This document shows, piece by piece, positions 1-40,147 of a stretch of DNA of 40,147 nucleotides. The position numbers were made by a program, and so were the translations under genes. The notes beneath the pieces are model-generated. The model had not been told where the DNA came from. It saw only the letters and a list, made by a program, of their open reading frames with translations, and searched no databases. Source of the DNA: Candidatus Brocadiaceae bacterium (lineage in GTDB: Bacteria > Planctomycetota > Brocadiia > SM23-32); the NCBI GenBank assembly GCA_003551305.1, contig PUMJ01000104.1, positions 1-40,147 on the forward strand, read 5' to 3'. Position 1 is the first letter of the stretch. The number at the start of each line of letters is the position of its first letter.

Positions 1-617
1 ACGCAGCTCCAGCCCTTTACATCACGCTGGCGAAGAAGGGCTTTTTCCCCGAAGAGGAGCTGAAGACCCTCCGCCGCACCGGCTCCATCCTGCAGGGTCA
101 CCCGGACATGCGTAAAACGCCCGGCGTGGAGATGTCCACGGGCTCGCTGGGCATGGGCACGTCCGTCGGTGTGGGCATGGCGCTGGCCGCGCGTCTGGCC
201 GCCAAGGACTACAGGGTCTACGTGCTGGTCGGCGACGGCGAACTGCAGGAAGGCCAGAACTGGGAAGCCTTCATGGCCGCGAGCAAGTGGAAGCTCTCCA
301 ACCTTATCGTCATCATTGATCGCAACTACGTCCAGCTTGACGGCCCGACCGAGGAGATAATGCCCCTCACCGACGTGGTCGCCCGTATGCGCGGCTTCGG
401 TTGGGACGTGCGGGAGTGTGACGGACACGACTGCGAGAGCGTCTATGAAGCCCTCTGCAGCGCGCGCGGTGCGCGGGGTGGCCCCCGCGCCGTGGTGGCC
501 AACACCGTCAAGGGCAAGGGGGTCTCCTTCATGGAAGGGCTGGCGGCGTGGCACGGCAAACGCATCGAACCCGAACACTACGAGACCGCGAGACGCGAAC
601 TGCGGGAGGGATGCTGA
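1..617 (+). CDS. Transketolase, N-terminal (TPP-binding) subunit, 5'-truncated by window edge
   Basis: Reading frame is open from base 3 (AAPALYITLAKKGFFPEEELKTLRRTGSILQGHPDMRKTPGVEMSTGSLGMG...VGDGELQEGQNWEA), typical of the split transketolase N-terminal half; stop overlaps the next start (TGATG). Confidence 0.95.
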   Translation, partial: AAPALYITLAKKGFFPEEELKTLRRTGSILQGHPDMRKTPGVEMSTGSLGMGTSVGVGMALAARLAAKDYRVYVLVGDGELQEGQNWEAFMAASKWKLSNLIVIIDRNYVQLDGPTEEIMPLTDVVARMRGFGWDVRECDGHDCESVYEALCSARGARGGPRAVVANTVKGKGVSFMEGLAAWHGKRIEPEHYETARRELREGC

Positions 618-1552
618 TGGAAAAACCACAGAGACTCGTCTTCGGGGAGACGCTGGTCGAACTGGGCGCGGAAAACGACAGGATAGTCGTGCTGGACGCC
701 GATGTCAGCAGCTCGACCCAGACCCTCCACTTCGCCGCAAAGTATCCCGAGCGATTTTTCAACTTCGGCGTGGCCGAGGCGAATATGGTCAGCGCAGCGG
801 CGGGTTTCGCAGCCACGGGCTACATACCGTTCGTGAGCACGTTCGCGTTCCTGCTCTCGATGCGCGCCGGTGATCCCGTGCGGGCGCACGTGGCCTACCC
901 CCGGCTGAACGTCAAACTGGCGGGCGGTTATGCCGGCCTGTCCGATTTCGCCGACGGGGCCAGCCACCAGTCGGTTGAGGACCTGGCCGTCATGCGCGCC
1001 ATACCCCACATGACCGTCGTGGTGCCTTCTGACATCACGGAGACGAGGATGGCCGTTCGCGCTGTCGCGGAGCACGAGGGGCCGGTCTTCCTGAGGCTCT
1101 CGCGAGCCGAGGTGACCGAGGACTACGGCCCCGACCATCCTTTCGAGATCGGCAGGGGCATCGTCCTGCGGGACGGCTCGGACGTGACAATCGTCGGCAC
1201 GGGACCGATGGTGCAGATGGCCATGCGGGCGGCTGACGCCCTGGCCGAAGACGGCATCGCGGCCCGGGTCGTGGACATGCACACACTCAAACCGCTTGAT
1301 GACGACCTGGTGGCCCGCTGCGCCGGGGAAACCGGCGCCATCGTCACCGTCGAAGAGCACAACATCTACGGCGGACTGGGCAGCGCCGTCTGCGAGTCGG
1401 TCTGCGCGAGCCGGCCGGTGCCGGTGCTTCGTTGCGGTATACCGGACCGCTTCGGTGAGTCCGGCGCCCTGTCGGAGATCCTGGCAAGGGCCGGCCTGAG
1501 CGTCGAACACGTCTGCGAACTGGCCCATCGAGCCGTCGCCGCTAAAAACTGA
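617..1552 (+). CDS. Transketolase, C-terminal (pyrimidine-binding) subunit
   Basis: MEKPQRLVFGETLVELGAENDRIVVLDADVSSSTQTLHFAAKYPERFFNFGVAEANMVSAAAGFA...; overlaps the previous stop (TGATG). An alternative start at 611 is in frame. Confidence 0.95.
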   Translation: MEKPQRLVFGETLVELGAENDRIVVLDADVSSSTQTLHFAAKYPERFFNFGVAEANMVSAAAGFAATGYIPFVSTFAFLLSMRAGDPVRAHVAYPRLNVKLAGGYAGLSDFADGASHQSVEDLAVMRAIPHMTVVVPSDITETRMAVRAVAEHEGPVFLRLSRAEVTEDYGPDHPFEIGRGIVLRDGSDVTIVGTGPMVQMAMRAADALAEDGIAARVVDMHTLKPLDDDLVARCAGETGAIVTVEEHNIYGGLGSAVCESVCASRPVPVLRCGIPDRFGESGALSEILARAGLSVEHVCELAHRAVAAKN

Positions 1553-1574
1553 CACACCTGCACGGAGCCGCGCA

Positions 1575-2924
1575 ATGCATCCCATCCATGAACTTGTGCT
1601 GGAAGCCCTCAAGACGGATGCGTCCCAGATGGCCGAGGAGGGCCATGACGAAGAAGCGCTTCTGCGGGAGCTCGATGACGTCACGGCGGCGGGATCCCTG
1701 GACGCCCTTATCGAACTTCAGCAGGACTGGTGGACGCGACCCTCCCCTGCTGGTTTCCCCTACGAGGAACCGAGTGACTGGGAGACCATCTCCGCGGGTT
1801 TCCCTGACCCCGAGGCGCATGCGCGCTTCGAGGGGAGCGAGGATGAACTGGCCGACAGGCTGCTGGCGGCCTGGCAGGGACGCTGCGCCGGCTGCCAGCT
1901 CGGCAAGCCGCTGGAGGGCACCACCTGGCCGGAAACGATACGCGAAGTGCTGGAGGCCGTCGGTTCCTGGCCCCTGGCGGATTACATGAACCCCGTCCCG
2001 GACGACTTGGACGTGGAGCAACTGCCCGACTGCAAGTTCTTCGAGCAGGGCTGGCGTAACAGCCAGACGAAAGGCCACTTCCACGCCGTCCAGCCCGACG
2101 ACGACATCCTGTACGCGATGGTCAGCCAGCGGGTGCTGGAACAGCACGGCCCGCAGTTCACCTCGGAGCAGGCCGCGCAGATGCTTGTGAACCTGGTGCC
2201 CATCTCCCCTCTGCACGCCTCCGGCCGCAACCTGTTCCGCACTTACAGCTTCGGCATCAAGCCCCCCCACACCGCCATCTTCGGCAACGCGTGCCGCCAG
2301 TCGCTGGGCGCGCAGATACGCTGCGACCCCTGGGGCTGGGGCGCCCCGGCCAACCCCGCCCTGGCCGCACGCATGGGCTACAAGGACGCGGTCAACTCCC
2401 AGGTCCGCAACGGCATCTACTCGGGCATTTTCTTCCCCGTGCTGATGGCCGAAACTCTGGCCCACGGCGACCCCGCTCGCGCCATCGAAACGGCCGCGCA
2501 ATACGTGCCGCCCCGTTCCCGGTTCTCCGAGATGATACGTTTCGTCAGGGACAGGTGCGGACAGGCCGACGAATGGCAGGAGGTCAACCGCGCCATCCTC
2601 GACAGATGGCCCGAGGAAGCGAAAAAGTTCAACCACTGCATCCCCAACGCCGCCATCGTCCTGACCGGGCTGCTGATGGGCGGCGGCGACTTCACGCGCA
2701 CCCTGGGCATCACGGTCATGTGCGGGCTGGACACCGATTGCACGGGCGCGACCGTAGGCTCGATCATGGGCTGCGCCCTGGGCACCCGGGGCATTCCTGA
2801 ACACTGGACGGCCCCTTTCAACGATACCGTCCATTCGCACGTCAAGGGCATGGCCACGATCAAGATAACCGAACTGGCTCACCGCATGTTCGAGGTCGCG
2901 CGCCCGAACACGCGGTTCGCATAG
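1575..2924 (+). CDS. ADP-ribosylglycohydrolase family protein
   Basis: AWQGRCAGCQLGKPLEG...PDDDILYAMVSQRVLEQHG...GLDTDCTGATVGSIMGCALG, matching the DraG/ARH metal-binding motif pattern. Confidence 0.85.
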   Translation: MHPIHELVLEALKTDASQMAEEGHDEEALLRELDDVTAAGSLDALIELQQDWWTRPSPAGFPYEEPSDWETISAGFPDPEAHARFEGSEDELADRLLAAWQGRCAGCQLGKPLEGTTWPETIREVLEAVGSWPLADYMNPVPDDLDVEQLPDCKFFEQGWRNSQTKGHFHAVQPDDDILYAMVSQRVLEQHGPQFTSEQAAQMLVNLVPISPLHASGRNLFRTYSFGIKPPHTAIFGNACRQSLGAQIRCDPWGWGAPANPALAARMGYKDAVNSQVRNGIYSGIFFPVLMAETLAHGDPARAIETAAQYVPPRSRFSEMIRFVRDRCGQADEWQEVNRAILDRWPEEAKKFNHCIPNAAIVLTGLLMGGGDFTRTLGITVMCGLDTDCTGATVGSIMGCALGTRGIPEHWTAPFNDTVHSHVKGMATIKITELAHRMFEVARPNTRFA

Positions 2925-2940
2925 AGACGGGAGGCACAAG

Positions 2941-3414
2941 ATGGTGAAGAGCGTCATCATCGGCAACGATCACGGCGGCTACCACGCCAAAGTCGAGATT
3001 GTCAAGCTGCTGAAGGAGAAGGGCATCGAGGTGGAGGATATCGGCTCGCAGTCCGAGGAGATCGTCCGCTACCCCAACTACGCCCGCCGGGTGGCCGGCG
3101 CGGTGGCGCGGGGCGAATACGACCGCGGCATCCTCATCTGCTCGACCGGCATCGGCATGTCCATCGCCGCCAGCAAGGTGCGCGGCATCCGCGCGGCCCT
3201 GGTCACCAGCACCTACATGGCGCGCATGACCCGCGAGCACAACGACTCGAACGTACTGTGCCTGGGCGGCAAGACGTCGGGTATCTTCGAGATACTCGAC
3301 TACGTGGACACGTGGCTGAAAACGGACTACGTCGGCGGGCGCCACGACATCTCCCTCAACCTTATCCGTGAGATCGAGAAAGAAGTCGGCAGCGGCATCC
3401 CTGAGCCGGACTGA
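2941..3414 (+). CDS. rpiB: RpiB/LacA/LacB-type sugar-phosphate isomerase (ribose 5-phosphate isomerase B-like)
   Basis: IIGNDHGGYHAKVEIVKLLKEKGIEVEDIGS...RGILICSTGIGMSIAASKVRGIRAALV...NDSNVLCLGG. Confidence 0.93.
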   Translation: MVKSVIIGNDHGGYHAKVEIVKLLKEKGIEVEDIGSQSEEIVRYPNYARRVAGAVARGEYDRGILICSTGIGMSIAASKVRGIRAALVTSTYMARMTREHNDSNVLCLGGKTSGIFEILDYVDTWLKTDYVGGRHDISLNLIREIEKEVGSGIPEPD

Positions 3415-3501
3415 GCGACCGCCCCGCCGGGCCTGTCACCGCGAAATGTGGGCAGAGAGAAAGGTTGAGCCCGGGAGCGCGATGGTAGCGGGAGAACCGG
3501 A

Positions 3502-3530
3502 GCCCGCCCTTCGCCGTACGGCGAACGGGC
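3502..3530. other. Strong inverted repeat / hairpin downstream of rpiB
   Basis: GCCCG-ccc-TTCGCCG-ta-CGGCGAA-CGGGC; 12 potential base pairs with a 3-nt bulge; no U tract. Confidence 0.5.
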
Positions 3531-3694
3531 AATGCACCAGGGCCCACAAGGGCGCCCCCCGTATCGTTGGGTCCGGCGTGATAGATCGCTCGCCGGTGTA
3601 GCAGGCAGCTCTGGAAAGGCTTGCCGGAATCCGCACAGGAATCCTCCTCGACAGGCCTGAAACCCCTTTCCGGAGCCCCGCCGCAGAAACAGGC

Positions 3695-3723
3695 TTGACA
3701 TCAACGCCATACACGTATAGTAT
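3695..3723 (+). promoter_or_regulatory. Sigma70-like promoter with no downstream sense ORF
   Basis: TTGACA (3695-3700), 17-nt spacer, TAGTAT (3718-3723); alternative -10 TATAGT at 3716. AT-rich island in a GC-rich intergenic region. Confidence 0.6.
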
Positions 3724-3729
3724 ATCATG

Positions 3730-3879
3730 TGGTCCGGTAATGGTCACGGAATGTAGACACCGGCAGACCGATGCCTCCGGGAGGCCCGAACGGGTCCATG
3801 ACACCGCTAACACGCGAAGCGTCCGTGAGGCGGCCCATTCGGGCGTTACTGTCCGATTTGGGCGCATCGGGGGTTTTTT
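3730..3879 (+). ncRNA. Candidate non-coding transcript/leader between the orphan promoter and a terminator-like hairpin
   Basis: Promoter at 3695-3723; CCGAT(3853-3857)...ATCGG(3866-3870) stem followed by GGG and T6 (3874-3879); no convincing sense ORF. Confidence 0.35.
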
Positions 3880-3895
3880 GCGAAACGAACCCATT

Positions 3896-3907
3896 TGCTC
3901 TTTGACA
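3896..3907 (+). promoter_or_regulatory. boxA-like antitermination motif
   Basis: TGCTCTTTGACA, 11/12 identical to the E. coli rRNA boxA TGCTCTTTAACA; lies in non-coding DNA downstream of the candidate promoter. Confidence 0.4.
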
Positions 3908-3981
3908 TGCTGACCGGGCGTCGGACCGGGTGCTTTGGCCGGCGTCGCCGGGGCCGTGCCGCTGGAAGGCCCGTGTACAGG

Positions 3982-5373
3982 TCAGCCTCGGACTTCGCCG
4001 CCCGTGAAATGCTCGAAGACGGCCGGGTTCAGGGTCTCCAGGACGGCCTTCCCCTTGTGCAGCGTCTCCTCGTATTCAAGTTCAGGGTCCGAGTCCGCCA
4101 CGATGCCCCCGCCGAAATTGGCGTAGATGCGTCGCCCCTGCTTGACCATCGTGCGGATGGCGATGTTCAGGTCCATGCGCCCGTGGAAGGAGATGTAGCC
4201 GATGGAACCGGTATAGACGTTGCGCGCGTGCGGCTCCAACTCCTCGATGATCTCCATGGCGCGTATCTTTGGCGCCCCCGTTATCGAGCCCCCGGGGAAA
4301 GTCGCCCTGATGAGGTCGAACTCGTCGTACTTGTCCCGGTGGAGATGTCCTGTCACCGTAGAGACCAGGTGGAAGACCGTCTCGTAGGTCTCCACCGCGG
4401 CGTGTTCCGGCACGCGCACGGTGCCGTAGCTGCAGACCCGCCCCAGGTCGTTGCGCTCCAGGTCCACGATCATGGCCAGTTCAGCGTGGTCCTTGGCAGA
4501 CCGCTTCAGCTCCTCGACCATGGCCCGGTTGAACTCCGCGTCTCCCGGCCGGCGTGGCCGGGTGCCCTTGATGGGCCGCGTGGTGACGGCATCGGCGTTT
4601 ACCAGCAAGAACCTTTCGGGCGAGGACGAGAGTATCTCGAAACCGGGGTAGCGCAGATAAGCGGAGAACGGCGCGGGGTTCATCCGGCGCAACCGCCCGT
4701 AAACATCCAGACCGTCGGCCGGGCAATGGGCGCTGAAGCGTTGTGAGAGGTTGGCCTGGAAGATGTCGCCTGCGGCGATGTAGTCCTTCACGCGTTGCAC
4801 CGTGCGGACGTACTCCGCGCGGCCGAAATTGGACCGGACCTCCGTCGCGGGCAAAAGGGGCGGCTCCCCGGCCGGGGCAGGTTCCGGGACTTTGGGGGCG
4901 GCATCAGCGGGCCCTACCCACTCGGTCACCCCGCGCCCGTGGTCGAACACGAGGCCCCGGTCGTAGAAACACAGCGTATAGCCGGGAACGTCCAGGTCAT
5001 ACTCACACAGGCGCGGCAGCCGCTCGATGCGGTGGCGCAGGTCGTAGGAGAAATAGCCGACCGCCCCGCCGGCGAACGGCAGATCGAAGCCCTCGGGCGT
5101 CCGCAGGCGACAACGGTCGAACTCCCGGGCCAGCACCCGGAACGGCTCGCCGCGCACCGTCCGGGCCTTGCCCGAGCGCAGGTCGGCCACCTCCACCGCG
5201 TCCGGAAAGCAGGTCACGCGACGGAAGGGGTCCCAGCAGAGCAGCGAGAATCGGCCGAAGCCGGCCGAATGCCCCGAGCTCTCCAAGAGCGCGGGGTACG
5301 GACGCTCAGCCACCGCTCGCAGGTACGCGAACGGCCGGCATCTTTCCTCGATGATAGCACGCCGGATGCCCAT
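3982..5373 (-). CDS. pabB: Aminodeoxychorismate synthase component I (PabB-type chorismate-utilising enzyme)
   Basis: MGIRRAIIEERCRPFAYLRAVAERPYPALLESSG...FAGGAVGYFSYD...TRPIKGTRPRR...FPGGSITGAPKIRAMEIIEELEP...NFGGGIVADSDPELEYEET. The PIKGT lysine favours PabB over TrpE (PIAGT). The ORF extends to 5502; MGIRR at 5373 looks like the true start. Confidence 0.92.
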   Translation of the reverse strand: MGIRRAIIEERCRPFAYLRAVAERPYPALLESSGHSAGFGRFSLLCWDPFRRVTCFPDAVEVADLRSGKARTVRGEPFRVLAREFDRCRLRTPEGFDLPFAGGAVGYFSYDLRHRIERLPRLCEYDLDVPGYTLCFYDRGLVFDHGRGVTEWVGPADAAPKVPEPAPAGEPPLLPATEVRSNFGRAEYVRTVQRVKDYIAAGDIFQANLSQRFSAHCPADGLDVYGRLRRMNPAPFSAYLRYPGFEILSSSPERFLLVNADAVTTRPIKGTRPRRPGDAEFNRAMVEELKRSAKDHAELAMIVDLERNDLGRVCSYGTVRVPEHAAVETYETVFHLVSTVTGHLHRDKYDEFDLIRATFPGGSITGAPKIRAMEIIEELEPHARNVYTGSIGYISFHGRMDLNIAIRTMVKQGRRIYANFGGGIVADSDPELEYEETLHKGKAVLETLNPAVFEHFTGGEVRG

Positions 5374-5543
5374 GGAGTCCTCCGTCACCGCAAACAACCA
5401 GTCGCAAATCCGCTTGCCTGCTCGGAACCGTCGTCGGCACCCGACAGTGGAGGGATAGCTATGCGCGTGTTGTCTTCCGCCACGCAGTCTATTGGGGCGC
5501 ACGTCCCGATGTCAAACTCGATGCCCGGCGCCGGATATGCCGC

Positions 5544-6560
5544 TCACAGCCCGCGCATGCGGCGGACCATCTCGAAGTACCAGTGCTCGGACGGTTGTCC
5601 GCCGGGAGGGTCTTGCGGCTGGGCGCCGGGGGGGCCTATCTCGAAGTGCGGGCCGCCGTCCTCCAGCAGGTGCTGCTTCCACTGGGAGTGGTAGAAGGCA
5701 TAGCCGCCGTCTTTCCGTATGGTTTCAACTGTCCTGCGCCATTTCTCCACCTCTTCAGGCGTGTAGAGGCCACGCGGGACGGCGGGGTCCGTGGAGACAT
5801 CGCCATGGCCCCATTCGTTCATGACAACGGGCACCTCCCGTCCGACCTGCTCGCGCACTTCGTCCGGGGGGAACGGCGTGTGGATGAGGACGAGGTCGGC
5901 CTCACGGAAGTCAAGCAGCACGTTCCCGCAGGGGCTGATGGAGGCGGGGATGTGCGGGACGATGGCCTTAAACACCCCCAGCAGCTCGTCGCCGCCATCG
6001 GTGGCGTTACGCTCTGCGCGGCCGTAGCAGATGGGCCGGCGACTGAACCCCGGATGGCCGTATTCGTTGACCAGGTCGATGAAGATGTTACGGTAGTCCT
6101 TGGCGGCCAGCCAGCGGGCCACGTTGCGCGCGGCCTCCACGATAGCGGCATCGTTGGTGAGCTGGTTGATGCGCGCCTGGTAGAAGACGCCAATGTTGAC
6201 GACTATGCAACGGGCGTCGGCCTCCTCAATGAGCCGCGCCAGGCGGTCCATGACCTGGTTGCGTTCGCAGAGCCCCTCGACTTCGCCGCGCCCTTTGAAA
6301 AAGTCGCTGCATTCGTGGCGGCGGGTGTTGCCGGTGAAGGCACCGTCGGCATCGAAAGGGTTCGCCGCGCCCGTGGAGCCGCCCTGGAGGAAGACCGAGA
6401 ACGTGTTCACCCCGTACTCGAGGTAGTCGTCGAGCATCGGGATGAGCGAGGCGGTGACATGGTCGTTCTCCAGTGCGTTCGCCAGGCGGATGCCCCACAT
6501 GTCGAACGGCTCGGTGTCGAGCAGAAAGCCCGTCCCGTCAATGCTCAATGTGTGAGTCAT
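5544..6560 (-). CDS. Putative glycoside hydrolase-like TIM-barrel protein
   Basis: LSIDGTGFLLDTEPFDMWGIRLANALENDH...YLEYGVNTFSVFLQGG...VVMNEWGHGDVST...GGYAFYHSQWKQHLLEDG; cellulase/TIM-barrel-like organisation. Confidence 0.65.
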   Translation of the reverse strand: MTHTLSIDGTGFLLDTEPFDMWGIRLANALENDHVTASLIPMLDDYLEYGVNTFSVFLQGGSTGAANPFDADGAFTGNTRRHECSDFFKGRGEVEGLCERNQVMDRLARLIEEADARCIVVNIGVFYQARINQLTNDAAIVEAARNVARWLAAKDYRNIFIDLVNEYGHPGFSRRPICYGRAERNATDGGDELLGVFKAIVPHIPASISPCGNVLLDFREADLVLIHTPFPPDEVREQVGREVPVVMNEWGHGDVSTDPAVPRGLYTPEEVEKWRRTVETIRKDGGYAFYHSQWKQHLLEDGGPHFEIGPPGAQPQDPPGGQPSEHWYFEMVRRMRGL

Positions 6561-6626
6561 GTTGGATCTGCTGAATTCTGGGAGTTTACGAAACGCTCGC
6601 AGGATACCCGGGCTCCCGGCAGGTGG

Positions 6627-6902
6627 TCAAATCCCCTGGTGCAGCAGGCGTTTGACCTCGAGGACGTGCTGCAGAATGTGATCGCGGCAATCTTCGTCGT
6701 CGGGGCAGCAGGATGATGGGATGTCGGTGGGGAAGACCTCAGCAAGACGCCGGCCGACGAAATAACGCCTGAGCGTCTGCTCGAGTTCGGAGTCTTTCAG
6801 CGGCCCGGTCAGTTCGAAGTCGTCGAAGCGCAGGTCCTCCCCCTCTCCGCTCAAAGAGTAGCGGAAAACGCGGTCACAGTGCTCTGGCCTTCGCCCGTGC
6901 AT
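6627..6902 (-). CDS. Small hypothetical protein with a Cys/Asp cluster (CCPDDEDC)
   Basis: MHGRRPEHCDRVFRYSLSGEGEDLRFDDFELTGPLKDSELEQTLRRYFVGRRLAEVFPTDIPSSCCPDDEDCRDHILQHVLEVKRLLHQGI; plausible composition. The ORF extends upstream to 6941. Confidence 0.5.
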   Translation of the reverse strand: MHGRRPEHCDRVFRYSLSGEGEDLRFDDFELTGPLKDSELEQTLRRYFVGRRLAEVFPTDIPSSCCPDDEDCRDHILQHVLEVKRLLHQGI

Positions 6903-7089
6903 ACTTGTTGCCTCCCTGTGCAACGTTCGCTGTCCCAACACGCCTTTTGGCGGAACCGGGGTGGAATCACCCTACCTGTACCAGCCTACACGCCGGGGCG
7001 GCAGTTGCAACCAGATGCGCCACGTTTCCCGTTCTGCCGGGCATCCTGCGCGCAGGTGTGGCGTCCGAGCGCAGCGCGACCAGACCTTC

Positions 7090-7119
7090 TTGACAAGCCC
7101 ACGGCGCCGCTCGTACGAT
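7090..7119 (+). promoter_or_regulatory. Sigma70-like promoter for the homocysteine methyltransferase gene
   Basis: TTGACA (7090-7095), 18-nt spacer, TACGAT (7114-7119); supports the 7157 start over 7118. Confidence 0.5.
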
Positions 7120-7156
7120 GCGGCTCGCTGACTCGCTGCAGAGGGAGGCACTGGTT

Positions 7157-8038
7157 ATGGGAGACTGGCGAGGTTTGCTTGCGGAGAGACGCGTCCTGTT
7201 GTCCGACGGCGCGTGGGGGACGGAGTTGGTGCGGCGCGGCCTGGAGCCCGGGGAAGCGCCCGAGCGGTTGAACCTCGGGCAACCGGGACTCGTCCGCGCC
7301 GTGGCCGCCTCCTACGTGGAAGCCGGTTCGGACATCATCCTGACCAACACCTTCGGCGGCAGCCGGCCGAAGCTGGAACGGGCAGGCCTTGGGGAACGTC
7401 TGGCCGAGGTCAACCGGCGAGCCGTCGAGATATCGAAGGAAGCCGCCGGCGACCGGGCGCTCGTCTTCGCCTCCGTCGGCCCCACCGGCGAGTTCATGGA
7501 ACCGCTCGGCCCGGCGACCGAGGAGGAGATGAGGGTCGTCTTTGCCGAGCAGATAAGTGCGCTGGCGCAGGGCGGCGCCGATGGCATAGTCATCGAGACG
7601 ATGACCGATCTGGGAGAGGCGACGGCCGCCGTCGCGGCGGCCCGGACGGCGTGCGAGTTGCCGGTGGCGGCCTGCCTGACGTTCGACAAGGGGGCGCGCG
7701 GCTACGCCACGATGATGGGCGTCACACCCTCGCAGGCTGCCAACGAACTGGCGGCGGCCGGGGCCGACCTGGTCGGCTCGAACTGCGGCCGCGGACCGGC
7801 TGACCTAGTGGAGATCGCGCGCATCCTGCGGCAGAATACCGACCTGCCGCTCTGGATCAAACCCAACGCCGGCCTGCCGCAACTGGTGAACGGCGAGACG
7901 GTGTATGCGCAGACGCCGGAGGAGATGGCCGGCTATCTGCCGCAACTGGTGGCGGCCGGCGCCTCGGTGATCGGCGGCTGCTGCGGCAGCACGCCGGAAC
8001 ACATCCGCCGGCTGGCGCAGGCCCGGGAGCGCCTGTGA
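7157..8038 (+). CDS. Homocysteine S-methyltransferase family protein (BHMT/MetH N-terminal domain-like)
   Basis: LLSDGAWGTELVRRGLEPG...YVEAGSDIILTNTFGGSRPKLERAGL...VGSNCGRGP...IGGCCGSTPEHIRRL; Zn-binding GGCCG motif. Confidence 0.9.
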   Translation: MGDWRGLLAERRVLLSDGAWGTELVRRGLEPGEAPERLNLGQPGLVRAVAASYVEAGSDIILTNTFGGSRPKLERAGLGERLAEVNRRAVEISKEAAGDRALVFASVGPTGEFMEPLGPATEEEMRVVFAEQISALAQGGADGIVIETMTDLGEATAAVAAARTACELPVAACLTFDKGARGYATMMGVTPSQAANELAAAGADLVGSNCGRGPADLVEIARILRQNTDLPLWIKPNAGLPQLVNGETVYAQTPEEMAGYLPQLVAAGASVIGGCCGSTPEHIRRLAQARERL

Positions 8039-8288
8039 GGGGGGCTTAGCCACGTCGTCTCTCGCATGATGCGGCGAAAGGCAGGCCGGCCAGGCAAACC
8101 CTCTTCGGGGGCGCCACATTGTCCGGCCGTGCCGTCCTCCGTGTCCTCAGTGCCTCAATGCTACTACGGAAGCAGTCAGCCGTCGGTTATCAGCAACGGC
8201 AACGGCCGAGGGCGACGACGAGGACGAGATCGTGGACGGTCAAGGGGCCCCCTGTCTCCTGATCGCTCTGCGGCCCCTGCGGTGAGCT

Positions 8289-9329
8289 TCACAGAGCCGG
8301 GATGTCAGGACGGACGACCTGCCCGGATTCAGCGGACCTGAACGCCGCGTCCAGCACGGCGATGACTCGCCGGGCCTCCGGCAACTTGATGGCCAGCTCG
8401 GCCCGCTTGGCCAGGGCGTCAGCGACGTTCTCATAGAAGTTGCGCCAGCGGCCGGGCACCGTCGGCACCGCGCGCTCATGGCCGTCGGCGGTCTTCAGAC
8501 GCCCGTAGTTCTCCTCGGGTTCCTCGGCAGCGTCTATGTCGCCCTGGCGCATGGCGTTCTCCTGGGGGTCAAGGCCGTGCTTTATGAACGTGCCCTGCGT
8601 GCCGAACGCATGAACACGCGGCTTCGGGATCAGGTGCATGCCGCCTGCGTCCACGACGGCCGTCCGGCCGCCCTCGAACCCTATGACCACCATGGCATGG
8701 CTGTCCACGTCGTGCTCCGGGTAGTCCCGGTGCAGGCGGCAGTAGACGCTCTCGACAGCCTGGGGGAATACCTGCATGACCTGGTCAATCATGTGCGTGC
8801 CGAGGTCGAACAGCCGCCCACCGCCCTTTTTCGTCTCGCCCCGCCAGCGGCCCGGCGGGCCGAACGTCTGCCAGGCCATCTCCAGCCAGCGCAGACCGCC
8901 GAGCCTCCCTTCGTCCAGCAGTTTGCGCAGGGTCAGGTAATCACCGTCCCAGCGGCGGTTCTGGAAGACGGTCAGCAGCACATCGTTCCGCTCGGCGGCC
9001 TCTGTCATGCGGTCGCATTCGGCCAGGGAGGTGCACATCGGCTTGTCGGTCACCACGTGCTTGCTGGCGTCCATGGCCCGCACGGCCAGCTCGGCGTGTG
9101 TGTCATGGGGCGTGGCCAGCACGACCAGGTCCACATCCGGATCTTCGATGACCTCCTCGAAGCTGGCGTAGGCGCGGCAACCGCGTTCGCGCACAATCTT
9201 CTCGCGGGTCTCCGGGTTCCGTGAGGAGACGCCGTGGAGTTCCAGGCCGCCAGTCAGTCCGATGAGGTAGCTGTGAAAGCTGCGTCCGGCATAGCCGTAA
9301 CCGATGACGACGGCTCGTGGTTTCGGCAT
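8289..9329 (-). CDS. Gfo/Idh/MocA family oxidoreductase
   Basis: RAVVIGYGYAGRSFHSYLI...DVDLVVLATPHDTHAELAVRAMDASKHVVTDKPMCTSLAECDRM...GGRLFDLGTHMIDQ. Confidence 0.92.
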   Translation of the reverse strand: MPKPRAVVIGYGYAGRSFHSYLIGLTGGLELHGVSSRNPETREKIVRERGCRAYASFEEVIEDPDVDLVVLATPHDTHAELAVRAMDASKHVVTDKPMCTSLAECDRMTEAAERNDVLLTVFQNRRWDGDYLTLRKLLDEGRLGGLRWLEMAWQTFGPPGRWRGETKKGGGRLFDLGTHMIDQVMQVFPQAVESVYCRLHRDYPEHDVDSHAMVVIGFEGGRTAVVDAGGMHLIPKPRVHAFGTQGTFIKHGLDPQENAMRQGDIDAAEEPEENYGRLKTADGHERAVPTVPGRWRNFYENVADALAKRAELAIKLPEARRVIAVLDAAFRSAESGQVVRPDIPAL

Positions 9330-9514
9330 GGGGCATTCTCCTTGTTCAGTTCACTCTGACGCCCGAATCCTACCCGTCCACCCCCGTCCGGAGTCAAGGG
9401 AATTGCCGTGGGCGGCGTTTTCGCGCCCGCGCTGGACGCGCCTGCGTCCGGGCGGTAAGCTTTTCCCTCTTGACATGGACTGCGTGCGCTTTTTATCGGA
9501 GAACAGGAGCAACC

Positions 9515-12500
9515 ATGGCATCTGACTGGCTTGAGGAGTTCGCCCTGCCGCCTGCCCACTGCGGCCACGTGATGTTCTGGATATGGAACGGGGACGTCAA
9601 CGAGCGCCGCATAACCGAGATGCTCGAGCAGTTTGCTGAACAGGGCGTGGGCGGGGTGTTCGTCCACAGCCGCACCGGGCTGCTGACGGAGTATCTGTCC
9701 GAGCGGTGGTTTGAGCTGTGGGAGCATTCACTGAAGGAGTGCGAACGGCTCGGGATGGAATGCCACATCTACGACGAAGACGGCTTCCCTTCCGGGGCGG
9801 CCGGGGGCCTCGTCTTCGAGGAATGCCCGGACGCGGGGCAGCAAACGCTGCACGTGCGGCGCTATGAGGACGGCGCCGCCGTGCCCACCGAGGCGCTGGT
9901 GGCGGCATGGAGTGTACCGGACGGCGGCACGCCGGCGCGCCTGGCCGACACCTCGGAGGTCGGGCTGCCGGTCATCGCCGCGCACCACCATCGCCCCGCC
10001 CCGGGCGAGAGGCGCCGCCCGGACCTTTCCCGCCCGGAAGTCACGGATGCTTTCCTCCGTCTGACCCACGACGAGTACGCCCGCCGTTTCGGCGACCATT
10101 TCGGCGAACTGGTCCGCTATGTGTTCACCGATGAACCCGGCATAGGCGCGGGTCACGCGCTGCCCTGGTCCGAGTACTTGCTGGAGCAGTTCGAGAGCGA
10201 CCATGGCTACGACCTGGTCGAGCATCTGGACGCGCTCTTGTTCCAGACCGAGGACGCCCCCGGCGTACGCTTCGACTACTACGAGACGCTGAACCGCCTG
10301 TTTTGTGAGAACTTCGCGGGCAAGTGTTACGACTGGTGCGAAGAGCACGGGCTGCAATTCACCGGACACTGGTATGAGCACGAGTGGCCGAGCCCCCGCA
10401 CGCAACCCAACTCGATGACGCTCTACCGCTGGATGCAGGCGCCGGGCGTGGACATGCTCGCGTTCCAGTTCGATCCCTCGGACCGGCTCAAGAACAGCCT
10501 CTACCTGCTGACGCTGAAAGAGGTGAGCAGCGTGGCGGCACAGCTCGGGCGGCCGCGCGTCCTGTGCGAGACCTACGGCGGGGGCGGTTATGAGATGGCG
10601 CTGGAGCAGTTCAAGCCCCTCTCGGACTGGTGTATGGTCCACGGCGTCAACGTGATCAATCCGCACCTGAGCTACCAGACGCTGGCCGGGCGGCGCAAGT
10701 ACGACTGGCCCCAGACCATCAGCGACCACTCCTCCTGGTGGCCGTGCTACCACCTGCAGGCCATGCACGACCGCCGCACCGTGCACGCGCTGCTGCGGGG
10801 TGAAGAGCGCAACCGCGTGCTGCTGCTGCATCCCACCGGCAGCGCCTGGCTGCACTACGTGCCGGAGTTCGAAGACATCGGCCCGGCGCCACAGGTCGCG
10901 GAAGAACGCCTCGGACGCCTGCGGGAAAGCCAGTCCGTCATAGTGCAGGTTCTTACCGACGCTCAGGTGGACTACGATCTGGGAGATGAGTGGCTGATGG
11001 CGGAGTTCGGCAGCGTCGAGAGCAACGCGCTCCGCATCGGTGAGCGGGATTACCGTGTGGTCGTGCTGCCGCCGAACATGGAGACGTGGCTGCCTTCGAC
11101 GTTAGAGCTGATGGAGCAGTTCATGGCCGCGGGCGGCACGCTGCTGGCCGCGGGTCAGCCCCCCGCCTGCGTCCGCGGTCGGCCCGACGACGGCCCCGGC
11201 GCGCTGCCCCGGCGCTTCCCCGAGCGCTGGGTACAGTGCGAGAACAAGGACGACCTGATCGCCCGGTTGAGAGAGCTTGTGCCGCCCTACATCTCGGCCC
11301 CGGACGGTTCGCCGCTGCCGGCGGATGTATCCTGGCGACGGGAGGAACTGGGGGACGGACAGACGCTGCACTTCTTCGTAAGCCCCTGGATGCAGGAGAT
11401 CGAGACCCGTGTCAGGCTTGAGGGAGAGAGTTTGCTGGCACTGGACACCATGACCGGCGAGGTAGAGCCGGTGCCCACGGAATCCGGTGAAGGCGCTCAG
11501 TTAGCCGAACTGCGCCTGCCACCCGGCGGACATGCGCTGTGGGTCACCAAACCCGAACCGGGGGGCCCGGTGTTCTGCATCGAACATGAACCCCTTCCCG
11601 CGGAGGTGAAGCTGGAGGCGGTGAAGCGGATGCAGCCAAACGTGCTGGTGCTCGACTACTGCGACCTGGAGGTGCGGGGGCGCGTCTGGCGCAATATCGT
11701 GACCGCGCGCGCCGACGCGGTCTGTGCCGGACAGCACGGAACTTCCCGCCGCCGACGCCACTGGGCCGATGCCCCGGAGCCTGAGGCAGTGGAATCCCCC
11801 GGCGCCCCTGACGCCGGCTTCGCGGTCGAATACCGCTTCGCCGTCGAGTGCGGCGCGACGCATTCCCTCTCGCTCGCGGTCGAGCGGCCGTCGTTCTACA
11901 CCGTTGAAATGAACGGCGCCGAACTGCACTTCCCGGAAGAGGAGCGCTGGTTAGACGAGAACATCCTCAGAACTGCAATCGCCGACACCGTCCGTGAGGG
12001 CGAAAACGTCCTTAGACTCACAGCCCCCGAGTTCGGACCGCGCACCGAGATCGCGCCGGTCTACGTGCAGGGCGACTTTGCACTGCAGGCCCGGCAACGC
12101 GGCTTCGCCACCGTCGAGCCGTTCTCCCTGCGGATGGGCGACTGGCGCTCGATGGGGCTGCTTTTCTATCCCTGGTGGGTGCGTTACGAACTGTCTTTCA
12201 CGGCCGAAGCAAGAGCCCGCGGAATCACCGTGTCGCTGCCGCGCTGGAAAGGCTCAGCCGTTCGCGTCCATCTGGACGGCGAGCATGTGGGTGACGTAGT
12301 ACATCCCCCGTACGAAATAGACACGAAGCTGAACGATGGGGCGGACCGGCACACCCTGTGGCTCGACGTAGCGGGGAACATGAAGAACATGATGGGACCG
12401 CCCTTCAGCGAGGGGCTGCCCATCGCGCCGGCCTGGCTGGACGGGCCGATGCACCAGCCCCCTGGAAGGAGCTACCGCTTCCTCGAATGCGGACTGCTGG

Positions 12501-12532
12501 ACTTACCGGAGGTGACGCTATGGGTCGGATAA
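9515..12532 (+). CDS. Large glycoside hydrolase, GH106 (alpha-L-rhamnosidase)-like
   Basis: LPPAHCGHVMFWIWNGDVNERRITEMLEQFAEQGVGGVFVHSRTGL...WFELWEHSLKECERLGMECHIYDEDGFPSGAAGG...YVFTDEPGIG; C-terminal beta-sandwich-like region. The upstream part of ORF 9317.. looks non-coding. Confidence 0.75.
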   Translation: MASDWLEEFALPPAHCGHVMFWIWNGDVNERRITEMLEQFAEQGVGGVFVHSRTGLLTEYLSERWFELWEHSLKECERLGMECHIYDEDGFPSGAAGGLVFEECPDAGQQTLHVRRYEDGAAVPTEALVAAWSVPDGGTPARLADTSEVGLPVIAAHHHRPAPGERRRPDLSRPEVTDAFLRLTHDEYARRFGDHFGELVRYVFTDEPGIGAGHALPWSEYLLEQFESDHGYDLVEHLDALLFQTEDAPGVRFDYYETLNRLFCENFAGKCYDWCEEHGLQFTGHWYEHEWPSPRTQPNSMTLYRWMQAPGVDMLAFQFDPSDRLKNSLYLLTLKEVSSVAAQLGRPRVLCETYGGGGYEMALEQFKPLSDWCMVHGVNVINPHLSYQTLAGRRKYDWPQTISDHSSWWPCYHLQAMHDRRTVHALLRGEERNRVLLLHPTGSAWLHYVPEFEDIGPAPQVAEERLGRLRESQSVIVQVLTDAQVDYDLGDEWLMAEFGSVESNALRIGERDYRVVVLPPNMETWLPSTLELMEQFMAAGGTLLAAGQPPACVRGRPDDGPGALPRRFPERWVQCENKDDLIARLRELVPPYISAPDGSPLPADVSWRREELGDGQTLHFFVSPWMQEIETRVRLEGESLLALDTMTGEVEPVPTESGEGAQLAELRLPPGGHALWVTKPEPGGPVFCIEHEPLPAEVKLEAVKRMQPNVLVLDYCDLEVRGRVWRNIVTARADAVCAGQHGTSRRRRHWADAPEPEAVESPGAPDAGFAVEYRFAVECGATHSLSLAVERPSFYTVEMNGAELHFPEEERWLDENILRTAIADTVREGENVLRLTAPEFGPRTEIAPVYVQGDFALQARQRGFATVEPFSLRMGDWRSMGLLFYPWWVRYELSFTAEARARGITVSLPRWKGSAVRVHLDGEHVGDVVHPPYEIDTKLNDGADRHTLWLDVAGNMKNMMGPPFSEGLPIAPAWLDGPMHQPPGRSYRFLECGLLDLPEVTLWVG

Positions 12533-13419
12533 TAGAGAAGACCGCACGGGACACCCTGACGGCCGCCGAACTGGACGTGGGCGACGAGCTGCGCTTCACG
12601 CTGGCGAACGGTGAAACCCGATCAATCGTGCTGCGGGGGGCCGGGGCCGGCATCTACCACACGACGGTGGACGAGATAGGCAAGGAGCAGCCGGGCGCGG
12701 TGACCAACTATCGGTTCTTCTGCAACATCACCATAGACGGCGTCTCGGTGTCGCTCGGCCGGGAGGTCGCCAGCCAACGCTCCTTCTACGAACCGCGCGA
12801 GGTGATGGGGCTGCGGATCTGGTTCGACGCTTGCGACGACATCTTCGAGTTCCTGACCGAGGACCACGGGGCATGCCGGCCGCGTCGCCGGGCGCGTTTC
12901 GCCATCCAGGACGCCACGAAGCGCATCTGCCCGCTGCTGCTCCACCCGTGGTGCCCCCTGCCGAAAGACGGCCTGCGCATCGAGGACTGCTACCAGGGCG
13001 AGGACTGCTGGCTGGGCGCCTATCACGGAGCCGCCGCGCACGGGGGACTGGACATCAACCATCCGGCCGGCACGCCCATCTGGGCGCCCGTGGGCATCGA
13101 GGACCACTACCTGTTCAACCGGCTGGAAGACGGCGACAACAACAACCGTTGGCGCGGCTTCCATTCGTGGCCGGACGGCTCCACGTGGGCCCTGGAGACG
13201 CGGCACATCATCCGGCTGCTCGTCCCCGAGCATAAGCCCTTCCCTGCCGGCACGCACTACGCGGAAGGAGCGGGGGGCCTCATCGGCGCCCACGAGCACA
13301 GTCACTTCGTCTTCAAGGTACGCGAACCCGGCGACAGCGAAGAGGACGAGATACTGCTTGACCCCTGGATACTTTTCTGGCAGATGTACCGCGACCGCGA
13401 GTTGACTACGACTGACTGA
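12520..13419 (+). CDS. M23/LytM-like metallopeptidase-fold protein without an evident signal peptide
   Basis: HGGLDINHPAGTPIWAPV (HxxxD), WALETRHIIRLL (candidate third His), HEHSHFVFKV (HxH-F). Starts within the upstream CDS (13-nt overlap), so the start MGRIIEKT is favoured. Confidence 0.6.
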   Translation: MGRIIEKTARDTLTAAELDVGDELRFTLANGETRSIVLRGAGAGIYHTTVDEIGKEQPGAVTNYRFFCNITIDGVSVSLGREVASQRSFYEPREVMGLRIWFDACDDIFEFLTEDHGACRPRRRARFAIQDATKRICPLLLHPWCPLPKDGLRIEDCYQGEDCWLGAYHGAAAHGGLDINHPAGTPIWAPVGIEDHYLFNRLEDGDNNNRWRGFHSWPDGSTWALETRHIIRLLVPEHKPFPAGTHYAEGAGGLIGAHEHSHFVFKVREPGDSEEDEILLDPWILFWQMYRDRELTTTD

Positions 13420-13431
13420 GGAGGGGCCGAC

Positions 13432-15027
13432 ATGGCCGACCGCCCCAACATTCTGTGGATCTCTTTCGAGGACACTTCGCCCCGTTACGGGTGCTACGGG
13501 GACGAAGTGGCGCGCACCCCCAACCTGGACCGTCTGGCGGCGGAGGGCGTCCGCTTCCCGAACGCATTCTGTACCGCTCCCGTCTGCGCGCCCAGCCGCT
13601 CCTCCATCATCACCGGCATTTACCCGACCTCCGCCGGCACGCACCACATGCGTACCACACATAGCAACCGGGCGACGCCGGAGATGTCCACCCCCTACTC
13701 CGCCGTGATGCCGCACTATGTCAAGTGCTTCAGTGAGTACTTCCGCGCGGTTGGTTACCACTGCACCAATAACTCCAAGACGGACTACCAGTTCACGCCG
13801 CCCCAGACGGCGTGGGACTGGTGTCGGGACGGCGCCCACTGGCGCAGCCGCCAGGATGGCCAACCCTTCTTCGCCGTTTTCAACCCCACCACCACGCACG
13901 AAAGCGGGATGTGGGAGGAGAAAGGCGGGGAGCCGGAGACCGACCCGGACAGCGTGACGCTGCCCCCCTACCTGCCGGACACCATCGAGTGCCGCAAGGC
14001 CCTCGCGCGACAGTACGACCACATCGCGGACAACGACCGCCTGCTGGGCGAACTGTTGGACCAACTGGAAGAGGACGGGGTCGCTGACAATACCATCGTG
14101 GTGCACTGGAGCGACCATGGCGAAGGACTCCCCCGCTCCAAGCGCTGGCCCTACGACACCGGCATCCGCATACCGCTTATCGTCCGGTGGCCCGGCCGGC
14201 CGGACCCCGGCTCGGTGGATGAGCGCCTGGTCAGCCTGATTGACCTCGGCCCCACCATGCTGTCTTTGGCCGGTCTGCCGGTGCCGGGGCACATGCAGGG
14301 CCAACCCTTCCTGGGGCCGGACGCGGTCGAGCGCGACTACATCTACGCGACGCGCGACCGCTACGACGAGGCGTACGACATGGTCCGCGCCGTCCGCGAC
14401 AGACGCTACAAGTACATCCGCAACTTCCGGCCGGAACTGCCGCGCCTGCTCTGGGTGCCCTACCGCAACCGTCACCCCATAATGCGCGAGATATGGCGCC
14501 GGTGCGTGGCCGGCACGCTGGAAGGTCCCCAGCAGTGGTTTGCCCGGGAAAGCCGACCTGTCGAGGAACTCTACGACACCCACGACGATCCGTGGGAGCT
14601 GAGCAATCTCGCTGATCAGCCGGAGCATCGTGACGTACTGGAGCGCATGCGGGGCGCCCTGGCCGCGTGGCGCGAGCGCGTGGGAGATCTCGGCGAGATG
14701 GACGAACTCCAGATGAAACGGCGCTGGTACCCCGACGCCGAGCAGCCGACCACGGCCCCGGTGGTTTTCGTGCCCATCTCCCGGGAGGCCGACGGCACTC
14801 AGACCGCCACCGGGGGAACGTTTGAAGGCCCCTTGCTCTTGCAGCTCCATTGCGCTGCGCAGGGGGCGTCCATCGCGTATACCTTCGACCAGGGCGAAGA
14901 CCCCCACTGGCGCCTCTACACCGGCCCGCTGCGACTGAACGCGGGCAGGCACGCCCTCCGCGCCAAAGCCATCCGCATCGGCTATGCCGAGAGTTCCGAG
15001 AAGCGAGCCGCGTGCACAGTCACCTGA
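13432..15027 (+). CDS. Sulfatase (arylsulfatase family) with C-terminal CHB_HEX-like beta domain
   Basis: RPNILWISFEDTSPRYGCYGDEVARTPNLDRLAAEGVRFPNAFCTAPVCAPSRSSIITGIYPT (CxPSR formylglycine motif); VHWSDHGEGLPRSKRWPYDTGIRIPLIVRWPG; C-terminus ...TFDQGEDPHWRLYTGPLRLNAGRHALRAKAIRIGYAESS. Confidence 0.92.
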   Translation: MADRPNILWISFEDTSPRYGCYGDEVARTPNLDRLAAEGVRFPNAFCTAPVCAPSRSSIITGIYPTSAGTHHMRTTHSNRATPEMSTPYSAVMPHYVKCFSEYFRAVGYHCTNNSKTDYQFTPPQTAWDWCRDGAHWRSRQDGQPFFAVFNPTTTHESGMWEEKGGEPETDPDSVTLPPYLPDTIECRKALARQYDHIADNDRLLGELLDQLEEDGVADNTIVVHWSDHGEGLPRSKRWPYDTGIRIPLIVRWPGRPDPGSVDERLVSLIDLGPTMLSLAGLPVPGHMQGQPFLGPDAVERDYIYATRDRYDEAYDMVRAVRDRRYKYIRNFRPELPRLLWVPYRNRHPIMREIWRRCVAGTLEGPQQWFARESRPVEELYDTHDDPWELSNLADQPEHRDVLERMRGALAAWRERVGDLGEMDELQMKRRWYPDAEQPTTAPVVFVPISREADGTQTATGGTFEGPLLLQLHCAAQGASIAYTFDQGEDPHWRLYTGPLRLNAGRHALRAKAIRIGYAESSEKRAACTVT

Positions 15028-15081
15028 CTTTGCCGAGGGCACACAATCCCCCTTTAGCTCAACAAAAAGCAAGGAAGCACA

Positions 15082-16098
15082 ATGGACAAGCTGAGAGTCG
15101 GACTCATCGGTTGTGGTGGGCGCGGACGCGCCCACGCTGTGGGCTACCAGCAGTCGGATAAAGTACAGATAGTCGCCTGCGCTGACCCCAGCGAGGAAGC
15201 GCGCGAGAGGATGATGAACGAGTTCGGGGTGGAGCGCACCTACGAAGACTACCCCGAGATGCTCGAAAAAGAAGACCTCGATATCGTCAGCATGTCGCTC
15301 TGGACCGGCTTGCACCATGACGCGATCATGGCGTGCGTCGACGCCCCCAGCCCCCCGCGCCTCATCAACGCCGAGAAGCCCATGGCCCCCACCTTCGGCG
15401 AGTCGAGACGCATGCACGAGGCGTGCGAGGAAGCCGGCATCATGCTGACCTTCAGCCATCAGCGGCGGTTCGGAAACACTTTCCAGAAGGCCAAAGAACT
15501 GCTGGACGCCGGCGCGATCGGCGATCTGACGCGCGTGGAAGGCCACTGCTCGAACCTCTTCGACTGGGGCACGCACTGGTTCGACATGTTCTTCTATTTC
15601 AACGACGACCGGCCCGCCGAATGGGTGATGGGCCAGATTGACGTCAGCAGGCACCACACCGTCTTCGACGCGTTTGTCGAGACTCATGGGCTCTCTTACC
15701 TCGAATGGGACAACGACGTGTCGGGACTGCTCGTGACGGGCCGGGACCAGCACGGCGCACGATGCGGGGTCTCCCTGACGGGTACGGACGGCATGCTGGA
15801 GATAGCGGGCGGCGGCCTGCGTGTGCTGAGCGCCGGGAAGGACTGGGAGGAGCCCGAGCTGGACGGTCCCGATCTGCCCGGTGGGGACACCACACTGTAC
15901 ATCCTGGAGACCATTGACTGCCTGCTGGAGGGGCGCGAGTCGCTGCTGTCTAGCCGCAAGGCCCTGCAGGCGACCGAACTGATCTTCGCCACCTACGAGT
16001 CCTCGCGCCGGCGCGCCCGCATATATTTGCCGCTCGACATCGAGGACTCCCCCCTGCTCAGCATGATGGAGGATGGCCAGATAACCGTCCCGGAATAG
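15082..16098 (+). CDS. Gfo/Idh/MocA family oxidoreductase
   Basis: KLRVGLIGCGGRGRAHAVGYQQSDKVQIVACADPSEEARERMMNEFGVERTYEDYPEMLEKEDLDIVSMSLWTGLHHDAIMAC...INAEKPMAPTFGESRRM. Confidence 0.93.
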   Translation: MDKLRVGLIGCGGRGRAHAVGYQQSDKVQIVACADPSEEARERMMNEFGVERTYEDYPEMLEKEDLDIVSMSLWTGLHHDAIMACVDAPSPPRLINAEKPMAPTFGESRRMHEACEEAGIMLTFSHQRRFGNTFQKAKELLDAGAIGDLTRVEGHCSNLFDWGTHWFDMFFYFNDDRPAEWVMGQIDVSRHHTVFDAFVETHGLSYLEWDNDVSGLLVTGRDQHGARCGVSLTGTDGMLEIAGGGLRVLSAGKDWEEPELDGPDLPGGDTTLYILETIDCLLEGRESLLSSRKALQATELIFATYESSRRRARIYLPLDIEDSPLLSMMEDGQITVPE

Positions 16099-16120
16099 GG
16101 CCGGGGAAAGGAGACCGGAC

Positions 16121-17026
16121 ATGGAACGCGACATCGCCGGTGAACGGGAGGCGACGGCCCGTGTGCCCGTCATAGAGGACGACTGGTGGCGCATCTGCGA
16201 GATGCCTGACCTGGGCGAACTGAACGGCCCGGACCCCGAGCGGCAGCACATCGTGGACCACGGCTTCATCCGGGCGCGTGAGGGCTCATGGCAGCTCTGG
16301 GCCTGCATGCGCGGCACGGCCGTGGGCCGGCTCATCTACGGCTGGCAGGGTCGCTCGCTGGAGGAAGGTCCGTGGCAACGGCGAGGCGTCATGCTGCGGG
16401 CGCGGGAGGAGTTCGGCGAGCGCGCTTCTCCCCGGGAAACCGTCGGCGCCCCCTTCTTCGCCCGGTTCGACGGTATTTACTACTGCTTTTACCATTCACG
16501 CGGCATCCACGCCTTGACTTCCAAAGACGGTATCAACTACACCCGCCGCCTCGATGAGGAGGGGCGCTCCCTGCTCTACCCCGACGGCGGGCGCGACGTG
16601 ATGATGCTGAGGATTGACGGCCGGTTCTTCAGCTACTCGACGGTCTCGACCGTGGCGAAGGACAGCTGGAAGCGCGGGTTCGTCATACTGCGCACCTCGG
16701 ATGACCTGGACCGCTGGTCGGACTACACCATCGTCTGCGAGGGCGGGCGCGCGGGCAACGGTCCGGTCAGCGCCGAAAGCCCTTTTGTGGTCGCGCTGGA
16801 CGGTTACTACTACCTTTTCCGGGCCACGTCCACGGATTTCAGGACGTACGTGTACCGCTCATGCGATCCCTATCATTTCGGCGTCAACGACGACTCGAAA
16901 CTTGTCGCGGTCTTCCCCGTCAAGGCCCCGGAAATCGTCCGGCATGAGGGCAAGTGGTACATAAGCGATCTGGCCGACTTCCAGGGCATCAAGTTGGCGC
17001 GGCTGCGCTGGGAGGATGCGGAGTAG
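16121..17026 (+). CDS. GH43/GH32-like five-bladed beta-propeller protein
   Basis: QHIVDHGFIRAREGSWQLWACMRGT...GAPFFARFDGIYYCFYHSRGIHALTSKDGINYTRRLDEEG...APEIVRHEGKWYISDLADFQGIKLARLRWE; repeated propeller-like blades. Confidence 0.7.
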   Translation: MERDIAGEREATARVPVIEDDWWRICEMPDLGELNGPDPERQHIVDHGFIRAREGSWQLWACMRGTAVGRLIYGWQGRSLEEGPWQRRGVMLRAREEFGERASPRETVGAPFFARFDGIYYCFYHSRGIHALTSKDGINYTRRLDEEGRSLLYPDGGRDVMMLRIDGRFFSYSTVSTVAKDSWKRGFVILRTSDDLDRWSDYTIVCEGGRAGNGPVSAESPFVVALDGYYYLFRATSTDFRTYVYRSCDPYHFGVNDDSKLVAVFPVKAPEIVRHEGKWYISDLADFQGIKLARLRWEDAE

Positions 17027-17324
17027 TACGCGGCACGCTCCTGCGCGCGCGGTAAACATCGGACCGAGTGAACGGCGTCGAGAGCCTGCATCTGAGTCGC
17101 CCCTCTCAGAGGCTCCTGTAGCGGGGCAGGACTCATCCTCCCCCGGGCTGCATTTGAGACGCCCTCCGCCGGGCTGCGGACGCGGCGAGCCTGGCGAAGC
17201 GAGGCCACACATCACCCCCGGGCGCCGCTCACGACATGTTTTTCTGCCCCCACCGGCCGTTCCGCATTCCAGCGCACAGGGTCGAATCGCGTGACAGGCG
17301 CGGCGCTGGCTCCCACCGGCCCCG

Positions 17325-17840
17325 TCAGCGTGAATCGGCGCCCTCCCTCTCGGCAAGCTTCAGGTTGTACGCGCGCAGCAGGTCACGATAGCGCGCCGGC
17401 AGACGTCCCGTGCCGAGGGTGTCCTCGATGGTCCGGCGGCCGGCTTCCGGCAGGTCGGCTCTCCAGTCGCCTTCCAGCGCTTCGGCCGGACTCAGGCGGC
17501 CCGGTTCCCAGCGACCCGACGGCAGCACGGACTCCTCGGCGGGCCGGTCCGGGCGGCCGGTCTCGGCTCCCGGTGTTATCGCCGGTTCGATTTCGCTCAG
17601 GCCGCTTTGCGTCTCGGCTGTCGCCCCCCCGGGGTCGCGCTCACGGATCATCCTGTCCAGTTCGGCCAGTATCCGCTCCTGCTCACGCTGCACCTCCCGT
17701 CCGCTCATCTCGCGACGTAGCATAGACTCGACCGAGACCATGCGATGGCCGATCGCCTCCAGCGGACGCTGCGGCCGTTCGGCAGCGGCGCCCCCGGCCA
17801 GCAAACCCAGCAGAACGGCGATGAGCAGTCGGCTTCTCAC
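17325..17840 (-). CDS. Hypothetical secreted/periplasmic protein (signal-peptide-like N-terminus)
   Basis: MRSRLLIAVLLGLLAGGAAAERPQRPLEAIG...; overlaps the next upstream gene by 4 nt. Confidence 0.7.
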   Translation of the reverse strand: MRSRLLIAVLLGLLAGGAAAERPQRPLEAIGHRMVSVESMLRREMSGREVQREQERILAELDRMIRERDPGGATAETQSGLSEIEPAITPGAETGRPDRPAEESVLPSGRWEPGRLSPAEALEGDWRADLPEAGRRTIEDTLGTGRLPARYRDLLRAYNLKLAEREGADSR

Positions 17841-19186
17841 GGGTTTTTCTCCATTGCGAGTTGCTCGATTCGGGCCAGCCCGTCCCGCAGGGCGGCCTGC
17901 CGGGCGGTCAGGTCTTCCAGCCTCGCACGGACGCGCCCCTCCTCCATGCGATCGCGACGTTCGTGCAGGCGCGCGGTTCGGCGGTTCAGGGCGCTTTGCA
18001 GCGTTCGGACGACCCTTAGCTCCTCGCCGACGTTGACGGCCGGCGGGTCCGTTTCCTCCCGCTGGCGGTCCTCCGGCTGGTCGGGGGGGCTCTCGGCGAC
18101 CGCGTCCGTCTGCCGCAGGACTTCGATGAGCGCCTCGAGGGTCTGCTCAATCTCCTCCTGGACGTCGCGCGCGGAAGCGAGCTCCCCCTCGTCGAGCAGG
18201 TGGGCGCAGGCGTCCAGGTCGTCCCGCACGCTTTGCAGAGCCTCGGGCCAGGCGACTGTCCGGCCGAAGTCATCCAGCAGCTCGGCCGCCTCCGCGACTC
18301 GCCGGCCCAGGGCCCGCTGGCGTACGGCCAGGTCAGCCAGCCGCAGCATGAGTGCCCGCCCGGGCGTCTCGCCATCTCCCTCTTGCGCCGCCCGCTCGGT
18401 CGCCGAACTGATGTCCTGCTGCTCCTCCAGGAACTCCTGCAACACAACCGCCATCCCGCGGCGGGCTTCGGCCCGTCGTTGCGCCTCAGCCTTGCGCAGG
18501 GCCTCCTGCAGGGTCTCGCGGGCTTGCTGCAGGTGCCTGCCGGCCTCCTCCTGCTCAGCGGCTGCCTGCTCGGGCCGCGCTTCCCGGAGCGCCTGCCCGG
18601 CCGAGTCCATGAACGGCAGCGCAGAGGCAAGGTCCTCTCCGCCGGGGGACGGCCCGAGCAGCATTTGCAGGGTCTCCGTGTCCGCGCCGATATCCTGCTG
18701 CCGACCGGCCGCCCGGTCAAGTTCGTCCTCTCCGGTCGGGTCAAGTCCGGCGGTGAGGGCGGCGAGTTCGGCCTGGCGTTGAAGCAGCGCGTCAAGTTGG
18801 GCGGCGGCCCGGTGCAGCCGCTCCAGGGATTTGCCCTCGTCTCCCCGGCTGAGTATGTCGGCCAGGCGCTGCAGGTCGGCCAGCATACGCCCCTCCGCCT
18901 CCCGCGCCTCAGCGTAACGGCCTTCGGCAAGCAGCGACGCGATGTCCTCCATGCGGTTGACCAGCAGGGAATTCCTGCTCAATGTCAGGGCGTCCCGCAA
19001 CCGCGCTACCCGGTCCGCATCTTCAACCGTCCCGACGAGTTCGAGCAGGCGGCGCTCGACAGCTTCCATCCGTTCGCGCAGGCGCTGTTGTTCGGCGGAT
19101 AGCTCCCCGGCCTCCCCTGCGGGACCGGCCGAGAGGCAGAGAACCAGCGCCAGAAACAGGAGCTTCGCCGTCATAGCGCGCATCAT
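17837..19186 (-). CDS. Hypothetical exported coiled-coil protein
   Basis: MMRAMTAKLLFLALVLCLSAGPAGEAGELSAEQQRLRERMEAVERRLLELVG..., long Glu/Arg/Leu heptad-rich segments; 4-nt overlaps with both neighbours. Confidence 0.75.
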   Translation of the reverse strand: MMRAMTAKLLFLALVLCLSAGPAGEAGELSAEQQRLRERMEAVERRLLELVGTVEDADRVARLRDALTLSRNSLLVNRMEDIASLLAEGRYAEAREAEGRMLADLQRLADILSRGDEGKSLERLHRAAAQLDALLQRQAELAALTAGLDPTGEDELDRAAGRQQDIGADTETLQMLLGPSPGGEDLASALPFMDSAGQALREARPEQAAAEQEEAGRHLQQARETLQEALRKAEAQRRAEARRGMAVVLQEFLEEQQDISSATERAAQEGDGETPGRALMLRLADLAVRQRALGRRVAEAAELLDDFGRTVAWPEALQSVRDDLDACAHLLDEGELASARDVQEEIEQTLEALIEVLRQTDAVAESPPDQPEDRQREETDPPAVNVGEELRVVRTLQSALNRRTARLHERRDRMEEGRVRARLEDLTARQAALRDGLARIEQLAMEKNP

Positions 19187-21270
19187 CTGTCCCCCTCCAG
19201 CCAGTCCAGAAGGTCTTCGGGGGGGTCGGCTGCCCGCTCGAAAATGGAGCGCTGCGCCTCCCGGATCTCCATCACCGAGGCCGCGACGGCGGCGCCCCCT
19301 TCCACAAGGAGCATGGCCTGACGCACCTTATCCATCTGACGCACCGCCTCTTCGGCGTGCCGGCGGGAATGCCGGCGGGAAGTCTTCACGGCGTCGGCCG
19401 CCAGGGCAACGGCCCCCTCTGGCTGGCCCAGCGCCTCCAGCGGCGCCACAATCTCGGCCACCCGGGCCTGGTGCGCTGCGTCCTCCACCACCCGGTTGTT
19501 ACGCAACTGCTCCAGGATGTGAGCATAGGCTTTGGCAAGCTTCGGCAGCTCAGCACCCAGTTCGGCCTGTTCGCGCGCCAGTTGCGGCAGGTTGGCGTCG
19601 TCCGTTTCCCCGAGCCGCCGGACGATGGCCTGCTGGGTCCGGATGTGCTGTTCCAGGCTCCGGCGCAGGTCCTCCTGCTGGCCCAGCAGACTCCGCAGCA
19701 GCTCTTCCACCCGGACGATGCGGAATTCAAGCGGGACGCTTCGGCCCACGTTCGGCCCGTCGGGCTCTCGATTGTCGAGCACCACTGCCGTCAGCTCCAG
19801 GCGGTCGCCCGGTTCGTATCCAATCTCGGGCAGGTCCAGCGCGTATTCGCCGCGGCGCACCGGTGTGGTGTGGCCGTCCCACAGGGGCAGCACTGTGGGG
19901 TCGTCGTGCGCCGTGCCGCTCAGCTCGAGCCGGCCCGTCTCGGCGGCGTAGTCGTCCATGGCCACGACGCGGAGCGGCACCCGGGCGGTCGGCGTCAGCA
20001 GGCTGCCCGTGCCCGGCGCGCTCAGGCTCACCCGGGGCGGTTCGTCGGGCACCGCGCGGAACGTCGCCCGCAGTGCAGGCCGCATGCGGATGCCGTGCTC
20101 CCCCGTCAGCGCGAACTCGCACTCGATGTTTTCTTCCAGGACGAAACTTCCTCGCACTGTTCTTTCCGCCACGAGTTCCATCGTCTGCGCCGGTTTGCCG
20201 TCCAGGGTCCATTCCCCCTTGCTAATGGGTCGCGTGGCGGTCAGTTCGACCTTGACCCGGCTGCCGGCCGGCGCCGCGAACTCGGTTGCCTCCCACGGCA
20301 TCTCAAAGGCCCGGCGACTTATGTATTCCGGCGGACGGACGACCACGCGCGCTGACTCCACCTGCGGCCGTGGGACGGCCTGAAGCTGCAGCTCCCGCGA
20401 AATGCCATCCCCACCGCGCACCTGGAGCACAAGGGAGCCGGTCACGTTCTCAAGCACAGCGGCGAACTCTTTCGGCGGTCGGTGTTGCATATCCAGCACG
20501 GACCCGGCCTTCTTCCCGGCCGGACGCACGTGGAGCCGCGCCAACCGGGGCACGACGCCTTCGGCCACCGCTGTGACCTCCACGTCGGCGCCTCGCGCCA
20601 CATATCGCACGCCGTCCGGGAAGTCGAGCAGACGCAGGTGTGTGCGACGCGGCCAGGGTTCCGGCGCCAGGAGCACGTTGCGACGCAGCCATAGCCGGGC
20701 AGTGGCAGGCCGGTGCAGCGCCACAGAGGCCAGGACACCGACAAACAGGACGGCCAGGGCGACGGAACGAAACGGCCGACGCCAGCCGATGAGCGAACCA
20801 GCATCCACGGTCCGGGCGGCCTGCTCCGCCTCTCGCACGGCTGCCGAACGCAGAGCGAGTGAGCCTGCGGCATCCTGGCCGGCCAGGCTGACAGCGCCGG
20901 CCATCACGTCTCGACAGGCGGGCACCCGGCGCTCCAGCTCCACGGCCAGGTCCAGGTCAGTGAGGGGCCGCGTGAGGGGCCGGATTACCTGGCACAGGGT
21001 CTGCCAGAGCATCAGGGCGGCGCTGACCACCAACACCCAGGCCCGCGCGAGAGCCGGCAAGTGCAGCAAACGGTCGAGCGCGAAGCCGGCCACGACCAGC
21101 AGAACACCGAGTTGCACCAGCCTCCCGAAGCCGGCAAGCAGCATGGCCGCCCTCAAGAGGCGCCGCAGACGACGCAGCAGCGCCCGAAGCTCGGAAGACT
21201 CCTTCACGGGCCTTCCCCACTCTGAAGATCGTTCACCAGCAGGTGATTCTGGCATTTGCGTCCCACACAT
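19183..21270 (-). CDS. Membrane-anchored multidomain protein, DUF4175-like (TM segments, Ig-like region, C-terminal coiled coil)
   Basis: Hydrophobic LVQLGVLLVVAGFALDRLLHLPALARAWVLVVSAALMLWQTL and SVALAVLFVGVLASVALH, then beta-rich region and coiled coil (LLRSLLGQQEDLRRSLEQHIRTQQAIVRRLGETDD...). Confidence 0.7.
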   Translation of the reverse strand: MCGTQMPESPAGERSSEWGRPVKESSELRALLRRLRRLLRAAMLLAGFGRLVQLGVLLVVAGFALDRLLHLPALARAWVLVVSAALMLWQTLCQVIRPLTRPLTDLDLAVELERRVPACRDVMAGAVSLAGQDAAGSLALRSAAVREAEQAARTVDAGSLIGWRRPFRSVALAVLFVGVLASVALHRPATARLWLRRNVLLAPEPWPRRTHLRLLDFPDGVRYVARGADVEVTAVAEGVVPRLARLHVRPAGKKAGSVLDMQHRPPKEFAAVLENVTGSLVLQVRGGDGISRELQLQAVPRPQVESARVVVRPPEYISRRAFEMPWEATEFAAPAGSRVKVELTATRPISKGEWTLDGKPAQTMELVAERTVRGSFVLEENIECEFALTGEHGIRMRPALRATFRAVPDEPPRVSLSAPGTGSLLTPTARVPLRVVAMDDYAAETGRLELSGTAHDDPTVLPLWDGHTTPVRRGEYALDLPEIGYEPGDRLELTAVVLDNREPDGPNVGRSVPLEFRIVRVEELLRSLLGQQEDLRRSLEQHIRTQQAIVRRLGETDDANLPQLAREQAELGAELPKLAKAYAHILEQLRNNRVVEDAAHQARVAEIVAPLEALGQPEGAVALAADAVKTSRRHSRRHAEEAVRQMDKVRQAMLLVEGGAAVAASVMEIREAQRSIFERAADPPEDLLDWLEGDR

Positions 21271-21335
21271 TCGTTCCCTATATTATTATAGTTCACAGGG
21301 CACAGGACCGAAAACGCTTGACACACTGAGGTGCA

Positions 21336-21816
21336 GATGGCGCAGGTAACGCAACACCAGGGTAAGCTGAACGCCGAGGGCAAACGCTTTGCGCTTGTGG
21401 TGAGCCGCTACAATGAGTTTTTCTCCAGCAGGCTGCTCGGCGGGGCCGAGGACTGCCTGCTCAGGCACGGCGCGGCCGAACAGGACCTGGAGGTCTTCCG
21501 CGTGCCGGGTTCTTTCGAGATTCCCCTGGTCGCCCACAAGGTTGCGCAGAGCGGCAGGTTCGACGCCGTGGTTTGCCTGGGCGCAGTTCTCCGTGGCCAG
21601 ACCACGCATTTTGATTTCGTTGCGGGCGAGTGCGCCAAAGGGGTAGCCCGGGTGAATCTGGAGACGGGCGTGCCGACCATTTTCGGCGTCATCACGACTG
21701 AGACCATCGAGCAGGCTGTTGACCGTTCCGGCGCCCGTGCAGGCAACCGCGGCGCCGAAGCCGCCCTGGCGGCCATCGAAATGGCCAACCTCCTGGAGGA
21801 CATCACGTCCTGCTGA
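21336..21816 (+). CDS. ribH: 6,7-dimethyl-8-ribityllumazine synthase
   Basis: [30 protein letters not shown]...[18 protein letters not shown]...[60 protein letters not shown] listed from 21331; the ATG I read is near 21336. Confidence 0.92.
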
Positions 21817-21884
21817 ACGGGCGCGGTCGCCTGGAGGGGCCACCGCCCCCCCATCGTCCCGGCCCCTTGTTGCGGTAGCGATAT

Positions 21885-23153
21885 TTGAGAAAAGAAACGC
21901 AAGCCCGGGAACTAGCCCTGCAGGCGCTCTACCAGCGTGACGTGGTCAGCAATCGCACGCTGGAGGAGCTGATCTGCTTCTGTGAACGCAGGGCCCCCGC
22001 CGACGTGCTGCCCCTGGCCGACCGCCTGGTGCGCGGCTGCATCGAGCGGCAGGAGACCCTCGACAAACTCATACGGCGCACGGCCCAGAACTGGAAGCTG
22101 GAACGCATGGCCGTCAGCGACCGCAACATACTGCGCCTGGCGGTTTACGAGATGCTGTTCCGGCCCGACACCCCCGCCAAGGTGGCCATCAACGAGGCCA
22201 TCGAACTGGCCAAACGTTACAGCACCGAAGGCTCCCCCACTTTTGTCAACGGGGTGTTGGACAAGATCTACAACTCGCACATCGCCAACAGGATAAAGCC
22301 CGATCCGCAGGCGCGGGCGGACCTGCACGTTCACTCGACTGCCTCCGACGGCTCGGTGGCGCCCGAAGACCTGCCGGCCTTGGCCGCCCGCGCCGGCCTG
22401 AGCGCCCTGGCCCTGACCGACCACGACACGCTGCAGGGCATGCGGGCTGCTCAGAAGGCCGCCGCAGACCACGGGGTGACCGTAGTGCCTGGCGTCGAGC
22501 TGACCGGCTATGCCCGGTCGGCCCATGGTGACGGCGAGGTTGAGTTGCACGTCGTCGGCCTGTATGTTGATATGGAGGACGATGCGCTGGCCGGCCGCCT
22601 GGAGGAGTTGCGAGCGGCGCGGGCCGAACGCGTGCTGCAGATTGCCGAACGGCTGCGGGAACTGGGCAAGGACATCAGCGGTGAGGGCGTCCTCGCACGG
22701 GCCGGCGGTGAGTCGGTCGGGCGTGTGCACGTGGCCCAGGAATTGGTCAAGCGCGGCGTCTGCCGGAGCGTGGGCGAGGCGTTCGAAAACTACCTCGGAG
22801 CCGGCTGCCCCGCTTACGTCCCCAAACAGCATCTGACTCCGGCCGAAGCCGTCAAGCTCGTGCGCGCTGCGGGAGGCTGTGCTGTGCTGTCTCATCCCGG
22901 CCTGCTCCAGGACATGGAGATGTTTCTGCCCGAGCTGTTGGAGGCCGGACTGGATGCCCTGGAAGTCCACTACCCCCGGCACAGCCCGGACGCGGAGAAG
23001 GAGTTGATGGACCTGGCAGCGATGTACGACCTGCTGGTCAGCGGGGGCAGCGACTACCACGGCGACGCTAAACCGGACATCCACCTCGGCCAGGAGGCCG
23101 TCTCCTTCGTCGAGCTGCACAAGCTGGAACAACGCGCCCTGGCGCGGGTCTGA
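21885..23153 (+). CDS. nusB: NusB transcription antitermination domain fused to a PHP-domain phosphoesterase (YciV/RNase AM-like)
   Basis: One 422-aa ORF with TTG start and in-frame TAG 9 nt upstream. Residues ~1-140: [19 protein letters not shown]...[53 protein letters not shown] (NusB); then linker and [42 protein letters not shown]...VLSHPG...[12 protein letters not shown] (PHP). Confidence 0.9.
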
Positions 23154-23193
23154 GGACCGGCGCCCACTGTCCCCTTACCTCAGGAAGCCACAT

Positions 23194-24174
23194 ATGTGCC
23201 CCTTTGGCCTGTTCAGCAAGAAGGAGAAACCCGAAGAGGACAGCGGCCCCCTGGAGGAAGCCTCACCCGGCTTGCTGGGCAAGCTGCGCAACGGCCTGGC
23301 CAAGACCCGTCGCAAAGTGTCGGGCGGCCTGCGCTCGGTGCTGTCCCTGCATCGTTCCATAGACGAAGAGTTGCTCGAGGAACTGGAGGAGCAGCTCTAC
23401 CTGGCTGACGTTGGGCCGCGGGCCGTCATGCGATATTGCGAGGAACTACGCCAGGCGCACAGGGACGGCCACATCCAGAATACCGACCAGGTCATGGATT
23501 TCCTGAAAGATCTGATGCGCGACGACCTGAGCGACTGGGACACGGAACTGCACCTTCCGGAGGAGGGCCCCGCCGTTATCATGGTGGCCGGCGTCAACGG
23601 CTCGGGCAAGACCACCAGCATCGCCAAGCTGGCCAGCCGTTTTGTCAGGAGCGGACAGCGCGTGCTGCTGGCGGCCAGCGATACCTTTCGCGCGGCCGCC
23701 ATCGAGCAGCTCGAGATATGGGCTCAACGTGTCGGCGCCGACATTGTGAAGAACGAGAGCGCCGACCCCGCGGCCGTTGCGTTCGACGCGGCTGAGAGCA
23801 CCCTGGCGCGCGATTACAACGTGCTCATCATAGACACCGCCGGCCGGCTCCACACCCGGCGCAACCTGATGCGCGAACTGCAGAAGATACACCGTGTTGT
23901 CGGCCGCAAAATACCGGGCGCCCCGCACGAGACGCTGATCGTGCTGGATGCCACCACCGGGCAGAACGCCATCAGCCAGGCCATCCAGTTCAACGAAAGC
24001 ATCGCGTTGAGCGGTATCGTGCTGGCCAAGCTGGACGGTACCGCCAAAGGCGGGGTCATTTTCGGCATGAAGGACCAGATAGAACTCCCCGTCAAGTTCA
24101 TTGGCATCGGCGAGGGCGTGGACGACCTGCTGCCCTTTGAGCCGGAGCCCTTCGTAGAGGCCCTGTTCGACTGA
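23194..24174 (+). CDS. ftsY: Signal recognition particle receptor FtsY
   Basis: GVNGSGKTTSIAKLASRF...AASDTFRAAAIEQLEIWAQRVGADIV...LIIDTAGRLHTRRNLMRELQKI...LDATTGQNAISQAIQFNE...LAKLDGTAKGGVIFGMKDQIELPVKFIGIGEGVDDLLPFEPEPFVEALFD. Confidence 0.97.
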   Translation: MCPFGLFSKKEKPEEDSGPLEEASPGLLGKLRNGLAKTRRKVSGGLRSVLSLHRSIDEELLEELEEQLYLADVGPRAVMRYCEELRQAHRDGHIQNTDQVMDFLKDLMRDDLSDWDTELHLPEEGPAVIMVAGVNGSGKTTSIAKLASRFVRSGQRVLLAASDTFRAAAIEQLEIWAQRVGADIVKNESADPAAVAFDAAESTLARDYNVLIIDTAGRLHTRRNLMRELQKIHRVVGRKIPGAPHETLIVLDATTGQNAISQAIQFNESIALSGIVLAKLDGTAKGGVIFGMKDQIELPVKFIGIGEGVDDLLPFEPEPFVEALFD

Positions 24175-24186
24175 CCGGAGCGCGCC

Positions 24187-25383
24187 ATGGAATTCCCGGA
24201 CATCGAAAGCCTGTTTGACCGTTACGTCATCGGCAATTACAGCCGCCACCCTATCGCGTTCGTCCGCGGCGAAGGCTCGCTCATCTGGGACAGCGACGGC
24301 AACCGCTACATCGACCTCATGCCCGGATGGGGCACCACCGTGCTGGGGCACTGCCACCCCCGCGTGGTTACCGCGGTGCAGCGGCAGGCCGGCATGCTGC
24401 TGCACGTGGACAACACCTTCTACATCCCCCCCCAGGGCGAACTGGCCCGCGAGCTGAGTGAAAAAAGCTTCGGCGGCAAGTGCTTCTTCTGCAACAGCGG
24501 CACTGAGGCCGTCGAGGCTGCCATCAAGCTGGCCCGCCTCAGCAAGCAAGACGAAGGCCGCTTCAAGATCATCACCATGCGCGACTCCTTCCACGGTCGC
24601 ACCATGGGCGCCATCACCGCCACCGGTCAGGAAAAGTATCACAGGGGCTATCTGCCGCTGCTACCCGGTTTTGCTCACACGCCGATGAATGACCTGGAAG
24701 CTGTGGAGGAAGTCGTGGACGACGAGACCTGCGCCGTCATGCTTGAGCCGATTCAGGGCGAGGGTGGCGTGCGGGTGGCCGACCAGGAGTTCATGACGGG
24801 CCTTCGCGAACTGTGCGACCGTAACGATATGCTCCTCATACTGGACGAGGTGCAGTGCGGCGTCGGCCGCACGGGCGAGTGGTTCGGCTACCAGCACTAC
24901 GGCATCGAGCCGGACATCATGACTCTTGCGAAAGCCCTGGGCAGCGGCGTGCCCGTAGGCGCCATGATAGCCCGGGCGGAGGTGGCCGAGAACCTGGTCC
25001 CCGGCACGCACGCTTCCACCTTCGGGGGCAACCCGCTGGCCTGCGCCGCCGCCCTGGCCACGCTGCGCACCATCGAGCAGGAGGGCCTGCTGGAGACCTG
25101 CCGGGAGACCTCCGAGTACCTGTTCGGACGCTTGGAGGACTTCCGGGAGCAGTTCTCGTTCATCCGTGAGGTGCGCGGGCGCGGACTGATGTGCGGCATG
25201 GAGCTGGACCGGCCCGGCCTGCCCATCTTCCAGCACTGCCTGCACAGGCGGGTCCGCATCAACTGCACCCACGATACTGTTCTGCGCCTGCTGCCGGCTG
25301 TCAACGTGCCGCGCGAACTGCTGGACCACGGGCTGCGGGTGCTGCTGGAGGCCCTGGAGAAGGCGGAACACGGTGAGATCTGA
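24187..25383 (+). CDS. argD: Acetylornithine aminotransferase (class III aminotransferase)
   Basis: GNYSRHPIAFVRGEGSLIWDSDGNRYIDLMPGWGTTVLGHCHPRV...FFCNSGTEAVEAAIKLAR...DEVQCGVGRTGEWFGYQHYGIEPDIMTLAKALGSGVPVGAMIA...STFGGNPLACAAALATL; next to argF. Confidence 0.92.
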   Translation: MEFPDIESLFDRYVIGNYSRHPIAFVRGEGSLIWDSDGNRYIDLMPGWGTTVLGHCHPRVVTAVQRQAGMLLHVDNTFYIPPQGELARELSEKSFGGKCFFCNSGTEAVEAAIKLARLSKQDEGRFKIITMRDSFHGRTMGAITATGQEKYHRGYLPLLPGFAHTPMNDLEAVEEVVDDETCAVMLEPIQGEGGVRVADQEFMTGLRELCDRNDMLLILDEVQCGVGRTGEWFGYQHYGIEPDIMTLAKALGSGVPVGAMIARAEVAENLVPGTHASTFGGNPLACAAALATLRTIEQEGLLETCRETSEYLFGRLEDFREQFSFIREVRGRGLMCGMELDRPGLPIFQHCLHRRVRINCTHDTVLRLLPAVNVPRELLDHGLRVLLEALEKAEHGEI

Positions 25384-25401
25384 CACAATGCGAGGAAAAC
25401 C

Positions 25402-26304
25402 ATGCACCTGGTGACGCTTTTCGACTGGGACGCCGACCTTATCGACGCAACGCTCTCGTTGGCCCACCGGCTGAAGGCACAGGCTCGGGAGGGCCGTTTG
25501 GAGCCGACGCTCCGGCGCAAAACCCTCGCGCTGTTGTTCGAGAAATCCTCGATGCGCACACGCGTTTCCTTCGAAGTCGCCATGACTCAGCTTGGCGGCC
25601 ACGTGACCTACCTTTCCCGTGACGATGTCAACCTGGGGGTGCGCGAGCCGGTCAAGGACGGAGCGCGCGTTCTGGCCCGCTATGTTGATGGCATTGCCGC
25701 CCGCGTCTACCGCCACCAGGCCGTCGAGCAACTGGCCGCTCATTCAGCAATCCCCGTCATCAACGCCCTGAGCGACCGTGCTCACCCCTGCCAGGCCCTC
25801 GGGGACATGCTGACCATCCGCGAGCGTCTGGGAGAAACAGAAGGCATCAAGGTGGCGTTCATCGGCGACGCGAACAACGTGGCACGGTCCCTTGCCGTTG
25901 CCTGCGCCAGGCTGGGCGCCCGCTTTACCATCGCCTGCCCGGAAGCCTACGGATTCGACCAGGGCTTCCTCGACCGCATGGCGCAAGTGCGCGGCACGAT
26001 TGAGACCGTCCATTCCCCCCGCGAAGGCGCTGCCGAGGCCGACGTGATCTACACGGACGTGTGGACCAGCATGGGGCAGGAAGAGGAAGCGGAGAAGCGG
26101 CGCAGGGACTTCGCCGATTACCAGGTCAATGCTGCGCTGACGGAGTGCGCGTCGCCGCGCGCCATCGTTATGCACTGCCTGCCCGCCCATCGGGGCGAAG
26201 AGATCACGGACGAGGTGCTCGAGGGGCCCCGGAGCGCCGTTTTCGATCAGGCGGAGAACCGTCTGCACGTCCAGCGTGCCCTCTTGCAGATGCTGATGTC
26301 CTGA
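25402..26304 (+). CDS. argF: Ornithine carbamoyltransferase
   Basis: LLFEKSSMRTRVSFEVAMTQLGGHVTYLSRDD...VINALSDRAHPCQALGDMLTI...VAFIGDANNVARSLAVACARLGA...MHCLPAHRGEEITDEVLEGPRSAVFDQAENRLHVQRALL. Confidence 0.95.
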   Translation: MHLVTLFDWDADLIDATLSLAHRLKAQAREGRLEPTLRRKTLALLFEKSSMRTRVSFEVAMTQLGGHVTYLSRDDVNLGVREPVKDGARVLARYVDGIAARVYRHQAVEQLAAHSAIPVINALSDRAHPCQALGDMLTIRERLGETEGIKVAFIGDANNVARSLAVACARLGARFTIACPEAYGFDQGFLDRMAQVRGTIETVHSPREGAAEADVIYTDVWTSMGQEEEAEKRRRDFADYQVNAALTECASPRAIVMHCLPAHRGEEITDEVLEGPRSAVFDQAENRLHVQRALLQMLMS

Positions 26305-26452
26305 ACGCACTTGTGCTGCCCACCTGCTTTGGCGCATCAACCGAGCGACCGCTGCTTGCCGCCCGGCGCCTGAGCCCCTGGCATATCAGTTGCACCCTTC
26401 TTCCGCAGTTCAATATGTGACAACGCGGGTGACCACCTGGGGAGGACTGATA

Positions 26453-27463
26453 ATGCAACTCGTGCAACGCCGTGGCCAGATCGTGGTTCTGGCTCCAATG
26501 CTCTTCCTTGTGGCGGCGGCCATCCTGATGCTCACCGTGGACGTGGGGCGGATTGTGAACGGCCGGGCCCGGCTGCAGAACGTGAGCGATGCCGCCTGCC
26601 TCGCGGCCACCCAGGTGCTTCTGCGGGAGCGCATCGCGGGCACCGACGAGGAGACCGCCCGATCTCTGGCCGTGGCCGAAGCCGAGAGGCTGCGCAACGC
26701 CAACTGGCCGGAGGCGGGCATTCAGGTCGAGTTCGGCACGGTTGACAGCAACGGGGGATTCACTGCCGTGGACGAGGAGACGCCCGCCTGGGCCACTCGC
26801 GTCCATGCCACGCGCAATGCAGATGCGCCCGGGGGCGAACTGGAGCTTTTCTTCGCTCCCCTGATGGGGATGAACGGCACGAGTCTGGCCACAACGGCCA
26901 ACGCCCAGATCGCCGCTGACATATCCGGGGTCGTCCGCGGCCTGCGGCCGTTTGCCATACCCCAGCACCGGATACCGGACATAGGCGAAGAGATGGTCTT
27001 CTACCCGGGTGACGAAGAGACCTACGATGAGGGGCTGGGTCATGACCAGATAGTCCCCGGCAACTGGGGTCTGTTGAACCTGAACAGCGGGTCTTTCGGC
27101 TCCGACGAAGTGAGGGAGTGGATTGAGCACGGGTACAACATGCCTTTCCTGATTGACCCGGAGGCGGGCTCCAAATGGGTGGACGGCGGGCCGGGTTTCC
27201 GCGCCACGATGAACAGGCCCCTCCAGGACCAGGTGGGCAACAGCTTCCTGATGGTCGTCTACGACGAGGTCATCGGCAGCGGCTCGAACGCGCAGTTCCG
27301 CTGCGTCGGTTTCGTCAGGGCTACCATCACGGGGGCCAGGCTTGTCGGCAACAACCCCTACGTGCGCTGCCGCATAGAGGACATAGAGGCCCTCCGGGAC
27401 GTGGTGGCCGGTGCCGGCGGTTTCGAAAGCCCGAATGTGGTCAAAGTCCAACTCATGTGGTAG
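26453..27463 (+). CDS. TadG/TadE-like pilus-assembly-family protein (copy 1)
   Basis: MQLVQRRGQIVVLAPMLFLVAAAILMLTVDVGRIVNGRARLQNVSDAACLAATQVLL...; RRGQ plus a single TM plus the D-x-GR-x4-R-x-LQN-x-SDAA-x-LAA motif typical of TadG N-termini. Confidence 0.8.
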   Translation: MQLVQRRGQIVVLAPMLFLVAAAILMLTVDVGRIVNGRARLQNVSDAACLAATQVLLRERIAGTDEETARSLAVAEAERLRNANWPEAGIQVEFGTVDSNGGFTAVDEETPAWATRVHATRNADAPGGELELFFAPLMGMNGTSLATTANAQIAADISGVVRGLRPFAIPQHRIPDIGEEMVFYPGDEETYDEGLGHDQIVPGNWGLLNLNSGSFGSDEVREWIEHGYNMPFLIDPEAGSKWVDGGPGFRATMNRPLQDQVGNSFLMVVYDEVIGSGSNAQFRCVGFVRATITGARLVGNNPYVRCRIEDIEALRDVVAGAGGFESPNVVKVQLMW

Positions 27464-27612
27464 CGCGGCGGTGGCGGAGGAGGAGCGGAGCCGGCGTGAC
27501 CGCGCTCATGCTTCGCAGGAGCGCGCGGGGCCCTGCCGTCAGGCATCCCGGGCGATCTCATATTGCGACACTTTTCCAAGACCACGTGAAATATCATCCG
27601 GAAGGACCGATC

Positions 27613-28620
27613 ATGGAAGGCGATTTGCGCAGAGGTCAGATAATCGTGCTCGCGCCCGTGATGTTCCTTGTGGCGGCGGCCATCCTCATGCTCACAGTGG
27701 ACGTGGGACGGATTGTGAACGCCCGGGCCCGGCTGCAGAACGTGAGTGATGCCGCCTGCCTGGCCGCCGTCCAGGTGCTTCTGCGGGAGCGCATCGCGGG
27801 CACCGACGAGGAGACCGCTCGATCTCTGGCCGTGGCCGAAGCCGAGAGACTGCGCGACGCCAACTGGCCGGAGGCCGGCATAGAAGTCGAGTTCGGGGAA
27901 CTCGACGGCAACGGCGGTTTCGCTGCCGTTGATGAGGAAACGCCCGCCTGGGCCGCCCGTGTCCACGCCGCTCGCAATGCGGACGCTCCCGGCGGCGAAC
28001 TGGAGCTCTTCTTCGCCGCCCTGGCCGGTCTGGATAGCTGCGAGGTCGTCACAGAGTCCAGGTCGCAGCTTGCTCGCGGTGTCCACGGCGTGTTGCGCGG
28101 CTTGCGGCCCTTCGCCATCCCCCGGGAGAGCATCCCTGACATCGGCCAGGAGATGGTTTTCTATCCCGCCGGCGACGGGGACTGCGACGGACTGGGCGAT
28201 GACCAGGTGGCGCCCGGCAACTGGGGCCTGCTGAGCCTGGACGGCTCGTCGCTCGGAACGAACACCCTGCGCGAATGGATCGAACACGGTTTCGACAAGC
28301 CCTTTGTCATTGACCCCGAGGCCGGGTATAAGTGGGTTAATGGAACGCCCGGCTTCCGCGCCGCGCTCAACAACCCCGTCAGGGACCAGATCGGCAACAG
28401 CTTCCTGATGGTCGTTTACGACGAGGTGACCGGAACCGGCTCCAACGCCCAGTTCCGCTGCATCGGTTTCGTCCGGGCCACTATCACCGGCGTCCGGCTG
28501 ACGGGCCAGAACCCGTACATCCGCGCTGAAATAGACGAACTGGAGTCTTTGCGCGACCTGGTAGCGGGGGACGGGGGTCACATCAGCCCCAACGCGCTGA
28601 AGATCCAGCTTGCCTGGTAA
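27613..28620 (+). CDS. TadG/TadE-like pilus-assembly-family protein (copy 2, tandem paralog)
   Basis: MEGDLRRGQIIVLAPVMFLVAAAILMLTVDVGRIVNARARLQNVSDAACLAAVQVLLRERIAGTDEETARSLAVAEAERLRDANWPEAG; near-identical N-terminus to copy 1. Confidence 0.8.
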   Translation: MEGDLRRGQIIVLAPVMFLVAAAILMLTVDVGRIVNARARLQNVSDAACLAAVQVLLRERIAGTDEETARSLAVAEAERLRDANWPEAGIEVEFGELDGNGGFAAVDEETPAWAARVHAARNADAPGGELELFFAALAGLDSCEVVTESRSQLARGVHGVLRGLRPFAIPRESIPDIGQEMVFYPAGDGDCDGLGDDQVAPGNWGLLSLDGSSLGTNTLREWIEHGFDKPFVIDPEAGYKWVNGTPGFRAALNNPVRDQIGNSFLMVVYDEVTGTGSNAQFRCIGFVRATITGVRLTGQNPYIRAEIDELESLRDLVAGDGGHISPNALKIQLAW

Positions 28621-28779
28621 GGGGCGTTTGGGAGGATGGAGGTTTGAGGGGGAGCGCCCCGGAAATCAGGTTGCCCGGTTGCTGTCCGGGCCGGTCGCTC
28701 TATATGCGTTCTTGAAGTGCAGTGGCGCCCCGGCCCGCCTGCCGCGGGGCAGCGGACATGCCTGAGGACGGATTATCTC

Positions 28780-29718
28780 ATGGCCCGTGAAAACGGCCCG
28801 AAGCGAATCGCGCAGGTACGTCAAGCGCGCCGGATCACATGGATAGGGCTGGCGGGCAACCTCTCTCTGGCGGCCCTCAAGCTCATGGGGGGGCTTCTGG
28901 GCCGCAGCCACGCCGTTGTGGCCGATGCCGTCCACAGCGTGTCGGACAGCAGCACCGACGTGGCCATCCTCATCGGTATCGGCTACTGGTCGAAGCCACC
29001 CGACACGACACATCCCCACGGGCACGGCCGCATCGAGACCCTCTTCACCGTCGCCATCGGCGGGATGCTCGCGGCCGTGGCTGTCGGCCTCGCCTACAAT
29101 GCCTTCGCCGGCCTGACGGATCCCCCCGAAGCGCCGCCGGGATGGATTGCTCTCGGCGCCGCGCTGCTCTCCGTGTTCAGCAAGGAGGGCCTCTATCGCT
29201 GGACGGTCCGGGTCGGCCGGCGCATCCGGTCGTCTGTGGTGGTGGCCAACGCCTGGCACCACCGCTCTGACGCCCTCAGCTCAGTGCCCGTGGTGCTGGC
29301 GGTAGCCGGGGCGCTCCTCCGGCCGAACTGGGTCATGCTGGACCACCTCGGGGCCGTTGTGGTGTCGGTGTTCATCTTTCGAGCGGCGGCCATGATAGCA
29401 TGGCCAGCGCTGAAAGAACTCGTTGATACCGGTGCCTCGCCCGAGATGCTCGAACGCATTGCTGATATCGCCCTCAACGTGGACGGGGTGGAGCGTGTGC
29501 ACGCCATCCGCACCCGGCGGGTCGGCGGCCGGTTTCACGTGGACCTTCACGTCCTGGTGGACGGCGCTGTGTCCGTGCGGCGGGGCCACGACATTGCCGA
29601 AGAAGTCCAGCGGTGCCTGATCGAGGACGAAGGCAACCTAACTGACGTGGTGGTGCATGTTGAGCCGCTGGACGACGGCGTGGAGCCCGGCCCCACCGGC
29701 CGCCTGCAATCCCGGTGA
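28780..29718 (+). CDS. Cation diffusion facilitator (CDF) family transporter
   Basis: ARRITWIGLAGNLSLAALKLMGGLLGRSHAVVADAVHSVSDSSTDVAILIG...HPHGHGRIETLFTVAIGG...NAWHHRSDALSSVPVV...VDGVERVHAIRTRRVGGRFHVDLHVLVD. Confidence 0.93.
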   Translation: MARENGPKRIAQVRQARRITWIGLAGNLSLAALKLMGGLLGRSHAVVADAVHSVSDSSTDVAILIGIGYWSKPPDTTHPHGHGRIETLFTVAIGGMLAAVAVGLAYNAFAGLTDPPEAPPGWIALGAALLSVFSKEGLYRWTVRVGRRIRSSVVVANAWHHRSDALSSVPVVLAVAGALLRPNWVMLDHLGAVVVSVFIFRAAAMIAWPALKELVDTGASPEMLERIADIALNVDGVERVHAIRTRRVGGRFHVDLHVLVDGAVSVRRGHDIAEEVQRCLIEDEGNLTDVVVHVEPLDDGVEPGPTGRLQSR

Positions 29719-29811
29719 GGCGCCAGGCGGCTTATGTGTGCGCCGCCCGGCTTCGGCGGGTATAATGCAGTTGTCAGGGGTCGACGCTCGTTTTTCCCAT
29801 GGCATACCTCA

Positions 29812-32800
29812 ATGCCGGACCCGCTTGAGACAATCGGCACGCTGCCCGCCATCGGGCAGTTGCCGGACCTCCTCCGCGCCAACGGTGAGGTCAATGTCGT
29901 CGGCACGGCCGGCAGCGGCACCGCCCTAGTAGCCGCCCGGCTTGCGGGAAAGCTGTGTACTCCGACGCTCATCGCCTGTGCCTCTGCCGAAGAAGCGGAG
30001 GAGATCACCGAGGACATCTGCCTGTTCCATGAGGGTCTCGCCTGCTACTACCCGCCGCTTGAGGTCCTGCCCGGCGACGCCGAGGAGCCCGACGAAAGCA
30101 TCCAGCGCGCCAGGTTGAGCGTGTTGCGCCATCTTGCCCTCGGGGAGACGGACGGCAGCTGCGCCGGGGACGACTCGGTCTTTTTGGAGCCCGGGCCCGA
30201 GACCCGCGTGGTGGTCACGAACGTCACCGCGCTCATGCAACCGACCCGCGCGCCCGACGAACTCCGCCGTGGCTCCCGGCCCGTAAGTGTGGGCGCCGAG
30301 GAGACGCCCGCCGCACTGGTCGAGTGGCTGGTGGACCACGGCTACATCAGCATGCCGCAGGTCCGTGCGGCCGGCCAGTACTGCCTGCGCGGCGGCATCC
30401 TCGACGTCTACTCCCACGGGGCGCTGGAACCGGTGCGCATCGAGTTCTTCGGGGACGAGGTGGACTCGATCCGCACGTTCGATCCCGTCAGCCAGCGTTC
30501 CAGCGGCCGGGTGCAGCGCTGCCGGCTCACCATCGGGGAGCACGCCGGCGGTGAGGACCAGGGCTTCGGCCGGCTGTTTTCCTACTTCGGGCCCGATGCC
30601 ACCGTCATGCTCATCGAGCCGGAACGGCTCCGACGGCGAGCCGAAGAGGTGTACGAGCAGAGCGGCCGGAGCTTTCTGCTCGTCCCGCCGGACGATCTGC
30701 TGTGCGGCCTGATGCGCCGCCCTCGGGTGCTTTTCGACGGGGACGATCTGGAGAACGCTGTTGAAATTGATATTCGCCAGCGGGACAGCTTCGGGCCGGA
30801 CCTCGACTCGATGTTCGACGAGCTGGCCCGCATAGTGCACAGCCATGAGACGACGGTTATCTACTGTATCAGCCCTGCCGAGGCGGACCGGCTGCAGGTG
30901 CTGCTGCGCGACAGGGGATTCGACGCGCTGGATGACCTCCACTTCGAGACGGGCCGGCTCAACCACGGCGTCCTCTGCCCGGCGGCCGGCCTGGCGCTCA
31001 TCCCCCACCACCGGCTTTTTGGCCGCTACCGGCAGCGGCGCTTCATCCGACACGGGCGGGAAGGCCGCCCCGTGCAAAGCGCGGAGCAGCTTGAGCCAGG
31101 GGACCTGGTGGTGCACGTCAACTACGGCATCGGTCGCTTCCTCGGCACCAGCGTCATTGAACAGGCCGGGCGCCGGCGCGAACACCTGCAGCTTGAGTTC
31201 GCAGACGGCGTGCACGTGCACGTGCCGTGCGATCACATCGAACTGGTGCACCGCTATATCGGCGTCGGCGGCCGGCGGCCCGATCTGAGCCGCATACGCG
31301 GGGCCTCCTGGCGACGGGCCCGCAAGCGCGCCCGGGAGGCCGTCGAAGACCTGGCCGCCGAACTGCTCGATCTACAGGCCGTGCGCGAAACGCAGAAAGG
31401 CATCGCCGCCCCGGCCGACACCGAGTGGATGCGCCAGTTCGAGGCCGAGTTCCCGTACGAAGAGACCGAAGACCAGGCGGAAGCCATCCGCCAGGTCAAG
31501 CGCGACATGCAGTCCGACCGTCCCATGGACCGGCTGGTGTGCGGGGACGTGGGCTACGGCAAGACTGAGGTCGCCATGAGGGCCGCCTTTCTGGCCGTTC
31601 TGGGCGGCAGGCAGGCGGCCATGCTGGTGCCCACCACCGTGCTGGCGCAGCAGCACTTCCGCACCTTCTGCGAGCGCATGGCCGACTACCCGGTGCGCAT
31701 CGCCATGCTGAGCCGCTTCCGCACCGAGTCCCAGATCCGCGATACCCTGGCGGGGCTTGCCGACGGCAGCGTGGACATCGCCATCGGCACCCACCGCCTG
31801 CTGCAGGACGACGTTCACTTCAAAGACCTCGGGCTGCTCATCATCGACGAAGAACAGCGCTTCGGCGTCGAGCACAAGGAGCGGCTCAAACGGGCGCGCG
31901 CGACCGTGGACGTGCTGACCATGACGGCCACGCCCATCCCGCGCACCCTCCATATGGCACTGATGGGGCTACGGGAGATATCCGCCCTGCAGACGCCTCC
32001 CCGCGACCGGCAGGCGATCAAGACGAGGGTCGGCCCCCGCGACATGGGCAAGGTCCGGCACGCCATCCTGCGCGAACTAAACCGCGAGGGCCAGATCTTC
32101 ATCATCCATAATCGCGTGCGCACCATCAATGCCTTCGCCGACAAAGTGCGGGCCGCCGTGCCGGAAGCCACCGTCGCCGTGGCCCACGGCCAGATGCCGG
32201 AGCAGGAGTTGGCCGACACGATGGACCTGTTCATGCAGGGAGACATAGACGCCCTGGTCAGCACCACGATCATTGAGAACGGGCTGGACATCCCGAACGC
32301 CAACACCATCATCCTGGACCGGGCGGAGCTTCTGGGGCTGGCGGAGATGCACCAGTTGCGCGGGCGGGTCGGGCGCTACATCCACAAGGCGTACGCGTAC
32401 TTCTTCACCCCCCCGAACCGCCCTGTCACGCCCGAGGCCCGGCGGCGCCTGGACGCCATCCGGCGTTACAGCGACTTAGGGGCGGGCTTCGAGATCGCCC
32501 TGCGCGACCTGGAGATACGCGGCGCGGGCAACATCCTCGGGCCGGCCCAGTCCGGCCACATCGCGGCCATCGGCTACAACCTCTACTGCCGGCTGCTGGC
32601 GCGCGCTTCCGCCCGGCTCAAGGGCGAGGCCGTCGAAGAGCCCCCCGCCGTGACCATCAACGTCGGGTTGGACGCCTTCCTGCCGGATGGTTACATGCCG
32701 GCCCCGCGTCAGCGTATGGAGCTTTACCGACAGGTCAACCGCGCCACCAGCCTGGCGGACGTGCGAGAGGCCGAAGCCGCTCTGCGCGACCGTTACGGCG

Positions 32801-33096
32801 CCCCGCCCCCTGAGGCCCGCAACCTGCTGCTGGAGGCAGAGCTCCGCATACTGGCCGACCGCGCCGGCATTGACTCCATCCAGGCGCAGGACGGGCGCCT
32901 GCACCTGGGCATCCGGGACCGCAGCGCCCTGGAGGAGCATTTCCGGGGGCGTCCCACCGCACCACGCGTCGTAACCGGGGAGCTGGCCGTCATCGAGGAC
33001 GGCTTCCCGACGGACAAACCCCGCCTGGCTGCGCTGCACCTGAAGCGCCTGCTCGCCGGTGACCACGCCAGGCCCTTTGAGGAGCGCGTCAGTTGA
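29812..33096 (+). CDS. mfd: Transcription-repair coupling factor
   Basis: UvrB-like N-terminal region; LEPGDLVVHVNYGIGRFLG (RNAP-interaction domain); DRLVCGDVGYGKTEVAMRAAFLAV; LIIDEEQRFGVEHKERLK; TATPIPRTLHMALMGLREIS; TIIENGLDIPNANTIILDRAELLGLAEMHQLRGRVGR. Confidence 0.97.
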   Translation: MPDPLETIGTLPAIGQLPDLLRANGEVNVVGTAGSGTALVAARLAGKLCTPTLIACASAEEAEEITEDICLFHEGLACYYPPLEVLPGDAEEPDESIQRARLSVLRHLALGETDGSCAGDDSVFLEPGPETRVVVTNVTALMQPTRAPDELRRGSRPVSVGAEETPAALVEWLVDHGYISMPQVRAAGQYCLRGGILDVYSHGALEPVRIEFFGDEVDSIRTFDPVSQRSSGRVQRCRLTIGEHAGGEDQGFGRLFSYFGPDATVMLIEPERLRRRAEEVYEQSGRSFLLVPPDDLLCGLMRRPRVLFDGDDLENAVEIDIRQRDSFGPDLDSMFDELARIVHSHETTVIYCISPAEADRLQVLLRDRGFDALDDLHFETGRLNHGVLCPAAGLALIPHHRLFGRYRQRRFIRHGREGRPVQSAEQLEPGDLVVHVNYGIGRFLGTSVIEQAGRRREHLQLEFADGVHVHVPCDHIELVHRYIGVGGRRPDLSRIRGASWRRARKRAREAVEDLAAELLDLQAVRETQKGIAAPADTEWMRQFEAEFPYEETEDQAEAIRQVKRDMQSDRPMDRLVCGDVGYGKTEVAMRAAFLAVLGGRQAAMLVPTTVLAQQHFRTFCERMADYPVRIAMLSRFRTESQIRDTLAGLADGSVDIAIGTHRLLQDDVHFKDLGLLIIDEEQRFGVEHKERLKRARATVDVLTMTATPIPRTLHMALMGLREISALQTPPRDRQAIKTRVGPRDMGKVRHAILRELNREGQIFIIHNRVRTINAFADKVRAAVPEATVAVAHGQMPEQELADTMDLFMQGDIDALVSTTIIENGLDIPNANTIILDRAELLGLAEMHQLRGRVGRYIHKAYAYFFTPPNRPVTPEARRRLDAIRRYSDLGAGFEIALRDLEIRGAGNILGPAQSGHIAAIGYNLYCRLLARASARLKGEAVEEPPAVTINVGLDAFLPDGYMPAPRQRMELYRQVNRATSLADVREAEAALRDRYGAPPPEARNLLLEAELRILADRAGIDSIQAQDGRLHLGIRDRSALEEHFRGRPTAPRVVTGELAVIEDGFPTDKPRLAALHLKRLLAGDHARPFEERVS

Positions 33097-33214
33097 ACTC
33101 CGCCAGTCCGCCTCGTATAGTAAGTGTCCTATCCGACGGGACCTTCACGGCTTCAGCGGGCAGGGCAATCCACCTTCTTCGGCACGGGGAGCGCGCAACA
33201 GCGCGGACGTCTAA

Positions 33215-34012
33215 ATGGATCACCTGAGTGAACTCGAGAACAAGAGCATCTACATCCTCCGGGAGTCCTACAACCAGTTTGACAACCTCGCCGCCCTGTG
33301 GTCCGTGGGCAAGGACTCCACTACGCTCGTCTGGCTCTGCATGAAGGCATTCTTCGGCGAGATACCTTTCCCCGTCGTCTACATCGACACGGGGTACCAC
33401 TTCCAGGAGATGTACGACTTCCGCGACATGGCCGTGCAAAAGTGGGGGCTGGAATTGATCCTCGCTCGCAACGACAGGGCCCTCGAAGACGGCATGGGCC
33501 CGGAGAGCAAGCTCGCCTGCTGCACCGCCCTGAAGACGCAGGCGCTCAAGGACTGCATCGCCGAACACGGCTTTGACGCCCTGTTGCTGGGCATCCGCCG
33601 CGATGAACACGGCATACGCGCCAAGGAACGCGTCTTCTCCCCCCGCGACCAGCAGTTTCAGTGGGACTACGAGAACCAGCCGCCCGAACTGTGGGACCAG
33701 TACAGCGCCCGCGCCGACGAGGAGACCCACGTGCGCGTCCACCCCCTGCTGCACTGGCGCGAGGTGGACATCTGGCGCTACATCCAGCGCGAGAATCTCG
33801 AGGTCAGCGAGCTTTACTTCGCCCGCGACGGCAAGCGCTATCGCAGCCTCGGTTGCGCCTCATGTTGTGCACCCGTCCCTTCAGAGGCCGCTACCGTCGG
33901 GGACATACTGGCCGAACTGGAGACGACGAGCACATCCGAGCGGGCCGGCCGGGCCCAGGACAAAGAAGACGCCTACACCATGCAGAAACTCCGCGCACTC
34001 GGTTACATGTGA
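33215..34012 (+). CDS. cysD: Sulfate adenylyltransferase subunit 2 (CysD-like)
   Basis: [47 protein letters not shown]...[38 protein letters not shown]...[16 protein letters not shown]...[43 protein letters not shown]. Confidence 0.88.
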
Positions 34013-34019
34013 GAAACCA

Positions 34020-35261
34020 ATGGACTCCGAGAGCCTTGCATTCGTCCTCGTGGGCCACATAGACCACGGCAAGTCCACGCTTATCGGGCGCCTGCTGCAC
34101 GACACGGACTCCCTGCCCGCCGGTAAGATGGAGGAGATACAGGCCGCCGCCGAGGCCGAAGGTCGCGAGCTGGAGTTCGGTTACATCGTTGACCACCTGA
34201 GCGAAGAGCGCAAACGGGGCATCACGATTGACACAGCTCAGACCTTCTTCACAAGCGACGTTCGCGACTACGTCATCATAGACGCCCCCGGCCACAAGGA
34301 GTTCATCAAGAACATGATCACCGGCGCCTCCCAGGCCGAGGCCGCCGTGGTGATGTGCAGCGTCGCGGAAGGCGTCCAGGAGCAGACTCGACGCCACGCC
34401 TACGTCGTCAAGCTCCTTGGCCTCGAGCAGGTCATCGTCCTGTACAACAAGATGGACCTGGTGGACTACTCCGAGAAACGCTTCGGCGAGGTCAAACGGG
34501 ACATGGACGCCTTTCTGAGCAGACTTGGCGTCACCCCGACTATCGAAGTGCCGGTCAGCGCGAAATGCGGGGACAATATCGCCGCCCGTTTCGACAGGAT
34601 GCCCTGGTATGACGGCCCCACGGCGCTGGAAACGCTGGACCGCCTGAGGAAGATGCCCCCGCCCACCACTAAGCCGCTCCGGTTGCCCATCCAGGACGTT
34701 TACCAGATCGACTCAACGAGCATCGGCGTGGGCCGTATTGAGAGCGGCGTCCTGCAGGCCGGGCAAGAGCTTCACTTCTTGCCGGACGATCGCACGCTCA
34801 CCGTGCGGCAGATACGCAAATACCTTGAGGACGGCGTGGCTAGCGCGGAGGCAGGGGAATGCATCGGCGTCGTGCTGGACGGCCCGACACCCTCCCGGGG
34901 GCAGGTCGGGTGCCCCCTCGAGGATAGGCCGACTCAGACACGGCGCTTCCGCGGTACCACCTTCTGGATGTCGGCGCAGCCGCTGCAGGTCGGCCAGGCC
35001 GATCTGACGTTCAAGTGCGCGACCCAGGAACAGCCATGCACCGTCAGCCGCCTGAACGAGCGGATAGACTCCGGTTCCCTCGAGCACCTGGAAACGGAGG
35101 CCGGACGACTCGATGAGACGGAAGTTGGCGAACTTGTGCTGGAGACGGCCGAGCCGGTCGTCCTGGAGTCCTTCTACGATGTGCGGGAACTGGGCCGCTT
35201 CGTGCTGCTCAAAGGCCACACTGTCGTCGCGGGCGGCATCGTCACCCACACCCAAGACTGA
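34020..35261 (+). CDS. cysN: Sulfate adenylyltransferase subunit 1 (CysN-like GTPase)
   Basis: [41 protein letters not shown]...[68 protein letters not shown]; directly downstream of cysD. Confidence 0.88.
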
Positions 35262-35284
35262 GACTCCCCCCAGAGGAACCACCC

Positions 35285-36586
35285 ATGATTTTCGGGTTCG
35301 GCAAGAGCAAGCGCGTCATCGGCATCGGCCTGGACGGTTTCCCCTATTCGCTGGCCGAGCAGATGATAGACGAGGACGTCATGCCCAACCTGCGCCGGCT
35401 GGCGGTTCAGGGCGAGATGAAGCGCATCAAGAGCGTCTTCCCCACCGTCAGCGGGGTGGCCTGGTCCTCATTCCTGACGGGCAGGAACCCGGCCGAGTTC
35501 GGCGTCTTCGGTTTTGTCGAGCTGACACGTGACTTGGAGCTGACCATCCCCAACTACACGGACCTGAAGTGCGAGACGCTGTGGGAGCGCCTCGACGACG
35601 CCGGCAAGCGCTTCGCGGCCCTCAGCGTGCCCATGACCTACCCCGCGCCGAAGCTGAACGGGTTCCTGGTAAGCGGTTTCCTGGCGCCGGAACTGGACGA
35701 GCGGGCCGTCTCCAACCCCGACGTCCTGAACACCCTGCGCGAGCACAGCTACGAGATTGACATAGACCCCGGCGTCGCCGTCGAGTCGCCCGAGCAGTTC
35801 AAGGAAGACCTGGATCGGGTCAGCAAAGCGCGACAGGAGACCGCCCTCGCCCTGCTGGAAGAGGACGAGGAATGGGACCTGTTCTTCTTGCACGTCATGG
35901 ACACTGACCGCCTCAACCACTTCCTGTGGAAGGGGCGCCGCGGCACGGAAGGCGGCGAGGACGGGTATTTCTGGGACTTCTACTCCCGGCTGGACGGCTT
36001 CCTGGGGCGGGTCATCCAGGCGGTCGGCGGCGAAAGCGAGATACTCATCTGCAGCGACCACGGCTTCTGCGAGCTGAAGTGGGAGGTCCAGCTCAACCGC
36101 TGGCTCAAGAACCAGGGCTACCTCGACTACGAGAATGCCCCGGCGCAGGGTTACAAAGCCATAAAGCCCGGCTCCCGCGCCGTCTCCCTCGTGCCCGGTC
36201 GCATCCACATCCTCCGGGAGGACCGGTGGGATGCCGGCTGCGTGAGCGACAAGGAATACGGGCCATTGCGCAAAGAGATCATGGACAAGCTGCGGGGCAT
36301 CCGCCATCCGGAGAGCGGCGAAGTCGTCTGCAGACAGGTGATGAAGAAGGAAGAAGTCTTCAGTGGACCCCACGCCGACGCAGCCCCCGACATCATAGTG
36401 GACCCCTGCGACGGCTACGATCTGAAGGCGCGACTCGGCGCCGGCCACCTGTTTGAAAAGGGCCCCCGCAGCGGCATGCACACGTACGAGGACGCGATGC
36501 TGCTGACAGGCAGCGGCCTGCGCGCCATCCAGAAGGCTCAGAACATAACCGACGTCGGCCGCCTGATCGCCAAACGCGTTCTCTGA
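35285..36586 (+). CDS. Alkaline phosphatase superfamily (type I phosphodiesterase/nucleotide pyrophosphatase-like) protein
   Basis: VIGIGLDGFPYSLAEQMIDEDVMPNLRRLAVQGEMKRIKSVFPTVSGVAWSSFLTGRNPAEFGVFGF...LICSDHGFCELKWEVQLNRWLKNQGYLDYE...SGMHTYEDAMLLTGSGL. Confidence 0.88.
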   Translation: MIFGFGKSKRVIGIGLDGFPYSLAEQMIDEDVMPNLRRLAVQGEMKRIKSVFPTVSGVAWSSFLTGRNPAEFGVFGFVELTRDLELTIPNYTDLKCETLWERLDDAGKRFAALSVPMTYPAPKLNGFLVSGFLAPELDERAVSNPDVLNTLREHSYEIDIDPGVAVESPEQFKEDLDRVSKARQETALALLEEDEEWDLFFLHVMDTDRLNHFLWKGRRGTEGGEDGYFWDFYSRLDGFLGRVIQAVGGESEILICSDHGFCELKWEVQLNRWLKNQGYLDYENAPAQGYKAIKPGSRAVSLVPGRIHILREDRWDAGCVSDKEYGPLRKEIMDKLRGIRHPESGEVVCRQVMKKEEVFSGPHADAAPDIIVDPCDGYDLKARLGAGHLFEKGPRSGMHTYEDAMLLTGSGLRAIQKAQNITDVGRLIAKRVL

Positions 36587-36815
36587 CGTCCCGGCCAGCG
36601 CCACTGGCGTCGGCGTTTTCGTGCTCGGACAGGGCATCCCGTCGGGAGAACTTCCACGCGTAACGCGCAGCATGAGCCTTCCCGTGGCCAGCGCTCCCGC
36701 GCGTTGACATCACTGAGGCGCCGTCAGGCTACCGGGCACAACGGCACTTCTCGATGGTCATCTGCCCGGGGATACGGTCTGGCACGGGATGTGATAAGCC
36801 CCTCCGCTTGACTCC

Positions 36816-36841
36816 GTTCGATGTATCAGGTAATGTCGAAC
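36816..36841. repeat. Interrupted palindrome upstream of the antiporter gene
   Basis: GTTCGA(36816-36821)-N14-TCGAAC(36836-36841). Confidence 0.35.
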
Positions 36842-36984
36842 GACGGAAGAGGGGATGGAGTCCCCCGGATAACCGCCCTCCTGGCTGATGACTCCTATCG
36901 GTTCAAACTACCGTCGGTCGTGTGCAAAGACCGGATTGACCGGGCCGATGCCGCGAACTGACGAGAAACACCGTGGGAGTCATC

Positions 36985-38253
36985 ATGGCCGTCAGCCTCG
37001 CGGAGATCATCGTACTCGGCCTTATCGCCGATTGGGCCTTCCGCCGTTTGCGCATCCCCGGCCTCATCGGCATGCTGCTGGTGGGCGTGCTGCTCGGTCC
37101 CTACGTGCTGGGCTACCTGGATCCGGACCTGCTGGCCATCGGGCCTGATCTGCGGCTGATAGCGCTGATAGTCATCCTGCTGCGGGTCGGCTTCGAACTC
37201 AGCCGGCAGACGTTGCACCGCGTGGGCGGGCGCGCTTTGCTCCTGGCGTTCATCCCGGCAACCTGCGAAGGGCTGGTCATCACCCTGGCAGGTCCCCCGC
37301 TGCTTGGTTTGACCTACCTCCAGTCGGCTCTTCTGGCAACCGTCCTCGCGGCTGTCTCACCGGCTGTCGTGGTTCCAGCGATGATCCGCTTCATCAAGGA
37401 GCGCAGGGGAGCCGAGAAGGACATACCTTCGATGGTCATGGCGGCCACGTCAGTGGACGACATCTATGTCGTCGTGGTCCATAGCGCGATTCTCGGCCTG
37501 TATGTGGGACACCGGTCCAATCTTGCATGGCAGGCGGTCGGTGTTCCCCTCGCCCTCATACTGGGCGTCGCCGCCGGGCTGGTCATCGGCACATGCCTCT
37601 ACAAGCTGTTCGACCGGTTCGACCCGCGCGCCACAAAGCGGGTGCTGGTTATCCTGGCCTTCTCCATCCTTCTGGTCCGCCTCCAGCCGGTCCTGGCGGC
37701 TCATCACATACCTTTCGCGGGCCTTGTCTCCGCTATGGCCATAGGGTTCGTTATTCTCGAAAAGCGGGAACACATGGCACACGAGATTTCCGCTAAACTG
37801 GCGAGGATATGGGTTCTTGCAGAGATCCTCCTGTTCTCCATGGTGGGAGCACAAGTGAATCTGGGGGTGGCCTGGAGCGCGGGCCTTGCGGGAGCGGCCG
37901 TCATCGCCCTGGGTCTGGTGGGCCGGGGCGCAGGCGTGGTCGCCTGCCTTACCGGAAGCCGGCTCGACATGAAGGAGCGGCTTTTCGTTCTGGTCTCCTA
38001 CTCCCCGAAGGCCACCGTACAGGCCGCCATCGGAGCGGCGCCGCTGATGGCGATGAAGGCAGCCGGCATGGACACCGCCCCCGGCGAAATCATACTGGCG
38101 GTCGCCGTGCTGAGTATAGTCCTGACCGCGCCCGCCGGGGCCTGGGCCATACGCGCTCTGGGGAATCGTGTGCTCAGAGTCGCCCCGGAACACGTGCGGG
38201 ATGCCTATGAAGCAGCCGTCGAGAGCAACCCCGAGGAGGTAAACGGCCTGTGA
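36985..38253 (+). CDS. Cation/proton antiporter (CPA/Na+:H+ exchanger family)
   Basis: MAVSLAEIIVLGLIADWAFRRLRIPGLIGMLLVGVLLGPYVLG...LRVGFELSRQTL...AVSPAVVVPAMIRFIKE...; multi-TM. GTG at 36973 is an alternative start. Confidence 0.9.
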   Translation: MAVSLAEIIVLGLIADWAFRRLRIPGLIGMLLVGVLLGPYVLGYLDPDLLAIGPDLRLIALIVILLRVGFELSRQTLHRVGGRALLLAFIPATCEGLVITLAGPPLLGLTYLQSALLATVLAAVSPAVVVPAMIRFIKERRGAEKDIPSMVMAATSVDDIYVVVVHSAILGLYVGHRSNLAWQAVGVPLALILGVAAGLVIGTCLYKLFDRFDPRATKRVLVILAFSILLVRLQPVLAAHHIPFAGLVSAMAIGFVILEKREHMAHEISAKLARIWVLAEILLFSMVGAQVNLGVAWSAGLAGAAVIALGLVGRGAGVVACLTGSRLDMKERLFVLVSYSPKATVQAAIGAAPLMAMKAAGMDTAPGEIILAVAVLSIVLTAPAGAWAIRALGNRVLRVAPEHVRDAYEAAVESNPEEVNGL

Positions 38254-38717
38254 ACGCCGGAGACGACATCGTCAATGACAATCAGAGGCGCGCCATCGGC
38301 ATTACCCTGGGCTTGCTGGACGAAGTGCTCTGTCGCATCGAGCAATGGGGTCTGGGGCATCACGCCCGCGGGGTCTTGTACAAAGAACGGAACAACCTGA
38401 CGCCCGCGCAACGCAGGTTCCTGCTTGAGGAAGTGGCACGGCTGAGGAGCACTCTGAAGGAACTGGCGGACCGTCTGACCCTGCCGCGCCAGAGCCGCTC
38501 GGCCACAGACGACATACGGGGCCAGTGTGCCGCCTTTCGCGATCGGCTCCTGGAACTGGAGGGTGGACGATTGAGGGGCTACGGCCAGGTACACCCGGAA
38601 CTTGAAGACCTCCTGGACAAGAGCATCCCCCCGCTTCTGGAAGGAGTCGGGCGAATTGCGCGTTGCGTAACCAGGACTCGCGCATCCGATGAATCCGGCG
38701 GTTGCAACCCGGACTGA
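38250..38717 (+). CDS. Hypothetical protein translationally coupled to the antiporter gene
   Basis: GTG start overlaps the antiporter stop (GTGA); MNAGDDIVNDNQRRAIGITLGLLDEVLCRIEQWGLGHHARGVLYKERNNLTPAQRRFLLEEVARLRSTLKELADRL..., helical. Confidence 0.65.
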   Translation: MNAGDDIVNDNQRRAIGITLGLLDEVLCRIEQWGLGHHARGVLYKERNNLTPAQRRFLLEEVARLRSTLKELADRLTLPRQSRSATDDIRGQCAAFRDRLLELEGGRLRGYGQVHPELEDLLDKSIPPLLEGVGRIARCVTRTRASDESGGCNPD

Positions 38718-39057
38718 CGGCAGCCGCGGCTTAGGTTCTTCCACCTATGGTCCCTGCTGTTCCCGGCAGCCCGGTTGGTCGCCATCGCCCACAACGCCTT
38801 CCGGGGCCTTGGGCAACGGCAGAAGCGCGTTCCCGAGGACTGCTCACGCCGCCTCCGCCCATCGCCAAAGCGTCGACGATGACACGTGCAGCCAGCCCGC
38901 CCGGCCTGATGACGATTTCGTCCCGATCACGGGTCCGGCAGCCAGCTGTGTCCCTGTCCGAGAACAGGTTCACCCAGCCCGCGGTCAAGACGCGTCACGG
39001 ATGCAGACGCCGAGTTCGAGACCGGGCTCCGCTCCCCACAGAGCCGGTCCCGTTAAC

Positions 39058-39085
39058 TTGACACCGGCCCCTGGTTCTCTAAAAT
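39058..39085 (+). promoter_or_regulatory. Sigma70-like promoter of tRNA-Leu
   Basis: TTGACA (39058-39063), 16-nt spacer, TAAAAT (39080-39085), 11 nt before the tRNA 5' end. Confidence 0.7.
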
Positions 39086-39096
39086 ACTGGTGGTGC

Positions 39097-39184
39097 GCGG
39101 ATGTGGCGGAACAGGCAGACGCGCTAGGTTCAGGACCTAGTGGGTGGATAACCCATGGGGGTTCGAATCCCCCCATCCGCACCA
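39097..39184 (+). tRNA. tRNA-Leu, anticodon CAG, CCA encoded
   Basis: Acceptor GCGGATG/CATCCGC; anticodon stem CTAGG/CCTAG with loop TTCAGGA (CAG); long variable arm GGGTggataACCC; T arm GGGGG-TTCGAAT-CCCCC; CCA at 39182-39184. Confidence 0.95.
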
Positions 39185-39378
39185 CTTCCCCCCTCTCCTA
39201 TCTCCTTATAGAGCAACGCTTAAGCCCATTGCGTGCCGTCCCTTGCTTCTGCTGTGGCCATTCGCTATCACATGAACCCGGTCGCGTTCGGACACATCTT
39301 GCCCGACTGTCCGCACTGTCAGCGAGGGAATTGGCTGTGCCCGATCCATTCCAGGACGGCAAGGGCGGGCACGATTGA

Positions 39379-39423
39379 GTCAGTTTTTCCTATGCCGGTC
39401 GCCGGTACAAGCGGTCTACCGGG
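39379..39423 (+). pseudogene. Possible relic of tyrosine integrase N-terminal (arm-binding) domain
   Basis: Short frame VSFSYAGRRYKRSTG flanked by in-frame stops; resembles the xSFxYxGRRYxRSxG start of integrases; 195 nt downstream of tRNA-Leu. Confidence 0.25.
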
Positions 39424-39492
39424 AGGTGAAACGGCTAATCTGCTGCTTGGTCCTGTGGCGCAGTCTGCTATCCTTGCCCATCGATGATTCCT

Positions 39493-39627
39493 CAGGAGAT
39501 TCCCCAAAACGGCCACCTCGGTTGGCCTATCTCACGGGAGAATCACCCTTTCCACATCTCCAAGAGCATAACCCCCCTCTGGCCAACCACTTGCCACCCA
39601 ATCCTGCGGTTTCTGGGGAAACTCCTG
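39493..39627. repeat. Long-range inverted repeat in the non-coding region
   Basis: CAGGAGATTCCCC (39493-39505) vs GGGGAAACTCCTG (39615-39627), 12/13 complementary; inner arms GGTTGGCC (39520-39527) / GGCCAACC (39582-39589). Confidence 0.4.
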
Positions 39628-39777
39628 GATGACTGCTTTGCCAGCCTGCTGCAGCCAGGCAGTAGCATTGTGTGGGTTGGGTGGGGTCGCGCGCTTCTCG
39701 CTTGGGCCGCCCCCCGACAGCGCGAAAGGCGTTGCGCAAGTGGCTGGGGCGCCACCAAGTCGGCAAGCCGGCCAATA

Positions 39778-39814
39778 CTTCTGTGCCGCCTTGGCGCGCG
39801 CCCCAGCACAGAAG
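39778..39814. other. Perfect 9-bp hairpin in the non-coding region
   Basis: CTTCTGTGC (39778-39786), 19-nt loop, GCACAGAAG (39806-39814). Confidence 0.45.
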
Positions 39815-40042
39815 CACTACCGCCGCCCTCTTTTTGCCGCGGCCGCGCCTCTTGCAGAAGTGACTTACTGATCTGTGTCCCGGGTCGGAGCGGACGTAAC
39901 GGTAGCCGACAGCGAGGGGCCGGCTGTGGAAGGCGCGCAGGGCGCCATCTTTTGACCCTCGCGGCGGCACCGGGAGGCCGGGAGTTGACTTCCGGACGCC
40001 GCAGAGCATAATGAGGGTGGTGAAACCCTCCCGGGAGCGACA

Positions 40043-40147
40043 ATGATCGTCATCATAGACAACTACGACTCATTCACGTATAACCTGGTGCAACGGCTGG
40101 GTGAGTTGGGCGCACAGAACATTCACGTCTTCCGCAACGACAAGGTG
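40043..40147 (+). CDS. Anthranilate/aminodeoxychorismate synthase component II (glutamine amidotransferase), 3'-truncated
   Basis: [35 protein letters not shown], the classic PabA/TrpG N-terminus; continues past the window end. Confidence 0.9.

Follow-up and report, generated by a model that had tools for sequence, protein, structure and literature searches.

NusB binds boxA together with S10 (NusE) and enters the rRNA antitermination complex (PMC10250234, PMC6614801), and in E. coli Tyr18 and Glu81 belong to the pocket with which it holds NusE (PMC9820117). Known NusB proteins are stand-alone proteins of about 140 amino acids; a NusB-fold domain also occurs in RsmB/Fmu, where it is N-terminal to an rRNA methyltransferase. 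RNase AM of E. coli is a processive 5'-phosphate exonuclease which is also active in deFADding. It carries three Mn ions held by His13, Asp20, His45, Glu72, His83, His198, Asp255 and His257, and the substitution D20A disrupts its activity. The 5'-phosphate is accommodated in a cavity formed by Arg107, Arg110 and Arg141, Phe161 stacks on the base and Arg201 contacts a mimic of the scissile phosphate (PMC9410882). RNase AM participates in 23S processing (PMC10250234) and is a recent addition to a field in which the link between bacterial rRNA 5'-end maturation and transcription is poorly understood.

The window, a stretch of 40,147 nucleotides from a Candidatus Brocadiaceae bacterium, encodes a protein in which these two kinds of domain are joined (21885..23153, + strand). 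Translation and the comparison with fused homologues bear out the first-pass annotation in that the gene is a single unbroken frame of 422 amino acids which codes for NusB, a linker and a PHP domain; it starts with TTG, where the aligned position in relatives is ATG, and stops with TGA. The NusB domain (aa 1-133, 21885..22283, +), as delimited by profile matches and the alignment of fusions, is complete: Pfam NusB PF01029 covers residues 6-129 (2.3e-38), and the NCBIfam equivalog TIGR01951 is matched above its cut-off (141.6 versus 88.35 bits). An interdomain linker (aa 134-143, 22284..22313, +) leads into the PHP catalytic domain of the COG0613/RNase AM/CV1693 type (aa 144-404, 22314..23096, +), which was assigned from profiles and Foldseek and contains the motifs DLHVHS, TDHD, PGVE, SHPG and GSDYH listed earlier. 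Pfam PHP covers residues 146-210 (3.5e-12), and residues 144-404 give full-length matches to both NF041577 (3',5'-nucleoside bisphosphate phosphatase, 1.3e-57) and NF047791 (RNase RNM, 1.2e-52). Both scores are below the equivalog cut-offs (195 versus 400 bits and 178.9 versus 375 bits, respectively), NF041577 being the highest-scoring NCBIfam family for this half. The AlphaFold2 model of the fusion has a mean pLDDT of 88 and a pTM of 0.69, with low confidence confined to residues 137-141 of the linker. The linker had been described as very short, which holds for the roughly 10 residues in the window protein but not for its relatives, where it is 17-68 residues long and variable in sequence. 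In Foldseek the N-terminal half retrieves NusB structures including the NusB-NusE-boxA complex 3r2c, and the PHP half retrieves BAD_1165, which is the best match, V. cholerae RNase AM, CV1693 and E. coli RNase AM. Since both parts belong to known families, NusB-PHP is classed as a new architecture of a known kind, and it is a real and conserved one. An assignment to RsmB was rejected, since TIGR00563 reaches 37 versus 269 bits and matches the NusB-like part only; the window protein shares with RsmB/Fmu the position of the NusB fold in front of an enzyme, but its N-terminus is a true NusB and its enzyme is a different one with no methyltransferase.

The NusB half resembles described NusB proteins in its full-length domain, in a fold that matches boxA-bound NusB, in being the single NusB copy of the window's genome and in the boxA-like sites carried by the rRNA operons of relatives; the C-terminal enzyme sets it apart from them. 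Tyr18 and Glu81 of the E. coli NusE-binding pocket have Tyr16 and Asp79 as their counterparts in the window protein, an equivalence read by hand from the alignment, and Tyr16 and Asp79, the latter a conservative change from Glu81, are invariant among 25 fusions. Elsewhere, five Verrucomicrobiota genomes (G206, G209, G212, G215 and G218) have a NusB match within an open frame of 323-347 amino acids, and NusB may there be extended or fused to another part.

In the PHP half, alignment with RNase AM places His148 and His150 at 22326..22334, Asp155 at 22347..22349, His180 at 22422..22424, Glu205 at 22497..22499, His222 at 22548..22550, His337 within 22893..22904 and Asp390 and His392 at 23052..23060 (all + strand). 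His148, Asp155, His180, the bridging Glu205, His222, His337, Asp390 and His392 correspond to the ligands His13, Asp20, His45, Glu72, His83, His198, Asp255 and His257, and His150 to His15, which we take to be a ninth metal position of the PHP type and count as a ligand. All nine ligands are thus kept, which makes the metal site complete, and they are invariant in 26 fused sequences. The 5'-phosphate pocket is likewise retained on the + strand, with Arg246 and Arg249 (22620..22631) for Arg107 and Arg110, Arg280 (22722..22724) for Arg141 and Phe300 (22782..22784), invariant in 25 fusions, for the base-stacking Phe161; the three arginines and the phenylalanine do not vary across the fused sequences. 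The one noted active-site residue of RNase AM that is changed is Arg201. Its place, within 22893..22904, is taken by Leu340 in the window and by Leu, Val or Thr in all fused forms, and in the alignment it is never Arg in any fused or adjacent PHP protein. Given the retained metal ligands, arginines and stacking Phe, the PHP half likely recognises a 5'-phosphorylated nucleic-acid end, the exact substrate being uncertain; it could instead act on small nucleotides such as pAp or nano-RNA. The earlier comparison with YciV/RNase AM stands for the family, the fold and the metal site, but not for the curated RNase RNM cut-off and Arg201. Like RNase AM/YciV/Rnm (7ug9, 9etk) the PHP half is a full-length PHP domain with an insertion region, and unlike stand-alone RNase AM it is below the NF047791 cut-off, has Leu in place of Arg201 and is fused to NusB. 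CV1693 (2yb1, a 3',5'-nucleoside bisphosphate phosphatase) and BAD_1165 (3e0f) have the same fold and metal site, with Arg and Asp, respectively, at the Arg201 place; both are stand-alone proteins, whereas the window's PHP is fused and scores below the family cut-off.

The fusion is widespread in the window's class, Brocadiia, which holds Ca. Brocadia and Ca. Scalindua. It is continuous in about 64-66 of the 77 sampled genomes, a count made up of 54 single stop-free matches across both domains, 10 cases confirmed from the DNA and 2 probable ones; records of Ca. Brocadia carolinensis and a Ca. Scalindua sp. are among the carriers. Translation of the locus's own ORF verified 43 fused loci, all with the same single frame and none with a stop or frameshift at the junction, and relatives thus encode the fusion rather than always separate proteins. 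Exceptions within the class are found in f3, f4 and f8: the genes are adjacent yet separate in two genomes of f3 and in one each of f4 and f8, and a further f8 genome has nusB and the PHP gene unlinked. A full-length RNase AM-type PHP protein other than the fused one is absent in 18 of the 20 genomes searched; the other two, G000 and G004 of the window's family, each have one further unfused paralogue. Such extra genes were seen in this family in G000 (C67:1297-2046, L156), G004 (L165) and G001 (L166), and the paralogue is about 37% identical to the fused PHP and branches as a separate clade of the PHP tree.

The gene context of the fusion is conserved. In the window ribH (21331..21816, +) lies directly upstream and ftsY (23194..24174, +) directly downstream, and ribH precedes the fusion in all 43 fused loci, while ftsY follows it in 42 of them. 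The order in the class is ribH-nusB-PHP followed by ftsY, and in other groups ribD and/or ftsY are next to the pair. A contig scan, which selected loci with both domains near each other and hence gives no frequency, found nusB and PHP as neighbouring ORFs in many Omnitrophota and Verrucomicrobiota loci and in one Auribacter locus, often with just a few bases from the stop of nusB to the PHP domain. Of 78 Omnitrophota genomes sampled without selection, 49 contain both nusB and the PHP gene; the two are adjacent in 37 of the 49, with no fusion demonstrated among the 78; among 59 unselected Verrucomicrobiota genomes adjacency was seen in one. Planctomycetota outside the class have adjacent genes in families f42 and f54 and unlinked genes in the others examined. 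Because separate ORFs adjoin in Omnitrophota and the gene order is conserved, the association of nusB with the PHP gene is probably older than the fusion. Two apparent fusions, in G179 (Omnitrophota) and G041, were rejected since stops interrupt the junction on translation, and the genes are separate ORFs. In a Nitrospirota record (L089) nusB lies about 1.5 kb from a PHP gene that groups with the nusB-linked PHPs, which suggests that a linked PHP gene exists outside PVC/Omnitrophota. The record L067 is titled Planctomycetales bacterium but may be mislabelled: in the PHP tree as well as the concatenated one it falls within Omnitrophota, whose gene order it shares.

PHPs linked to nusB, whether adjacent or fused, and unlinked PHPs show strong clustering in the PHP tree, and in the concatenated NusB and PHP tree the fused forms occupy one region, in which six adjacent rows are interspersed (support 86/95). 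A strictly monophyletic group of fused forms was rejected over all rows (AU p 0.015), but not after removal of the unfused f8 row and of three rows with long branches (p 0.12). Both a single fusion followed by splitting in f8 and two to three fusions are possible.

The 16S gene is absent from the window's own assembly, and the boxA evidence comes from relatives that have the fusion. In 12 of 12 genomes of the class with a 16S gene, the sequence TGYTCTTTK or a one-letter variant is found 104-174 nucleotides before 16S. A boxA-like site falls between positions -160 and -95 in 11 of 13 leaders, where dinucleotide shuffles would give 0.19, an enrichment that is somewhat inflated by a slight loosening of the pattern after inspection. 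A second boxA-like site is located 48-123 nucleotides before 23S in 10 of 12 genomes (in 11 of the 12 when the pattern is relaxed), as E. coli too has a second boxA upstream of 23S (PMC10250234). In the six genomes checked, this site follows tRNA-Ile and tRNA-Ala. All 23 genomes searched have RNase E/G, and RNase J is above the cut-off in none of them. E. coli has RNase E/G and RNase AM and, to our knowledge, no RNase J, and the fusion-bearing genomes are like it in having RNase E/G and no RNase J above the cut-off.

The preferred reading, with a probability of about one half (0.52), is that of a bifunctional protein: its NusB/S10 half would keep the other half, an RNase dependent on a 5'-phosphate, close to the boxA of nascent pre-rRNA, where this RNase would trim 5' ends. 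As a dimer with S10, the NusB half would bind boxA both in the leader of the pre-rRNA and in the spacer ahead of 23S, and would join the rRNA antitermination complex. For the PHP half we predict an exoribonuclease like RNase AM and CV1693 in type, with three metal ions, 5'->3' polarity and dependence on a 5'-monophosphate. Ends with a 5'-phosphate would arise through RNase III and RNase E/G while the tethered domain is at the transcript, and the pre-rRNA 5' ends would be trimmed during transcription. We infer RNA as the substrate, the binding of boxA and S10, and the functional coupling of the two halves, and the fusion suggests, short of proof, that rRNA synthesis and trimming are physically coupled. 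The idea of the first-pass annotation that the fusion could tether a trimming nuclease to the antitermination complex is partly supported. This tethering is supported by the spread of the fusion through the class and its use of the only NusB of the window's genome, by the adjacency of the genes across PVC/Omnitrophota and the conserved 5'-phosphate pocket, and by boxA-like sites before both 16S and 23S in genomes with RNase E/G and with no RNase J above the cut-off. It is weakened by the missing Arg201, the equivalog scores below cut-off and the equally good fit of BAD_1165, by a linker that is short in the window protein and variable elsewhere, and by the fact that gene order alone could have produced the fusion. 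The main doubt is over the substrate of the PHP half, pre-rRNA or small nucleotides, and over any benefit of the fusion beyond co-production.

In a possible, if rather doubtful, alternative the PHP half is a housekeeping phosphoesterase of the bulk cytoplasm, with pAp, very short RNAs or FAD caps as its targets, and the fusion arose from adjacent, near-overlapping ORFs and at most fixes stoichiometry. The bisphosphatase family as top match, the structural fit of CV1693 and BAD_1165, which equals that of RNase AM, the lost arginine and the unconserved linker all agree with this, and since few bases separate nusB from PHP in many adjacent pairs, one lost stop could have fused the genes. However, a passive fusion does not readily account for an architecture kept across many families of the class with the sole NusB copy, nor for a gene order retained over several phyla, and with no RNase J above the cut-off there is a vacancy for a 5'->3' RNase. 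A single site of RNase AM reportedly handles both short and long 5'-phosphorylated RNA, and activity on small substrates would thus be compatible with RNA as a substrate. A second alternative, unlikely as it stands, is that the tethered PHP domain digests the excised leader and boxA RNA from the 5' end, thereby freeing NusB/S10 rather than maturing rRNA. The boxA-like sites are in the part that is removed, so that NusB would stay on the leader fragment, and the conserved 5'-phosphate pocket would suit such a substrate; the primary transcript, however, has a 5' triphosphate, and RNase AM is not known to act on such ends. It is a serious variant because leader cleavage separates boxA from the rRNA end, and for the same reason tethering would help trimming of the pre-16S end only if both RNAs stay in the complex. 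That an assembly or frameshift artefact joined two separate genes, as the fragmented draft state of the window's genome (298 contigs) and the separate adjacent ORFs of Omnitrophota might suggest, is refuted for practical purposes by relatives sharing the same continuous fusion in the 43 translated loci and in complete single-contig chromosomes of the class.

The preferred reading, trimming by a tethered RNase, can be extended tentatively, with the balance somewhat against the extension, to a dedicated factor that processes rRNA during its transcription. The Brocadiia antitermination complex would then have a built-in 5'->3' exoribonuclease, which boxA would bring to the leaders of both 16S and 23S and which would take the place of RNase J; in Omnitrophota and other relatives the separate nusB-PHP gene pair would encode the same module as two proteins. 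A boxA-binding factor and an RNase AM-like enzyme in one chain across the anammox class make a natural argument for joint action, which is strengthened by the matching conserved gene pair in related phyla, and the fusion offers a single construct on which the coupling becomes testable. If true, an RNA role would be assigned to a PHP subfamily that has few characterised members. No paper on NusB with a PHP domain or on such a fusion was found in the open-licence literature, which is weak evidence of absence as most subscription papers and database annotations lay outside the search. Further along the window, at 26390-28620, two tandem ORFs have near-identical N-terminal parts (LTVDVGRIVN.RARLQNVSDAACLAA.QVLLRERIAGTDEETARSLAVAEAERLR); by eye they are TadE/TadG-like pilus or envelope proteins, and the pair looks like a recent tandem duplication.
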